In this document: in pieces, positions 1 through 64,000 of the stretch
Position numbering within the stretch: position 1 is the stretch's first letter
How the letters are laid out: each line of letters begins with the position of its first letter
Assembly (NCBI RefSeq): GCF_021401345.1
Contig: NZ_JACBGE010000001.1
Coordinates: forward strand, 1 to 64,000
Source: Hydrogenophaga sp. NFH-34
Lineage (GTDB): Bacteria > Pseudomonadota > Gammaproteobacteria > Burkholderiales > Burkholderiaceae_C
Length of the DNA stretch: 64,000 nucleotides
Reading direction: 5' to 3'
Translations under genes and position numbers: made by a program
The notes under the pieces: generated by a model
What the model saw: the letters and a program-made list of their open reading frames with translations, nothing else
Databases searched by the model: none
What the model was told of the DNA's origin: nothing

Positions 1-182
1 TGCGTTCTGTACTCAGTCACGGGCTCGATCACCCCAGCCGCTACCAAACTGCACGGGCCGGTCTGGCCGCCTCAACGGCGGCCACACTCTACCGCGCCAG
101 TCAGATATGAAGATACAAGCCGTTGGGCGCTTGCAGCCGCTGTCAGGCCCGCGAAACCGGGCAACCAGGCGTTCGAGGGTGC

Positions 183-1103
183 TTACCGGAAGCGCTGGCG
201 CAGTCGGGGCCAGAACAGGATGACGCACAGGCCGCCCAGCACCAGGGCGCCGGCCTGCAGTTTCCAGGCCGGCATGGCTTCGCCCAGCATCAGCGCCGAG
301 GCGCCCATGCCGAACACCGGCACCAGCAGGGCCGTGGGCGCCACGGCGGCGGCCGGGTGGCGGGCCAGCAGCCAGTTCCAGGCAGCGTAGCCGAACAGCG
401 TGTTGCCCAGCGCCTGCCACAGCACGCTGGCCCAGATCACCGGCCCCGCCGCCGACAGCGCCCCACCGATGGCGGCCGGCCCTTCCAGACCCAGCGACAG
501 CAGCAGCAGGGGCGGCACGGCAAACACGCTGCTCCAGACGGTGAAGTGCAGCATGTTGACCTGCCCGGCGCGTTTGACCACCAGGTTGGCGCAGGCCCAG
601 CAGAAGCCGGCACCGAGCACCAGTGCCACGCCCAGCGCCGTGACGGTGGCGTCCAGGTGGGTGGCGATCAGGCCCAGCCCACCCACGGCGAGCGCCAGGC
701 CGGCGAGCTGGAACGGCTGCACCTTTTCCTTCATCAGCACCAGCGACAGGCCGATGGTGAAGAACACCTGCATCTGCACCACCAGCGAGGCCATGCCGGG
801 CGAGATGCTGCTGCGCATGGCCAGGAACAGCAGGCCGAACTGGCCCACGCCCAGCAGCACGCCGAAGCTGGCCAGCGGCCGCCAGCCGATGGCGGGGCGG
901 GGCACGAACAGCAGCCACGGCAGGGCGGAAAACGTGAAACGCAGGGTGGCGAACAGGAACGGCGGTAGCCCGTTGAGGCCCCAGCGGATGACCACGAAGT
1001 TGGTGCCCCAGACGGCGACAACGGCCAGGGCGAGGAGCAGGTGCGAGAAGGGCAAGGGCGGGCGGCGGTGTGGTAGGGCAGCCGAACAGCTTAGCGCAGG
1101 CAC
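183..1103 (-). CDS. EamA/DMT-family transporter
   Basis: This 306-residue protein is almost entirely hydrophobic, with about ten membrane segments arranged as two EamA repeats, roughly residues 20-145 and 155-300. The early run AVWGTNFVVIRWGL and the late VPVFGMGASALMLGE are typical of the drug/metabolite transporter superfamily, whose members export amino acids or other small metabolites across the inner membrane. The start used is GTG, because no ATG lies upstream of the first membrane segment. It begins 51 bases after folE on the same strand, so it may be the last gene of the zinc operon, although nothing in the protein itself points to zinc. The substrate cannot be read from the sequence. 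Confidence 0.85.
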   Translation of the reverse strand: MPALSCSAALPHRRPPLPFSHLLLALAVVAVWGTNFVVIRWGLNGLPPFLFATLRFTFSALPWLLFVPRPAIGWRPLASFGVLLGVGQFGLLFLAMRSSISPGMASLVVQMQVFFTIGLSLVLMKEKVQPFQLAGLALAVGGLGLIATHLDATVTALGVALVLGAGFCWACANLVVKRAGQVNMLHFTVWSSVFAVPPLLLLSLGLEGPAAIGGALSAAGPVIWASVLWQALGNTLFGYAAWNWLLARHPAAAVAPTALLVPVFGMGASALMLGEAMPAWKLQAGALVLGGLCVILFWPRLRQRFR

Positions 1104-1154
1104 AGCGCCCCTGATCGGGGGCTGGTCAAACGGGGCGGGCCGGTTCGGGGCGCG

Positions 1155-1768
1155 TCAGGTGGCCGGCGTCCGGCCGGATCCCGAGCGGCCGATGCCTTGC
1201 CAGACGTCGCGGCGCAATTCGGGCGCATGCCGGAACCGGCCGACCCAGCGCTGGGTCAGCGTGGTGGAGCCGGGTTTGTGCACGCCGCGCGTCGTCATGC
1301 ACAGGTGCTGCGCCTCGATCACCACCGCAACGCCGCGTGGCTGCAGGGTGTCCACCAGGGTGTCGGCAATCTGGCGGGTCAGACGCTCCTGGATCTGCAA
1401 GCGCCGGGCGAAGGCATCCACCACGCGCGCGATCTTGCTGATGCCCACCACACGGTCGCGGGGCAGGTAGGCCACGTGGGCGACGCCGATGATGGGCACC
1501 AGGTGGTGCTCGCAATGCGATTCGAAGCGGATGTCGCGCACCAGCACCAGGTCGTCAAAGCCGCCAGCGTCTTCAAAGGTCGTTGCCAGCAGTGCTGCCG
1601 GGTCTTCTTCGTGGCCGGCGAAAAAGGTCCGGTAGGCCCGGGCGACGCGGCCGGGCGTGTCTTGCAGGCCTTCCCGGTCGGGGTCGTCGCCCGCCCAGCG
1701 GATCAGGGTGCGGACGGCGGCTTCCACGTCGGCCTGCACCGGCCGGATGGGTGGGGGCGTGCGGGCAT

Positions 1769-1772
<4 letters not shown>
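1155..1772 (-). CDS. folE: GTP cyclohydrolase I (FolE, type IA)
   Basis: This 205-residue enzyme converts GTP to 7,8-dihydroneopterin triphosphate, the first step of folate synthesis, in the cytoplasm. The zinc-site segments are intact: [12 protein letters not shown] supplies Cys and His, and [10 protein letters not shown] supplies the second Cys. This is therefore the zinc-dependent type and not the zinc-independent FolE2 that is often found in Zur regulons. The ATG at 1772 overlaps the stop of the upstream G3E GTPase gene by four bases, so the two are probably translationally coupled. The same frame is open far upstream, but family length and the N-terminal [13 protein letters not shown] favour this start. 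Placement at the end of the znu operon suggests zinc-responsive expression, which is inference. Confidence 0.95.
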
Positions 1773-3013
<1,241 letters not shown>

Positions 3014-3025
3014 GGGGGGATGGAC

Positions 3026-4969
<1,944 letters not shown>

Positions 4970-4973
<4 letters not shown>

Positions 4974-5779
4974 GCCTGGACTGGCGCCAGGGGGGTGGCG
5001 GTGGAAAGGGGGGCGGGTGCGCACAGGGGCGCGTCTTCGTCGAACGGTTCGTGCAGCGCCAGCGCCTCGGCCCAGTGCGCGTCGCTCAGGGCCTCGGCCG
5101 TCGGGCCGTAGGCTACGCAGCGGCGTGCCAGCACCAGCGTCGTGGGGAAATGCGCCCGCACGAGGTCGAGGTCGTGCAGCACCGCGACCACCGTGCGGCC
5201 TTCGGCGTGCCAGCGGTGCAGGATGGCCAGCAGGTCGGCGGTGGTGCGGCGGTCGATGGCGGCGAAGGGCTCGTCCAGCAGCACGGTGGTGGCGTCCTGC
5301 AGCATCAGGCGTGCGAACTGCGCACGCTGCCACTGACCGCCTGAGAGCGCGTCGATGGGGCGTGCTTCGAAGCCCTGCAGGCCCACGGCGGCCAGCGCCT
5401 GCCGGGCGCGGTCGTGGTGCTCGGGGCGCAGACGCCCCCAGGCGCCGAAGGCGTGCCACAGGCCCATGGTCACCATCTCCAGCACCGTCACGGGAAAGCT
5501 GCGGTCGGCCTGGTCGTGCTGCGGCAGGTAGGCCACGCGAGGCCCGGGTTGTCCGGGCGCGGACAGCCCGCTGACGGTGCCCGTCATGGGGCGCAGCAGC
5601 CCGGCCAGGACCTTGAGCCAGGTGGATTTGCCGGCGCCGTTGGGGCCGACCACGGCCAGCAGGGTGCCGGCTGGGACTTGCAGGTTCAGGTGGTGCAGGG
5701 CCGGGTGGCGGTCGTAGCCGACGGTGAGGTCGCTGCAGGTGATGCCGCGCTGGGCAGGCAGGGAATCCGGGTTTATCAT
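4970..5779 (-). CDS. znuC: Zinc ABC transporter ATP-binding protein ZnuC
   Basis: This 269-residue ATPase energises zinc import by ZnuAB. Visible motifs are Walker A VVGPNGAGKSTWLKVLAG near residue 35, signature LSGGQWQRAQ near 143, Walker B TTVLLDEPF and switch His VVAVLHDLD. It is the first gene of the minus-strand zinc operon. The start is uncertain. The ATG at 5779 gives the usual length, has no good Shine-Dalgarno sequence and lies inside an operator-like repeat. An in-frame ATG at 5842 has a strong upstream GGAGGTGAGG and would add 21 residues encoded by the repeats. I prefer 5779 from family length. Confidence 0.93.
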
Positions 5780-5829
5780 GTTGCAACTTGATTGCGTTAG
5801 CGAAATCATATCGCAACTTTGTTGCGTTA
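5777..5829. promoter_or_regulatory. Tandem Zur-type operator repeats between znuC and zur
   Basis: Two 23-bp segments, 5777-5799 and 5807-5829, match at 19 of 23 positions and are spaced 30 bp apart, about three helical turns. The second contains the perfect inverted repeat CGCAAC-TTT-GTTGCG (5812-5826). The first is a weaker version (TGCAAC-TTG-ATTGCG). Their position between znuCBA and zur makes them the obvious Zur-binding candidates controlling both directions. The first repeat includes the preferred znuC start codon. Binding by Zur is inferred from position and symmetry. Confidence 0.7.
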
Positions 5830-5840
5830 ATGGCATCACC

Positions 5841-6341
5841 ATGTCCTCACCTCCGTCCGGCAACCGCCTTCCCGACGACATCCTGGCCCGCATCAGCGCC
5901 GCGGGCCTGCGCCGAACCCTGGCCACCCGGGTGGTGCTGGGCCTGTTCGTGGCCGACCCCGGCGTCGTGCTCACGCACGCCCAGGTGCTGGCGCTGGTGC
6001 AGGCGCGCGGGCTGGATGTGAACCGCGTGACGCTCTATCGCCTGCTCGACCGGCTGGCCGCCTGCGGCGCATTGCAGCGCGAGACGGACGAGGCCACGCG
6101 CACCTGGCGCTTCCGGCTGGCGTCGGCGGCCGATGCCGATGGCCAGGCGCCGCGCTTCGAGTGCGACAGCTGCCACCAGCGCTTCCGTCTGGACGGCGCG
6201 AGCGCTTCCACGCGCGAACTCGCCGACAGCCTGTTTTCGCGGCTGGCCGCCCTGGGCCACCAGGGTGTGCGGCTCGAACTGGCGGTGCATGGCACCTGCG
6301 CGGGTTGCGCCGATCCGGCGGTCGACGCGCCGGCACCATGA
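5841..6341 (+). CDS. zur: Fur-family zinc uptake regulator Zur
   Basis: This 166-residue Fur-family repressor has an N-terminal winged helix, with the recognition region VNRVTLYRLLDRLAACG near residues 55-70, and a C-terminal dimerisation domain. Two CxxC pairs, CDSCHQRF near residue 113 and CAGCAD near residue 155, would hold the structural zinc. With zinc bound, such proteins repress zinc uptake genes, and the divergent znuCBA operon supports Zur over Fur. The ATG at 5841 directly follows the tandem repeats, so autoregulation is likely. The gene ends in a four-base overlap with the next ABC ATPase gene, which places that transporter in the same operon. Confidence 0.9.
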   Translation: MSSPPSGNRLPDDILARISAAGLRRTLATRVVLGLFVADPGVVLTHAQVLALVQARGLDVNRVTLYRLLDRLAACGALQRETDEATRTWRFRLASAADADGQAPRFECDSCHQRFRLDGASASTRELADSLFSRLAALGHQGVRLELAVHGTCAGCADPAVDAPAP

Positions 6342-7006
6342 TCCGCACCCGGGATCTGACCCACGCCCATGCCGGCGCGGCGCCGCTGCACTTTCCCGAT
6401 CTGGACCTGCCGGCTGGGCAGACCCTGTTGGTGCGGGGCGATTCGGGCTGCGGCAAATCCACCTGGCTGGCGCTGGCTTGCGGGCTGCTCACTCCCTTGG
6501 CGGGCGAGATGTGCGTGGGCGGCGTGTCGGTCGGGGCTTTGTCGCGACCGGCGCGGGACCGCTGGCGCGGCGAACAGGTGGGGTTTCTGCCGCAGCGCCT
6601 GCGCCTGAGCGACGCACTCAGCGTGGCCCAGAACCTTGAATTGCCCTTCATCGCCCGCGGTCTTCCGGTGGACCGGGTGGCCGTGGTGGCGGTGCTGGAG
6701 CGCCTGGGCCTGGCCGGTCTGGCGCGGCGCAAACCATCGCAGCTTTCGGGCGGTCAGGCCCAGCGCGTGGCGCTGGCGCGCGCCGTGCTGCAACGCCCAG
6801 CGCTGCTGCTGGCCGACGAGCCGACCGCGAGCCTGGACGACACCGCCTGTGCCCAGGTGCTGGCGTTGTTGCGGGAGACTGCCGACGCCGTGGGCGCCAC
6901 CCTGGTCGTCGCCACGCACGATGCCCGCGTGGCCGCTGCCTGGCCGCAGGCGCGCGCACTGCGCCTGGCGCCCCACCCGCTGCCGGCCGGGGAGGCGGTG
7001 GCATGA
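6338..7006 (+). CDS. ABC transporter ATP-binding protein (LolD/MacB-like)
   Basis: This 222-residue ATPase has Walker A RGDSGCGKSTWLALACG near residue 34, Q-loop VGFLPQRLRLSD, signature LSGGQAQRVALARAV near 137, Walker B LLLADEPTASLDD and switch His VVATHDARV. The compact form and sequence style match the LolD/MacB/FtsE group, which pairs with FtsX-fold permeases and moves substrates between membrane and periplasm by mechanical action. It overlaps zur by four bases and the permease gene by four bases. Co-transcription with zur suggests a role under zinc limitation, perhaps like the Zur-controlled zrg-type ABC modules of Vibrio. The substrate is unknown. Confidence 0.88.
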   Translation: MIRTRDLTHAHAGAAPLHFPDLDLPAGQTLLVRGDSGCGKSTWLALACGLLTPLAGEMCVGGVSVGALSRPARDRWRGEQVGFLPQRLRLSDALSVAQNLELPFIARGLPVDRVAVVAVLERLGLAGLARRKPSQLSGGQAQRVALARAVLQRPALLLADEPTASLDDTACAQVLALLRETADAVGATLVVATHDARVAAAWPQARALRLAPHPLPAGEAVA

Positions 7007-8220
7007 CCGATCTGCTGCGCCTGTCGTGGCGCTACCTCTGGTCGCGGCCGCTGGCGACCGTGCTCAATCTGTGGCTGCTCACGCTGGGGCTGGCCACGGT
7101 CGGCTTCGTGCTGCAGGCCCGTTCCGCCGTGGACCGGGCGTTCGCGCGCGATCTGGCCGGCATCGACCTCGTGGTCGGTGCCAAGGGCAGCCCGATGCAG
7201 TTGATCCTGGCCGGGGTGTTCCACATGGACGTGCCGCCGGGCAACATCCCGCTGGCCGAGGTGCAGACACTGGCCCAACACCCGATGGTGGCCCAGGTGG
7301 TGCCGCTGAGCCTGGGCGACAACCTGCAGGGGTACCGCATCGTGGGCACCACCCCCGATTACCCGGCGCTGTACGGCATGCAACTGGCCGCCGGCATCTG
7401 GTGGGCGCGCCCGATGGAAGCCGTGCTGGGCGCCCGCGTGGCCGCCGCGACCGGGCTGGGCGAGGGGCAGGGTTTTGTCGGCGCGCACGGGCTGGGCCGG
7501 GGCGGTGCCGTGCACGAGGAGGCCGCCTACCACGTGACCGGGGTCATGGCGCCCTGCGGCTGCGTGCTGGACCGGCTGGTGCTCACGCCGACCGAATCGG
7601 TCTGGCAGGTGCACGACGACATGCACGGCGCCGCCGACATGGACGCCGAGGACCTGGCCGCCCTGCAGGCCGACCGCGAAGTCACCATCGCCCTGGTGCG
7701 CTACCGCTCGCCGCTGGCCGCTGCCACGCTGCCGCGACTGATCAACGATTCGACCGGCCTGCAGGCGGCCGCCCCGGCGGTGGAGGTGACGCGCCTGCTG
7801 TCCATGCTGGGCGTGGGCACGCGTGTGCTGCAGGCCGCGGGCGCCGTGCTGCTGCTGGTGGCGGGGCTGTCCGTGTTCATGGCGCTGTGGCACGCGGTGC
7901 GCGAGCGCGCGGCCGATCTGGCCATCCTGCGCCTGCTCGGAGCCGGGCCGGGCCGGGTCACGGCCCTGTTGCTGCTCGAAGCGCTGTGGCTGGCCATGCT
8001 GGCCTGCGGCCTGAGTCTGCTGCTGGCGCGCGGGCTGTGGTGGGCGCTGGCCCGGCAACTGGCGGACGATCCGTCGGGCGTGGTGGCCATGGCGCCATCG
8101 CCGCTGTTGCTGGCAGGCGTGCCGCTGCTGGCACTGGCCGTGGTGTTTCTCGCCGTCCTGCTGCCGGCCATCGAGGCCTACCGGCAGGACGTGCACCCCT
8201 CTTTGAACCCCAGGAGTTGA
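7003..8220 (+). CDS. FtsX-like ABC transporter permease
   Basis: This 405-residue protein has one N-terminal membrane segment (about residues 15-40), a large periplasmic MacB-PCD-like domain up to about residue 275, and three C-terminal membrane segments, which is the FtsX/MacB topology. The cytoplasmic coupling segment ERAADLAILRLLGAGPGRV lies between the last helices. The periplasmic domain contains a local APCGCVLDR element whose two Cys might bind metal or form a disulfide. It overlaps the ATPase gene by four bases. With a Zur-linked ATPase before it and two secreted proteins after it, it probably works on a periplasmic or envelope substrate in zinc starvation. That function is inferred. 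Confidence 0.87.
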   Translation: MTDLLRLSWRYLWSRPLATVLNLWLLTLGLATVGFVLQARSAVDRAFARDLAGIDLVVGAKGSPMQLILAGVFHMDVPPGNIPLAEVQTLAQHPMVAQVVPLSLGDNLQGYRIVGTTPDYPALYGMQLAAGIWWARPMEAVLGARVAAATGLGEGQGFVGAHGLGRGGAVHEEAAYHVTGVMAPCGCVLDRLVLTPTESVWQVHDDMHGAADMDAEDLAALQADREVTIALVRYRSPLAAATLPRLINDSTGLQAAAPAVEVTRLLSMLGVGTRVLQAAGAVLLLVAGLSVFMALWHAVRERAADLAILRLLGAGPGRVTALLLLEALWLAMLACGLSLLLARGLWWALARQLADDPSGVVAMAPSPLLLAGVPLLALAVVFLAVLLPAIEAYRQDVHPSLNPRS

Positions 8221-8224
8221 ACCG

Positions 8225-8467
8225 ATGAAACGTGTGTTGACCATCACCGCGCTGGCCGCTGGCTTTGCGCTGCCCGTGTGGGCCCAGCATTCCGAACAGG
8301 AACTGAAAGAAGACATCCAGCGTCACCGCGCCATGGCCGCGGCACACGAAGCGGCCGCCAAGTGCCTGGAGGCCGGCAAGGGCGAAAAGGTCTGCATGGC
8401 GGAACTCCAGGCGGCCTGCAAGGGTCTGGCCATTGGCAAGTACTGCGGCATGCGCCATGTGCATTGA
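8225..8467 (+). CDS. Small secreted Cys/His-rich protein
   Basis: This 80-residue protein has a clear signal peptide ending VWA-Q at residues 20-21, leaving about 60 mature residues, mostly helical. Four cysteines sit at 47, 57, 65 and 74, giving CX9C and CX8C pairs that could join two helices as a disulfide-bonded hairpin. Histidines at 22, 34 and 41 and the HVH tail (78-80) could bind metal. A strong AGGAG lies within the end of the permease gene, four bases upstream. I do not recognise a named family. Position in the zur operon suggests a periplasmic zinc-related accessory of the adjacent ABC system. Confidence 0.8.
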   Translation: MKRVLTITALAAGFALPVWAQHSEQELKEDIQRHRAMAAAHEAAAKCLEAGKGEKVCMAELQAACKGLAIGKYCGMRHVH

Positions 8468-8505
8468 CGCGGTGGCCGTCCTTCTCTGAACCGCCTGCTT
8501 TGCGC

Positions 8506-9063
8506 ATGAAACGCCGACTGCTGTGTCTCGCTGCCCTGTCGGGGGCGCTGCTCCCGGGGGCGGGGGCACAAACCCTGTCGTCTCCGCTGGGGAACCCTGC
8601 CGGCCCGAGTGCGGGCAAGGGCGCGGGTGCGCCGGCGCCGGTTCCGCACGGTCAGGGGGCGGGCGTGCACAGCCCGCTGAGCCCGTTCGCTCCGCTGAAA
8701 CCCCGGGTCGACGTGGTGGCCTGGTCGGTGCTGACCGATATCCGCACCGAGGTGCAGAACCGCCGCATCGTGCCGGTGTACCCGGCGGCGGTGTCGGCGC
8801 TGCACCAGAAGCGGATCAAGGTCCAGGGCTTCATGCTGCCGCTGGAGCCGGGCGAGCAGCAGCGGCACTTTCTGCTGGCTTCGGTGCCGCCCACCTGCGC
8901 GTTCTGCACGCCGGGCGGGCCGGAAAGCATGATCGAGATCCGCACCCGCGAGCCGGTGAAATACCGGCTCGACGCGGTGGTGGTGCAGGGGCAGTTCCAC
9001 GTGCTGCGCGACGATCCCTACGGGCTCTACTACCGCATGACCGAGGCGGTGGGCACGCGCTGA
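8506..9063 (+). CDS. DUF3299-family secreted protein
   Basis: This 185-residue protein has a signal peptide (about residues 1-21, ending GAGA), a Gly/Pro-rich linker to about residue 60, and a globular DUF3299-type domain. That domain contains KRIKVQGFMLPLEPGEQQRHFLL and VPPTCAFCTPGGPESMIEI, where a CxxC pair sits in a likely metal- or disulfide-binding site. DUF3299 proteins commonly sit beside metal-regulated ABC transporters of this type, but their biochemical role is not established. It is the last gene of the zur operon, 38 bases after the small secreted protein. The ATG at 8506 is chosen because it begins the signal peptide. No strong ribosome-binding site is evident. Confidence 0.85.
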   Translation: MKRRLLCLAALSGALLPGAGAQTLSSPLGNPAGPSAGKGAGAPAPVPHGQGAGVHSPLSPFAPLKPRVDVVAWSVLTDIRTEVQNRRIVPVYPAAVSALHQKRIKVQGFMLPLEPGEQQRHFLLASVPPTCAFCTPGGPESMIEIRTREPVKYRLDAVVVQGQFHVLRDDPYGLYYRMTEAVGTR

Positions 9064-9082
9064 ACGCGCCACCTGCGCGGTT

Positions 9083-10321
9083 TCAGAGAAAACGCGCGGG
9101 CAGGTAGGGTGTGGGGTCCACCACCGGGGTGTCGCCGTCGATCTGTTCGGCCAGCAGCCGGGCGCTGACGGGCCCCAGGGTGAAGCCCTGGTGTCCATGG
9201 CCGAAGTGGAACCACAGGCCCGGGTGCCGCGGGGCCGGCCCGATCACCGGCTTGAGGTCGCCGGTGCAGGGGCGTGCGCCCAGCCAGGGTTCGGCTTCCA
9301 CCGGCTCGGGCAGGTCGAACAGCTCGCGCGCCAGCGGTTCCGTGCGGGCCAGTTGCACCGGCGTGGCGGGGGCATCCAGGCGCGCGAACTCGGCTCCGGT
9401 GGTCAGGCGCACGCCGCGTTGCATGGGGGCCAGCACGTAGCCGCGTTCGGCGTCGAGCAGGGTCAGGACGGGGCCCGTGCCGCCGCGGTAGTGGCGGTGG
9501 TAGCCACGTTTGACGAACAGCGGGAAGCGGTAGCCCAGGGCCCGGATGGCCGCATCCGACCAGGGCCCCAGCGCGATGACCGCCTGTGCGGCTTCGATCG
9601 GACCGTCCGGGCCCTGCACCTGCCAGCCCGTACCGGCCGGGCGCAGCGTGCGGGCGTCGCCCTGGACGATGACGCCGCCGTGGCGCACCAGCAGGTCGGC
9701 ATAGCGCTGCACGAGTTCGCCCGGGTCCGTGATCGACCACGGCTCCGTCCACTGCAGCGCCCCGGCCAGCCGGGGCTTGAGCGCGGGTTCGGCCGCGGCC
9801 AGCGCCTGGCCATCGAGCACACGGAACGGCAGGCCCCAGAGACGCTGCAGGCGTTCGGCGTCTTTCACCTCCTGTTCCAGCGCACGCGGGGTGCGGAATA
9901 CCAGGCGGAAGCCTTCGCGGCGCACCAGGTCCTGCGCGCCGGCGGCTTCGATCAGCGGCGCGTGCTCTGCCACCGAGCGGCGCGTGAGCTGGCCGTACTC
10001 GCGGCAGATCTGCGCATAGCGTTCGCCGCGCGAATGGAACCAGTAGCGCGCCAGTGCCGGCGCCATCGCGGGCATGTCGCCCAGGTGGTAGTGGGCTTCG
10101 GTGGCGCGTTGCAGCGCCGTGCGCAGCAACAGGCCCGGGTCTGCCGGGAAGGGGTAGGGCTCCACCGCTTCGCACTGGATGATGCCGGCGTTGCCGTACG
10201 AGGTTTCGCGGCCGGGTTCGCGCCGGTCGACCAGCGTGACCGGGTGGCCTCTGAGCGCCAGTTGCAAAGCCGTGCAGGTGCCGACCATGCCGGCGCCCAG
10301 GATGAGGATGGGAGATTTCAT
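9083..10321 (-). CDS. FAD-dependent oxidoreductase, D-amino acid dehydrogenase (DadA) family
   Basis: This 412-residue flavoprotein starts with the dinucleotide-binding ILILGAGMVGTCTALQLALRG (GxGxxG) followed by the acidic end of strand 2 (LVDRREP). Downstream are SYGNAGIIQ, which packs near the flavin, and a C-terminal HFGHGHQGFTLGPVSARLLAEQI that closes the FAD site. The layout fits the DAO superfamily, most like the small DadA-type dehydrogenases that oxidise D-amino acids and pass electrons to quinone. The exact substrate is not visible, and related glycine or sarcosine oxidases share the fold. The gene is monocistronic and divergent from the AEC transporter gene. Confidence 0.88.
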   Translation of the reverse strand: MKSPILILGAGMVGTCTALQLALRGHPVTLVDRREPGRETSYGNAGIIQCEAVEPYPFPADPGLLLRTALQRATEAHYHLGDMPAMAPALARYWFHSRGERYAQICREYGQLTRRSVAEHAPLIEAAGAQDLVRREGFRLVFRTPRALEQEVKDAERLQRLWGLPFRVLDGQALAAAEPALKPRLAGALQWTEPWSITDPGELVQRYADLLVRHGGVIVQGDARTLRPAGTGWQVQGPDGPIEAAQAVIALGPWSDAAIRALGYRFPLFVKRGYHRHYRGGTGPVLTLLDAERGYVLAPMQRGVRLTTGAEFARLDAPATPVQLARTEPLARELFDLPEPVEAEPWLGARPCTGDLKPVIGPAPRHPGLWFHFGHGHQGFTLGPVSARLLAEQIDGDTPVVDPTPYLPARFL

Positions 10322-10440
10322 GGGCTTCGGGACGTGGGCTCGGAGCGGGCGTGCGGGGAAACGGGATTATCCGGAAAGCACGGGTTCGCAGGCTTACCGA
10401 CGGCCTGCGGGGTGATCGGGGCGACGCTACCATCGGCGCG

Positions 10441-11403
10441 GTGAACCTCGCCACCCACCCCGTTTTCGTCTCCCTGACCCCCGTCTTCCTGCTCATCGGC
10501 GCCGGCTACCTGGCCGGACGCCTGTCGTGGATTCGCGAATCCGCGGTGCGGGACCTTTCCAACCTGGTGTTTTTGCTGCTCATTCCGGCGCTGCTGTTCC
10601 GGACCATGAGTGCGGTGCACGTCGAGGCGCTGGACCTGCGGCCGCTGATGGCCTACTTCCCGGCAGCGCTGGCGGTGCTGGCCATCACCATCGCCTGGCG
10701 GGGCTTCAACCGGGCCAGCGTGGTCATGGCCATGGGCAGCGTGTTCTCCAACCTGGTGATGATCGGCATCACCCTGGTCGAACTGGCCTACGGCAAGCAG
10801 GCCCTGGTGACGCTGCTGACCGTGGTGTCGGTGCACGCACTGACGCTGCTGACAGTGGGGTCGGTGGTGCTGGAGCTGGTGGTGGCGCGCGAAGCCCGGG
10901 CCGGCGGCGAGGCGTCGCCACACATCCTGCAGACCGCCTGGTCGGCCTTCAAGGGCGCGTTGATCCACCCGATCCCGCTGCCCATTCTCAGCGGGCTGGC
11001 GTTTGCCCAGACCGGCTGGAGCCTGCCGATGGTGGTGGACAAGCCGCTGCAACTGCTGGGCAGTGCCTTCGGACCGATTTCGCTGGTGCTGGTCGGGGTG
11101 ACGCTGGCGCGCACGCCGCTGCAGGGGCACTGGCGCGACGCGCTGTGGATCTGCGCCGTCAAGAACCTGGTGATGCCGCTGGCCGTGGGCCTGCTGGCCT
11201 GGACGCTGGGCATCACGGGCCTTCCGCTGACCGTGCTGGTGGTGGCTGCGGCCATGCCCATGGGGGCCAACGTGTTCCTGTTCGCGCAGCGCTACAACGT
11301 GGCCCAGGGCCTGACCACGGCGGCCATGGGGCTGTCGACCGGGCTCGCGCTGTTCTCCGTGAGCCTGGTGATGCTGCTCATGGGCTGGCTCAATCCGTTG
11401 TGA
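10441..11403 (+). CDS. AEC-family transporter (auxin efflux carrier-like)
   Basis: This 320-residue membrane protein has about ten hydrophobic segments in two halves, with the family features PVFLLIGAGYLAGR at the N-terminus, SNLVFLLLIPALLFRTM, and a C-terminal AAAMPMGANVFLFAQRY. AEC proteins move organic acids or other small anions across the inner membrane. The GTG at 10441 is chosen because the in-frame sequence upstream is charged and unlike the family. A second, distinct AEC protein is encoded at 24.3-25.2 kb. The substrate is not predictable from sequence. Confidence 0.85.
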   Translation: MNLATHPVFVSLTPVFLLIGAGYLAGRLSWIRESAVRDLSNLVFLLLIPALLFRTMSAVHVEALDLRPLMAYFPAALAVLAITIAWRGFNRASVVMAMGSVFSNLVMIGITLVELAYGKQALVTLLTVVSVHALTLLTVGSVVLELVVAREARAGGEASPHILQTAWSAFKGALIHPIPLPILSGLAFAQTGWSLPMVVDKPLQLLGSAFGPISLVLVGVTLARTPLQGHWRDALWICAVKNLVMPLAVGLLAWTLGITGLPLTVLVVAAAMPMGANVFLFAQRYNVAQGLTTAAMGLSTGLALFSVSLVMLLMGWLNPL

Positions 11404-11415
11404 GAGCGCCGCCGG

Positions 11416-11907
11416 TCACTGGCTGATCTTGCGCGCTTCTTCGATCTGGTATTCGAAATACCGCTGGAAGCTGAAGGCCAGGCTGCTCATGAAGGCGATC
11501 GTGCCCGCCAGCAGCGCAAAGGCCAGCACGGCGATGGTGAGCCAGTTCGTGGCGCCGGCGTTCGCCTCGGGGTCGAAGCCGGCGTTGTACTGGCGGTTCC
11601 ACTTTTCGCGGTCGGCCAGCGCGTAGACGATGGCGCTGAGACAGGCGGCCGCGATGGAAAAGCCCAGCAGCGGCACCAGCACCCAGGCCAGGTGATCGTC
11701 CTGGCCGTAGGTCTGGACCCGCTCCACGCCCAGCCAGCCCAGCGCCGTGGGCAGCGGGAAGAGCCAGCCGATCCAGTCGCCCCAGCCCCGCAGGTAGAAG
11801 CGGTGCAGGCCCAGCGTACCGCCCACGAACGCGATCAGGGCCGCCAGCGTCTTGTTGCGGGGGCGCCCCGTGGGCGCGCCTGTTGCGGAGGGCGTGGCAC
11901 CGCTCAT
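11416..11907 (-). CDS. TM2-domain-like membrane protein
   Basis: This 163-residue protein has about four membrane segments. The first pair (KTLAALIAFVGGTLGLHRFY then WIGWLFPLPTALGWLGVERV) resembles the TM2 domain, including the GLHRFYL motif typical of that family. The rest is a hydrophobic pair separated by a short polar segment and a charged tail (QIEEARKISQ). TM2 proteins have no general assigned function. The ATG at 11907 overlaps the stop of the acetyltransferase gene by four bases, so the two are co-transcribed. Confidence 0.75.
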   Translation of the reverse strand: MSGATPSATGAPTGRPRNKTLAALIAFVGGTLGLHRFYLRGWGDWIGWLFPLPTALGWLGVERVQTYGQDDHLAWVLVPLLGFSIAAACLSAIVYALADREKWNRQYNAGFDPEANAGATNWLTIAVLAFALLAGTIAFMSSLAFSFQRYFEYQIEEARKISQ

Positions 11908-12437
11908 GCCGCCGGCTCCTCGGGCGGCGTGGTGTTGCCCGCGCCCAGGGTCTTTTCCATCAGCACGATGTCCAGCCAGCGACCGAATTTCCAGCCGCAC
12001 GAGCGCATCACGCCCACGTGCGCGAAGCCGGCCGCCGTGTGCACGCCGACCGAGCCGGCGTTGGCCGAGTCGCCGATCACGGCCATCACCTTGCGGATGC
12101 CGCTGCGCTCCAGCGTGCCCAGCAGTTCGGCCAGCAGGGCGCGGCCCAGGCCGCGGCCGGCCGCTTCGGGCGCGAGGTAGATGGAGTCTTCCACCGAAAA
12201 CCGGTAGGCCGGGCGGGGCTTGAACCAGTTGCCGTAGGCGTAGCCCAGCACCTGGCCGGTTTCTTCGACGACGAGCCAGGGCAGACCCTTGCTCAGCACG
12301 TCGGCACGGCGCAGCGCCATCTCGGCGGCGGTGGGCGGTGTGGTCTCGAAGGTGCCTGTGCCATGAAGCACGTGGTGGGCGTAGATGCGGGTGATGGCGT
12401 CGAGGTCGTCTTCGCGGCTGGGACGAATGAGGGGCAT
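11904..12437 (-). CDS. GNAT-family N-acetyltransferase (phosphinothricin acetyltransferase-like)
   Basis: This 177-residue enzyme has the GNAT fold. The acetyl-CoA pyrophosphate-binding segment LAPEAAGRGLGRALLAELLGTLERSG lies near residues 88-113, and the N-terminal IRPSREDDLDAITRIYAHHVLHGTGTFETTPP matches the Pat/Bar subgroup. Such enzymes transfer acetyl groups from acetyl-CoA to the amine of small molecules such as phosphinothricin or methionine sulfoximine. The substrate here is not certain. It is followed by the TM2-like gene in a four-base overlap and is divergent from rpsP. Confidence 0.88.
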   Translation of the reverse strand: MPLIRPSREDDLDAITRIYAHHVLHGTGTFETTPPTAAEMALRRADVLSKGLPWLVVEETGQVLGYAYGNWFKPRPAYRFSVEDSIYLAPEAAGRGLGRALLAELLGTLERSGIRKVMAVIGDSANAGSVGVHTAAGFAHVGVMRSCGWKFGRWLDIVLMEKTLGAGNTTPPEEPAA

Positions 12438-12481
12438 GGTGCGGGGGAAACGGTCGGGGTGGTGATTCTGGCTCGGCCGGC

Positions 12482-12487
12482 TATAAT
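12482..12487 (+). promoter_or_regulatory. Probable -10 element of the rpsP operon
   Basis: A perfect TATAAT lies 124 bases before rpsP, leaving a leader of roughly 115 bases. The -35 region at the right distance (GTGGTG, 12459-12464) is poor, so the promoter assignment rests mainly on the -10 hexamer and on its position between divergent genes. Confidence 0.45.
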
Positions 12488-12610
12488 CGCAGGCTTTGCA
12501 GCGTTTCGCTGGCCGGGTGGTCAGTCGTGTGTCTCAATCGCTGCAGAACATGTCGGCACCCGGAGAAATTCATTTCCGGACCGGCCAAGTTACCACCCGA
12601 AGGATAAATC

Positions 12611-12865
12611 ATGGTCGTCATTCGACTCTCCCGCGGCGGCGCCAAGGCTCGCCCGTTCTACAACATCGTGGTTGCCGACAAGCGCAATCGCCGCGATGGC
12701 CGCTTCATCGAGCGCATCGGTTTCTACAACCCCCTGGCCAAGGGCGGTGAAGAACCCCTGCGTATCGCCCAGGACCGCCTGACCTACTGGACCGGTGTGG
12801 GCGCCCAGGCTTCCGACACCGTGAACCGCCTGATCAAGCAGAACGCCGCCAAGGCTTCGGCCTGA
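12611..12865 (+). CDS. rpsP: 30S ribosomal protein S16
   Basis: This 84-residue protein is full length for bacterial S16, beginning [20 protein letters not shown] and containing [18 protein letters not shown]. It binds 16S rRNA during 30S assembly. The start is supported by AAGGAT seven bases upstream. It heads the conserved ribosome/tRNA block rpsP-rimM-trmD-rplS, with rimM 15 bases downstream. Confidence 0.98.
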
Positions 12866-12880
12866 TCGGTTGCTGGCAAC

Positions 12881-13489
12881 GTGAGCCACCCCAACGGCTC
12901 ATCGAACGGCCCGTTCGAGGCATCGCCCCTGCCGGGGGATGCGGTCGAACTGGGCCGTTTTCTTGATGCCTGGGGCATCAAGGGCTGGGTCCGCATCCAG
13001 CCGCACAGCGCCGACACCCGGGCGCTGTTCGCCACCACCGAATGGTTTCTGTTGCCCCCCGAAGCGCGCTTCGGCAAGGGGTTTTCCGCGTTTTCGGCGC
13101 CAGTGCGCGTGCAGGTGGCTGACATCAAGACCCATGCGGATGGCATCGTGGCCCGTCTGCAAGGCATGGACGACCGCAATGCCGCCGAGGTTCTGAAGGG
13201 CGCCCGCATCCACGTCTCGCGCCAGGCCTTCCCGCCGGCGGAGGAGGGCGAGTACTACTGGGTCGACCTCATCGGCCTGGAGGTGGTCAACCGCCAGGGC
13301 GAGCACCTCGGCGTGGTGCGCGACCTGCTGCCCACCGGCCCGACTTCGGTGCTGGTGATGGACTGCACCGAGACCGTCGACGGCGTCGACAAGCCCGCCG
13401 AGCGCATGGTCCCCTTCGTGTCGGCCTACATCGACGACGTGAACCTCGCCGAGCGGCGCATCACGGCCGACTGGGGCCTCGACTACTGA
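12881..13489 (+). CDS. rimM: Ribosome maturation factor RimM
   Basis: This 202-residue 30S assembly factor has an N-terminal RimM beta-barrel (ELGRFLDAWGIKGWVRIQPH) and a C-terminal PRC-barrel (EYYWVDLIGLEVVNRQGEHLG). It helps process 16S rRNA and docks on S19 in the head of the 30S subunit. The start is GTG at 12881, and no in-frame ATG fits the family. Its place between rpsP and trmD is the standard order. Confidence 0.97.
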   Translation: MSHPNGSSNGPFEASPLPGDAVELGRFLDAWGIKGWVRIQPHSADTRALFATTEWFLLPPEARFGKGFSAFSAPVRVQVADIKTHADGIVARLQGMDDRNAAEVLKGARIHVSRQAFPPAEEGEYYWVDLIGLEVVNRQGEHLGVVRDLLPTGPTSVLVMDCTETVDGVDKPAERMVPFVSAYIDDVNLAERRITADWGLDY

Positions 13490-13565
13490 GACCGTGCGCC
13501 GCCCGTGGGCGGTGCCGGCCGTTTGGGCCCATCGCTCACGCGCGCCGCCCGGCGACAATCCCGCC

Positions 13566-14372
13566 ATGCGCTTCGACGTCATCACCCTGTTTCCCGAGCT
13601 GTTCGAGCCGTTTTTCACCAGTGGCATCAACCGGCGGGCGTTCGAATCCCGGCAGGTGGATGTGCGCCTGTGGAATCCGCGCGACTTCGCCGAAGGCAAC
13701 TACCGCCGTGTGGACGACCGGCCGTTTGGCGGCGGGCCCGGCATGGTCATGATGGCCGAGCCCCTGTGGCGCTGCCTCCGGGCCATCCGTGCCGATCGCG
13801 GTGAGGTCGAGCAAGGGGCGCCCGGAGGGCGTGCGCCCGTGGTGCTTTTTTCGCCCATCGGCCGGCGGCTCGACCACGCGGCCGTGGCCGACTGGGCGGC
13901 GGACGCACGGGGTGCGGTGCTGGTCTGCGGTCGCTACGAGGGCATCGATCAGCGTTTCATCGACGCCTGCGTGGATCGCCAGATCAGCCTGGGGGATTTT
14001 GTGCTGTCAGGCGGCGAGATCGCGGCCATGGCCCTGCTCGATGCGGTGGCCCGTCTGCAGCCCGGCGTGCTGGGTGACGAGGGCAGCCATCAGCAGGACA
14101 GCTTCAATCCGGCACTGGACGGCCTGCTGGATTGTCCGCACCACACCCGGCCCGAAGTCTGGACCGGGCCGCAGGGGCCGATGGCGGTGCCGGAGGTGCT
14201 GCTGGGCGGGCATCACGAACGCATTGCCCGCTACCGCCGGGAGCAGAGCCTGCAGTTGACCGCACGCGAACGCCCCGACGTGCTGGCCACGGTGCGCGAA
14301 GCGGGCCGGCTCAGCCGCGCGGATGAGGCTTTTCTGCAACAGCGCAAAGTGCCCGCCGACGCTCGGCGCTGA
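13566..14372 (+). CDS. trmD: tRNA (guanine-N1-)-methyltransferase TrmD
   Basis: This 268-residue SPOUT-class enzyme methylates G37 of tRNAs using S-adenosylmethionine, which prevents +1 frameshifting. Visible family motifs are MRFDVITLFPELFEPF at the N-terminus, the knotted SAM site VLVCGRYEGIDQRFID and GDFVLSGGEIAAMALLDAV, and DCPHHTRPEVW. The ATG at 13566 matches the family start. In related bacteria rplS follows directly. Here a membrane-protein gene intervenes. Confidence 0.97.
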   Translation: MRFDVITLFPELFEPFFTSGINRRAFESRQVDVRLWNPRDFAEGNYRRVDDRPFGGGPGMVMMAEPLWRCLRAIRADRGEVEQGAPGGRAPVVLFSPIGRRLDHAAVADWAADARGAVLVCGRYEGIDQRFIDACVDRQISLGDFVLSGGEIAAMALLDAVARLQPGVLGDEGSHQQDSFNPALDGLLDCPHHTRPEVWTGPQGPMAVPEVLLGGHHERIARYRREQSLQLTARERPDVLATVREAGRLSRADEAFLQQRKVPADARR

Positions 14373-14377
14373 ATACT

Positions 14378-14396
14378 CCCCGGGTCTTCCCTGGGG
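14378..14396 (+). terminator. Hairpin just after trmD
   Basis: CCCCGGG (14378-14384) can pair with CCTGGGG (14390-14396) around a TCTTC loop, with one G-T pair, starting six bases after the trmD stop. There is no following T-run, so this is at best a weak or Rho-dependent terminator or a processing structure at the point where the usual operon is interrupted. Confidence 0.35.
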
Positions 14397-14505
14397 TGCT
14401 CCCGCTGGTGACCTGTCAAGCAATCTGGTGCTTTCTTTGGGGGATTTCCCCGGACCTGTGACGCCCGCCACAGAACTAAAAAATCAAGCTACAAAAGGAA
14501 AGCAC

Positions 14506-15465
14506 ATGTTGGGCGTCGTGGCGGGCGTGACATGGACAGCCATGTTTCTGCTTTGGTACGGGTATTTGCGTGCCAAAGGGGTGGCTGCCGTGGTCTCCGG
14601 GGTGCTGGCCGGGGTGCTGGCGGTCTTGGTGAGCGGGGTGGTCGCGGATACCTTCTTGGTAACGGGGCACACGGTCTCCAGCCTCATGCCCACCGCGCTG
14701 GTTTTCGGGTTGGCGGCGTTGCTGCCTCTGGGGCGCCTCTGGCGTTCCTTGCGCGCGCAGGCCGAGGTGCCGCCGTCATTGATTTCCGAAGTGCTCGCCG
14801 AAGAAGAGTCCGACGCGATGCCTGCGTCTCGCGTTCATGCGGACATGCGGGAACAGGCAGGGCAGCTCGCGAAGCTGCGCGAGCATTGCCAACGGGTTTT
14901 CACCCAAGACCACATCACGCCGGAACGCGCTCGCGGTTTGCTGACCAGGCTGGAGGCGGTGAGCGCCGTGCGCAACGACAAAGACCTGTTCATGCTCATG
15001 CTGACGCTGCAAGAGGCGGTGGCGCACGAAACCATCAGCTTCCGGGAGCAGGAATCGGTCCGGTACTGGCTGGGCGTGGTGTGCGGCGAACAGGTGGTTC
15101 CGCCCGACTTCTGGCGCTACGACGAGGGGCAGACGGTGCAGGACGACGGGGTCGCCGATCCCCAGGAGGCGTGTCTGCTGGCCAATACCTCGCTGACCCG
15201 GGAAGGACGCTATGTGTTCGATTACCGCGATCCCCAGGGGCACCCGAGCACGCGACAGGTGGATGTTCTGTACGTCGACGGCGACTACATCGATGCCTTC
15301 GATCACCGTCACCAGTCCATCCAGACGTTCTGCAAAGGCCGTATCGATGGCAAGGTCACGGACGTCGAAACCGGGGAGGTGCTGGCGCCCTGGGAGATGA
15401 CGCGCACCCGGTTGGGGATCGAGCGGGTGGGTAGGGAAGAGATCGGTCGGCGCGCCGATGTATAA
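14506..15465 (+). CDS. Membrane protein with C-terminal WYL-like domain
   Basis: This 319-residue protein is inserted between trmD and rplS. Residues 1-80 hold three hydrophobic segments. Residues 100-230 are soluble and mostly helical. Residues about 240-300 contain YVFDYRDPQGHPSTRQVDVL, then DAFDHRHQSIQTFCKGRIDG. The pattern of a short beta segment, a D-x-x-G turn, an Arg and a later aromatic plus RI resembles the WYL ligand-sensing fold. The match is by eye and needs profile confirmation. There is no helix-turn-helix, so it is not a standard WYL regulator. The start at 14506 follows AAAGGA and begins the first membrane segment. Its function is unknown. Confidence 0.7.
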   Translation: MLGVVAGVTWTAMFLLWYGYLRAKGVAAVVSGVLAGVLAVLVSGVVADTFLVTGHTVSSLMPTALVFGLAALLPLGRLWRSLRAQAEVPPSLISEVLAEEESDAMPASRVHADMREQAGQLAKLREHCQRVFTQDHITPERARGLLTRLEAVSAVRNDKDLFMLMLTLQEAVAHETISFREQESVRYWLGVVCGEQVVPPDFWRYDEGQTVQDDGVADPQEACLLANTSLTREGRYVFDYRDPQGHPSTRQVDVLYVDGDYIDAFDHRHQSIQTFCKGRIDGKVTDVETGEVLAPWEMTRTRLGIERVGREEIGRRADV

Positions 15466-15466
15466 T
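15461..15466 (+). promoter_or_regulatory. Probable -10 element for rplS
   Basis: A TATAAT overlaps the stop of the WYL-like gene, 111 bases before rplS. The -35 region is not well conserved. It suggests that rplS has its own promoter here, as expected if the upstream operon is interrupted. Confidence 0.4.
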
Positions 15467-15576
15467 CCAAGGCTTTTCGATCCTCTGGCCGGCCGTCGCG
15501 ACCGGTGGTGCCTCCCGAGGCGCCAGGGAATCGCGGCCTTCAGTGCAGCGCGGCCATGATCGGTAAACAGGAAACC

Positions 15577-15933
15577 ATGAACCTCATCCAGACCCTCGAG
15601 CAAGAAGAAATTGCTCGCCTGAACAAGACCATTCCCGCGTTTGCCCCTGGCGATACCGTGATCGTCAATGTGAACGTGATCGAAGGCACCCGCAAGCGCG
15701 TGCAGGCCTACGAAGGCGTGGTGATCGCCCGCCGCAACCGTGGCCTGAACTCCAGCTTCATCGTGCGCAAGATCTCCAGCGGCGAAGGCGTGGAGCGTAC
15801 CTTCCCGCTGTACAGCCCGCTGATCGCCAGCATCGACGTCAAGCGCCGTGGTGATGTGCGCCGTGCCAAGCTGTACTACCTGCGTCAGCGCAGCGGCAAG
15901 TCGGCCCGCATCAAGGAAAAGCTGGGCGCCTGA
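15577..15933 (+). CDS. rplS: 50S ribosomal protein L19
   Basis: This 118-residue protein is typical of L19, beginning [20 protein letters not shown], with the conserved [19 protein letters not shown] and [29 protein letters not shown]19 lies at the 30S-50S interface and forms part of an intersubunit bridge. The ATG at 15577 is preceded by CAGGAAA, while a start eight codons earlier lacks this and is not conserved. A strong terminator follows 44 bases after the stop. Confidence 0.97.
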
Positions 15934-15976
15934 TCGCGCTTCTGCCGATCCCGGAAGCCCCTGTGCCCACCCGGAC

Positions 15977-16003
15977 CAAAAGCCGCTCTCCGAGCGGCTT
16001 TTG
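15977..16003 (+). terminator. Rho-independent terminator of rplS
   Basis: A perfect 11-bp stem (AAAAGCCGCTC at 15978-15988 with its complement at 15992-16002) closes a TCC loop. Its 3' arm ends in TTTT. It lies 44 bases after rplS and just before the NUDIX gene. Confidence 0.85.
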
Positions 16004-16029
16004 TCGTTTCGGGCCTATGCTCGCCGCCC

Positions 16030-16725
16030 ATGTCGCGTCTTCTGCCTGCCTTCGATCCCCGCCAGGTGCCCGTGTTGCCGGGCGTCGCCAGCACCGGCCT
16101 GATGCCCGCGCGGGCGGACCGGCTCACCGCCGACGGCCTGCGCCAGGTGTTTGCACACCCGCCGGTCTGGACGCCGGAAGTCCTGCGCGAACAGCGTTTC
16201 ATGGACCGTTCGCCGGCGGAGGCGGCGGTGCTGGTGCCGCTGGTGCAGCGCGATCGCCTCCACCTGTTGCTGACCTTGCGGACCCAGCACCTGTCGACGC
16301 ATTCGGGCCAGATTGCCTTTCCAGGCGGCAAGGTGGATGCGGAAGATGCCGATGCCACGGCGGCCGCCTTGCGCGAGGCGCGGGAAGAGATCGGCCTGCC
16401 TGCCGATCATGTGGAGGTGTTGGGGACCTTGCCCCTGTACGTGACCGGGTCGGCCTTTCACATCACGCCCGTGGTGGCGCTGGTGCGTCCGGGCTTCGCG
16501 CTGCAGCCCAATCCCGCCGAGGTGGACGATGTGTTCGAGGTCCCGCTGGACTTCCTCATGGATCCCGTCAATCACCACCGGCACGCATTCGACTGGGAAG
16601 GCGGGCGGCGCGAGTGGTATTCCATGCCGTACCAGGAGCCATCCGTCGGGGGCGAGCGCGAGCGTTTCATCTGGGGCGCCACCGCAGGCATGCTGCGCAA
16701 CCTTTACCGCCTGCTCAGCGCCTGA
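16030..16725 (+). CDS. NUDIX hydrolase, CoA pyrophosphatase type
   Basis: This 231-residue enzyme has the Nudix box spread over GGKVDAEDADATAAALREAREEIGL (near residues 98-122) with all key Gly, Arg and Glu residues. Upstream LLTLRTQHLSTHSGQIAFPGG is the hallmark of the CoA-pyrophosphatase (NudL/YeaB) subgroup, which cleaves coenzyme A to 4'-phosphopantetheine and 3',5'-ADP. The start codon choice rests on length alone, as no clear ribosome-binding site is visible. The next gene follows 43 bases later. Confidence 0.9.
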   Translation: MSRLLPAFDPRQVPVLPGVASTGLMPARADRLTADGLRQVFAHPPVWTPEVLREQRFMDRSPAEAAVLVPLVQRDRLHLLLTLRTQHLSTHSGQIAFPGGKVDAEDADATAAALREAREEIGLPADHVEVLGTLPLYVTGSAFHITPVVALVRPGFALQPNPAEVDDVFEVPLDFLMDPVNHHRHAFDWEGGRREWYSMPYQEPSVGGERERFIWGATAGMLRNLYRLLSA

Positions 16726-16768
16726 GGTGCGAGCGGGAGATGGCCGGCACCGCCGGTATCATCGGCCC

Positions 16769-17695
16769 ATGAGTTTTCTTGCCGTTCTTGTGGCCCTGTT
16801 GCTGGAGCAGGCGCGCCCCCTGGCTTACGACAATCCGGCCCATTCCCTGCTGCGCGGCTGGGCGCGGCTGGTGCGCCGCAACCTCGACGCCGGGGAGACG
16901 GCCCATGGCTGGCTGGCCTGGGGGCTGGCGGTGGGCGTGCCCGCGCTGGTTGCAGCCGGTGTCTTCTGGCTGGTGGACACCTTCAGCACCGTGCTGGCCT
17001 TCGTGTGGCTGGTCGTGGTGCTGTACGTCACCCTGGGTTTCCGGCAGTTCAGCCACCATTTCACCGCCATCCGGCAGGCCCTTGAACAGGGCGACGAAAC
17101 CGCTGCGCGCCAGGGCCTGGCGCAATGGCTGCGCGTCGACGCGGCCAGCCTGCCGCGGGCCGAGTTGCTGCGCCAGGTGATCGAGCACTCGGTGCTGTCG
17201 GCGCACCGCCATGTGTTTGGCGTGCTGGTGTGTTTCGTGGTCTTCGGCATGCTGGGGCTGGGCCCGGCCGGGGCCGTGTTCTACCGGATGGCGGAGTACG
17301 TGGCGCGCACCTGGCGCCTGCGCCACGACGTGTCGTCCAGCCCGGCGCTGGAGACAGCGGCCGTCCGCGGCTGGGGCTGGGTGGACTTTGTGCCCTCGCG
17401 CGTGACCGCCGTCGGCTTTGCCGTGGTGGGCAACTTCGAGGAGGCGGTGGCGAGCTGGCGCAGCGACGCGCCCCAGTACGCCCCGGGCGGCGACGGGGTT
17501 GTGCTGGCTGCCACGGCGGGCGCCATCAACGTGCGCCTTCGGCCCTTGCCCGAAGGTGTGGTGCCCGACGAGTCGGTCGGCCGCGCCGAGCCGCAGCTGG
17601 CGCATCTGGCGTCGGTCGTCGGTCTGGTCTGGCGCAGCGTGGTGCTGTGGATGCTGGTGCTGGCACTGCTGACCTTCTCCGGTCTGCCGGCCTGA
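16769..17695 (+). CDS. CobD/CbiB-family membrane protein
   Basis: This 308-residue protein has about four to five membrane segments and the CobD/CbiB-like features RPLAYDNPAHSLLRGWARLVRRNLDAGE at the N-terminus and HSVLSAHRHVFGVLVCFVVFGMLGLGPAGAVFYRMAEYV in the middle. CbiB proteins act in cobalamin synthesis, and the related AmpE senses cell-wall state. No cobalamin genes are nearby, so this belongs to the stand-alone type common in betaproteobacteria, with no proven role. It ends three bases before the convergent rsgA stop. Confidence 0.8.
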   Translation: MSFLAVLVALLLEQARPLAYDNPAHSLLRGWARLVRRNLDAGETAHGWLAWGLAVGVPALVAAGVFWLVDTFSTVLAFVWLVVVLYVTLGFRQFSHHFTAIRQALEQGDETAARQGLAQWLRVDAASLPRAELLRQVIEHSVLSAHRHVFGVLVCFVVFGMLGLGPAGAVFYRMAEYVARTWRLRHDVSSSPALETAAVRGWGWVDFVPSRVTAVGFAVVGNFEEAVASWRSDAPQYAPGGDGVVLAATAGAINVRLRPLPEGVVPDESVGRAEPQLAHLASVVGLVWRSVVLWMLVLALLTFSGLPA

Positions 17696-17698
17696 TCT

Positions 17699-18667
17699 TC
17701 AGTAGCTGCGTTTGGCAGCGAGTTCGTCGAACAGCTCGCCATAGATGCGGTAGCGGCTGGCGCTGATGCCCGTGGCGGGCAGCGCTGCCGCCGGGTCCGT
17801 CTGCACGTGGGGAATCACCGCACAGCCGGGTTCGTGCCGGTGCGTGCAGTTGTGAAACCGGCATGCGCCCAGATGCTGGTGCAGGTCGGGCATCAGGCGC
17901 GCCAGGTCCATGGCATCGATGTGATGCAACCCGAATTCCTGGAACCCCGGGGAATCGATGAGCGCGGTGTGCCGCTCGCCATCGGTCCAGTACCAGGTGG
18001 TGCTGGTGGTGGTGTGCTTGCCGGAATTGAGCGCGCGTGAAATCTCGCCGGTCTCGGCCCGGGCGTGGGGCACCAGGCGGTTGACCAAGGTGCTCTTGCC
18101 GGCCCCCGAAGGCCCCAGGACCAGCGTGGTGTGCCCGTGCAGGCGTTCGTTCAGCGCGGGCAGGCCGCTCTCGTCGCCCGGGGCCCGCAGTTGCAGCGGC
18201 AGCACCTCGCAGCCCATGGCGCGGTAGGGGGCGAGCCGGTTCCAGGCACGGGCAAAGGCCGTTTCCAGGTCGCGCTTGTTCAACCCGATCACCACGTCGA
18301 TGCCCGCTGCCTCAGCGGCCACCAGGGCCCGGGCCAACTGGCTTTCGGAGAACTCCGGGTCGGCCGCCACCAGCACCAGCACGCGATCGAGGTTCGCGGC
18401 AAACGACTTCGTGCGCACCTCGTCCTGCCGGTAGAACAGGTTGCGCCGGGGCTCCACCTGTTCGATGCTGCCTTCGTCACCGGAGGGCTGCCAGCGCACA
18501 CGATCGCCGACCACGACCTCGTTCTTCTTGCCGCGGGGATGGCAGATGCGGCGTTGCCCATCGGCGCTTTCCACCAGACAGTGCCGGCCATAGGCGGCAA
18601 CCACCAGACCGGATTCCAGCGAGGTGGTCGCCACAGGCGAGGGCGCGCGGCGGGTGGCGCGGCTCAT
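17699..18667 (-). CDS. rsgA: Ribosome small subunit-dependent GTPase A
   Basis: This 322-residue assembly GTPase has an N-terminal OB-fold, a circularly permuted G domain and a C-terminal zinc finger. The motifs appear in the permuted order: G4 GLNKRDLE, then G1 [14 protein letters not shown], then G3 DSPGFQEFG. The zinc ligands are in [16 protein letters not shown]. It checks late maturation of the 30S subunit. The ATG at 18667 overlaps the stop of the upstream M48 peptidase gene by four bases. The long open frame upstream of this start is antisense noise in the peptidase gene. Confidence 0.96.
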
Positions 18668-19932
18668 GCCGAGGCACCTTGCAGCCGGCCGATGCGTTCG
18701 TGGGCCGGTGGGTGCGAGTAGTAGAAGCGGGCGTACACGGGGTCGGGTGTGAGCGTGCTGGCGTTGTCCTTGTAGAGCTTGAGCAGGGCGCTGGCGAGAT
18801 CCTGGCCGTTGGTCTGGGTGGCGGCGTAGGCGTCTGCTTCGAACTCGTGCCGGCGCGACAGCTGTGCCATCAGCGGCGACAGGAAATAGGCCGGCAGCGG
18901 CACGAACAGAAGGAACAGCAGCAGGGCCAGGGCATCGTTGGGGGCGTCCAGTGCCGGCTGCACGCCCAGCCCGGTGTAGAACCAGGCTTGCTGCGACAGC
19001 CAGCCGAGCAGGGCGAAACCGATCAGGCTGACCGCTGCCATCAGCACCATGCGCTGGGCGATGTGTCGGCGGCGGTAGTGGCCGAGTTCGTGGGCCAGCA
19101 CGGCGTCGATTTCGGGCGGGCTCAGTTGCTGCAGCAGGGTGTCGAAGAATACCACCCGCTTGGCGGCGCCAAAGCCGGTGAAGTAGGCGTTGGCATGGGC
19201 GCTGCGGCGGCTGCCGTCCATCACGAACAGGCCCTGGGCGGCAAAGCCGCAGCGCTGCATGAGGGCCGACACACGGGTCTTGATCGCTTCGTCGTCCAGG
19301 GGCTGGAAACGGTTGAACAGCGGGGCGATGAGGGTGGGGTAGATCACCATCAGCACCAGATTGAAGCCCATCCAGACCGCCCAGGCCCAGAGCCACCATC
19401 GCGGGCCCGCCGCGCCCATGAGCCACAGCACCAGCGCGGCCATCGGCAGGCCGATGAGGGCGCCGACCAGCAGGCCCTTGACCAGATCGGCCCACCACAG
19501 GGCGGGGGTGATGCGGTTGAAGCCGAAGCGCGCTTCAAGCCGGAAGGTGTTCCAGGCACTGAACGGCAGGTTGAGCACCGTGCCGATCAGGCCGAAGGCG
19601 CCCAGCAGGGCCAACTGCTGCAGCAGGCCAAGCCCCAGCCAGGTCAGCAGCGTCTGGTTGAGCAGGTGCAGGCCGCCCAGCAGGGTCCAGCCGAGCAGCA
19701 ATACCGTCTCCCAGGACGACTCGAGCAGCCCGAACCGCAGGCGGGCCAGTGTGTAGGCGGCGGCTTTCTGGTGGGCATCCAGGCCGATGGTGGCGGCAAA
19801 TGCGGCCGGTACCGCGTCCCGGTGCCGGGCCACGTACCGGGTCTGGCGGCTGGCCAGGACGGTGCGCACCACCAGGGTCAAAACCAGCAGGGCGCAGAAC
19901 ACGTAGGTGAAAAAGAGCGAGCCATTGTCCAT
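18664..19932 (-). CDS. M48-family zinc metallopeptidase (Ste24/CAAX-type)
   Basis: This 422-residue integral membrane protease has about seven hydrophobic segments. The zinc motif HELGH is at residues 281-285, and the third ligand lies in [11 protein letters not shown] near 365. The N-terminal hydrophobic domain and the [16 protein letters not shown] segment match Ste24-type proteases, which cleave membrane or prenylated proteins in eukaryotes and probably do quality control in bacteria. It precedes rsgA with a four-base overlap. It is divergent from orn, with 72 bases between. Confidence 0.92.
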
Positions 19933-20004
19933 GGCGGGAGTCTAGCGGGCGCGGCGGCGGTTGCCGTCGCAGTTGGCGCCCGGCCTTCGGCGACAATCGC
20001 CGCC

Positions 20005-20595
20005 ATGAATGCGCCCATCCCGATGTCCGAATCCGCTGTTGCCCCTGTCGCGCTCGCCAAAAGCGACCTCAACCTGGTCTGGCTGGACTGCGAAATGAGC
20101 GGCCTCGATCCGGAAAAGGAGCGCTTGCTGGAGATGGCGGTGGTCATCACCAGCCCGGATCTGTCGCAGCGTGTGGAAGGGCCGGTGCTGGTGATCCATC
20201 AGAGCGACGCGCTGCTCGGCGCCATGGATGCCTGGAACAAGGGCACGCATGGCCGCAGCGGCCTGATCGACAAAGTCCGGGCGAGCACACTGACCGAAGC
20301 TCAGGCCGAAGCCGAGATGCTGGCGTTCATCGCCCAGTATGTGCCGCGCAATGCGTCGCCGCTGTGCGGCAACAGCATCGGGCAGGACCGGCGCTTTCTG
20401 GTCAAGTACCTGCCCAAACTGGAAGCGTATTTCCATTACCGCAACCTGGACGTGAGCACGCTCAAGGAACTGGCGCGCCGCTGGAAGCCCGAGGTTTACG
20501 CGAGCTTCAAGAAGCACCAGAAGCACACGGCGCTGGCCGACGTGCACGAGTCGATCGACGAGCTGCTGCACTACCGGGCGCATTTCCTGCGCTGA
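20005..20595 (+). CDS. orn: Oligoribonuclease
   Basis: This 196-residue DEDDh 3'-to-5' exonuclease degrades 2- to 5-mer RNAs and linear cyclic-di-GMP breakdown products (pGpG). The first acidic motif is [20 protein letters not shown], the second [11 protein letters not shown], and the third [14 protein letters not shown] with its catalytic His. An alternative ATG at 20023 gives the more usual N-terminus. The longer form is listed because neither start has a strong ribosome-binding site. Confidence 0.95.
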
Positions 20596-20669
20596 AGCCG
20601 TCATCGCCCGGTGGCGCGGCGCCGCCGGTTGGCCGCGTGTCAAAATTGCGGCCTTCACGAGATTGACAC

Positions 20670-22256
20670 ATGACCAAGAAGAACCGTTCGAGCTTCGTCT
20701 CCCGGCACACCGACGTGTTGCAACTGGGGGCCGCCATCGCCTTCCTGCTGCTGGTCGGCCTGTATGCGTCACTGACGGGGGCCAACGTGGCGGGGCTGTC
20801 GGGCTCGTCAATCTGGCTGATGATTGTTGCGGCCGTGGTGGGTGGCTACATGGCCATGAACATCGGTGCCAACGACGTGGCCAACAACATGGGGCCGGCG
20901 GTGGGTTCGGGCGCCATGACCATGGGGTGGGCCATCCTGGTGGCCGCCGTGTTCGAAGCCCTCGGCGCCATCATTGCCGGTGGCGACGTGGTGGGCACGA
21001 TCAAGGGCGGCATCATTGCCAGCGACGCCATCGGCGGGGCCACCCAGTTCGCGTGGGTGATGTTTGCGGCCCTGCTGGCCGGGGCCATGTGGCTGCATCT
21101 GGCCACCGCCATCGGGGCGCCGGTCTCGACCACGCACTCCATCATCGGGGCGGTCATGGGGGCCGGCATCGCGGCCGGCGGCTGGGGCCTGGTCAACTGG
21201 GGCACCATCGGCTCCATCGTCGTGAGCTGGGTGGTCTCGCCGATCTCGGGCGGGCTGGTGGCTGCGGCCTTTCTCTATCTGATCAAACGCAGCATCACCT
21301 ACCGCACCGACATGACCGAGGCAGCGGCGCGTGTCGTGCCCTGGCTGATCGCTGCGATGGCTTGGGCGTTTGGCACCTACATGCTGCTCAAAGGCCTGGG
21401 TCAGCTGATGAAGGTCAGCTTCTGGCCCGCGGTGCTGGCCGGTGCGGTGTTCGCCGGGGGGGTGTGGGCGTTGGTGCGAGGCCCGATCGCGCGCAAGGCC
21501 CGCCTGCAGGACAACACCAAAGCCGGCGTCAACCGCCTGTTCATCTGGCCGTTGCTGTGTTCGGCGGCCTTGTTGAGCTTTGCCCATGGTGCCAACGACG
21601 TGGCGAACGCGGTCGGGCCCCTGGCGGCCATCTATGAGGCGGTCAAGCAGGGGGCGGTGGCCACCACCGCGGCCACGCCGCTGTGGGTCATGGTGCTGGG
21701 CGCGGCCGGGTTGTCGGTGGGGCTGGCGCTGTACGGGGCGCGGCTGATTCGCACCGTGGGCAAGGAAATCACCGAGCTGGACAACATGCGGGCCTACTCG
21801 ATCGCCATGTCGGCCACGCTGACGGTGATCGTCGCCTCCCAGCTGGGCATGCCGGTGTCCACCACGCACATCTCCATCGGGGCGGTGTTCGGCGTCGGTT
21901 TCCTGCGTGAGCTGCTCAAAGTCAATTACGCCAAGATGGAGGCGGCCGTGTTCGCAGGCCATCAGGGCGAAGACCGGGGAGAGGTCGAAGCTTATCTGCG
22001 GCGTTTCGAAGCGGCCGAAATCAGCGAGAAGAAGCGGATGCTGGCCGACATGAAGAAGCGCGCCAAGGCGCGCGAGATGGCGGTTGGCGCGGTGTTCGAC
22101 AAGAAAGAGCAGAAGGCGCTGAAGAAGGTCTACAAGAAAGAGATCGTCAAGCGTTCGGCGGTGCTGCGCATCGTGGCCGCCTGGATCGTGACCGTGCCGG
22201 CCACGGCGGTGCTGGCGGCGATCCTCTACCACGTGGTGGCTGAAGTCCTCGGTTGA
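20670..22256 (+). CDS. PiT-family inorganic phosphate transporter
   Basis: This 528-residue permease carries the duplicated PiT signature: GANDVANNMGPAVGSGAM at residues 66-83 and GANDVANAVGPLAAI from 307. About ten to twelve membrane segments flank a cytoplasmic loop. The last 120 residues before the final helix are highly charged (KKRMLADMKKRAKAREMAV), an extension seen in some bacterial PiT proteins. It imports phosphate, usually as a metal-phosphate complex, driven by the proton gradient. No pho box was evident upstream, so low-affinity constitutive uptake is likely. Confidence 0.93.
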   Translation: MTKKNRSSFVSRHTDVLQLGAAIAFLLLVGLYASLTGANVAGLSGSSIWLMIVAAVVGGYMAMNIGANDVANNMGPAVGSGAMTMGWAILVAAVFEALGAIIAGGDVVGTIKGGIIASDAIGGATQFAWVMFAALLAGAMWLHLATAIGAPVSTTHSIIGAVMGAGIAAGGWGLVNWGTIGSIVVSWVVSPISGGLVAAAFLYLIKRSITYRTDMTEAAARVVPWLIAAMAWAFGTYMLLKGLGQLMKVSFWPAVLAGAVFAGGVWALVRGPIARKARLQDNTKAGVNRLFIWPLLCSAALLSFAHGANDVANAVGPLAAIYEAVKQGAVATTAATPLWVMVLGAAGLSVGLALYGARLIRTVGKEITELDNMRAYSIAMSATLTVIVASQLGMPVSTTHISIGAVFGVGFLRELLKVNYAKMEAAVFAGHQGEDRGEVEAYLRRFEAAEISEKKRMLADMKKRAKAREMAVGAVFDKKEQKALKKVYKKEIVKRSAVLRIVAAWIVTVPATAVLAAILYHVVAEVLG

Positions 22257-22278
22257 CGCGGCACCGTTGGCCAGGGTG

Positions 22279-22307
22279 TTGCGGGAAAACCCTAGCCGTG
22301 CCATAAT
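22279..22307 (+). promoter_or_regulatory. Sigma-70 type promoter for the helicase leader
   Basis: TTGCGG (22279-22284) and CATAAT (22302-22307) are separated by 17 bases. Transcription would start near 22314 and give a leader of about 275 bases before the helicase gene. Confidence 0.6.
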
Positions 22308-22313
22308 TCGAAA

Positions 22314-22589
22314 TTGTGCTTTTTGGCGCAATCCATGTGCATCTGCCTCACACAAGAGGCCTCCCGTATCGTTTGAACCGCCTCCGGTTCATCGCAGGCA
22401 TCGCTTGATGTCCCGCACGACGGATGAGGCCACTCGCTGACCACTGGCTTCTCGGCCAGACCGCCAAGCGTGACCGTTTGTGGTTGATGTGTTTGACCAC
22501 CAACGGAATCCGGTGTCGGCTTCGTGTCTGATCGGTTGATCAGGCCTCGCACCGTGCTCCTCTTTGGCGCTTTCCTGCGCCTGAATATC
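22314..22589 (+). ncRNA. Long structured 5' leader of the DEAD-box helicase gene
   Basis: This stretch holds no protein-coding gene but at least five short stem-loops in a row: GAACCG-CCTC-CGGTTC (22375-22390), GGCATC-GCTT-GATGTC (22397-22412), CTGGC with GCCAG (22444-22459), GTGGT with ACCAC (22480-22500) and CTGATC-GGTT-GATCAG (22528-22543). DEAD-box helicase mRNAs in proteobacteria often carry cold-responsive leaders. A thermosensor or autoregulatory role is inferred. It might match a known RNA family, which I cannot test here. Confidence 0.5.
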
Positions 22590-24257
22590 ATGAGCGACGC
22601 TTTCGACGTCCGCGGCGATGAGGCCGTGGAAATTTCTTCTTTGCCCGCACCGGTCGACGCTTCGGCGTTTGCCGCGCTCGGCTTGGCTCCGGAACTGGTG
22701 CAGGCCGTGGCCGATCTCGGTTTCGAGCAACCCACCAAGGTCCAGAGTCTGGTCGTGCCCATGGCCCTCCAGCCTGGTGTGGCCACCGCCGGCGAGGCCC
22801 GTTATGCCGACCTGATGGTTTCCAGCCAGACCGGCAGTGGCAAGACGGCGGCCTTTCTGCTGCCGCTGCTGCACACGCTGATCCAGCAAAAAAACGAACA
22901 GGCCGATGCCGAGCGTCAGGCCTTTGAGCGGGCCGCTGCCGAAGCGCTGGCTTCCGGCCAGCCGGCGCCCAAGCGGCCCAAGCGCAAGAACCCCACGCTG
23001 GCCCGCCACTTCAAGCCGGCCACGCCCGGCGCGCTGGTCCTCTGCCCGACGCGCGAACTGGCCCAGCAGGTGGCGCACGACGCCATCGATCTGGTGCGCC
23101 ATTGCCGCGGCATGCGCATCGCCTGTGTGGTGGGCGGCATGCCCTACCAGATGCAGATTGCCCGCCTGCAGAATGCCGATCTGGTGGTGGCCACGCCCGG
23201 CCGCCTGCTGGACCTGCAGCGTTCGCAACAGATCCAGCTCGACCAGGTGCAGTTCCTGGTGGTCGACGAGGCCGACCGCATGCTTGACCTGGGCTTTGCC
23301 GACGATCTGGCTGAAGTCAATAACTTGACCAGTCAGCGCCGCCAGACCATGATGTTCTCGGCCACCTTTGCGCCGCGCATCCAGCAGCTCGCGCTGCGCG
23401 TGATGCACGAAGGCGGCAAGCACGTGCAGCGCGTGCAGGTCGATACCCCGCAGGAAAAGCATGCCAACATCAAGCAGGTTCTGTTCTGGGCCGACGATGC
23501 CGGCCACAAGCGCCGCATGCTCGACCATTGGTTGCGCGATGCCTCGATCAATCAGGCCATCGTGTTTGCCAGCACCCAGATCGAGTGTGATGCGCTCGCG
23601 ACCGACCTGCAGCAGACCGGCTTTCACGCCGTGGCGTTGCACGGAGCCCTCAGCCAGGGGTTGCGCAATCGGCGCCTGACGGCGCTGCGCAATGGTCAGG
23701 TGCAGATCCTGGTGGCCACCGACGTGGCCGCGCGCGGCATTGACGTGCCCACGATCACCCACGTGTTCAACTTCGGGCTGCCGATGAAAGCGGAAGACTT
23801 CACGCACCGTATCGGCCGCACCGGTCGTGCCGGCCGCGAAGGGGTTGCCGTGACCTTTGCCGAGTTCCGCGATCGCCGCCGCATCGGCGACATCGAAGCG
23901 TTCACCCACCAGCGCATGAGCGCGGAAGTGATTCCGGGTCTGGAGCCGCGCCAGCGTCCGCCCCAGCCCGACCGTGGCGAGCGCGGCCGCTTCGACCACC
24001 GTCGCGACGGACGCCGGCAGGACTCCCGCAACGGCGGTGGCGGTCGCTCGCAAGGTTTTGGCGGCTTTGGCCGCTCCGAGGGGCCGCGGGAACGCCGGGA
24101 GTGGAATGACCGTCCCGCCAGCGGACAACCGTCGCGGCAGGCGCGCCCCCAGATGTCGCGTGATGGTGGCGACGCTCGCGGTGCATTCGCCACCGCTCGC
24201 CCGGCCCCGCGACGCGAAGGTGCCGCACGGCCTGCTCCGCGCCGCAGCCCCCGCTGA
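22590..24257 (+). CDS. rhlE: DEAD-box RNA helicase (RhlE-like)
   Basis: This 555-residue ATP-dependent RNA helicase has motif Q (GFEQPTKVQSLV), Walker A SSQTGSGKTAAFLLP, PTRELAQQV, DEAD in VVDEADRMLDLGF, SAT in MFSATFAP and HRIGRTGRAGREG. An insertion of about 50 charged residues (KNEQADAERQAFERAAAEAL) lies between motifs I and Ia. The C-terminal 110 residues are Arg/Gly-rich and disordered, suited to RNA binding. Such helicases remodel rRNA and mRNA, especially in the cold. The ATG at 22590 begins the conserved region, and the frame is open for 66 bases upstream. The exact subfamily (RhlE or SrmB/CsdA-like) is less sure. Confidence 0.9.
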   Translation: MSDAFDVRGDEAVEISSLPAPVDASAFAALGLAPELVQAVADLGFEQPTKVQSLVVPMALQPGVATAGEARYADLMVSSQTGSGKTAAFLLPLLHTLIQQKNEQADAERQAFERAAAEALASGQPAPKRPKRKNPTLARHFKPATPGALVLCPTRELAQQVAHDAIDLVRHCRGMRIACVVGGMPYQMQIARLQNADLVVATPGRLLDLQRSQQIQLDQVQFLVVDEADRMLDLGFADDLAEVNNLTSQRRQTMMFSATFAPRIQQLALRVMHEGGKHVQRVQVDTPQEKHANIKQVLFWADDAGHKRRMLDHWLRDASINQAIVFASTQIECDALATDLQQTGFHAVALHGALSQGLRNRRLTALRNGQVQILVATDVAARGIDVPTITHVFNFGLPMKAEDFTHRIGRTGRAGREGVAVTFAEFRDRRRIGDIEAFTHQRMSAEVIPGLEPRQRPPQPDRGERGRFDHRRDGRRQDSRNGGGGRSQGFGGFGRSEGPRERREWNDRPASGQPSRQARPQMSRDGGDARGAFATARPAPRREGAARPAPRRSPR

Positions 24258-24278
24258 GGGCGCCTTCAGGGGGCTGCG
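24243..24278 (+). terminator. GC-rich hairpin at the end of the helicase gene
   Basis: CGCAGCCCCC (24243-24252) pairs perfectly with 24269-24278. The intervening bases can extend the stem. The helicase stop codon lies inside the structure. There is no T-run, so termination may be weak or Rho-assisted. Confidence 0.45.
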
Positions 24279-24326
24279 CAGCCGCTGCTCCCTGTGGCTG
24301 ATCGTTGCCGGTGGTGGCGGTCAGCG

Positions 24327-25241
24327 TCAGAGCATGCCGCGCAGCACGCCCAACGCGAAAGGCAGACTGACGACTCCCAGCAGGGTGGACAGGGTCACCA
24401 GTGCCGCGACGTAAGGGCCGTTGTAGCCCATGCGAGCCGCCAGCACATAGCAGCTGGAGGCCGTGGGCAGGGCTGCAAACATCAGCAGCACCGTGGCCTG
24501 CAGCGCATCCAGCCGGAACAGGTGCACCAGGCCCAGGGCCAGCAGCGGCGTGCCGACATGTTTGACCACCAGCACGGCCACACCCAGGCTTTTGCCGGCA
24601 TGGAGCGAGCCCAGTTGCATGCCTGCCCCCGCGGCCATCAACCCCAGGGCCAGTGACGCCTGGCCGATCCGGTTGATCGTCGGTTCGAGCCAGCCAGGCA
24701 GGGCAAAACCCAGCAGATTGGCCGCCAGGCCGGACGCGGTGCCGATGATCAGCGGGTTGCGCAGCAGCTCGCGCCCAAAGCCACGCTGCGCATGGCGGGC
24801 CATGGGCCACACGGCGCCGACATTGAACAGCGGCACGCACACGCCAATCAGCACCGCGATCATCTGCAGGCCTTGTGGACCTGCCACCTTGCCGACCAGC
24901 GCCAGGGCGATGAACGAGTTGAAGCGGAACCCGACCTGCGCACTGGCTGCGTGCAGACGCACGTCCATGTGGCGGCCGATGAGCGGCCAGCGGGGCAGCG
25001 AATAACTCAGCGCGATGGAGCCGACGCCCAGGGCCAGGCCGGCGCCGATGAGGCTGGAGGCGCTGCCCAGATCGAGCGGACTGCGGGCGATCGAATGGAA
25101 CAGCAGAACCGGGAACAGGAAGTAGTAGACCAGGCTCTCCACCGGTTCCCAGACTTTGCGATTGAGGGCTGTGAAACGGCAGACCAGGTAGCCGCACAGA
25201 ATCAGCGAGAAGTCGGGAAACAGCAGTTGGGCAAAGTTCAC
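24327..25241 (-). CDS. AEC-family transporter
   Basis: This 304-residue protein has about ten membrane segments in two halves. The first half contains FPDFSLILCGYLVCRFTALNR and YYFLFPVLLFHSIARSP, and the second contains AAGAGMQLGSL and FAALPTASSCYVLAARMGYNG. The last of these is the typical AEC transport-site region. It is only distantly like the other AEC protein at 10.4-11.4 kb and belongs to a different subgroup. Likely substrates are organic acids such as malate or malonate, without direct evidence. It is monocistronic and convergent with the helicase gene. Confidence 0.85.
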   Translation of the reverse strand: MNFAQLLFPDFSLILCGYLVCRFTALNRKVWEPVESLVYYFLFPVLLFHSIARSPLDLGSASSLIGAGLALGVGSIALSYSLPRWPLIGRHMDVRLHAASAQVGFRFNSFIALALVGKVAGPQGLQMIAVLIGVCVPLFNVGAVWPMARHAQRGFGRELLRNPLIIGTASGLAANLLGFALPGWLEPTINRIGQASLALGLMAAGAGMQLGSLHAGKSLGVAVLVVKHVGTPLLALGLVHLFRLDALQATVLLMFAALPTASSCYVLAARMGYNGPYVAALVTLSTLLGVVSLPFALGVLRGML

Positions 25242-25407
25242 CGGGCGAGCATAGCGCGTTGACCGGCCGACGGCCTGCGCAGAGTGGCCGCGCTCTTGGT
25301 AGTCACCCCATGTACGGCGGTGGGGGGCGGCGCTACAGTGCCCCGTGGCGCGCGGGTAACATGCCTGCTGCTATCGTTTTGTTTCAACGACCCAAGGAGT
25401 ACAAGCC

Positions 25408-26379
25408 ATGGTTTCTCGTCGTCAATGGGTGCTGATCGGTCTGGCCAGCATGGCCGCCACCGGTACCGTGTTTGCGCAGGCCTTTCCGTCGAAACCGATC
25501 CGGTTGCAGGTGCCTTTTGCACCGGGCGGGACGACGGACATCATCGCGCGCGTGATGTCGGAACCCCTTGGCAAAGCCCTGGGCCAGAGCGTTGTGGTCG
25601 AGAACAAGGCCGGCGGCGGCGGCGTGATCGGCGCCACCGAGCTGGCACGCGCGGTGCCAGACGGGCACGTCATTGGCATGGCGACGGTGTCGACGACGGC
25701 GGCCAATCCGGCGATCAACCCGAAGATCCCGTACAACACGCTGACCGATTTCACGCCCATCATCAACATCGCCGCGACGCCCAACGTGATCGCGGTGCAC
25801 CCTGGCTTCCCGGCCAAGGATTTCGCCGGCTTCCTGGCCGAAATCAAGAAGAACCCTGGCAAATACAGCTACGCCAGTTCCGGCACCGGCGGCATCGGTC
25901 ACCTGCAGACCGAGCTGTTCAAGAGCCTGACGGGCGCCTTCATCACCCACATTCCCTACCGCGGTGCAGGGCCGGCGCTCAACGACACCGTGGGCGGCCA
26001 GGTGCCGATCATCTTCGACAACCTGCCTTCGGCACTGCCGCACATCAAGTCCGGCCGCCTGGTGGCGCTGGTGGTCGCGGCACCGCAGCGCCTGGACGTG
26101 CTGCCCGATGTGCCGACTTTCAAGGAGGTGGGGCTGGAGCCGGTGAACCGCATGGCGTATTACGGCCTGATCGGTCCCAAGGGCATGCCCAAGGAGGTGG
26201 TGGACAAGATCTACAGCGCGACCAAGCAGGCGCTCAACGACCCGGCGGTGAAGAAGCGCATCGAGGACACGGGCTCGCTGATCGTGGGCAATTCGCCGAC
26301 CGAGTTTGCCGATCAGATCAAGGCCGAATACGAGGTCTACAAGACGGTCGTGACCAAACAGAAGCTGTCGTTGAACTGA
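25408..26379 (+). CDS. Bug-family (tripartite tricarboxylate transporter) substrate-binding protein
   Basis: This 323-residue periplasmic receptor has a signal peptide (about residues 1-23, ending VFA-Q) and the Bug motifs FPSKPIRLQVPFAPGGTTDIIARVM, IPYRGAGPALNDTVGGQVPIIFDN and YYGLIGPKGMPKEVVDKI. Bug proteins bind organic acids or amino acids for TctAB permeases, and Burkholderiales carry many orphan copies without a permease nearby, as here. The start is backed by a strong AAGGAG. Its stop overlaps the xerD start by one base, an unusual partner. Confidence 0.93.
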   Translation: MVSRRQWVLIGLASMAATGTVFAQAFPSKPIRLQVPFAPGGTTDIIARVMSEPLGKALGQSVVVENKAGGGGVIGATELARAVPDGHVIGMATVSTTAANPAINPKIPYNTLTDFTPIINIAATPNVIAVHPGFPAKDFAGFLAEIKKNPGKYSYASSGTGGIGHLQTELFKSLTGAFITHIPYRGAGPALNDTVGGQVPIIFDNLPSALPHIKSGRLVALVVAAPQRLDVLPDVPTFKEVGLEPVNRMAYYGLIGPKGMPKEVVDKIYSATKQALNDPAVKKRIEDTGSLIVGNSPTEFADQIKAEYEVYKTVVTKQKLSLN

Positions 26380-27305
26380 TGGATGCGGGCGCGCTGGCGC
26401 GCAGCGAAGGCAGCGCGGGTACCTTCATCGACAGCCTCTGGCTGGAAGAAGGCCTGTCCCGCAACACCCTCGATGCCTACCGGCGCGACCTGATGCTCTT
26501 CGGGCGCTGGCTGGCTTCACCCGCTGGCGGCGCCAAAGCGCTGCCAGAGGTCGGCGAAGCCGATATCCACGGCTACTTTGCCGAGCGCCACGCCGACACC
26601 AAGGCCACCACGGCCAACCGCCGCCTCACCGTTTTCAAGCGCTACTACCGTTGGGCACTGCGTGAACACGTCATCAGCGCCGACCCCACCTTGCGCCTGC
26701 TGGCCGCGCGGCAGCCTTTGCGGGTGCCCAAAACCCTCTCCGAGGCCCAGGTCGAGGCCCTGCTGGCCGCGCCGGACACGGGGATACCACTGGGTTTGCG
26801 TGATCGCGCCATGCTGGAGCTGCTGTACGCGAGCGGTCTGCGCGTGAGCGAACTGGTCACGCTGCGGACCTTTCATGTCGGGCTGAACGACCACGTGCTG
26901 CGCATCACGGGCAAGGGCGACAAGGAGCGCCTCGTGCCCTTCGGGGCCGAGGCGGCCCGCTGGCTGAGGGCCTATCTGGACGAGGGCCGGCCACAGATCC
27001 TGGCCGGGCAACAGAGCGAAGACCTGTTTGTCACCGCGCGCGGCTCGCGTGCAGGGGAGGCGATGACGCGGGTGATGTTCTGGGGGCTGGTGAAAAAGTA
27101 CGCGCGGCAGGCCGGCATCACGGTGCCCCTGTCGCCGCACACGCTGCGCCACGCTTTTGCCACCCACCTGCTCAACCACGGCGCCGACCTTCGGGCCGTG
27201 CAGATGCTGCTGGGCCACGCCGACATCTCCACCACCACCATCTACACCCACGTGGCGCGTGAGCGCCTCAAGGCGATCGTGGAGCAGCACCATCCGCGCG
27301 GGTGA
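26379..27305 (+). CDS. xerD: Site-specific tyrosine recombinase XerD
   Basis: This 308-residue recombinase resolves chromosome dimers at dif, together with XerC. The N-terminal SAM-like domain starts FIDSLWLEEGLSRNTLDAYRRDL. The catalytic domain shows Arg in LYASGLRVSELVTL, Lys in ITGKGDKERLVPFG, His-x-x-Arg in LSPHTLRHAFATHLL, His in LLGHADISTTTIYTHV and the nucleophile Tyr in the same segment. Length and motifs fit chromosomal XerD rather than a phage integrase. The ATG overlaps the stop of the Bug gene by one base (TGATG), so translation is probably coupled. Confidence 0.92.
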   Translation: MDAGALARSEGSAGTFIDSLWLEEGLSRNTLDAYRRDLMLFGRWLASPAGGAKALPEVGEADIHGYFAERHADTKATTANRRLTVFKRYYRWALREHVISADPTLRLLAARQPLRVPKTLSEAQVEALLAAPDTGIPLGLRDRAMLELLYASGLRVSELVTLRTFHVGLNDHVLRITGKGDKERLVPFGAEAARWLRAYLDEGRPQILAGQQSEDLFVTARGSRAGEAMTRVMFWGLVKKYARQAGITVPLSPHTLRHAFATHLLNHGADLRAVQMLLGHADISTTTIYTHVARERLKAIVEQHHPRG

Positions 27306-27383
27306 CAAGATGAGGCAAGGGCCGCTGCGCAGCAGTGATGACGCCCCGCATGGTGGGTCATGCCCAGCAGGCCCCGCACAAAC

Positions 27384-27407
27384 AAAAAAGCGGCCCAACA
27401 GGGCCGC
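27384..27407 (-). terminator. Rho-independent terminator of the yjcH-actP operon
   Basis: GCGGCCC-AACA-GGGCCGC (27390-27407) forms a perfect 7-bp stem. On the minus strand it is followed by six T residues (27384-27389). It lies 24 bases after the actP stop and between convergent xerD and actP. Confidence 0.85.
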
Positions 27408-27430
27408 CATTTGAAGGGGTACGCTGCGGT

Positions 27431-29149
27431 TCAGTGCCCCGAAGCGCCGGAGGCACCGATGCCCGTTTCGGAGCGCACCTGCTGGGCCAGGAAGCCCGCC
27501 TTGTCCTGTTGCGCGCGCTGGCTCGAATCGAGGATCGAGAACAGCCAGATGCCGACGAAGCCGATGGTCATCGAGAACAGAGCCGGGCTGGCATAGGGGA
27601 ACCAGGCCGAGCCCTTGGGGTTGCCCAGCGTGACTTCCCACACCGCTGGCGAAACGATGGTCAGTGCCACGGACGAGAGCAGGCCCAGGAAGCCGCCGAT
27701 CACCGCACCGCGCGTGGTGCAACCCTTCCACAGCACGCTCATCAGCAGCACCGGGAAATTGGCCGAAGCGGCGATGGCGAAGGCCAGGCTCACCATGAAC
27801 GCGATGTTCTGCTTCTCGAAGGCGATGCCCAGCACCACCGCGACGATCCCCAGGCACACCGTGGTGATGCGCGAGACGCGCAGCTCGGACTTGCTGTCGG
27901 CCTGGCCTTTTTTGATGACCGTGGCATAAAGATCGTGCGACACCGCCGAGGCGCCCGAGAGCGTCAGGCCAGCCACCACGGCCAGGATGGTCGCGAAGGC
28001 CACCGCCGAGATGAAGCCGAGGAACACGTTCCCGCCCACCGCATTGGCCAGGTGCACCGCCGCCATGTTGTTGCCGCCGAGCAGGCCGCCCTTGGCATCC
28101 AGGAAGCCGGGGTTGGTCAGCACGAAGGTGATGGCGCCGAAACCGATGATGAAGGTCAGCACGTAGAAGTAGCCGATCCAGGTCGTGGCCCACAGCACCG
28201 ACTTGCGCGCTTCCTTGGCGTTGGGCACGGTGAAGAAGCGCATCAGGATGTGGGGCAGGCCGGCGGTGCCGAACATCAGGGCCATGCCGAAGCTGATGGC
28301 ACTGATCGGGTCCTTCACGAAGCCGCCCGGGCCCATGATGGAAAAGCCCTGTACGGCGGCCTCTTCAGGTGATTTGCCGGCGGCGGCCGCGATTTCGGTC
28401 TTGATCTGCACCGACTGCGCAAACATGGCCTCGGGGCTGAAGCCGAAGTGCATCAGCACCATGAAGGCCATGAACGAAGCACCGGCGAGCAGCAGGATGG
28501 CCTTGATGATCTGCACCCAGGTGGTGGCGGTCATGCCGCCGAAAAGCACATAGACCATCATCAGCGCGCCGACGATCACCACCGCGATCCAGTATTCCAG
28601 ACCGAACAGCAGCTTGATCAGTTGGCCAGCGCCGACCATCTGTGCGATGAGGTAGAAGGCCACCACGACCAGCGTGCCGCTGGCGGCGAAAACCCGCACC
28701 GGCGTCTGAGCGAAGCGGAAGGCCGCCACGTCGGCAAAGGTGAACTTGCCCAGGTTGCGCAGCCGCTCGGCCAGCAGGAAGGTGACCACGGGCCAGCCCA
28801 CGAGGAAGCCGATGGAGTAGATCAGGCCGTCGAAGCCGGAGGCCATCACCGCCGCCGAAATGCCCAGGAAGGAGGCGGCCGACATGTAGTCGCCGGCGAT
28901 GGCCAGGCCGTTCTGAAAGCCTGTGATGCCGCCACCGGCGGTGTAGAAATCGGCCGCGCTGCGGGTTTTGGCGGCAGCCCATTTGGTGATGTAGAGCGTG
29001 CCCAGCACGAAGATCGCGAACATGCTGATCGCGGTCCAGTTGGTGGGCTGCTTCTCGGCCTGGCCGAGATCGGCACCAGCGGCCAGTGCGGCACCCGCGA
29101 AAGCGGCCAGGGCCAGCAGGAGCGTGGCGTTTTTGAGGGTCGCTTTCAT
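27431..29149 (-). CDS. actP: Cation/acetate symporter ActP
   Basis: This 572-residue sodium:solute symporter has an N-terminal signal-like segment ending ALAAG and about thirteen membrane helices. Family motifs include [30 protein letters not shown] and [25 protein letters not shown]. It takes up acetate and other short-chain monocarboxylates such as propionate. It overlaps the small DUF485 gene by four bases, the standard yjcH-actP arrangement. Confidence 0.95.
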
Positions 29150-29469
29150 CCTTGCACCGCCTTCTTGATCTCTTCGGTCATCTCGTCGAATTCGCTGTTG
29201 GCGCGGCGCACATAGACGGCGGTGATGGCGATGGTGAACAGGATCACACCCAGCCCGATGGGCATGCCCAGGGTGGTGACACCGGCGCCCAGGCGCTGGG
29301 CGAGCAGTTCCTTGTCGAAGGCGACCAGCACGATGAAGCCGTAGTAGACGGCCAGCATCACGGCGGTCAGGGTCCAGCCGAAGCGCGAGCGGCGGGTCTT
29401 GAGTTCCTGGTAGCGAGGGTGGGTTGCGATACGTTGGACCAGATCGGGTTCCACGTTGTCTCCATGCAT
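29146..29469 (-). CDS. yjcH: DUF485 inner-membrane protein (YjcH-like)
   Basis: This 107-residue protein has two membrane segments (about residues 34-52 and 70-90) and a short N-terminal cytoplasmic stretch with [19 protein letters not shown], the DUF485 pattern. It is nearly always encoded directly before actP and is thought to assist the symporter. The overlap with actP is four bases. The 150 bases upstream hold the operon's promoter region, but I could not pick a convincing -35/-10 pair. Confidence 0.92.
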
Positions 29470-29621
29470 CTTTGCTTTTTCAGGTTGGCCTTCATTTTGG
29501 TGTCAGGCCGCTGTAAGCCCCGAAAAATGCTGATGGGATGCTATGGTTTTTGGATTACCAAGGTCTTACGAAAAAATGATTCCTTCTTAAGGCTGTGCCG
29601 GCCGCCGGCCGTCCGGGGTGT

Positions 29622-30494
29622 TCAGTCCGCCTGGCTCAGCCGGTCGATCTCGTCACGGCTGAAGCCCGCTGCCAGGCGGGCCGCTTCGTTGAAGGGCGGG
29701 CGCAGGCGGGGTGCCTGGTGGGTACGGGCCAGGGTGCGGTAGTGCGACACCGGGTCCAGGCCCTCGCGGCCGCAGAGCCAGCCGTACCAGCGGTTGCCGA
29801 TGGCCACATGGCCGACTTCGTCGCGCAGGATGATGTCCAGGATGTCGATGGCCCGTTGTGCCGCGGGCGTGCCGACCTTGCGCAGTTTGGCCTGGATCAG
29901 TGGCGTGGCATCCAGGCCGCGGGCCTCCAGCGTGCGGGGCACCAGGGCCATGCGGGCGGTGATGTCATCCTGGGTCTTGACGCACATTTCCCACAGTCCA
30001 TCGTGCGCGGGAAAGTCGCCATAGCGGTGTCCCAGAGACTGCAGGTGGGTGTGCAGCAGGCTGAAGTGGGTGGCCTCCTCGTCGGCGACGCGCAGCCAGT
30101 CCACGTAGAAATCGGGCGGCATGCCGGCGAAGCGCCACACGGCATCCAGCGCCAGGTTGATGGCGTTGAATTCGATGTGCGCAATCGCATGCAGGAGGGC
30201 TGCCAGGCCTTCGGTGGTGAAGGGTGAGCGCTGCGCCACCGATGCCGGCGGTACCAGCACGGGGCGCACCGGGCGACCCGGCAAGGGGGCCGAGGCGGGG
30301 GGCGTCAGGGATGCCTGTGCCCCCAGGACATGGGCCAGGGCGCTGCCTAGCCGGTCATGCTCGGGCAGGTTCTGCAACTGTTGCCAGAGGGCGTGCGCCG
30401 CGTCGGCTTTGGTGGTGGGGTCGATCAGGAGCAAGGCCGCCAGGGCCTGCTGGCGCAGGGTGCCCGTGGCGGGGCTTTGTGGGCGGGAGGGCAT
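29622..30494 (-). CDS. DUF455 ferritin-like domain protein
   Basis: This 290-residue protein is mostly helical. The metal-binding pattern of a ferritin-like four-helix bundle is seen as HAIAHIEFNAINLALDAVW near residue 105, DEEATHFSLLHTHL near 145, and ILRDEVGHVAIGNRWYG near 230. DUF455 proteins are related to the di-iron enzyme MiaE, but most have no proven reaction. The start at 30494 begins a conserved N-terminus, and the open frame extends 16 codons upstream. It is divergent from the gamma-carbonic anhydrase gene, with 46 bases between. Confidence 0.87.
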   Translation of the reverse strand: MPSRPQSPATGTLRQQALAALLLIDPTTKADAAHALWQQLQNLPEHDRLGSALAHVLGAQASLTPPASAPLPGRPVRPVLVPPASVAQRSPFTTEGLAALLHAIAHIEFNAINLALDAVWRFAGMPPDFYVDWLRVADEEATHFSLLHTHLQSLGHRYGDFPAHDGLWEMCVKTQDDITARMALVPRTLEARGLDATPLIQAKLRKVGTPAAQRAIDILDIILRDEVGHVAIGNRWYGWLCGREGLDPVSHYRTLARTHQAPRLRPPFNEAARLAAGFSRDEIDRLSQAD

Positions 30495-30540
30495 CCCTAC
30501 AATTCTAGGATTCACGACAACCCCACAGGAGACGAGCAAC

Positions 30541-31065
30541 ATGGCGATTTACGAACTCGATGGTGTGGCCCCGCGCGTGGCCGCCACGGCCTGGGTGGCC
30601 GACGAGGCGCAGGTGATGGGCGATGTCGACCTGGGTGAACACACCAGCGTATGGTTCGGTGTCACCGTGCGGGGGGATACCGACACGATCCAGATCGGTG
30701 AGGGCAGCAACATCCAGGATGGCAGCGTGCTGCATGCCGATGAGGGCATGCCGCTGGTGGTGGGGCGCCACGTGACGGTCGGGCACAAAGTGATGCTCCA
30801 CGGCTGCACGATCGGTGATGAATCGCTGATCGGTATCGGTGCGATCGTGCTCAACGGGGCCAAGATCGGCAAGAACTGTCTGGTGGGGGCCGGTGCGCTG
30901 GTGACCGAAGGCAAGGAATTCCCCGATGGCTCCATGATCCTGGGCAGCCCGGCCAAGGCGGTGCGCCAGCTCACGCCGGAGCAGATCGAGGGGTTGCGTC
31001 GCAGCGCCCGGCACTACATCGACAATGCCGCGCGTTTTCGCCAGGGGTTGAAAAAGATCGGCTGA
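30541..31065 (+). CDS. Gamma-carbonic anhydrase family protein (left-handed beta-helix)
   Basis: This 174-residue protein is built of hexapeptide repeats. The three metal-binding histidines are in DGSVLHADEG and TVGHKVMLHGCTIGD. YrdA/PaaY-type proteins of this family may hydrate CO2 or act on thioesters, and activity varies. The start follows a strong AGGAGA, and hslO follows 40 bases later. Confidence 0.92.
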   Translation: MAIYELDGVAPRVAATAWVADEAQVMGDVDLGEHTSVWFGVTVRGDTDTIQIGEGSNIQDGSVLHADEGMPLVVGRHVTVGHKVMLHGCTIGDESLIGIGAIVLNGAKIGKNCLVGAGALVTEGKEFPDGSMILGSPAKAVRQLTPEQIEGLRRSARHYIDNAARFRQGLKKIG

Positions 31066-31105
31066 TCCCGATCTCCTCTGTTTGCTCTTTCAGAAAGACC
31101 GTTGC

Positions 31106-32086
31106 GTGTCCGAACTCCACAAATTCGTTTTTGAAGGCCTGCCCGTGCGGGGCATGCTGGTGCGCCTGACCGACGCCTGGCAGGACATCCTGCGGCGCCG
31201 CGAGCAGTCTGGCGCCTACCCGGTGGCCGTGACCGAGTTGCTGGGGGAAATGACCGCGGCAGCGGCCCTGATGCAAGCCAACATCAAGTTCAATGGGGCA
31301 CTGATCCTGCAGGTGCACGGCGACGGGCCGGTGAAGCTGGCGGTGGCCGAGGTGCAACCCGATCTGTCGCTGCGGGCCACCGCCAAGGTGTCGGGCGAGG
31401 TGGCCGATGGGGCACCGCTGTCGCACATGGTGAACGTCAACAACCAGGGGCGTTGTGCCATCACGCTCGACCCCAAGGACCGCCTGCCGGGCCAGCAACC
31501 CTATCAGGGGGTGGTACCGCTTTTTGGCGACCGCCGGGAAAAACTGGAAAAGCTCAGCGAGATCATTGAGCACTACATGTTGCAGAGTGAGCAGCTCGAC
31601 ACCCGGCTGGTGCTCGCCGCCAACGACAAAGTGGCCGCAGGCCTGCTGATCCAGCGCCTGCCCTTGCAGGGCGACGCCAACCTTGCCGGCAGTGGCGCCG
31701 TGGCGCGCGACGAAGACCAGATCGGCCAGAACGAGGATTACAACCGGATCGCGATCCTGGCCGCCAGCCTCAAGCGTGAAGAGCTGCTGGAGCTCGACGC
31801 TGAAACCATCCTGCGGCGCCTGTTCTGGGAAGAGGATGTGCGCCGCTTCGATCCGCTCACCGGGCTGGAGGGCCCACGCTTTGCCTGCAGTTGCTCGCGC
31901 GAACGCGTGAGCAACATGCTGCGCTCGTTGGGGCAGGAGGAGGTGGCCAGCATCCTGGCCGAGCAGGGCCAGGTGGAGGCGGGCTGCGATTTCTGCGGGG
32001 CGATGTACCACTTTGATCCCGTGGATGCGGCGCAGGTGTTTCTGGAAGCGGCGTCCCAGCCGCCGGGATCGCCGGGCGTGCAGTGA
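31106..32086 (+). CDS. hslO: Redox-regulated chaperone Hsp33
   Basis: This 326-residue cytoplasmic holdase is activated when oxidation releases zinc from four C-terminal cysteines, here CSCSRERV and CDFC (about residues 270-302). The N-terminal domain shows LPVRGMLVRLTDAW and GALILQVHGDGPVKLAVAEV. The GTG at 31106 gives the conserved N-terminus SELHKFVFEG. A TTG eight codons upstream is also open but unlikely. Confidence 0.95.
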   Translation: MSELHKFVFEGLPVRGMLVRLTDAWQDILRRREQSGAYPVAVTELLGEMTAAAALMQANIKFNGALILQVHGDGPVKLAVAEVQPDLSLRATAKVSGEVADGAPLSHMVNVNNQGRCAITLDPKDRLPGQQPYQGVVPLFGDRREKLEKLSEIIEHYMLQSEQLDTRLVLAANDKVAAGLLIQRLPLQGDANLAGSGAVARDEDQIGQNEDYNRIAILAASLKREELLELDAETILRRLFWEEDVRRFDPLTGLEGPRFACSCSRERVSNMLRSLGQEEVASILAEQGQVEAGCDFCGAMYHFDPVDAAQVFLEAASQPPGSPGVQ

Positions 32087-32091
32087 CCTGG

Positions 32092-32769
32092 TCAGCCTGC
32101 GTGAGCAGGGCGGACCAGCCGGGAGAACAGGCGGTGTTCGCAGTCGGGGTCGCTGCAGCGCTCGCACGTCCAGCGTTGCGCCGGAGGCGGTGAGGGCGTG
32201 GCGGGTGCCAGTTCAGGCCGGCCCAAGGCCCGCGCGACGGCGCGCAGGGCCTGTTCCAGGCGATGCGCGCCACGCCCGTAAAGGGCCTGGAAAGGCACCC
32301 GCGCCGAGATGAGGGCGCCACGCAGAGCACTGTCGATGGCGTCGCTCACCGCGGGGCTGTCGCGGAACAGGCCGTCAGGCACCCAGGGCAGGTCCTGGCC
32401 CATGAGCAGGGTCAGGCTGGTGTGGCGGGCCTGCCAGTCCAGCGCCTCGGGCCAGAGGTTGGGATCCTGGAAATAGTGATCGCTGTAGGCGGCCACCACG
32501 AGCGGTGAGGTGTCGGCCACCACCACGGCAGGCTGGTCTGCGGCCCAGAGTGCTGCTGCCGCTGTGTCGATCTGGCGGGCCTGCTCGCGCGCAATGACCC
32601 CCTGTTCGTCGGCACGGGGCGCACGGTCTTCGCGTTCGCACCACTGGCGCAGGTATTCGGGCACGTGAGCGACCGGCATGCCGGCGGCGCGCAGGGCTTG
32701 CGCGAGTTCGCGGGCCAGGGTGCTCTTGCCGGTGGACTCGCCGCCGATCAGCGTGACGACGCACACCAC
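32092..32769 (-). CDS. P-loop ATPase/kinase of the NadR-like type
   Basis: This 225-residue protein has Walker A LIGGESTGKSTLARELAQAL near residue 8 and the segment EYLRQWCEREDRAPRADEQG, as in the nicotinamide riboside kinase domain of NadR (AAA_28). Residues 80-180 carry DTSPLVVAAYSDHYF and ALYGRGAHRLEQAL. The C-terminus adds a Cys/His cluster, CERCSDPDCEH, that could bind zinc. It lacks the NMN adenylyltransferase domain of true NadR, so the substrate is open. The start is one of two adjacent GTG codons, two bases after the ftsB stop. Confidence 0.75.
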   Translation of the reverse strand: MVCVVTLIGGESTGKSTLARELAQALRAAGMPVAHVPEYLRQWCEREDRAPRADEQGVIAREQARQIDTAAAALWAADQPAVVVADTSPLVVAAYSDHYFQDPNLWPEALDWQARHTSLTLLMGQDLPWVPDGLFRDSPAVSDAIDSALRGALISARVPFQALYGRGAHRLEQALRAVARALGRPELAPATPSPPPAQRWTCERCSDPDCEHRLFSRLVRPAHAG

Positions 32770-32771
32770 GG

Positions 32772-33056
32772 TCAGCGCAGGCCGTTGGCGAACTGGACGA
32801 AGATCTCGTTGGGCTTGACCATGCCGAAGTCCTGGCGGGCCAGTTCTTCCACGGTGTAGAGGCCTTCGCGCAGGTCGTCGACTTCGCTGGCCACCTGCTC
32901 GTTGCGGTGCTGGGCGGCCTTGTTGGCCGCCTCGACACGGCTCAGGTCCAGGCGCAGGGCATTGACCTGGGGCACGCTGCCCCGGCCAAACCACAACTGC
33001 GCATGAATGACCACCAGCAAGGCCATCAACAGGGCAGGGATGAAGCGGTTGGCCAT
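32772..33056 (-). CDS. ftsB: Cell division protein FtsB
   Basis: This 94-residue bitopic membrane protein has a short cytoplasmic end, one membrane helix (about residues 5-23) and a periplasmic coiled coil rich in Asn, Glu and Arg (RLDLSRVEAANKAAQHRNEQV). It forms the FtsQLB complex that activates septal wall synthesis. The C-terminal LARQDFGMVKPNEIFVQF is the conserved FtsB tail. It follows eno, the standard order in proteobacteria. Confidence 0.93.
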   Translation of the reverse strand: MANRFIPALLMALLVVIHAQLWFGRGSVPQVNALRLDLSRVEAANKAAQHRNEQVASEVDDLREGLYTVEELARQDFGMVKPNEIFVQFANGLR

Positions 33057-33074
33057 GATGGGGCGAGTGTAGCG

Positions 33075-33094
33075 GGGGCCGCTGTCGCGGCCCC
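33075..33094 (-). terminator. Hairpin between eno and ftsB
   Basis: GGGGCCGC (33075-33082) and GCGGCCCC (33087-33094) form a perfect 8-bp stem with a four-base loop, five bases after the eno stop. There is no T-run. It may slow or partly stop transcription or stabilise the eno end of the mRNA, lowering ftsB expression. Confidence 0.45.
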
Positions 33095-33099
33095 GGATC

Positions 33100-34407
<1,308 letters not shown>

Positions 34408-34431
34408 TCAAACAAAATCGGGGAGCAGCGC

Positions 34432-34719
34432 TCACACACCTTCCACGGCAAACATGCGGATGGACCCGGCGCCTTCGCGCACCTGGCGTGCATGGGTGTA
34501 GGTTGCCGAGTGGTAATAGGCCTTGGCGGTATCGAGGTCCTTGAAGCGCAGGACCACCACGCGCTGCGGGACCCAGTCGCCTTCAAGGGGTTCGATCCGG
34601 CCACCACGCACCAGCACCTCGGCGTCGAATTCCTGCATCGCGCGGGTGCTCCACTCGCGGTAGGCCTTCATCTGTGTTTCGTCGGTGATGGTCACCTCGG
34701 CCACGATATACGCACTCAT
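34432..34719 (-). CDS. DUF1330 family protein
   Basis: This 95-residue protein has the dimeric alpha/beta-barrel DUF1330 pattern, starting [22 protein letters not shown] and ending [29 protein letters not shown]. The family has no settled function. The ATG at 34719 overlaps the kdsA stop by four bases, so it is expressed with kdsA and eno. Confidence 0.9.
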
Positions 34720-35570
34720 TGGAAATCGGTCTCCAGCAAAGGGTTGTTCTTGGTCACCGTGTCCAGTGCCACCAGGGTTTCGAGCAGCGCTTTCATGCGG
34801 TGCAGCGGTACGGCATTGGGGCCGTCCGACCAGGCCTCGGCCGGCCTGGGGTGGGTTTCCATGAACAGGCCGGCCACACCGGCGGCCACGCCGGCACGGG
34901 CCAGTACCGGCACCATCTCGCGCGCGCCGCCGCTGACCGCGCCCAGGCCGCCAGGCTTCTGCACCGAGTGGGTGACATCGAACACCACGGGCGCCCCCGA
35001 GTTGCGCATCTCGGCCAGGCTGGTCATGTCGGCCACCAGGTTGTTGTAGCCAAAGCTCACGCCACGCTCGCAGGCCAGAAAGCGGTCTTCGGACAGGCCC
35101 GCCTCGCGCGCGGCGGCGCGGGCTTTGTCGATCACATTCTTCATGTCCCAGGGCGCGAGGAACTGACCCTTCTTGATGTTCACCGGCTTGCCCGACTGCG
35201 CCACGGCTCGGATGAAGTCGGTCTGGCGGCACAGGAAAGCGGGTGTCTGCAACACATCGACCACGCTGGCCACCTCGGCCACCTGGGATGTTTCGTGCAC
35301 ATCGGTCAAGATGGGCAGCTGCAACTGGCTACGCACCTCGTCGAGGATCTTCAGGCCTGCGTCCAGACCCACGCCGCGCTGGCTGGTGCCCGAGGAACGG
35401 TTGGCCTTGTCGAATGAACCCTTGTAGATCAGCGGAATGCCCAGTGCCGAGCAGATCTCCTTGAGCTGACCGGCGACGTCCAGCGACATCTGCAGGCCTT
35501 CAATGGAGCAGGTGCCGGCGATCAGGAAGAAGCGCTGGTTCAAGCCAACGTCGAATCCACAAAGCTTCAT
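34716..35570 (-). CDS. kdsA: 3-deoxy-8-phosphooctulonate synthase
   Basis: This 284-residue enzyme condenses phosphoenolpyruvate with arabinose 5-phosphate to give Kdo-8-phosphate for lipopolysaccharide core synthesis. Visible motifs are [43 protein letters not shown] and [12 protein letters not shown]. The gene starts ten bases after pyrG and overlaps the DUF1330 gene by four bases. Its presence confirms a Gram-negative host. Confidence 0.97.
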
Positions 35571-35580
35571 GCGGTGCGCC

Positions 35581-37299
<1,719 letters not shown>

Positions 37300-37333
37300 T
37301 CACGACCGCCTGGCCCGCTCCCCCATGGGCAGA

Positions 37334-37894
37334 TCAGTCGCCGTGCACGTGGAACAGGAAGCTGCGGTTGAGCCCGCTTTTGGCACCCAGCACCTTGGCG
37401 GTGGTGGTGATGCGGAAGGTCTGCGTCTGCTGCGTCATGTTGTCGTGGCACTGCGGGAATCCGCTGCAGCGCTGGGTCATCAGCCCGGTCGCGCCATTGA
37501 GCTGCAGGTTCGAGCGCAGCAGGTTCACGGCGGTGGCGTCGGCGTTGGCCGTGACCCCCTCGATCGCCATGCTGTATTCCAGGGTCTTGCCCTCCGGCGG
37601 CGTGGCCGACGTGTCGATGGCCCAGGCCGACATCGTGCGGATGCCTTCCTGGAAATCGGGGTTGCGCGTGCCGAAGTCGGCCGAGCTGGTGAAGATCACG
37701 GAGCCGTCCGAGCGGGCGCGTTCCAGCGTGTAATACCCTTCCGTGTCCTGGAACCATTGGTCTGCCAGCGCCCCCCCGGTGGGGATGGGGTCGTCGCTGT
37801 CCGAGCCACCACAGGAGGACAGGCCGAAGCACAGGACGCCAGCGAGCACAGCGGCGACCAGGGGGCGGAAGCGGATTCGGGACAGGGGCATCAT
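37334..37894 (-). CDS. Putative lipoprotein of unknown function
   Basis: This 186-residue protein begins with a lipoprotein signal, MMPLSRIRFRPLVAAVLAGV followed by a lipobox LSSC near residue 27. It then has a Ser/Asp-rich linker and a domain with no family I recognise. Two cysteines in MTQRCSGFPQCHDNM could form a disulfide. It should be anchored to an envelope membrane facing the periplasm. Either of two adjacent ATGs (37894 or 37891) may be used after AAGGA. It is divergent from coaBC, and its product has no evident link to that pathway. Confidence 0.75.
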   Translation of the reverse strand: MMPLSRIRFRPLVAAVLAGVLCFGLSSCGGSDSDDPIPTGGALADQWFQDTEGYYTLERARSDGSVIFTSSADFGTRNPDFQEGIRTMSAWAIDTSATPPEGKTLEYSMAIEGVTANADATAVNLLRSNLQLNGATGLMTQRCSGFPQCHDNMTQQTQTFRITTTAKVLGAKSGLNRSFLFHVHGD

Positions 37895-37992
37895 GAGGTC
37901 CTTGCAAAACGGTGTGGCGCGATTATCGTCAAGCCTTGCGGGCCGCCGGCCGGCCGATGCGCCTGGCAGTACAAACTGATACATTGTTTCTT

Positions 37993-39240
37993 ATGGCTGA
38001 TCTCACTGGAAAACACATCGTGCTGGGTCTGTCCGGCGGCATCGCCTGTTACAAGGCGGCCGAGCTGTGCCGGGCGCTGGTCAAGGAAGGGGCCACGGTG
38101 CAGGTGGTGATGACCGAGGCAGCCGAGCACTTCATCACCCCGGTGACGATGCAGGCTTTGTCGGGCCGTCCGGTGTTCACCTCGCAGTGGGACGCGCGGA
38201 CGTCCGGCGGGGCCGACAACAACATGCCCCATATCAACCTCAGCCGGGAGGCCGATGCCATCGTGGTGGCGCCGGCCAGTGCCGACTTCATGGCCAAGCT
38301 GCTGCACGGCGCCGCCGACGATCTGCTCTCGCTGATGTGCCTGGCCCGGCCCATCGACCAGGTGCCGCTGATCCTGGCGCCGGCCATGAACCGCGAAATG
38401 TGGGCCCACCCGGCCACCCAGCGCAATGTGGCGCAACTGCGTGCCGATGGCACCACGGTGCTCGATGTGGGGTCGGGCGACCAAGCCTGCGGCGAGACTG
38501 GCGATGGCCGCATGCTCGAAGCGGACGAACTGCTTTATGACCTGGTCCGCTTTTTCACGCCCAAGACGCTGGCGGGCCAGCAGGTGGTTGTCAGTGCCGG
38601 GCCGACGTTTGAAGCGATCGATCCGGTGCGTGGGCTCACCAACCTGTCCAGCGGCAAGATGGGCTTTGCCATCGCGCGCGCCGCGCACGAGGCGGGTGCC
38701 CATGTGACGCTGGTGGCCGGGCCCGTGGGGCTGCCAACGCCCCGGGGGGTAGGGCGGATCAATGTCAAGTCGGCGCTGAACATGCAGCGCACGCTTCAGG
38801 TGCTGGCGCAGACGGCGTCCGTCTTCGTGTCGGCGGCTGCCGTGGCCGACTGGCGGCCTGTATCGGCGGCCGAACAGAAAATCAAGAAAGACGGTTCGGG
38901 GTCGGTGCCGGCCCTGAACTTTGTCGAGAACCCCGACATCCTGGCAGGCATTGCCGCGCAACCACGCGCGGTGGCCAGACAGCTGTTCTGCGTGGGCTTT
39001 GCGGCCGAAAGCCAGGATCTGCAGGCCCAGGCGCAAGCCAAGCGTGTGCGCAAAGGGGTACCGCTGCTGGTGGGCAACATCGGTCCGGACACCTTCGGGC
39101 AGGACGAGAACGCCCTGTTGCTGGTGGACGAGCAGGGCACCACCGAATTGCCCCGCGCCCACAAGCTGCATCTGGCCCGCCAACTGGTGGCAGAGATCGC
39201 GCAGCGTCTGCCGGTAGGCAGCGTCGCCTCGCCTGCCTGA
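37993..39240 (+). CDS. coaBC: Bifunctional phosphopantothenoylcysteine decarboxylase/phosphopantothenate-cysteine ligase
   Basis: This 415-residue enzyme carries out two steps of coenzyme A synthesis. The N-terminal CoaC flavoprotein domain shows IVLGLSGGIACYKAAELCRA, the active-site His in MPHINLSREAD, NREMW and the catalytic Cys in ACGETGDGRM. The C-terminal CoaB domain shows the conserved SAGPTFEAIDPVRGLTNLSSGKMG and FVENPDILAGIA. The ATG at 37993 matches the family, although no ribosome-binding site is clear. Confidence 0.96.
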   Translation: MADLTGKHIVLGLSGGIACYKAAELCRALVKEGATVQVVMTEAAEHFITPVTMQALSGRPVFTSQWDARTSGGADNNMPHINLSREADAIVVAPASADFMAKLLHGAADDLLSLMCLARPIDQVPLILAPAMNREMWAHPATQRNVAQLRADGTTVLDVGSGDQACGETGDGRMLEADELLYDLVRFFTPKTLAGQQVVVSAGPTFEAIDPVRGLTNLSSGKMGFAIARAAHEAGAHVTLVAGPVGLPTPRGVGRINVKSALNMQRTLQVLAQTASVFVSAAAVADWRPVSAAEQKIKKDGSGSVPALNFVENPDILAGIAAQPRAVARQLFCVGFAAESQDLQAQAQAKRVRKGVPLLVGNIGPDTFGQDENALLLVDEQGTTELPRAHKLHLARQLVAEIAQRLPVGSVASPA

Positions 39241-39282
39241 CCATTTCCCCGGTTGCGGGGACACTGGCGTGCGCGGTATCAT

Positions 39283-39310
39283 CAGAAAATAAGTAAAAAC
39301 TTATTTTCTG
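39283..39310 (+). promoter_or_regulatory. Perfect 12-4-12 palindrome before the MBL-fold gene
   Basis: The arm CAGAAAATAAGT (39283-39294) and its exact reverse complement (39299-39310) flank AAAA. The right arm abuts the GGAG ribosome-binding site, and the ATG is eight bases further on. It is AT-rich in a GC-rich setting. It is probably a repressor operator, or it may form an mRNA hairpin affecting translation. No candidate repressor gene is adjacent. Confidence 0.6.
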
Positions 39311-39318
39311 GAGACCTC

Positions 39319-40380
39319 ATGAACCCGTCCGATCACCCGTTGCCGGGCTCCGAGCCACCGACTGTGCCGTGGTCCCGTCGCCGCTGGCTGCGCGCAGCCG
39401 CCGGCATGGGCGGCGCGGGCCTGGCGCTGGCTGCCGTGCCCGAAGTGCGTCTGTTTGCCCAGCAGGTGCAGGCGTTCATCGAGGGGCCGCCAGTGCCCGA
39501 TGTGCCGCCCGAGCAGCTGTCGCCGCATGTCTGGATGGTGTACGCCAAAGACGGTTTTCCCACCGAGGCGAACTTCGGGATGATGGCGACGGTCTTTTTT
39601 GTCGTGACCGAGCAGGGGGTGGTGATCATGGATTCGGGGGCGTCGCTCCAGATCGGCCAGATGGCGATACGCATGATCCGGACGGTGACTCCCAAGCCTG
39701 TGATCGCGATCTTCAACAGCCACTATCACGGCGACCATTGGCTGGGCAATCACGCGTTCGTGGAGACCTTCGGGCACGACCTGCCGATCCATGCGCTGGC
39801 GCATACCCGGGAGCAGATTGCGGGGCACGAGGGCAATCTCTGGCGCAGCCTGATGGAGCGCTGGACCAATCAGGCCACTTTGGGGACCGCGGTGGTTGCG
39901 CCCAACCGCACGGTCGAACACGGGCAGGTGTTCGACTATGGCGACGTGCAGATCCGCCTGCACCACTATGGCCGCGCCCACACACCTTCGGACCTGTGTC
40001 TGGAGGTGGTGCAGGACAAGCTGACCTATGTGGGCGACATCGCCATGGGCAACCGCATTGCCAACATCGACGACGGCTCTTATCCGGGCACCTTCAAATA
40101 CTACGAGGCCCTGAAAAAGGCGGCGGGCGACCAGGTCTGGGTGCCCGGCCACGGCAGGGGCGGCCGCGATCTGCTGGATGCTTACGGCACGTTTCTCAAA
40201 GGCATCTGGGAGCCTTGCGTGCAGGCGGTCAAGGATGGGGTGCCTCTGGAAGGGGCCAAAGCCCTGGTGCTCAAGGATCCGCGCGTGGCCAGCCGGGCTG
40301 CCACCATGGCCGGCTTCGAGAGCAACATCGGCAAGTACACCAGTCTGGCCTATCTGGAGGCCGAAAAGGAAGCTTTCTGA
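39319..40380 (+). CDS. Tat-exported MBL-fold metallohydrolase
   Basis: This 353-residue protein has a twin-arginine signal (WSRRRWLRAAAGMGGAGLALA, cleaved near residue 45) and a metallo-beta-lactamase fold. The metal motif is in FNSHYHGDHWLGNHAF, a further His lies in RAHTPSDLCLEV and the Asp in YVGDIAMGNRI. Export in folded form implies a metal cofactor loaded in the cytoplasm. Close relatives accompany quinoprotein or sulfur-oxidation genes, but none are here, so the substrate is unknown. It is convergent with modC. Confidence 0.85.
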   Translation: MNPSDHPLPGSEPPTVPWSRRRWLRAAAGMGGAGLALAAVPEVRLFAQQVQAFIEGPPVPDVPPEQLSPHVWMVYAKDGFPTEANFGMMATVFFVVTEQGVVIMDSGASLQIGQMAIRMIRTVTPKPVIAIFNSHYHGDHWLGNHAFVETFGHDLPIHALAHTREQIAGHEGNLWRSLMERWTNQATLGTAVVAPNRTVEHGQVFDYGDVQIRLHHYGRAHTPSDLCLEVVQDKLTYVGDIAMGNRIANIDDGSYPGTFKYYEALKKAAGDQVWVPGHGRGGRDLLDAYGTFLKGIWEPCVQAVKDGVPLEGAKALVLKDPRVASRAATMAGFESNIGKYTSLAYLEAEKEAF

Positions 40381-40418
40381 GAGGCTTGCTTGGGCCGCCT
40401 GGATGCCTTGCTGACCGG

Positions 40419-41537
40419 TCAGCGGACGATGGCGATGCCCTTGATCTGCGCGTAGACCTTCTGCCCGGTGGTCAGGCGCAGCCGCCGGGCCGAAAACTCG
40501 CTGATGCGCGAGAGCAGGCGGGCGGCCTGGGGACGGGGTGGCGTCTGCTCGCTCTCGGCCAGTTGCAGCGCGACGAGGACCTGACCCGAACCATCGGGAA
40601 TGATGTCCGTCACCGTGGCGGGCAGGATGTTGAGCACGCTGGTGTGTTCGGGCCGCTGCAGCGCCAGGCTCACGTCGCGTGCCTGGATGCGCAGCCGCAC
40701 GGTGGCGTCCTTTCCCAGGGTCTGGGCCAGCATCGGCAGCAGGATCCGGCCGCCGTCAAATCCCAGCACGCTGATCTGATCGGCGGGGGAATGCCCCTGG
40801 ACCCGCGCCTCGATCAGGGTGCTGGCATGGTCGCCGTGCGACAGCGGCAGATCGGTGCGCGCCAGCAGGTCCGCCACCGGGCCCTGGGCAAGGGTGCGTC
40901 CCTGTTCCAGCAGCACCAGATGATCGGCCAGCCTGACGACCTCGTCGGGCGAGTGCGTCACATAGACCACGGGGATGTCCAACTGCCGGTGCAGGCTTTC
41001 CAGCCAGGGCAGGATCTCGGCCTTGCGCTGAGCGTCCAGCGCGGCCAGGGGTTCGTCCATGAGCAGCACTTGGGGGCTGGTGGCCAGCGCTCGGGCAATG
41101 GCGACGCGCTGGCGTTCGCCGCCCGAGAGTTCGGCCGGCATGCGCTGCAGCAGGTGTGCTATGCCCAGCAGGTCCAAGCCCTGGTCCCAGCCGTGCCGGC
41201 GCTGGGCCGGCGGGGTCCGCTGCCAGCCAAAGCGCAGATTCCCGGCAACGCTCAGGTGCGCCAGCAGGCTGGCTTCCTGGAACACGTAGCCCACGGCGCG
41301 CCGGTGCACCGGCACAAACAGCTGGCGGGCGCTGTCCTGCCAGGTCTGATCGTCGACCGAGACGAGACCTTGGGCGTCGCGCTCCAGGCCGGCCAGCACC
41401 CGCAGGCAGGTGGTCTTGCCCGAGCCGGACGGACCGAACAGTGCGCTCACGCCGTGTCCGGGCAGGCGAAGGTCGACATCGAGGGCAAAGCCTTCGCGGG
41501 CCAGATGCGCGCGCAGGATCAGGGGGTGTCGGGTCAT
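40419..41537 (-). CDS. modC: Molybdate ABC transporter ATP-binding protein ModC
   Basis: This 372-residue ATPase has Walker A FGPSGSGKTTCLRVLAG near residue 35, signature LSGGERQRVAIARALA, Walker B VLLMDEPLAALD and switch HSPDEV. A C-terminal molybdate-binding (Mop/TOBE) domain spans about residues 290-370. It drives molybdate import through ModB. The ATG at 41537 lies four bases after the modB stop, and a GTG at 41549 is also possible. It is the only ATPase gene in the molybdate region, although two permease genes are present. Confidence 0.95.
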   Translation of the reverse strand: MTRHPLILRAHLAREGFALDVDLRLPGHGVSALFGPSGSGKTTCLRVLAGLERDAQGLVSVDDQTWQDSARQLFVPVHRRAVGYVFQEASLLAHLSVAGNLRFGWQRTPPAQRRHGWDQGLDLLGIAHLLQRMPAELSGGERQRVAIARALATSPQVLLMDEPLAALDAQRKAEILPWLESLHRQLDIPVVYVTHSPDEVVRLADHLVLLEQGRTLAQGPVADLLARTDLPLSHGDHASTLIEARVQGHSPADQISVLGFDGGRILLPMLAQTLGKDATVRLRIQARDVSLALQRPEHTSVLNILPATVTDIIPDGSGQVLVALQLAESEQTPPRPQAARLLSRISEFSARRLRLTTGQKVYAQIKGIAIVR

Positions 41538-41541
41538 GGTC

Positions 41542-42228
41542 TCAGGCACGTGTGCGGCGCGCGACGCGGGCGTTGTAGACCTGCAGGGTGATCAGCACGG
41601 CGAAGGCGAAGACCAGCATGACGGCGGCCAGGCGGTGGGCGTCGGCGTATTCGAGGGCTTCCACGTGATCGAAGATCTGCACCGAGACGACCCGGGTGAC
41701 GCCGGGAATGTTGCCCCCGACCATGAGCACGACGCCGAATTCGCCCACCGTGTGGGCAAAGCTCATGATGCAGCCAGTGACCAGGCCCGGCCGGCACAGC
41801 GGCAGCACCACGTGGAAGAAGCGGTCCCACGGCGAAGCGCGCAGGGTCGCCGCCACTTCCAGCGGGCGGTCGCCCAGGGCCTGCATGGCGTTCAGGATGG
41901 GCTGGACCATGAAGGGCAAGGAATAGAACACCGAAGCCACCACCAGGCCGCTGAAGGTGAAGGGCAGCGGGGGCAGCCCGACCGCCTGCATCCATTGCCC
42001 GACGGGGCCCAGGGGGCCCAGCAGCACCAGCAGGTAAAAACCCAGCACCGAAGGCGGCAGCACCAGCGGCAGCGAGACCAGCGCCCCGACGGGCCGGGCG
42101 ATCCACGAGCGCGAGCGGGCCAGCCACCAGGCCAGTGGCGTGCCCAGCATCAGCAGGATGGCGGTGGTGAGGGCGGCGACCTTGACGGTCAGCCAGATGG
42201 CCTGGAGGTTGTCGGGCGTCAGAAACAC
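41542..42228 (-). CDS. modB: Molybdate ABC transporter permease ModB
   Basis: This 228-residue permease has five to six membrane helices and the EAA coupling motif in LEVAATLRASPWDRFFHVVLPLCRPGLVTG. It forms the molybdate channel with ModC. It sits between modA and modC on the minus strand, 19 bases after modA. Confidence 0.95.
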   Translation of the reverse strand: MFLTPDNLQAIWLTVKVAALTTAILLMLGTPLAWWLARSRSWIARPVGALVSLPLVLPPSVLGFYLLVLLGPLGPVGQWMQAVGLPPLPFTFSGLVVASVFYSLPFMVQPILNAMQALGDRPLEVAATLRASPWDRFFHVVLPLCRPGLVTGCIMSFAHTVGEFGVVLMVGGNIPGVTRVVSVQIFDHVEALEYADAHRLAAVMLVFAFAVLITLQVYNARVARRTRA

Positions 42229-42247
42229 GGTGGGGCGGCGGATCGGA

Positions 42248-43003
42248 TCAGAGATCGTAGCCGTACGAACGGATCAGGTCCTTGATATTGGGGCTCTGCA
42301 GGAGTTTGAGCAGGGCCTTGGCGGCTTCGTTCTGCTCCCCGCGCTTGAGGAGCACGGCATCCTGGCGGATGGTGTCGTAGTGGGCCTGCGGAATCACCCA
42401 CATCGAACCCTCCTTGAGTTTGCCGCCCTGCAGCACCTGCGCCATGGCCACGAAACCCACGTCGGCGTTGCCGGTCTTCACGAAATTGAAGGCCTGGCCG
42501 ATGCTTTCGCCCTGCACCAGCTTGGGTTTGAGTGCATCGGCCAGGCTCATGCGCTCCATCACCTGCACGGCCGCAGCGCCATAGGGGGCGGTCTTCGGGT
42601 TGGCGAACGACACTTTGCGCAGCGCCGGGGACCTGAGCACGTCGCCCTGGGCGTCCACCCGGGCGGGATCGACCGACCAGAGCACGAGTTTGCCGGTGGC
42701 GTAGGTAAAGCGGGTGTTGGGCACCGTCAGGCCTTCGCGCTCCAGCAGGGCGGGGCGCTCGTCGTCGGCGGCCAGGAACACGTCGAACGGCGCGCCGTTC
42801 TTGATCTGCGTGTAGAACGCGCCGGTGGCGCCGAGCGACACCTTCAGGGTGTGGCCGGTGGTCTTTTCCAGCACGGCCGCGATGGCCTTGATGGGTTCGG
42901 TGAAGTTGGCCGCCACGGCCACCTGGGCTTCGGCGGCCCAGGCACCGGTCTGGGCGACCAGGGCGAACATCAGGGTAGAGAGGCGGGCGAAGGATCGGCG
43001 CAT
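42248..43003 (-). CDS. modA: Molybdate ABC transporter substrate-binding protein ModA
   Basis: This 251-residue periplasmic receptor has a signal peptide of about 23 residues ending TGAWA. The mature part starts AEAQVAVAANFTEPIKAI and contains VSLGATGAFYTQIKNGAPFDVFLAADDERP and NPKTAPYGAAAVQVM, typical of group-1 molybdate receptors. The ATG at 43003 is preceded by CAGGAG. It is the first gene of modABC and diverges from a second ModA-like gene across a ModE-like palindrome. Confidence 0.95.
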   Translation of the reverse strand: MRRSFARLSTLMFALVAQTGAWAAEAQVAVAANFTEPIKAIAAVLEKTTGHTLKVSLGATGAFYTQIKNGAPFDVFLAADDERPALLEREGLTVPNTRFTYATGKLVLWSVDPARVDAQGDVLRSPALRKVSFANPKTAPYGAAAVQVMERMSLADALKPKLVQGESIGQAFNFVKTGNADVGFVAMAQVLQGGKLKEGSMWVIPQAHYDTIRQDAVLLKRGEQNEAAKALLKLLQSPNIKDLIRSYGYDL

Positions 43004-43061
43004 GGGGAACTCCTGAACAGGGTGGCGGATGCCGTGGCAAGGTCGAAACAGCGCTGGCTGT

Positions 43062-43086
43062 TCGCTATTCAATAATAGAATAGCGA
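43062..43086. promoter_or_regulatory. ModE-like palindrome between the two mod operons
   Basis: TCGCTATTC (43062-43070) and GAATAGCGA (43078-43086) form perfect 9-bp arms around seven bases. The TCGCTAT...ATAGCGA pattern resembles known ModE operators. It sits in the 114-base gap between divergent modA and the second ModA-like gene, where molybdate-bound ModE would repress both. A modE gene is present at 49.3 kb. Confidence 0.75.
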
Positions 43087-43117
43087 GTGTAACAAAGCCC
43101 CGCTGCCGGAGAGTTCC

Positions 43118-43966
43118 ATGACGTTTTCGTTCGACGACCGTTTTCATGCAAACCCTGTGCCACACGCCGCTGCGCCGGCGATGGAGCGCCGGCAATGGCT
43201 GACCGCCGGGCTGGCGTGGGCTGCGCTGTCCACCGTGCCCCTGCGGGTCGGGGCACAGAGCGACAGCGCCACGCTGCTGCTCATGGCGGGGGCGGGGTAT
43301 CGGCGGCCGCTGGAGGCTTTGTGCCAGGCATTCACGCAGGAGACCGGCATCGCGGTGGAGCGCAGTTACGGCAATCTCCAGCAGGTGTTTGCCCAGGCCC
43401 GGGCCAGTGGCCGTGTCGATGTGCTGGTCGGTGATGCCGACTTCATCCGCAAGGCCGAAGGTCTGAACCTGTCGCAGCGGCTGCCCCTGGGCCAGGGCGT
43501 GATGGCGCTCGCCTGGCGCCGCGATCTGCCCGGCCAGCCGGAACCGTCTGGTTCGGCGGGTGCCCGGGCGTGGCTTGAGGTGGCCGGCCTGTCGGTGGCC
43601 ATGCCGCACCCGCAGCAGGCGATTTACGGCCTGGCAGCCCAGCAATGGCTGCAGGCGCAGGGGCTCTGGGAGGGGCTGCAGCCGCGGCTGAAGATCGTCG
43701 GCACGGTGCCACAGGTGTCGGCTTATCTGACGTCGGGCCAGGTGGATCTGGGCTTTGTGAACCTCACCGAAGCGCTGGGTGCCCAGGCGCAGCTCGGCGG
43801 TTTCCTGCCCTTGCCGGCGGGAGAGGGCAGCTACCGCCCGATCGAGATCGTGGCCGCCATGCCGGCGCCCGGTGCGCACCCACAGACCCAGGCTGCGCGC
43901 GAGCGCTGGACCCGCTTCCTGAGCGCGCCGAAAGCCCAGGAGTTGCTGCGCCGCGCCGGTTTGTGA
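43118..43966 (+). CDS. Second molybdate-type substrate-binding protein (ModA-like)
   Basis: This 282-residue exported receptor has its signal at about residues 22-47 (ERRQWLTAGLAWAALSTVPLRVGAQ), possibly Tat-like. The mature domain matches the ModA/extracellular solute-binding fold (LLLMAGAGYRRPLEALCQAF, GRVDVLVGDADFIRKAE, AMPHPQQAIYGLAAQQWL) but differs clearly from the modA next door. It may bind molybdate, tungstate or another oxyanion. The permease gene follows with a one-base overlap. Confidence 0.8.
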   Translation: MTFSFDDRFHANPVPHAAAPAMERRQWLTAGLAWAALSTVPLRVGAQSDSATLLLMAGAGYRRPLEALCQAFTQETGIAVERSYGNLQQVFAQARASGRVDVLVGDADFIRKAEGLNLSQRLPLGQGVMALAWRRDLPGQPEPSGSAGARAWLEVAGLSVAMPHPQQAIYGLAAQQWLQAQGLWEGLQPRLKIVGTVPQVSAYLTSGQVDLGFVNLTEALGAQAQLGGFLPLPAGEGSYRPIEIVAAMPAPGAHPQTQAARERWTRFLSAPKAQELLRRAGL

Positions 43967-44637
43967 TGCCCGACGACAGCGCCTGGGCGGCGCTGCGCCT
44001 GAGCGCCTGGCTGGCCGTGACGGTGACGCCGGCCTATGTGCTGGCGGGGGCCTGGCTGGCCTGGGCGCTCGAATTCGGCCTGCGGCGGCCGGCCTGGCTG
44101 GACATTCTGGTCACGCTGCCGATTGCGTTCCCGCCGGTGGTGATCGGTTTCGGGCTGTTGTGGCTGCTCGGGCGGCAGGGGCTGCTGGGACCCTGGCTGG
44201 CCCGTCTGGGTATCGATTTCGTGTTCAGCTTTGCCGGCTTGTGGCTGGCGGCTTTCATCGCCGGCCTGCCGTTGGCGGTCAAGAACCTGCAGACGGCCCT
44301 GCAGGCACAAGGGCGCGACCTGCACGAAACCGCGCTCGACCTGGGTTGCGGCCCCCTGGCGGCCTACTGGCGGGTGCACCTGCCCATTGCCCGCGCCGCG
44401 CTCGCGGGCGGGGTGCTGCTGGCGCTGGCACGGGGCATGGGCGAGGTTGGTATCAGCCTCATGCTGGGGGGCAACATCCTCGGGCGCACGGAGACGCTGT
44501 CGCTGGCCATCTTCAATGCCGTGTCGGGCGGCGATTACCGGCAGGCCGCGATGCTCAGCCTCTGCCTGGGGGCGTTCTGTCTGCTGCTTTTCGGGCTGGT
44601 GCGCTGTTTCCAGCCCCGCTCAAGGAACTTGTCATGA
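43966..44637 (+). CDS. ModB-like ABC transporter permease
   Basis: This 223-residue permease has about five membrane segments and the EAA loop in LHETALDLGCGPLAAYWRVHLPIARAAL, as in ModB. It is co-encoded with the ModA-like receptor (one-base overlap) and modD (four-base overlap). No ATPase gene follows, so it may share ModC from the divergent operon. The substrate is probably molybdate or tungstate by context. Confidence 0.85.
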   Translation: MPDDSAWAALRLSAWLAVTVTPAYVLAGAWLAWALEFGLRRPAWLDILVTLPIAFPPVVIGFGLLWLLGRQGLLGPWLARLGIDFVFSFAGLWLAAFIAGLPLAVKNLQTALQAQGRDLHETALDLGCGPLAAYWRVHLPIARAALAGGVLLALARGMGEVGISLMLGGNILGRTETLSLAIFNAVSGGDYRQAAMLSLCLGAFCLLLFGLVRCFQPRSRNLS

Positions 44638-45485
44638 TCCATTTCAGCCAGGCCGAGATCGATGGCCTCATCCAGGAAGACCAGCCGTTGCACGACGAAA
44701 CCACGCGTGCCATCGGCATGCCCGATGTGCCGGGCACTCTGAGCTACCTGGCGCGCCAGCCCGGCGTGGTCGCGGGCGTGGCGCCCTGTGCGCAGATGGC
44801 CCGCAGCCTGGGGCTGGTGGTTCACAGCCTGGTGCCCGACGGCGAACGGGTGGCGGCGGGGCAGGCGGTGCTGCAGGTGCAGGGCCGTTCGCACGCCCTG
44901 CACGTGCTCTGGCGGCAGGGCATGAATCTCATCGAACACCTCAGCGGCATTGCCAGCGCCACGGCGGCCATGCTGCGCGACGCGCGTGCCCTGCAGTCGA
45001 ATGTGCAGCTCGCGGCCACCCGCAAGGCGTTTCCCGGGGCGCGCCGTTTGCAGCAGTACGCGGTGCTGTGCGGCGGTGGCATGGTGCACCGGGCCGGCCT
45101 TTCGGAGAGCCTGCTGGTGTTCGCGCAGCACCGCCACTTCATGCCCGACACGGCACTGGCGGACCTGGTGCGCCAGGCCCGGCGGGCCAGCCCCGAGAAG
45201 TTTCTGCTGGTTGAAGTGGTCAATGCGGCCGATGCCCTGGCGGCGGTGCGCGCAGGCGCCGATGGTGTGCAGATCGACAAGATGGCGCCCGCGGCGCTGA
45301 CGCCGCTGGTGGCTGAACTGCGGGCGCTGCGGCCCGGGCAGCACCTGACGGTCAACGCGGCCGGGGGCATCCGGCAGGACAACGTGGCCGCCTATGCCGC
45401 CACGGGCGCCGACGTGCTGGTGACGTCCCACCTCTACACCGCCGCAGCGGCGGACTACGCGGCCGTCATGGCGCCTTTGGCGTGA
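44634..45485 (+). CDS. modD: ModD, nicotinate-nucleotide pyrophosphorylase-like protein
   Basis: This 283-residue protein resembles quinolinate phosphoribosyltransferase, with LWRQGMNLIEHLSGIASATA, the AATRKAFPGARRLQQYAVLCGGG region (canonical enzymes have TRKT-PG-R) and NAAGGIRQDNVAAYAATGADVLV near the C-terminus. ModD proteins occur in molybdate transport operons of several bacteria, but their reaction is not established. It overlaps the permease gene by four bases and ends convergent with the sigma-54 regulator. Confidence 0.87.
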   Translation: MIHFSQAEIDGLIQEDQPLHDETTRAIGMPDVPGTLSYLARQPGVVAGVAPCAQMARSLGLVVHSLVPDGERVAAGQAVLQVQGRSHALHVLWRQGMNLIEHLSGIASATAAMLRDARALQSNVQLAATRKAFPGARRLQQYAVLCGGGMVHRAGLSESLLVFAQHRHFMPDTALADLVRQARRASPEKFLLVEVVNAADALAAVRAGADGVQIDKMAPAALTPLVAELRALRPGQHLTVNAAGGIRQDNVAAYAATGADVLVTSHLYTAAAADYAAVMAPLA

Positions 45486-45504
45486 AGGGCCGCAGCCCCG
45501 CGCT

Positions 45505-47454
45505 TCAGGGCCGGCTTTCGGACGCCCCCAGTTTGCGGTAGAGCGTCTGCCGGCTGATGCCCAGTTGCCGGGCGGCCAGGGACACGTTGCCCCGGCTGTT
45601 CTCCAGCGCCCGGTGAATGGCGCTGAGCGAAAGCTCCTGCAGGCTCTGGGGTGGGCGGCTGCCGGTGACCGGTACTGGTGCCTGCCACGCGGGCTGGAGC
45701 AGGGCTTCCCGCTGGTCTTCGGTGAGGTGCTCCCAGTCCAGGGTCGTGGTCTCGTCCGGCATCAGGGCGCAGGCGGTGCGCAGCAGGCTGGCGTACTGTC
45801 GCAGGTTGCCGGGCCAGTGGTGGCGGCCGAACGTGTCGAGCAGCCCCGGCGCGACCGCCATCGGCCGGTCGGGTTCGATCTCGGCCAGCAGGCGCTGGGT
45901 CAGCACCGCCAGGTCGCTGCGTTCGCGCAAGGGTGGCAGCTCTACACAGAGCCCGTTGAGGCGGTAATAGAGATCGGCCCGGAAGCGGCCTTCGTCCACC
46001 GCCTGACGCAGGTTCTGGTGGGTGGCGCAGATCAGGGCGAAATCGACCGGCACCGCCGCCGAAGCGCCCACCGGTACCACCTGGCGCTCCTGCAGCACGC
46101 GCAGCAGCCGGGTCTGCAGCGCCAGCGGCATGTCACCGATTTCGTCGAGAAACAGCGTGCCCCGATGGGCGTCGCGCAGCAGCCCCGTGCGGCCGTGCCG
46201 GTGGGCGCCGGTGAACGCCCCCGGGGCATGGCCGAACAGTTCGGACTCGATCAGCGACTCGGGCAAGGCCGCGCAGTTGATGGCCACGAACGGACCGCTC
46301 CGCCGCGGCCCGCTCTCATGCGCTGCGCGCGCAAACAGTTCCTTGCCAACGCCGGACTCGCCCTGCACCAGCACCGGAATGCCTTTGCCCAGCACCCGTC
46401 GCACCCGGTCGGCGGCCGTGCGCCAGCGCCGGTCGCCGGTATCGAGCTTGGACAAAGCGTCCGTGGTCGCAGCGTCGGCCAACACCGGCCGTGTCGGCGT
46501 GGCCTGCGGTGCCCGACCCACGGGCACTGGGGGGGCGTCACAGCGCAGGCGGGCGTAGAGGGTGCTGCCGTCGGGGCGTTGCAACACCAGCATCTGGTCA
46601 GGGGCCCGCCGCTGCGCGTCGAGCCAGCGCTGCAGGCCCGGTTGCAGCAGATCGTCGAGCCGCGTGCTGGCGAGCGCACTGCGCCCGATGCCGAGCAGTT
46701 GCAGGGCACTGTGGTTGGCGCCCAGCACCCAGCCATCTTCCGAAAACGCGACGATGCCTTCGGCCACCGTGCCCACGCCTTCGGGCCGGTGGTGCAGGTG
46801 CAGCCGCAGCAGGTGGCGGCTGTGGGCATCGAGCAGGCGGTTTTCGATCATGCGCGCCGCCGTGCTGACCAGGCCCAGGGTGTGCGGGTGGCCCGGACGG
46901 TGCTCGCCCGAAATGTCGAGGATGCCGAGCAACTGCCCGGTGCCCGACAGAATGGGCGCCGCTGCGCAGGTGAGAAAGCCGTTGCGTTCGAGATAGTGTT
47001 CGCCGCCGTGGATCGCCACCGCACTGAGTTCGGCGATGGCGGTGCCGATGGCGTTGGTGCCGCGCTCCTGCTCGTGCCAGCTGGCACCGCTGGTGAGGGC
47101 GATGCGTTCGGCCTTGCCCAGGAAGTGGGTGTCGCCGTGCGTGTGCATCAGCGTGCCCTGCGGGTCGGCCAGCACCACCACGCTCTGGCTGTGGCGCACC
47201 TGCTCGAACAGGTATTCCATCACCGGCAGCGAGTGGGCGAGCAGTTCGTGGTGTCGCGCGCGCAGCAGGCTCAGGCCCTGGGTGTCGAGGGTGGCCGCGG
47301 GGTCGAAGCGGCCCAGGGGCTGCAGGCCGGCGGCCAGGCTGCGCTGCCAGGAGCGGGCCAGGCGTTCGTCCAGGTGCTCGCTCGAACAGCGACCGTGTTC
47401 GATCAGGTGCCGGCGGGCCTTGCGCAGCGCCAGGGCCTGCGACGGAATGTCCAT
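45505..47454 (-). CDS. Sigma-54-dependent transcriptional regulator (AcoR family)
   Basis: This 649-residue activator has an N-terminal GAF-type sensory domain (about residues 75-215), a PAS-like segment (about 225-300), an AAA+ domain (about 340-560) and a C-terminal Fis-type helix-turn-helix (ENSRGNVSLAARQLGISRQTLYRKLG). Walker A is VQGESGVGKELFARAAHE. The sigma-54 contact loop GAFTGA is intact near residue 413. AcoR-type proteins switch on catabolism of acetoin, alcohols or aldehydes. It is divergent from an aldehyde dehydrogenase gene with a sigma-54 type promoter, its likely target. Confidence 0.92.
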   Translation of the reverse strand: MDIPSQALALRKARRHLIEHGRCSSEHLDERLARSWQRSLAAGLQPLGRFDPAATLDTQGLSLLRARHHELLAHSLPVMEYLFEQVRHSQSVVVLADPQGTLMHTHGDTHFLGKAERIALTSGASWHEQERGTNAIGTAIAELSAVAIHGGEHYLERNGFLTCAAAPILSGTGQLLGILDISGEHRPGHPHTLGLVSTAARMIENRLLDAHSRHLLRLHLHHRPEGVGTVAEGIVAFSEDGWVLGANHSALQLLGIGRSALASTRLDDLLQPGLQRWLDAQRRAPDQMLVLQRPDGSTLYARLRCDAPPVPVGRAPQATPTRPVLADAATTDALSKLDTGDRRWRTAADRVRRVLGKGIPVLVQGESGVGKELFARAAHESGPRRSGPFVAINCAALPESLIESELFGHAPGAFTGAHRHGRTGLLRDAHRGTLFLDEIGDMPLALQTRLLRVLQERQVVPVGASAAVPVDFALICATHQNLRQAVDEGRFRADLYYRLNGLCVELPPLRERSDLAVLTQRLLAEIEPDRPMAVAPGLLDTFGRHHWPGNLRQYASLLRTACALMPDETTTLDWEHLTEDQREALLQPAWQAPVPVTGSRPPQSLQELSLSAIHRALENSRGNVSLAARQLGISRQTLYRKLGASESRP

Positions 47455-47567
47455 GGTTTTGTCTCCTGACCGGCAGGGAGCCGGCGGCGGGCCTTCGGGA
47501 AGGGGCTCTCGGTGGATGGGGCCAGTATAGGCAGAGCCGGGAGCGCCTAAGGCCTGGTACGCGCCAG

Positions 47568-47598
47568 ACCTGTCCGACTGTCTCGTTCTGTGACAGGT
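47568..47598 (+). promoter_or_regulatory. Possible activator-binding site for the sigma-54 regulator
   Basis: ACCTGTC (47568-47574) and its reverse complement GACAGGT (47592-47598) are separated by 17 bases. The pair lies about 95-125 bases before the -24/-12 element, the usual distance for an enhancer-binding protein. The rest of the 309-base gap between the regulator and aldehyde dehydrogenase genes shows only the promoter below and the leader. Confidence 0.5.
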
Positions 47599-47690
47599 GT
47601 GGCGTCCTGGAACGTCCGTGCTTGGGGCGGTGTCCGTCGCTTGCGGGGAAAAAACCTGCGAAATCAAGAGGTTGGCGTTTCCGCCCGGGG

Positions 47691-47706
47691 TGGCACAGGT
47701 TTTGAA
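47691..47706 (+). promoter_or_regulatory. Sigma-54 (-24/-12) promoter of the aldehyde dehydrogenase gene
   Basis: TGGCAC-AGGTT-TTGAA matches the -24 element exactly and the -12 element except for GA in place of GC. It lies 58 bases before the aldehyde dehydrogenase ATG and downstream of a divergent sigma-54 activator gene, which fits activation by that protein. Confidence 0.7.
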
Positions 47707-47763
47707 AAGGCTTCGGCGCCTGCAAGGCATTCCGTTCTCTCAACCACCCAGAGGAAGACAAGC

Positions 47764-49284
<1,521 letters not shown>

Positions 49285-49324
49285 CGTGTGGAAGGCGGGC
49301 ATGGCGCCGTGAAACAATGGCGCC

Positions 49325-50134
49325 ATGTCTTCTCTGCCCATCGACAGCCTTGGCCAGGCGCTCGGCCATGCGATCAGCGACAAGCGGCTGGAAGTGCTGC
49401 GTCGCATCGGCGAAACGGGCTCCATATCTCAGGCCGCGCGCGATGCCGGCATCAGCTACAAGGCGGCCTGGCAGGCCCTGGATACCCTGACCAACCTGAG
49501 CGGTCAGCCGCTGGTGGAGCGCACCGTGGGCGGGCAGGGCGGCGGCGGGGCGCGGCTGACACCCGAAGGCGAGCAACTGCTGGTGCTTGCCGATGCCATG
49601 GCGGAGGCGCGTCAGTCGGTGCTGCAGCGCTTCGGCGCCTTGCCCCTTGGCGGGCAGGTGGCAGCGGACACCCCCCTGCCGACACTGGGCGGGCTCGGTT
49701 TGCGCACCAGCATGCGCAACCAGCTCGCCTGCACTGTCGTGGTCTGCGAGCAGGCTTCCGCCGAAGATCCGATGGTGGCGGTCCGGCTGCGCACGCGGGG
49801 CGGCGCCGAGCTGGTGTCGGTGATCACCTGGGACAGCGCCGATCTGCTGGCGCTGTCGGCGGGCACGCCAGTCCTGGTGCTGTGCAAAGCCACTGCGGTG
49901 ACCATCAGCGCCGGGCAGGCGCCGGCGCTCGGTGTGCCGCGCCAGCCTGGAACCTGCCTGGAGGGCCGGGTCGAGCGGATCGCGGCAGGGGCCCGGCACG
50001 ACGAGGTGGTGCTGGCGCTGGAAGGGGGTGACCACTGGGTCGGTTTTGCGGCGCATCCCTGCGCCTTGCAGCCTGGCGACAGCGCGGTGGCTTTCATGGC
50101 GGCAGCGGCTCTGGTGATTGCGCACCCGAGCTGA
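49325..50134 (+). CDS. modE: Molybdate-responsive transcriptional regulator ModE
   Basis: This 269-residue regulator has an N-terminal LysR-like winged helix (about residues 20-85, GSISQAARDAGISYKAAWQALDTLTN) and two C-terminal Mop domains (about 125-195 and 200-265) that bind molybdate. Molybdate-bound ModE represses mod transport genes. The likely target is the palindrome at 43.07 kb. It lies about 4 kb from the mod genes, separated by the regulator and dehydrogenase genes. The start has only a weak ribosome-binding site. Confidence 0.92.
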   Translation: MSSLPIDSLGQALGHAISDKRLEVLRRIGETGSISQAARDAGISYKAAWQALDTLTNLSGQPLVERTVGGQGGGGARLTPEGEQLLVLADAMAEARQSVLQRFGALPLGGQVAADTPLPTLGGLGLRTSMRNQLACTVVVCEQASAEDPMVAVRLRTRGGAELVSVITWDSADLLALSAGTPVLVLCKATAVTISAGQAPALGVPRQPGTCLEGRVERIAAGARHDEVVLALEGGDHWVGFAAHPCALQPGDSAVAFMAAAALVIAHPS

Positions 50135-50256
50135 TGGCCAGTCAGCGGCTGTTTCTGAGTCCTTTCGGGTTATTTTTTCTGATCAAAACGGCCGAGAAAC
50201 CCCGGGCATGCGTGCGATTGTTCTCGCGGGAACGGCTGTTAAAGGCGATACGTTCA

Positions 50257-50286
50257 TTTACAAGTAGTGCTTTAGAACTTTATACT
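50257..50286 (+). promoter_or_regulatory. Promoter of the double-glycine peptide gene
   Basis: TTTACA (50257-50262) and TATACT (50281-50286) are separated by 18 bases in an AT-rich stretch that stands out locally. The leader would be about 37 bases, and the ATG follows TTCCTGGAG. Confidence 0.65.
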
Positions 50287-50329
50287 TTGGTACCTTTTTC
50301 AAGGTTCCTTCTATTTCCTGGAGTACAAA

Positions 50330-50521
50330 ATGCGTACGTTGACCCAACAAGAGATGGCTGATGTGGCCGGTGGTTTCTTCTTCTGCCGGCCCAAGTGCTC
50401 GCCCAAGCCGAAGTGCCAACCGAAGCCCAAGTGCTCGCCCAAGCCGAAGTGCCAGCCGAAGCCCAAGTGCAATCCCACGCCGGTCCCGGTGGAGCCGGTG
50501 GAGCCGCCCGAAGAGTATTGA
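50330..50521 (+). CDS. Double-glycine leader peptide with Cys-Pro-Lys repeat core
   Basis: This 63-residue precursor begins MRTLTQQEMADVAGG, a classic double-glycine leader cleaved after Gly15 by C39 peptidases. The core starts FFFCRPKC and repeats Cys-(Ser/Gln)-Pro-Lys-Pro-Lys four times, with cysteines at 19, 23, 29, 35, 41 and 47. A Pro/Glu tail (PVPVEPVEPPEEY) follows. The core carries nine lysines and one arginine, so it is strongly basic with an acidic end. No known bacteriocin family is recognised. A C39 ABC transporter, HlyD-like adaptor and TolC-like channel are encoded just downstream on the opposite strand. Antimicrobial, metal-binding or signalling roles are all possible. Confidence 0.85.
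   Translation: MRTLTQQEMADVAGGFFFCRPKCSPKPKCQPKPKCSPKPKCQPKPKCNPTPVPVEPVEPPEEY
50396..50467 (+). repeat. Two tandem 36-bp repeats in the peptide gene
   Basis: Copies at 50396-50431 and 50432-50467 match at 35 of 36 positions. Each encodes twelve residues, that is two Cys-Xaa-Pro-Lys-Pro-Lys units. The near-identity points to recent duplication, so copy number may vary between strains. Confidence 0.9.
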
Positions 50522-50546
50522 TCTGCTCGTCGGCAGCGACATGCTG

Positions 50547-50580
50547 AAAAGCCCGAAAGCCTTTGGCTTTCGGGCTTTTT
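50547..50580. terminator. Bidirectional terminator between the peptide and TolC genes
   Basis: A perfect 15-bp stem (AAAAGCCCGAAAGCC at 50547-50561 with its complement at 50565-50579) closes a TTT loop, with A-rich and T-rich ends. It serves the peptide gene on the plus strand and the convergent export operon on the minus strand. Confidence 0.9.
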
Positions 50581-50591
50581 TCCTGGGGCGA

Positions 50592-52031
50592 TCAGCGCGC
50601 GCCCAGGCGGCCGCTGGCCAGGCTCAGGCCCAGACGGGCGTTGAGCAGCTCGACTTGTGCGGTCACCCGCTGCCGCCGTGCTTCGGCCAGCGCGGCCTGG
50701 GCGTTGAGCAGGTCCAGCACCGAGCCCACCCCCGCCTGATAGCGGCCATGGGCCACCTGGTAGGTGGCCTGGGCTGACTGGAGCAGGCGTTCGCTGGCGC
50801 TGAGACTCTGGCGCCCGGTCTGCAGCGCCTGGAAAGCCTGCCAGAGCTGGCTTTCCACGTCGCGACGTGCGGTTTCGAGCTCGGCCTCGGCCTGGGTCTT
50901 CCGGGCCACGGCCTGGGTTTGCAGGGCTTTGCTTTCACGGCCATCGAACAGTGGGATGTTCAGACGGATCTGGGCACTGCCGGCAGGGAGGGTGCCGGTG
51001 CCGGCCGACCCCCAGTTGCGCGAGGTCCCGGCGGCGACGCCCGTGGTCACACTGCCACGGGTCTGGGCCCGGGCAGCCTCGATTCGGGCATCCGCGCCGT
51101 CGATCTGCGCGCGCAGCGCCTGAAGGCGGGGATGGGTCTGGCGCACTTCCTGCCCCAGCACGGCCAAGTCCGGCGCGGCCTGGTTGGTCTGGACGAGGGC
51201 TTCCCAGTCGGCCAGTTGCAGCGGTTGTGCCGGTTCGGCGCCCAGGGCCAGGGCCAGGGCGGCCCGCGCGTTTTCCCAGGTACCCTCAGCGCGCACACGC
51301 TCCAGGGTGGCTTGGGCCAGGGCTGTCTGGGCCTGCAGGCGCTCAATCTGGCTGCCCACTTCGGCGCGGTGCCGGGCATCGGCCGCGGCGGCCGTGCGCG
51401 AGGCGGTTGCTTCGGCCTCGCGGGTGGCGTCGAGGCTGGCCGCTGCGATCACCGCTTCGCCATACAGCCGCAAGGTCTCGCGCAAGGTCTCCAGCAGGGT
51501 GTTGCCCTGCTGGGCCAGTGCGGCCGACAAGCCCGCGCGGGCCTCGCGCAGCGCCGCGCTGCGCTGCCCGAAGTCGAACAGCACCCAGGACAGGCCCACG
51601 GTGGCATCGAGCGTGCGGCCGAGGCTGCCGCTGGCGTTGAAGTTGCGGTCGGCGCTGTAACCGGCGCTCACGCTCCAGCGCGGCCGGAATTCGACCTCGG
51701 CCAGATCGACGCCAGCGGTCTGCTCGCTCACGCTGGCCAGTGCCTGGCGCAGGGCCGGGCTGGCACACAGCGTGCGTGCGACGGCGTCGCCCACGGTCAG
51801 GTGCCCCCAGGGGGCCTGGCCGGGGGCTTGGCAGACCGGGCTGCCGGGCAGCCAGTTCAGCACTTCGGCGTCAGGGGGTGGGGCCCCAGGAGCCCGGTCC
51901 AGGGGCAGCTGGCCCAGCCAGGTCGACAACCGGAGCACCGGGTCCGGTGTGTCGGCCGCACCCGCAGGACCGGTCAGCCCGGCGAGAGCGCTGGCCACGG
52001 CCAGGGCTGCGCGCAGGGGGCGGTGGTTCAT
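50592..52031 (-). CDS. TolC-family outer membrane channel of the peptide exporter
   Basis: This 479-residue protein has a signal peptide (residues 1 to about 25, ending GPAGA) and two outer-membrane efflux domains of long helices, with LSWVLFDFGQRSAALREARAGL in the first half and RLNIPLFDGRESKALQTQAVA in the second. Extra residues before the first repeat contain a CQAP segment. It would form the trimeric exit duct of a type I secretion system. The ATG at 52031 overlaps the stop of the C39 ABC transporter gene by four bases. Confidence 0.92.
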   Translation of the reverse strand: MNHRPLRAALAVASALAGLTGPAGAADTPDPVLRLSTWLGQLPLDRAPGAPPPDAEVLNWLPGSPVCQAPGQAPWGHLTVGDAVARTLCASPALRQALASVSEQTAGVDLAEVEFRPRWSVSAGYSADRNFNASGSLGRTLDATVGLSWVLFDFGQRSAALREARAGLSAALAQQGNTLLETLRETLRLYGEAVIAAASLDATREAEATASRTAAAADARHRAEVGSQIERLQAQTALAQATLERVRAEGTWENARAALALALGAEPAQPLQLADWEALVQTNQAAPDLAVLGQEVRQTHPRLQALRAQIDGADARIEAARAQTRGSVTTGVAAGTSRNWGSAGTGTLPAGSAQIRLNIPLFDGRESKALQTQAVARKTQAEAELETARRDVESQLWQAFQALQTGRQSLSASERLLQSAQATYQVAHGRYQAGVGSVLDLLNAQAALAEARRQRVTAQVELLNARLGLSLASGRLGAR

Positions 52032-54220
52032 GCGGGCTCCTGGTCGCGTCGGCGTTGCGCCACCATCGCGAAGTAGTCGGCGGGCGTGCCATCGAAGTGC
52101 ACCTGGCCCTCGCGCAGTTCGACCACACGCGGTGCAGCGCGCAGGGTTTCGGGGCGGTGGGCGATGATCAGGCGCGTGACCGGCAGGGCCGAGATGGCGT
52201 CGTTGACGCGCTGTTCGGATTCGAGGTCGAGATGGCTGGTGGCCTCGTCCAGCACCAGCACGCGGGGCCGCTTGTAGAGGGCGCGCGCCAGCAGCAGGCG
52301 CTGGCGCTGGCCACCGGAGAGCACGGTGCCCATGTCGCCGGTCAGGGTCTGGTAGCCCATTGGCATGGCTTCGATGTCTTCGTGCAGGGCCGCCATGTCG
52401 GCGCAGGTGACCATCCAGTCCAGATCGGGCTCGGGGTCGAAGAAGGTGATGTTGTCGCGGATCGAGCCCGCGAACAGGCTGTCGTCCTGCATCACGGTGG
52501 CCACGCCTTCGCGCCAGCGCTCGATCCCCAGTTGCGACAGGGGCACGCCATCGGCGCGGATCTGGCCTTCGGTGGGGGTGTAGCTGCCGAGCAGCAGGTT
52601 GATCAGGGTGGTCTTGCCGCAGCCGGATCGCCCGGTGATGGCCACGACCTCGCCGGCACCGATGTCCAGCGTCAGGCCATCCAGCACCCAGGGTGCCATG
52701 TCGGCATAGCGGAATCGCACCTGGTCGATCTGCAGGGTGGGGCTGGCGGTCTCGTTGTCTCCGGCGATCTGGCGCTGGGCAATGGCCTGGGCGTCGAGGC
52801 GGTCGGCGCGTGGCAGCGCCGGGGTGAGCACGATGTCGGCCAGGCGTTCGGCATGCAGGCGCAGCATCTTGAGGTCGATGGCCTTGTCGATCAGGGCCAT
52901 GACCCGGCTGTCGAACTGGTTGCGGTAGGCCAGGAAGGCCATCAGCATGCCGACCGTGAGTTCGGTGGACACGATCTGGCGCGCGCCCAGCCAGACGATC
53001 AGGATCATGAAGCCGCCACTGAGCAGGCCCCGCGCCAGACCGTAGAGGATCTGCATCTTCTCGACCTTGAGGTGGGCATTGGTGGCGCTGACCAGCAGGG
53101 TCTGCCAGGCGCCCTGGCGCTGCTGCTGGCGCCCGAACAGTTGGATGGCCCGCATGCCACGGATCGTTTCGAGGAAGTGCGTGGACTGCTGCGCATCGCG
53201 CACCAGCGATTCTTCGGAGGCCGCGTAGAACGGGCGGAACCACAGCAGCCGCAGCACCAGATACAGCAGCACGCCCAGCACCGACACGCCTGCCAGCTCC
53301 GGGCTGTAAAGGAACATCAGCACCAGGGTCAGCACCACCAGCAGGCCGTCGAACAGCGCTTCGACCACGGCCGTGCTGAGGGTGTTCTGGATGTCTTCCA
53401 CCGATTCGGATCGCGACACCACGTCGCCCAGGTGCCGGTTCTGGAAGTACGACAGCGGCAGCCGCGTCAGGTGGGCAAACACATTGGCTTTCCACTGCAC
53501 CGACACCGACGTGTTGATCACCATCAGCAGCCACGAACGCACCAGGCCCGTGGCGTTTTGCAGCAGCAGCAGCAGGCCGAAGCCCAGTGCCAGCGTGGTC
53601 AGCAACTGGGTGTCGCGCGAGACCACGACCTCATCCAGCACCCACTGCATGAACAGGGGCGAAACCAGGCCGAACACCTCCAGCGCCAGCGACAGCATCA
53701 GGATGCGGGCGAGCGAGGGCCAGAAGCCCGACACCTGGCCGATGAGCTGCGACAGACGCACGCGCGTCTTTTCATCGCGTGGCTGGAAGCCGGGGTTGGG
53801 CCAGAGTTCGAGCGCCACGCCGGTGAAGTGCTGCGAGACCTCGTCGAGGCTCAGGTGGCGTTCGCCGAAGGCCGGATCCAGCACCACCGCCTGGCGGCCG
53901 CTGACCGACTGCAGCACCACGAAGTGGTTGAGGTCCCAGTGCAGGATCGCCGGCAGCCGCAGTTGCGGCAGTTCGTCCAGTTCCAGCCGCAGCGCGCGCG
54001 TGCCGAGCTGTTCGCGGGCGGCAATGTCGGTCAGCGTGGCCAGGGTCACCCCGGTCAGCGACAAGGTGTGGCGCGAGCGCAGCGCCGCCAGGTCGGTGGC
54101 CAGCCCATGGTGACCCAGCACCATGGCCAGGCAGGCCAGGCCGCACTCCGCGGCCTCGGTCTGCAGCACCACCGGGGTGGTGCGGCGCAAGCCGAAAGAC
54201 AGTTGTTCGGTCCAGTTCAC
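52028..54220 (-). CDS. Peptidase C39-containing ABC transporter (bacteriocin-type exporter)
   Basis: This 730-residue protein combines three parts. An N-terminal C39 cysteine peptidase (about residues 10-145) has its nucleophile in QTEAAECGLACLAMVLGHHG (Cys26), His in HWDLNHFVVLQ and Asp in VLDPAFGE. Six membrane helices follow (about 165-430), then an ATPase domain with Walker A GRSGCGKTTLINLL near 532, signature LSGGQRQRLLLARAL and Walker B VLVLDEATSHLD. Such proteins cleave double-glycine leaders and export the core. The 63-residue peptide nearby is the obvious substrate. The start is GTG. Confidence 0.95.
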   Translation of the reverse strand: MNWTEQLSFGLRRTTPVVLQTEAAECGLACLAMVLGHHGLATDLAALRSRHTLSLTGVTLATLTDIAAREQLGTRALRLELDELPQLRLPAILHWDLNHFVVLQSVSGRQAVVLDPAFGERHLSLDEVSQHFTGVALELWPNPGFQPRDEKTRVRLSQLIGQVSGFWPSLARILMLSLALEVFGLVSPLFMQWVLDEVVVSRDTQLLTTLALGFGLLLLLQNATGLVRSWLLMVINTSVSVQWKANVFAHLTRLPLSYFQNRHLGDVVSRSESVEDIQNTLSTAVVEALFDGLLVVLTLVLMFLYSPELAGVSVLGVLLYLVLRLLWFRPFYAASEESLVRDAQQSTHFLETIRGMRAIQLFGRQQQRQGAWQTLLVSATNAHLKVEKMQILYGLARGLLSGGFMILIVWLGARQIVSTELTVGMLMAFLAYRNQFDSRVMALIDKAIDLKMLRLHAERLADIVLTPALPRADRLDAQAIAQRQIAGDNETASPTLQIDQVRFRYADMAPWVLDGLTLDIGAGEVVAITGRSGCGKTTLINLLLGSYTPTEGQIRADGVPLSQLGIERWREGVATVMQDDSLFAGSIRDNITFFDPEPDLDWMVTCADMAALHEDIEAMPMGYQTLTGDMGTVLSGGQRQRLLLARALYKRPRVLVLDEATSHLDLESEQRVNDAISALPVTRLIIAHRPETLRAAPRVVELREGQVHFDGTPADYFAMVAQRRRDQEPA

Positions 54221-54245
54221 AGGGGGCTCCGGTGGGGCGCGGGCA

Positions 54246-55529
54246 TCACGAGGCCATGCGCCCGGTCAGGCTGAACAGCGGCTCCAGCATCCATTCGTAG
54301 AGGCGCCGGCGTTCCTGCAGGATGTCGGCGTCGAGCAGCATGCCGGCCTGCAGCGGGCGCGGCTGGCCGTTGGCCTGGACCTGGCCCGTTTTGAGCCGCA
54401 CCTGGATGGCGAACACCGGCTCGCCCGGGGCCAGGCCGGTGGCCGGCAAGGTGGCCAGTTCGGCGGGCCCCACGGCCGAGCTCGACACCGACTCCACCAC
54501 GCCTTCGTGCTGCCCGAACTTCTGGTACGGGAACGCCTGGTAGCGCAGCAGCACCGTGTCGCCCGGCTGCACGAAGCCGATGCTGCTGCTCGGGGCGTAC
54601 AGCCGGGCCCGCAGTTCGCCGTGCAGCGGCACCAGCGTGACCAGCGCCTGGGTGGTTTCGGCCACCTGGCCGATTTCGGCCTGCACCAGCGTGGCTCGGC
54701 CGGCTTCCGGTGCCGTCACCAGCACGCGGCGGCGCGCCTGCACTTCGGTCAGTTGTTCTTCGGTGCTGGAGACCTCGCGCTGAATCTGCGCGAGCTGGTT
54801 TTCATGGCGCCAGCGGGCGGAGTCGAGATCCTGGCGGACCTGCGCGGTTTCGCGCTGCACACCGAGGGCATCGCGTTCCAGACCGCGCAGCCGCGAGCGC
54901 TGTTCGCTCAGATCGATCTGCTTTTGCAGCAGCTCTTCGCGCGCGATGTAGTCCTGGTCGGCCAGGCCGCGGTAGCGGCGCTCGGTGTCTTCGGCGATGC
55001 GCACGCGGTCTTTCTGCTGTTCGATCTGGGCGGCGATCGCCGCCGTTTCGGCCCGCAGCGTGTCCAGCCGGCGTTGCAGGCCGGCGGTTTCATCGGCCTG
55101 CACCTGGCGCGAGCGGCGGATGTCGTCTTCCAGCGACTGCTTGCGCGCGCCCACGGCGCGGGCGATGTCGGCCTGCACCTCGCGCGCGCCGTCACCCAGC
55201 CGGTCGCTGCTGAGCACGTAGAGCAGTTCACCCTTGTTCACGGCCTGGCCGTCGGTCACGTGTTTTTCCAACACCACGCCGGCCTGGGGGGTGTGCACGC
55301 GGATCACCCCGGCGGCGGGCACCAACTGGCCATTGACGGTCACGCGCCGCGTGTAGCTGCCGAAGATCATGAAAGCGACCACCGCGACGGCCATCAGGGC
55401 GGCCAGCAGGCTGACCCAGAAGCTCGACAGGCGCGGGGTGAGCACGATGCGGCCCACGGTGGACGCGCGTTGGGCGTCCAGGGCTTCGTCACGGAACAGG
55501 CGCGCGGAGCGCTCGGCGTCTGCTGGCAT
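54246..55529 (-). CDS. HlyD-family membrane fusion protein of the peptide exporter
   Basis: This 427-residue adaptor has a short cytoplasmic end (FRDEALDAQRASTVGRIVLTP), one membrane helix (about residues 35-57), a lipoyl-like half-domain (VRVHTPQAGVVLEKHVTDGQ), a long coiled-coil hairpin (about 120-290) and a beta-barrel. It links the ABC transporter to the TolC-like channel. The start at 55529 gives the typical bacteriocin-type N-terminus but lacks a clear ribosome-binding site, and the frame is open 50 codons upstream. It is the first gene of the three-gene export operon. Confidence 0.92.
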   Translation of the reverse strand: MPADAERSARLFRDEALDAQRASTVGRIVLTPRLSSFWVSLLAALMAVAVVAFMIFGSYTRRVTVNGQLVPAAGVIRVHTPQAGVVLEKHVTDGQAVNKGELLYVLSSDRLGDGAREVQADIARAVGARKQSLEDDIRRSRQVQADETAGLQRRLDTLRAETAAIAAQIEQQKDRVRIAEDTERRYRGLADQDYIAREELLQKQIDLSEQRSRLRGLERDALGVQRETAQVRQDLDSARWRHENQLAQIQREVSSTEEQLTEVQARRRVLVTAPEAGRATLVQAEIGQVAETTQALVTLVPLHGELRARLYAPSSSIGFVQPGDTVLLRYQAFPYQKFGQHEGVVESVSSSAVGPAELATLPATGLAPGEPVFAIQVRLKTGQVQANGQPRPLQAGMLLDADILQERRRLYEWMLEPLFSLTGRMAS

Positions 55530-55577
55530 GGTGGTGATGGGATGGGGCCGGGATGTCCGGAAGGCCGGGAAGGAGTA

Positions 55578-55595
55578 CCAATTGATACAAATTGG
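55578..55595 (-). promoter_or_regulatory. Palindrome upstream of the export operon
   Basis: CCAATT-GATACA-AATTGG forms perfect 6-bp arms around six bases, 49 bases before the HlyD gene start. It lies where the promoter should be and is AT-rich relative to its surroundings. It is probably a regulator-binding site, and the cognate regulator is not identified. Confidence 0.4.
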
Positions 55596-55732
55596 CCGGT
55601 CCGAGTGTACGGCTTTCATACCCGCATCCGGCGTCGCAACCGGGCAGGGTGCCAAGGATTGCACGCGGTGAGGCTGCACCGATGAGCCAGCGGCATCGGT
55701 CCAGCGCGGCCGGGATCATGTCGCGCCGGGCG

Positions 55733-55767
55733 AAAAGAAAAGGGCACCGCCGTGAGGGGGTGCCCTT
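55733..55767 (-). terminator. Terminator of the disrupted tRNA-Gly gene
   Basis: AAAGGGCACC and GGTGCCCTTT (55739-55748 and 55758-55767) form a 10-bp stem. On the minus strand the hairpin is followed by TCTTTT. It begins about 50 bases beyond the tRNA 3'-end sequence on the same strand and serves no protein gene, so it reads as the tRNA gene's original terminator. Confidence 0.65.
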
Positions 55768-55818
55768 TCGATGGGGACGCGCGGCGCCCGATCAGGTGGT
55801 GCGCCGCAGCCAGATGTC

Positions 55819-55836
55819 TGGAGCGGGTGAAGGGAA
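55819..55836 (-). other. tRNA-Gly 3'-end fragment, probable attachment site
   Basis: On the minus strand this reads TTCCCTTCACCCGCTCCA, the form expected for a glycine tRNA 3' end: T-stem strand, acceptor strand CACCCGC, discriminator T and CCA. The rest of a tRNA is absent: the bases that should precede it show no AAGGG arm to pair with CCCTT. ICEclc-type elements integrate at an 18-bp sequence at exactly this place in tRNA-Gly genes. The surrounding 458 bases (55530-55987) hold no gene. Confidence 0.7.
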
Positions 55837-55874
55837 CAAGTCCAATCAACCAACCCATTGATTAATAACGGGTT

Positions 55875-55897
55875 TTTCCTGTTAGCTCCACAGGAAA
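55875..55897. repeat. Inverted repeat near the element end
   Basis: TTTCCTGT (55875-55882) and ACAGGAAA (55890-55897) flank seven bases, about 40 bases inside the presumed element end in an AT-rich stretch. It could be a recombinase or accessory-protein binding site. It lacks a T-run for termination of the LysR gene. Confidence 0.45.
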
Positions 55898-55987
55898 TGA
55901 CCACATATTGTACCAGCGGCGCACGCTAGTCACCGCGCGGCGTCCATCGGTGTCTGCCCGCGACCAACAACAGCCGACAAGGATCGC

Positions 55988-56896
55988 TCAGGCCCCGCCC
56001 TCGTCAGGTGTCGGGGCGTTCAAGCGTTTCACTCGACTGATGAACCGCTTCAACGGCTCGGAGGGCTCGCCCCCACGGCGCACCAGGTAGGTCGAGAGCA
56101 TCGGTGGCGTGCCCGCTAGCGGCCGTGTCGCAATGTCCGGCCGGTTCAGCGCCTCCACCTGCGAGGCAATCGCAAAGCCGATCCCGTATCCTGCCCCAAC
56201 CAGCGTGAGCATCACGCCCAAGCTGGTGACATGATCGACCACCTTCAGCGGCAGCGCCGCACCATCGAGCACCGCCTGGATCTGGTCGTGGCAGCCCGAG
56301 GCTGCGTCCGGGTGGCACAACACCACCGGAAACTTCAGCGCGTCGGCGAGCTTGACCTCCTTGTGGACCAACAGCGGGTGGCGCGCCGACACGATCACCG
56401 AAAGTGGATCGGTCCACACCGGTTCGGCCACTAGGCCGCCATTGACCGAACCCGACAACGCGAAGCCCACGTCCAGTAGATCGGTGTGCAGGCCCTTGAG
56501 CTGCTGCGATAACGGAAGCTCGAAGATGCGAATTTCCAGTTCCGGCTCTTCCTCGCGGTTGCGAGCGAGCAACGCGGCGATCCTGGGCTGGGCCAGGCTG
56601 TCGCAGATCGCGATGCGAAGGTAGCTCTGGTACCCCTGCGCGGCGCCCTTGGTAGCCTGGATCGCCTGGTCCAGCGTAGCGAGAACGCGCCGGCACTCCA
56701 CCAGCAGCACTTGGCCGGCCCAGGTCAGGCGCGTCTGCCGGCTACTGCGGTCGAATAGCGCCACACCCAGCCCTTGTTCGAGATCGCGCATCGCGCGCGA
56801 CAGTGGCGACTGATCGATGCCCAGCCGATCGGCTGCGCGCGCCAGGTGCAGTTCCTCGGCCACTGCCACGAAGTAGCGCAGCAATCTCAGTTCCAT
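55988..56896 (-). CDS. LysR-family transcriptional regulator
   Basis: This 302-residue regulator has an N-terminal winged helix (residues 1-60, MELRLLRYFVAVAEELHLARAADRLG) and a C-terminal effector-binding domain with YLRIAICDSLAQPRIAALL. The organisation resembles BenM/CatM-type members. It probably controls the operon upstream of it on the same strand. AAGGAGC precedes the ATG at 56896. The frame is open 54 codons further, but that part is not LysR-like. It lies 148 bases after the rhodanese gene. Confidence 0.92.
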   Translation of the reverse strand: MELRLLRYFVAVAEELHLARAADRLGIDQSPLSRAMRDLEQGLGVALFDRSSRQTRLTWAGQVLLVECRRVLATLDQAIQATKGAAQGYQSYLRIAICDSLAQPRIAALLARNREEEPELEIRIFELPLSQQLKGLHTDLLDVGFALSGSVNGGLVAEPVWTDPLSVIVSARHPLLVHKEVKLADALKFPVVLCHPDAASGCHDQIQAVLDGAALPLKVVDHVTSLGVMLTLVGAGYGIGFAIASQVEALNRPDIATRPLAGTPPMLSTYLVRRGGEPSEPLKRFISRVKRLNAPTPDEGGA

Positions 56897-57044
56897 TGCG
56901 TGCTCCTTGTTCGTCTTGTTCTGGTTCGGCCGATCCGACCCGCCGGATTCAAATCGATGCCCGCTACTGTTCTCTTGGTCGCCTCCTACCAAAGCTCGAT
57001 ACCTGGCTCCTCTCGTCAGCCTACCCGTTCGTGAATGAACAGCG

Positions 57045-57404
57045 TCACGGCCCACCAACGACCGGCCGGTTCAATAACTTCGAAAGTGCGCCCACCCCGC
57101 CTCCGTTGATCGCATGGCTATATCCCATCTGCTCAACGATTTTGCAGGCACGTTGGGAGCGCGCGCCCGAGCGGCAATACAGGATCAAAGGCTGGGTCCG
57201 AGTGGGCACAGCGGTCGCAACGTCTAAGTGGATACGGTCAAGCGGTAGCCACAGCGCTCCTTCGATGTGCCCTGCAGCGAACTCCCCGGCGGAGCGGACG
57301 TCAACCAAGACGGCGCCGGCCGACAGCATTTCGGCGGCCGATTTACCCGCCGATCGACCAAAACGGGAACAAGAAGCCCCAAGAATCTTCGCTAACCAAC
57401 TCAT
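57045..57404 (-). CDS. Rhodanese-domain sulfurtransferase
   Basis: This 119-residue single-domain protein has the rhodanese fold: AGAVLVDVRSAGEFAAGHIEGALWLPLD and the active-site loop YCRSGARS with catalytic Cys near residue 76. The N-terminal LAKILGASCSRFG may associate with the membrane. Rhodaneses transfer sulfane sulfur to acceptors and assist thiol redox control. It follows the TolC-like gene by 17 bases in an operon that also encodes a thioredoxin. Confidence 0.9.
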   Translation of the reverse strand: MSWLAKILGASCSRFGRSAGKSAAEMLSAGAVLVDVRSAGEFAAGHIEGALWLPLDRIHLDVATAVPTRTQPLILYCRSGARSQRACKIVEQMGYSHAINGGGVGALSKLLNRPVVGGP

Positions 57405-57421
57405 GCGATCAATTTCCAGTG

Positions 57422-58834
57422 TCAGTTCAAAGGTGACGCAGCAAGTTCGCCATCGGCTACTTGCAAAGCAGCCTCATCCAGGCGGCCGATCAGCGCGGCC
57501 AGTCGCAGCCGGTCCATCAACAGACCGATGCGAGCTTGCGCAAGCGCAAGGCTGGATGTGGCGGATTCGTTTTCGGCATTGAGAAGGTCCAGCGTGGTGC
57601 GCTGGCCGACCTCGCGTCCCAGGCGCGTGGCGTCGAGCCTTGCCAGGCTGGCACTGAGCGCCTGTTCCAGCGCCCTGACACGTTCGGCGCCAACGCTCAG
57701 CCCCAGCCAGGCCAAGCGCACCTGCTGCGCGACTTGCTCTCGCGTGCGCTCTACCTCGGCTGCGGCCTTTTCCGCCAGTCGCAGCGCCTCTTCTTCCTTG
57801 GCGCTGCGGTATCCGCCGGTGAAAAGCGGCATCGAGAACTGGATGCCGATCATCCAGTTCGTGCCCGTGTTGCTGGCCGACCCAAAATCGCCACTGCCGC
57901 TCAGTCGATCACGTCCCACCTGGGCGACGAGATCGACGGTGGCGGACGAACTCCGGCCGTACTTCGTCGCCTCTTGCCTCGCGACATCGGCTGCCAGCAA
58001 CTGGGTGCGAATTTCAGGGTTGCGCGACTGCGCCTCATCCAGCCAGAACTCCAGCGGCTGGAGCGATGACGTCTGGCCTGCGCTGGGGCCAGGAAGACGG
58101 GCCGCCAGAGAACCGGGAGGCAATCCCGTGGTGTTCGCCAGCAGGTTGCGCTTGACCAGCACGTCGCTCTCGGCCGCCAGTACCTGCGCGCGAAGTGCTG
58201 CCAGGCGTGCGCCTGCCTCATGGGTATCGGTAATGGGGACGTCCCCGAGCTTGAAGCGGTCTTGCGCTTCGACCGCCGCCTTCTCGACGGCATCGAGTTG
58301 CTGTCTATGCACGCGCACGGTTTCCTCGGCAAGGGCGAGATCGAGATAGCGCTCCACCGTGCGGAGCATCAGCGTCTGTCCTGCTGCCTGCCATTGAAGG
58401 TCTGCCAGGTCGGCTGAGGTGGAAAGCTGCTGCTGCTCGGCGCGCCGCTTCGGGTTGTAGAGCGGCTGCGTCGCTGCCACGGCCCAGCGCGAGGCGGTGC
58501 CGTTGGTCACGGAGGTGCTGAAGCCTACGCCACTGGATTGTCCGAACCCAGGGGCGCTGAACTGCGCACCTCGCGTTTCGGACTCGTTCGTGGCTACCCC
58601 CACCGAGCCGACCACGCCGACAGTCGGTCGCCACAGCGCCGCGGCCTGGTCACGGCGCGGCTGGGCTGCTGCATGGGCCGCGCGGGCGACAGCGTATTCC
58701 TTGTCGTTCTGCGTCGCCGCTTGCCAAGCCTCCATGAGCCCTGCGGCCATCGCCACTTGCGTCTGGCAATACAGGGGCGCAGCCAGCAACGAGATCCACA
58801 AAGCCTTTGACATGCGCTTCTTCATGGACTTCAT
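57422..58834 (-). CDS. TolC-family outer membrane efflux protein
   Basis: This 470-residue protein has a signal peptide (about 30 residues, ending VAMA) and two outer-membrane efflux repeats with long helices (for example ALEQALSASLARLDATRLGREVG). It should form the outer duct for the RND pump encoded upstream. The ATG at 58834 overlaps the thioredoxin stop by four bases. An ATG at 58825 has a better-spaced AAGGG and may be used instead. Confidence 0.9.
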   Translation of the reverse strand: MKSMKKRMSKALWISLLAAPLYCQTQVAMAAGLMEAWQAATQNDKEYAVARAAHAAAQPRRDQAAALWRPTVGVVGSVGVATNESETRGAQFSAPGFGQSSGVGFSTSVTNGTASRWAVAATQPLYNPKRRAEQQQLSTSADLADLQWQAAGQTLMLRTVERYLDLALAEETVRVHRQQLDAVEKAAVEAQDRFKLGDVPITDTHEAGARLAALRAQVLAAESDVLVKRNLLANTTGLPPGSLAARLPGPSAGQTSSLQPLEFWLDEAQSRNPEIRTQLLAADVARQEATKYGRSSSATVDLVAQVGRDRLSGSGDFGSASNTGTNWMIGIQFSMPLFTGGYRSAKEEEALRLAEKAAAEVERTREQVAQQVRLAWLGLSVGAERVRALEQALSASLARLDATRLGREVGQRTTLDLLNAENESATSSLALAQARIGLLMDRLRLAALIGRLDEAALQVADGELAASPLN

Positions 58835-59262
58835 CCCTTCTGCGTGAGGTTTTTGCGGACCCAGCGCACCAGGTCGCCTGCGACCATCGCCCCCGAGTGG
58901 CGCGCCAGCTCCTTGCCGGCGCGGTACAGGATGAGCGTTGGGACGCTGCGAATGGCGCTGGCCGCCACGGCCTGCGGATTGGCATCGATGTCGAGCTTGG
59001 CGAAACGGACCTCGGGGAGCTTCGCAGCCGCATCGTCGAAATGCGGCGCCATCATCTTGCAGGGGCCGCACCAACTGGCCCAGAAGTCCACCAGCACCGG
59101 CGGATCGGTGCGCGTGATGTAGCGCTCGAAGGTCGCATCGCTTAGCGATGCGGGCTTGGCCGCCATCAGTTCAGCGCCGCAACGACCACAGACCGGCTCG
59201 CCGGACGGGCGTTCGTCGGGGACGCGATTGATCGTCCCGCAGGCGGGGCAGCCGACATGCAT
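58831..59262 (-). CDS. trxC: Thioredoxin 2-type protein (TrxC-like)
   Basis: This 143-residue thioredoxin has an N-terminal zinc ribbon with two CxxC pairs (CPACGTINRVP and CGRCGAEL) and the active site FWASWCGPCKMMAPHF. Zinc-ribbon thioredoxins reduce protein disulfides and respond to oxidative stress. It lies two bases after the DUF2892 gene and overlaps the TolC-like gene by four bases, so it is part of the efflux operon. Its role there is not established. Confidence 0.93.
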   Translation of the reverse strand: MHVGCPACGTINRVPDERPSGEPVCGRCGAELMAAKPASLSDATFERYITRTDPPVLVDFWASWCGPCKMMAPHFDDAAAKLPEVRFAKLDIDANPQAVAASAIRSVPTLILYRAGKELARHSGAMVAGDLVRWVRKNLTQKG

Positions 59263-59264
59263 GA

Positions 59265-59474
59265 TCAGGCTCCCTGGCGCACGCCGAGCTTGCGCAGAAT
59301 GGATTCCATCAGGCACCACTTGGTCAGCCCGCTTTGCAGCAGGTTCACCCCGACGAAGGCGGTGAAGGCCAGCCACCATTGATTGACGAAGATCGGGCTG
59401 CCAGGGATGCCCAGGGCCAGCGACAGCAGGATGAAGGTGCCTGCGATGACGCGAACGAGTTGCCAGGAAGTCAT
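59265..59474 (-). CDS. DUF2892 (YgaP-type) inner-membrane protein
   Basis: This 69-residue protein has two membrane segments (about residues 8-24 and 31-51) around PGSPIFVNQWWLAFTAFVGVN, the DUF2892 pattern. The same domain is fused to rhodanese in YgaP, and a rhodanese gene is in this operon, so the pair may work as YgaP does. It overlaps the RND gene by four bases. Confidence 0.85.
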   Translation of the reverse strand: MTSWQLVRVIAGTFILLSLALGIPGSPIFVNQWWLAFTAFVGVNLLQSGLTKWCLMESILRKLGVRQGA

Positions 59475-62400
59475 GGTGTTTCTCCTTGAGTGGACAGGGT
59501 TGCAGGGGTTGGCGTGAGGGGTTCCTCGGGCTCTTCGCGGCCCGCGATCGCGTCCAGCCGGTTCCGGTACGCGATGAAGTAGAGGATCGGAATTACGACC
59601 AGCGTCAGCACGGTCGAGACGAAGATGCCGAAGATCAGCGAGATCGCCAGGCCGTTGAAGATCGGGTCGTCGAGGATGAAGAAGGCGCCCAACATGGCAG
59701 CCAGCCCGGTCAGCACGATGGGCTGCGCGCGCGTGATGGCGGAGCGCACGATGGCCTGCTTGAACTCCACGCCTTCGCGCACCTGCAGGTTGATGAAGTC
59801 CACCAGCAGGATGGAGTTGCGCACGATGATGCCGGCGAGCGCGATCATTCCGATCATGCTGGTGGCGGTGTACTGCGCGCCCAGCACGGCGTGGCCTGGC
59901 ATCACGCCGATGATGGTCAAGGGGATCGGCGCCATGATGATCAACGGTGTTAGGTAGGACCCGAACTGCGCCACCACCAGCAGGTAGATCAGCACGAGGC
60001 CAACGCCATAGGCCAGGCCCATGTCGCGGAATGTTTCGTAGGTCACCTGCCACTCGCCATCCCACTTCAGCGCGTAGTCGCGGTAAGCGTCATCAGGCTG
60101 GCGGATGAAATACTCCTGCAGCGTCCCACCGCCGGGCGTGGCGATCTTGGTGAGTTCCCCACGCATCTGGAACATGCCGTAGAGCGGGCTGTCGAGCGCG
60201 CCGGCCATGTCGGCCACGACGAAGTTCACCGGCAACAGATCCTTGTGGTAAATCGGCTGCTCGCTCACCTGGTCGCTGAGGGTGACGAGTTCCCGGATCG
60301 GCACCAGTTTCCCATCGGCGCTGCGCACCGTGAGCTGCAGCAGGGCGTTCAGGTCGCCGTGCTGCTCGGGCGGCAATTGCAGCACCGCGGCCGCCGGGTA
60401 CTTGGTCTCGTCATGCAGAAAGGCCGTGGCCTCGCCGGCCAGTCCGGCGCGCAGCGTGGTGACGATGGCCTGCTGCGGCACGCCGAGCATGGAGGCCTTC
60501 TGCCGGTCCACCAGCAGCATCGTCTTCGGTGCCGCAGCGATGCTGCTGTCGTCCACGTCCACCACGCCAGGCGTGCGCTCGAACACGGCGCGCACGGCCT
60601 TGGCGACCTGATGCCGACCGGCCGCATCCGGGCCATAGATCTCCGCCACGATGGGAGAGAGCACCGGCGGGCCCGGCGGCACTTCGACCACCTTGACGTT
60701 GGCGTCGAAGCGCTCACCGATCTTCTGCAGTTCTGGCCGCACGCGGGTTGCGATGGCATGGCTCTGGTCCTTGCGCGCGGTCTTGTCCACCAGATTGACC
60801 TGCAGGTCGCCGACGTTGCCGCCGGCACGCAAATAGTATTGGCGCACCAGGCCGTTGAAGTTGATCGGCGCCGCGGTACCGGCATAGGCCTGGTAGTCGG
60901 TGACTTCGGGCACTGTCGCCAGGTAGCTGCCCAGCTCGTGCAGGACTGCGGCCGTCTGCTCCACCGGCGTGCCGGCGGGCATGTCAACGATGACCTGGAA
61001 CTCCGACTTGTTGTCGAAGGGCAGCATCTTCAGCAGCACCAGGCCGGTGGCCGGCAGCGCCAGCGATGCAGCGATCAGCAGCGCGACCCCCAGGGCCAGC
61101 AGGCTGCGGTTGCGCGAGCCACGCCGCTCGTCCAGCAGTGGGCGGAAGATCCGCTCAAAGACCGGCGCGATCTTCGCGGCCAGGCCGGAGTGGGTCGCCG
61201 TGTGCGGCCCGCCGTCGCCATGCGCAGCAGCCGGTACCGCCTTCATCCACAGCCGAGCCAGCCAGGGCGTGACGACGAAGGCGATGGCCAGGGACAACAG
61301 CATGCCCATGCTGGCATTGATCGGGATCGGGCTCATGTACGGGCCCATCAAGCCCGTCACGAAGGCCATGGGCAGCAGCGCGGCGATCACGGTCAGCGTC
61401 GCCAGGATGGTCGGCCCCCCCACTTCGTCCACGGCACCCGGGATGATCGCCGCCAGCGACTTGCCGGGGTAGAGCTGCTGGTGCCGATGGATGTTCTCGA
61501 CCACGACGATGGCGTCGTCCACCAGGATGCCGATCGAGAAGATCAGCGCGAACAGCGATACGCGGTTGAGCGTGAAACCCCAGGCCCAGGACGCGAACAA
61601 GGTCACCGTCAGCGTCAGCACCACCGCGCTGCCGACGATGGCCGCCTCGCGCCGGCCGAGCGCGAAGAAAACCAGCGCCACCACCGACGCGGTGGCGAAC
61701 AGCAGCTTCTTCATCAGCGTCTGCGCCTTGTCGTTGGCGGAGGCGCCGTAGTTGCGCGTTTCCGCCACCTGGACATCGCCGGGGATGACGGTGTTGCGCA
61801 GACCTTCCACCCGCTTCATCACGGCGTTGGCCACGTCGATGGCGTTCTCACCCGCCTTCTTCGTCACCGCGACCGTGACCGCCGGATACTCGGCCGGCGC
61901 GGCGCCGTCCTTGCCGGCAACGCCATGCCAGACATAGCGGCTGGGTGGAAGCGGACCGTCACGAACCTGTGCCACCTCCCGCAGAAAGACCGGCTTGCCG
62001 GCCCGCACGCCGACCACCAGATCGGCTACCTCGTGGGCGTGGCGCAGGAAAGGCCCGGACTCGATGGCCACCGAACGGTTGCCTGCGATCAGCTCACCCA
62101 CAGGAAGCCCCAGATTGGCCGACAGCAGCGCCTGCCGCACCTCCGGCACCGTGACGCCGACGCCGCTCATGCGCACCGGGTCGATTTGCACCATCACCGC
62201 TCGGCCCGGGCCACCGATCGTGGTCACTTCGCGGGTGCCGGGCACACGCTTGAGGTCCGCCTCGACACTGTGCGCGACACGCTCCAGGTCGAATGCGCCG
62301 GTCTGCGCGTTCTCGCTGAACAGCGTCAACGTAACGATTGGCACATCATCGATGCCCTTGGGCTTGATGATCGGTTCGAGCACACCAAGCCCCTTGGGCA

Positions 62401-62803
62401 GCCAGTCGGCGTTCGAATTCACCGTGTCGTACAGCCGCACCAGCGCCTCGGTGCGGGTCACGCCGACCTTGAACTGGACGGTCAGCACGGCCAGACCAGG
62501 ACGGGACACCGACATCACATGCTCGACGTCCAGGATCTGGCTCAGCACCTGCTCTGCCGGCACGGCCACCATCTGTTCCACGTCGCGCACCGCAGCCCCC
62601 GGGAAGGGGATCAGCACATTCGCCATCGTGACGTTGATCTGCGGCTCCTCTTCGCGTGGGGTCACGCCCACGGCGAACAGGCCGAGCAACAGCGCGAGCA
62701 GTGCCAGCAGTGGCGTAATCTGTGCCCGCTGGAAAAAGGCGGCGATGCGGCCCGAAACGCCCATGGCAGGCGCGCCGGTAGTGGTGGATCGTGTTTTCGT
62801 CAT
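59471..62803 (-). CDS. RND-family efflux pump inner-membrane subunit
   Basis: This 1110-residue pump has twelve membrane helices and two large periplasmic loops (about residues 50-345 and 590-870), the AcrB/HAE layout. The paired aspartates of the proton relay are in SIGILVDDAIVVVENIHRH. The sequence is divergent from AcrB and closer to the group found in metal- and solvent-efflux islands. The substrate cannot be told from sequence. The ATG at 62803 lies eight bases after the adaptor stop. A TTG at 62815 is also open but less likely. Confidence 0.94.
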   Translation of the reverse strand: MTKTRSTTTGAPAMGVSGRIAAFFQRAQITPLLALLALLLGLFAVGVTPREEEPQINVTMANVLIPFPGAAVRDVEQMVAVPAEQVLSQILDVEHVMSVSRPGLAVLTVQFKVGVTRTEALVRLYDTVNSNADWLPKGLGVLEPIIKPKGIDDVPIVTLTLFSENAQTGAFDLERVAHSVEADLKRVPGTREVTTIGGPGRAVMVQIDPVRMSGVGVTVPEVRQALLSANLGLPVGELIAGNRSVAIESGPFLRHAHEVADLVVGVRAGKPVFLREVAQVRDGPLPPSRYVWHGVAGKDGAAPAEYPAVTVAVTKKAGENAIDVANAVMKRVEGLRNTVIPGDVQVAETRNYGASANDKAQTLMKKLLFATASVVALVFFALGRREAAIVGSAVVLTLTVTLFASWAWGFTLNRVSLFALIFSIGILVDDAIVVVENIHRHQQLYPGKSLAAIIPGAVDEVGGPTILATLTVIAALLPMAFVTGLMGPYMSPIPINASMGMLLSLAIAFVVTPWLARLWMKAVPAAAHGDGGPHTATHSGLAAKIAPVFERIFRPLLDERRGSRNRSLLALGVALLIAASLALPATGLVLLKMLPFDNKSEFQVIVDMPAGTPVEQTAAVLHELGSYLATVPEVTDYQAYAGTAAPINFNGLVRQYYLRAGGNVGDLQVNLVDKTARKDQSHAIATRVRPELQKIGERFDANVKVVEVPPGPPVLSPIVAEIYGPDAAGRHQVAKAVRAVFERTPGVVDVDDSSIAAAPKTMLLVDRQKASMLGVPQQAIVTTLRAGLAGEATAFLHDETKYPAAAVLQLPPEQHGDLNALLQLTVRSADGKLVPIRELVTLSDQVSEQPIYHKDLLPVNFVVADMAGALDSPLYGMFQMRGELTKIATPGGGTLQEYFIRQPDDAYRDYALKWDGEWQVTYETFRDMGLAYGVGLVLIYLLVVAQFGSYLTPLIIMAPIPLTIIGVMPGHAVLGAQYTATSMIGMIALAGIIVRNSILLVDFINLQVREGVEFKQAIVRSAITRAQPIVLTGLAAMLGAFFILDDPIFNGLAISLIFGIFVSTVLTLVVIPILYFIAYRNRLDAIAGREEPEEPLTPTPATLSTQGETP

Positions 62804-62811
62804 GACCGGCC

Positions 62812-63879
62812 TCAACGCACGCGCGCGGCGGATTGCGGATCGGTCACGACCTGCTCACCGGGCATCAGTCCGGACAGGATCTCGACGCGGCCATCGGTGG
62901 CCCGCCCGAGGCGGACTTGGCGCAGCACGGGCTTGCCCTGCGGATTCAGTACATACAAGCCGGTGAGTTCGGCGCGACGCACGATGGCTTCCACGGGCAC
63001 GGACAGGAGAGCGCCTGGCGCTGTACCGGGGGCATCGCTGCGTGCCAGCGGCAGCCACAGCCGCGCGAACATGCCAGGCGCGACGGTAGCGTCCACGCCA
63101 CCAGGCAGTTCGGCACGCAACTGCACAGTGTGCGTCGCTGCATCGACGGTGGGCAGCAGTTGGACCTTTCCAGGGACCACCCATGCACTCGCCGCCGACA
63201 GGCCGGGCAGTTCGATGCGCAGCTTCGGATCGGCCGGCATGCGCGCCGTCACCGACTGCGGCACAGCCGCCGTGACGCGCAGAGCCGTCGGGTCATACAG
63301 GGTGAGCAGAGGCCGGCCAGGCATGGCCATGTCGCCCAGGGATACCGGCACTTCGGACACCACACCCGCGAAGGGTGCGCGCACGACGTAGTAGCCGCTC
63401 TGCGTGCGCGACGCACTGGCCTGCGCGAGCAGCGCATTGGCCTGGGCTTGGGCCGACTTGTAAGCCGACTCGGCGCGCTCCATGGCCGCCTGGCTGATGT
63501 AGTTCTTCTGGAACAGCCGCTGCTGACGCTCAAAGTCCTTCGTCGCCAGATCCAGGGATGACCGTGCTGCCTGCACCTGGGCATCGCTGGCGGCGGCATT
63601 CTGCTCAGCCGCCCGGGCGTCGATGCGCAGCAGCACCTGGCCCGCTTTCACACGATCGCCTACTTTGACATCCAACTGGATGACCGCACCGGGCACCTGC
63701 GCCGCGATCACCGTCTGGCGAACAGCTTCGACGACGCCATCGAAGGCCGAAGTCGTCGTGCCCGCAGTGGCCACTGCCGCGGTAGCCTTCAACGGCTGGG
63801 GCGGCGTCTGGGCGGAGGCAGTCAGGCTCGCCATCAAGGCGAAAGCCGCGATGCAAAGGGTGTAGCTGGTGTGGCGCAT
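62812..63879 (-). CDS. RND efflux periplasmic adaptor (membrane fusion protein)
   Basis: This 355-residue adaptor has a signal peptide (about residues 1-24, ending LTASA), a lipoyl half-domain (VIQLDVKVGDRVKAGQVLLRIDARAAEQN), a short coiled-coil hairpin (about 80-150) and a beta-barrel domain. It bridges the RND pump and the TolC-like channel of the same operon. It is the first gene of the operon. The ATG at 63879 is preferred over a GTG three codons upstream, although neither has a strong ribosome-binding site. Confidence 0.92.
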   Translation of the reverse strand: MRHTSYTLCIAAFALMASLTASAQTPPQPLKATAAVATAGTTTSAFDGVVEAVRQTVIAAQVPGAVIQLDVKVGDRVKAGQVLLRIDARAAEQNAAASDAQVQAARSSLDLATKDFERQQRLFQKNYISQAAMERAESAYKSAQAQANALLAQASASRTQSGYYVVRAPFAGVVSEVPVSLGDMAMPGRPLLTLYDPTALRVTAAVPQSVTARMPADPKLRIELPGLSAASAWVVPGKVQLLPTVDAATHTVQLRAELPGGVDATVAPGMFARLWLPLARSDAPGTAPGALLSVPVEAIVRRAELTGLYVLNPQGKPVLRQVRLGRATDGRVEILSGLMPGEQVVTDPQSAARVR

Positions 63880-63929
63880 GGAGGGCACTTTCTGTTAGGA
63901 GCGCTGTCGAGTGCGAAGAAATTTCAGTC

Positions 63930-63958
63930 ATTATTTGCGCACATAGCTAAATAGTCAA
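63930..63958 (-). promoter_or_regulatory. Promoter of the efflux operon
   Basis: On the minus strand TTGACT (63953-63958) and AATAAT (63930-63935) are separated by 17 bases, about 50 bases before the adaptor gene. Its -35 lies next to the start of a possible divergent gene, so the two may be co-regulated. Confidence 0.65.
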
Positions 63959-63963
63959 GTACC

Positions 63964-64000
63964 ATGATGCTCACAGACAAGCAGATCATCAAGATCCGAG
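63964..64000 (+). CDS. Possible start of a divergent gene (partial)
   Basis: An ATGATG begins a frame reading MMLTDKQIIKIR that stays open to the window edge. The position divergent to the efflux operon suits a regulator gene, but only about twelve residues are visible and no family can be named. Confidence 0.35.
   Translation, partial: MMLTDKQIIKIR

Follow-up and report, generated by a model that had tools for sequence, protein, structure and literature searches.

A double-glycine peptide with a Cys-Pro-Lys repeat core and its C39 exporter in Hydrogenophaga: a family of changeable low-complexity cores with a possible surface or matrix role

Facing each other in a 64,000-nucleotide stretch of the genome of Hydrogenophaga sp. 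NFH-34, referred to throughout as the window, are a very short gene for a secretory precursor and a complete exporter operon, arranged convergently and tail to tail. The features of this locus are as follows.

50257-50286, plus strand: sigma-70-like promoter TTTACA-18-TATACT, the one such site within 50100-50700 (mean of shuffled sequences 0.1)
50330-50521, plus strand: peptide open reading frame of 63 residues, leader MRTLTQQEMADVAGG followed by core FFFCRPKCSPKPKCQPKPKCSPKPKCQPKPKCNPTPVPVEPVEPPEEY
50330-50374, plus strand: 15-residue double-glycine leader MRTLTQQEMADVAGG, of the type common to the 23 peptides collected
50375-50518, plus strand: core FFFCRPKCSPKPKCQPKPKCSPKPKCQPKPKCNPTPVPVEPVEPPEEY of 48 residues, with the stop codon at 50519-50521
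50389-50470, plus strand: tandem array coding for four C-x-P-K-P-K units, with 18 and 36 bp periods (TRF)
50546-50580, no strand assigned: hairpin with a T-run between the convergent genes (-26.1 kcal/mol, z -5.7)
50592-52031, minus strand: TolC-type outer membrane channel (Pfam OEP, E 1.4e-50)
52028-54220, minus strand: C39 peptidase-ABC exporter, or PCAT (Pfam Peptidase_C39, E 1.4e-33)
54246-55529, minus strand: HlyD-like membrane fusion protein (Pfam HlyD_3, E 8.1e-13), its start read from the sequence

The precursor given in a preliminary description of this DNA, with its double-glycine leader, 48-residue core, six cysteines and nine lysines, is reproduced exactly in the open reading frame. 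The core also carries a single arginine, is 31% proline and has a net charge of +6, and its cysteines are spaced by gaps of 4, 6, 6, 6 and 6 residues. The tandem array beneath it is recovered by TRF both at a period of 18 bp (5.2 copies, score 102) and at 36 bp (2.3 copies, 97% match, score 157). Directly 5' of the start, a GGAG ribosome-site sequence can be read, and the TATACT element of the promoter is also seen upstream of the gene in the two closest homologues when read off the alignment. The hairpin is probably a two-way terminator, and it is absent from the output of the consensus scan that gave the promoter. The leader is identical at 9 of 15 positions to that of microcin V, MRTLTLNELDSVSGG, as given in PMC10231218. 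A single-sequence AlphaFold model, which is weak evidence, shows no fold (pLDDT 56.9).

On the opposite strand, the adaptor, the C39-peptidase ABC transporter and the TolC-like channel are each borne out by Pfam matches, and the start of the TolC-type gene overlaps the C39-ABC gene by 4 bases. The HlyD-like protein matches TIGR01843 with an E of 1.4e-38, yet falls under the curated cut-off. The exporter aligns over residues 17-719 of 730 with 4ry2, an ABC-type bacteriocin transporter (E 2.6e-92), and its triad of Cys26, His99 and Asp115 is invariant across 11 aligned exporters and spaced as the Cys32/His105/Asp121 of CvaB described in PMC9746304. The anatomy of the locus, the co-occurrence of peptide and exporter and the exporter phylogeny make it very probable that the precursor leaves the cell through this C39 ABC, HlyD and TolC machinery.

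The wider neighbourhood of the window was scanned with Pfam. The peptide gene is flanked by a LysR gene and, upstream, by a ModE-like gene with a TOBE domain, which we take to be a molybdate-type regulator; in the comparison made for the empty site of the window cassette, its closest relative shares 67% identity. Among the Pfam-scanned genes between 45.5 and 63.9 kb no maturase was found, in keeping with the earlier statement that none lies in the narrower interval of 49.3-55.9 kb. Further along, 3' of the LysR gene, the minus strand at 57045-63888 holds a rhodanese, a second TolC-type channel, a thioredoxin 2-type protein and an AcrB-type RND pump with its adaptor.

Could so short a repetitive reading frame have arisen by chance? 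This is ruled out by two homologues within the genus and by the substitution pattern in the repeat. A search of 67 Hydrogenophaga genomes with the single peptide gave some match at E <= 1 in 64 of them, among which G016 (E 1.1e-13) and G037 (E 2.2e-13) are homologues and the remainder resemble chance. Both homologous peptides carry four C-x-P-K-P-x units after the leader and, unlike the window copy, sit after CoA-transferase genes (by Pfam in G016). Over the 24 codons of these units the three homologues show a pN of 0.19-0.25 against a pS of 0.50-0.76, a rough estimate, such that the C, P, K and P of each unit are kept while the codons drift.

An orthologous exporter (at least 74% identity) is present in five of the 67 Hydrogenophaga genomes, and a 23-row profile finds leader-bearing matches in all five (seven matches) and in none of the 62 exporter-less genomes, where the best 95 candidates were scored in 27. 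This co-occurrence is to be read knowing that the profile includes peptides of the five exporter-bearing genomes, and that the co-occurring genomes are related and hence non-independent; further, 23 of the 67 genomes have less than 90% completeness or more than 5% contamination. The same search of the genus (profile A5) gave eight more matches in six genomes that began at model position 6 or later, and these were discarded. The window genome itself holds a single such peptide by profile search, and tblastn against 72,556 plasmid records gave no match.

Two of the five genomes, G004 and G023, have the exporter next to CoA-transferase genes with no peptide there. Their peptides lie elsewhere and were found with a profile built without them: on the G004 chromosome, two adjacent genes with SGKGSGKN cores (E 2.9e-5 and 0.006) and a third with an NNGWGNGD core (E 0.033), and in G023 one SGKGSGKN peptide (E 6.5e-4). 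In both genomes the unlinked SGKGSGKN genes are about 1.2 kb from a gene with aminopeptidase P (Xaa-Pro) domains (L276:7518-8949, L277:4649-7540), a proximity that is perhaps shared synteny only. Two double-glycine peptides from different genera (L279:5324-5557, L278:3824-4075) have in common the core NNGWGNGDxxAPGNSLxxNxAENxVRPGAA near Cys; cores of this type are unlike the low-complexity cores of their companion peptides and match no NCBIfam or Pfam family above cut-off. Across Hydrogenophaga, five of seven peptides end in PQV(P/D), the exceptions being the window peptide (EPPEEY) and one from G004 (DSVP). Since these tails are encoded by differing codons while the residues recur, the C-terminal tail seems to be kept as protein.

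Beyond the genus, exporter relatives at E <= 1e-150 occur in 130 of 399 genomes of the taxonomic family, and 40 of more than 150 listed exporter regions were examined for linked peptides. A profile of nine leaders found them in 10 of these 40 regions, all with scores of at least 28; three of the linked peptides stood outside the profile-building set and scored 28.0-29.5, the next candidate scoring 20.8. Homologues near C39 exporters in relatives, one of the tests that the preliminary description had set itself, do exist. Among the matches listed, relatives could be named through loci L170 and L176 as Sphaerotilus natans and Ideonella alba. The cores of the relatives are diverse: CSPTPTPTCTPTPPPTC; SGCGKGSKGGKKSSKK...PPPPRE; poly-Pro; KSKSKSKSKC; and an aromatic stretch that runs into a Pro/Cys tail. 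Further, G199 has two peptides on a contig apart from that of its exporter (E 2.4e-6 and 0.004), both ending in PQDF despite differing cores and again with different codons, which brings to three (with G004 and G023) the genomes that keep peptides unlinked to the exporter. A repeat search of 14 genomes, in all of which leader matches hold by construction, found two peptides each only in G121 and G199. The peptide gene is duplicated in tandem at L085:4631-5384, the copies being distinguished by a few residues and by a short insertion within the Gly/Ser stretch.

Two broader searches with profile A2 covered 399 genomes of the order and 399 of the family, with at most the best 15 candidates scored per genome. 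Among the candidates scored, the order search matched 11 genomes, including the window and G528, where a 59-residue reading frame of the leader type lies beside what by eye appears to be the start of a HlyD gene; the other nine gave Pro-rich pieces that entered the model only at position 13 or beyond and were discarded. The family search matched 63 of 399 genomes at E <= 0.01, and at E <= 5e-7 we accepted 12 matches in 11 genomes, ten of these genomes being already in the profile and G377 new. Weaker matches were discarded apart from leader matches in G199 and G167, the latter with a core of another kind. Absence in either search says little because known peptides, such as that of G179, were missed there.

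In all, 23 peptides with this leader type were collected. In a FastTree tree of 125 exporters, the 17 from peptide-holding genomes (14 linked, three unlinked) form one clade with a support of 100. Two more exporters, those of G233 and G377, fall in a group close by together with L233 and L241, which likewise have simple Cys/Lys/Ser/His sequences as peptides, and G203 and G432, whose exporters lie in a neighbouring group with other double-glycine peptides, were rejected as members. Cys-bearing simple-sequence double-glycine peptides of the kinds SHSKGG, SKSKSK and SCGSSYSS are also encoded in an Oceanospirillaceae (L233:3312-3551), a Pseudoduganella (L241:3381-3560) and an Acetobacter (L245:4082-4501) locus, and are perhaps separate origins of the same habit. 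Elsewhere, six double-glycine peptides of 28-29 residues are encoded close to a Janthinobacterium exporter (L195:4101-8809), and a Pseudoalteromonas exporter has three near-identical ones of 36 residues (L209:9157-9667).

What, then, defines the family? The Cys-Xaa-Pro-Lys-Pro-Lys repeat of the preliminary description is real at the window; as a family signature it had to be rejected, as C-x-P-K-P-x arrays occur in only three of the 23 peptides, with a single unit in G097. Rather, the family is a leader and an exporter clade, with freely varying low-complexity cores of Cys, Pro, Lys, Gly and Ser, and with some members encoded far from the exporter. Leader, exporter clade and general composition are kept across it, while the repeat unit, length, charge (-3 to +13) and number of cysteines (0 to 10) are not. 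As controls we took 45 double-glycine cores, found with the same leader profile at 32 loci with other exporters, and set them against the 21 clade cores (the 23 peptides minus those of G233 and G377). At least three cysteines are present in 19 of 21 clade cores and in 4 of 45 controls; median proline is 21.6% against 3.9%, median AVILMF 10.8% against 35.6%, and the four commonest residues make up 67.2% against 56.5%.

The cysteines themselves follow no strict rule. Their number is even in 12 of the 23 peptides and odd in 11, and a range of 0 to 10 without parity argues against one fixed disulfide fold. At least one Sphaerotilus natans relative has a peptide with no cysteine, so that thiols are not essential in every member. 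Where the cores of Hydrogenophaga, G303 and G097 consist of X-Pro segments, the gaps between cysteines are mostly 6 or 8 and so amount to whole X-Pro dipeptides. With three residues to each turn of a polyproline II chain, the 6-residue period of the window would place its cysteines on one face of such a chain.

Searches for partners and known families around these genes were largely negative. Known class II microcin immunity proteins are of 51-216 aa and encoded near the peptide (PMC9746304), and candidates were sought with a filter for reading frames of 40-250 residues with a ribosome site and a hydrophobic segment, at most 2.5 kb from the peptide. This filter gave no candidate for 17 of the 23 peptides. 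The match at the window proved to be an internal start of the ModE-like gene, that at G199a is antisense to the other G199 peptide, and that at G377 looks like a HlyD start. Candidates at G303, G097 and G085 have 43, 72 and 84 residues; the last, just upstream of its peptide and without a Pfam match, has by eye the look of a genuine gene for a small membrane protein or lipoprotein. A 75-residue reading frame overlapping the window peptide (50134-50361) was rejected, since it lacks a ribosome site, reaches a peak hydropathy of 1.2 and has no counterpart at any of six related loci. Thus no immunity gene was found beside the window peptide by this simple search, which unfamiliar kinds could escape.

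A comparison of 18 loci shows no neighbour, exporter genes aside, that is common to more than four, and those common to two to four are mostly close-relative synteny or aldehyde dehydrogenases. Nineteen neighbour reading frames of more than 100 residues at 10 related loci include no known maturase by Pfam; 12 match ordinary Pfam families and seven match none, some of these probably being antisense. Close to the G235 exporter there is a gene for a SelO-type protein adenylyltransferase (L088:3607-5187). The core matches no Pfam, NCBIfam or PADLOC model above cut-off, which agrees with its earlier placement outside known families, and no PDB sequence; Trypan_PARP (E 0.25) and TonB (NCBIfam NF008084, E 0.029) fell far under cut-off. 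No published description of the peptide family was found among titles and abstract openings.

Given this range of features, several functions have to be weighed. The main rival to a surface or matrix role is a class II microcin-like antibacterial peptide, acting on membranes or entering cells like proline-rich antimicrobial peptides. Four of the five class II components (precursor, PCAT, MFP and TolC) as listed in PMC9746304 are present, the window leader is close to that of microcin V, and the core diverges fast. On the other hand, the window has no immunity candidate beside its peptide and the loci no widely common neighbour, yet five relatives of the 23 gave a candidate reading frame. The hydrophobic starts of the Sphaerotilus-type cores presumably resemble temporin, a point for the antibacterial reading. 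The peptides also occur as unlinked genes, and their cores are poor in hydrophobic residues, while microcins and bacteriocins are described in PMC10231218 as rich in glycine and hydrophobic residues. Overall we consider an antibacterial function less likely than not, although leader, exporter, adaptor and channel all agree with it.

A secreted thiol metal-binder, metallothionein-like or metallophore-like, is suggested by six regularly spaced cysteines in 48 residues and by the ModE-like neighbour with its TOBE domain. Against it, the window core has neither CxC nor CxxC, the cysteines of relatives vary from 0 to 10 with erratic gaps, the ModE-like gene does not adjoin the peptide in G016 or G037, and besides that gene, and perhaps the RND pump (59-64 kb), no obvious metal-role gene is found among the Pfam-scanned window neighbours, which together leave the idea improbable. 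About as improbable is a modified RiPP with its maturase gene at a distant site of the genome: the leaders weakly match TIGR04149 (window E 0.018; G303 E 0.0063) and TIGR04497 (G199 E 0.054; G037 E 0.093), all under the curated cut-offs, and neither the 45.5-63.9 kb interval nor the 19 related neighbour frames hold a maturase, nor do the cores have a modifiable motif in common. Double-glycine export serves signals too, and a signalling peptide read by a receptor might be imagined; with no widely common neighbour as a possible receptor, and with low-complexity cores that would make poor specific ligands, this seems very unlikely. Among the three functions suggested in the preliminary description, the metal site is weakened by drifting cysteine number and spacing and the antimicrobial by the missing immunity gene, and the surface peptide fits best.

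We tentatively favour, at a little short of even chances, the view that a low-complexity peptide, mostly cationic and bearing thiols, serves at the surface or in the matrix, with a logic like that of EbfG and PteB. A bulk physical role is favoured over a toxin, a fold or a specific ligand by the failure to find an immunity gene, by peptide genes lying apart from the exporter, by the changeable low-complexity cores and by the drifting number of cysteines. The C39 domain of the neighbouring exporter would recognise the 15-residue leader, with a predicted cut after Gly-Gly, and the 48-residue core would pass HlyD and TolC in one step and remain unfolded outside the cell. There the X-Pro repeat could make the chain an extended and stiff cationic rod in which a thiol recurs at every sixth residue, the cysteines might join chains to one another or to the cell surface, and the peptide, acting in bulk, may form a coating, an adhesive or matrix material. 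We infer that selection keeps the leader, the general chemistry and, within clades, the short Pro-rich C-terminal tail, and no fold. That relatives keep the tag and the exporter and swap the Cys-bearing simple cores speaks no less for a material used in building or coating than for an antibiotic.

A bolder proposal, which we consider doubtful, is that the family constitutes a new class of secreted thiol materials. One exporter clade would deliver interchangeable chains with nothing in common but the export tag and, within clades, the Pro-rich tail; the tail would direct anchoring or assembly, and the cysteines would form cross-links. Were this true, X-Pro rods, SGKGSGKN and poly-Pro cores should be swappable with function retained. 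Moreover, double-glycine peptides of Gram-negative bacteria are usually classed as microcins, and an exporter clade with Cys/Pro/Lys low-complexity cores, no immunity gene found and unlinked substrates offers a test case for non-antibiotic use of the route. The leader profile also detects short genes that the curated libraries searched here overlook, and the system might be used for secreting simple repeat materials.

Finally, several known systems invite comparison. The Lys-Pro/Glu-Pro segment of TonB has similar Lys-rich X-Pro repeats, but the match is one of composition only, as TonB is a membrane protein and lacks a Cys array. The other C39 exporters of proteobacteria that come with double-glycine peptides are of the same superfamily and leader style, and their 45 cores, with a median of 0% Cys and 35.6% AVILMF, differ. 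Closer is microcin V with CvaAB-TolC, which has in common the 15-residue MRTLT...V.GG leader, the C39 ABC triad, the HlyD-like adaptor and the TolC-type channel. Unlike microcin V, the window peptide has no immunity gene found and a low-complexity Cys/Pro/Lys core in place of one with abundant Gly and hydrophobic residues, its operon includes the TolC-type gene, and some relatives' peptide genes are unlinked. The microcin V exporter takes cargos of diverse chemistry, with length the main limit (PMC10231218), so that low-complexity cores can plausibly pass. As for EbfG1-4 of Synechococcus, two reports (PMC4997328, PMC9981879) describe double-glycine proteins that require the C39 transporter PteB and act in biofilm, EbfG1-3 carrying amyloid motifs and forming amyloid. 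Against a surface or matrix role of this kind, the window genome shows one peptide where there are four EbfG, and its tail (EPPEEY) lacks the PQV motif. Nevertheless, EbfG1-4 and PteB of Synechococcus elongatus resemble the present family in pairing small double-glycine proteins without known domains with a C39 transporter, and in the several substrates that one genome can hold, as in G004, G121 and G199.
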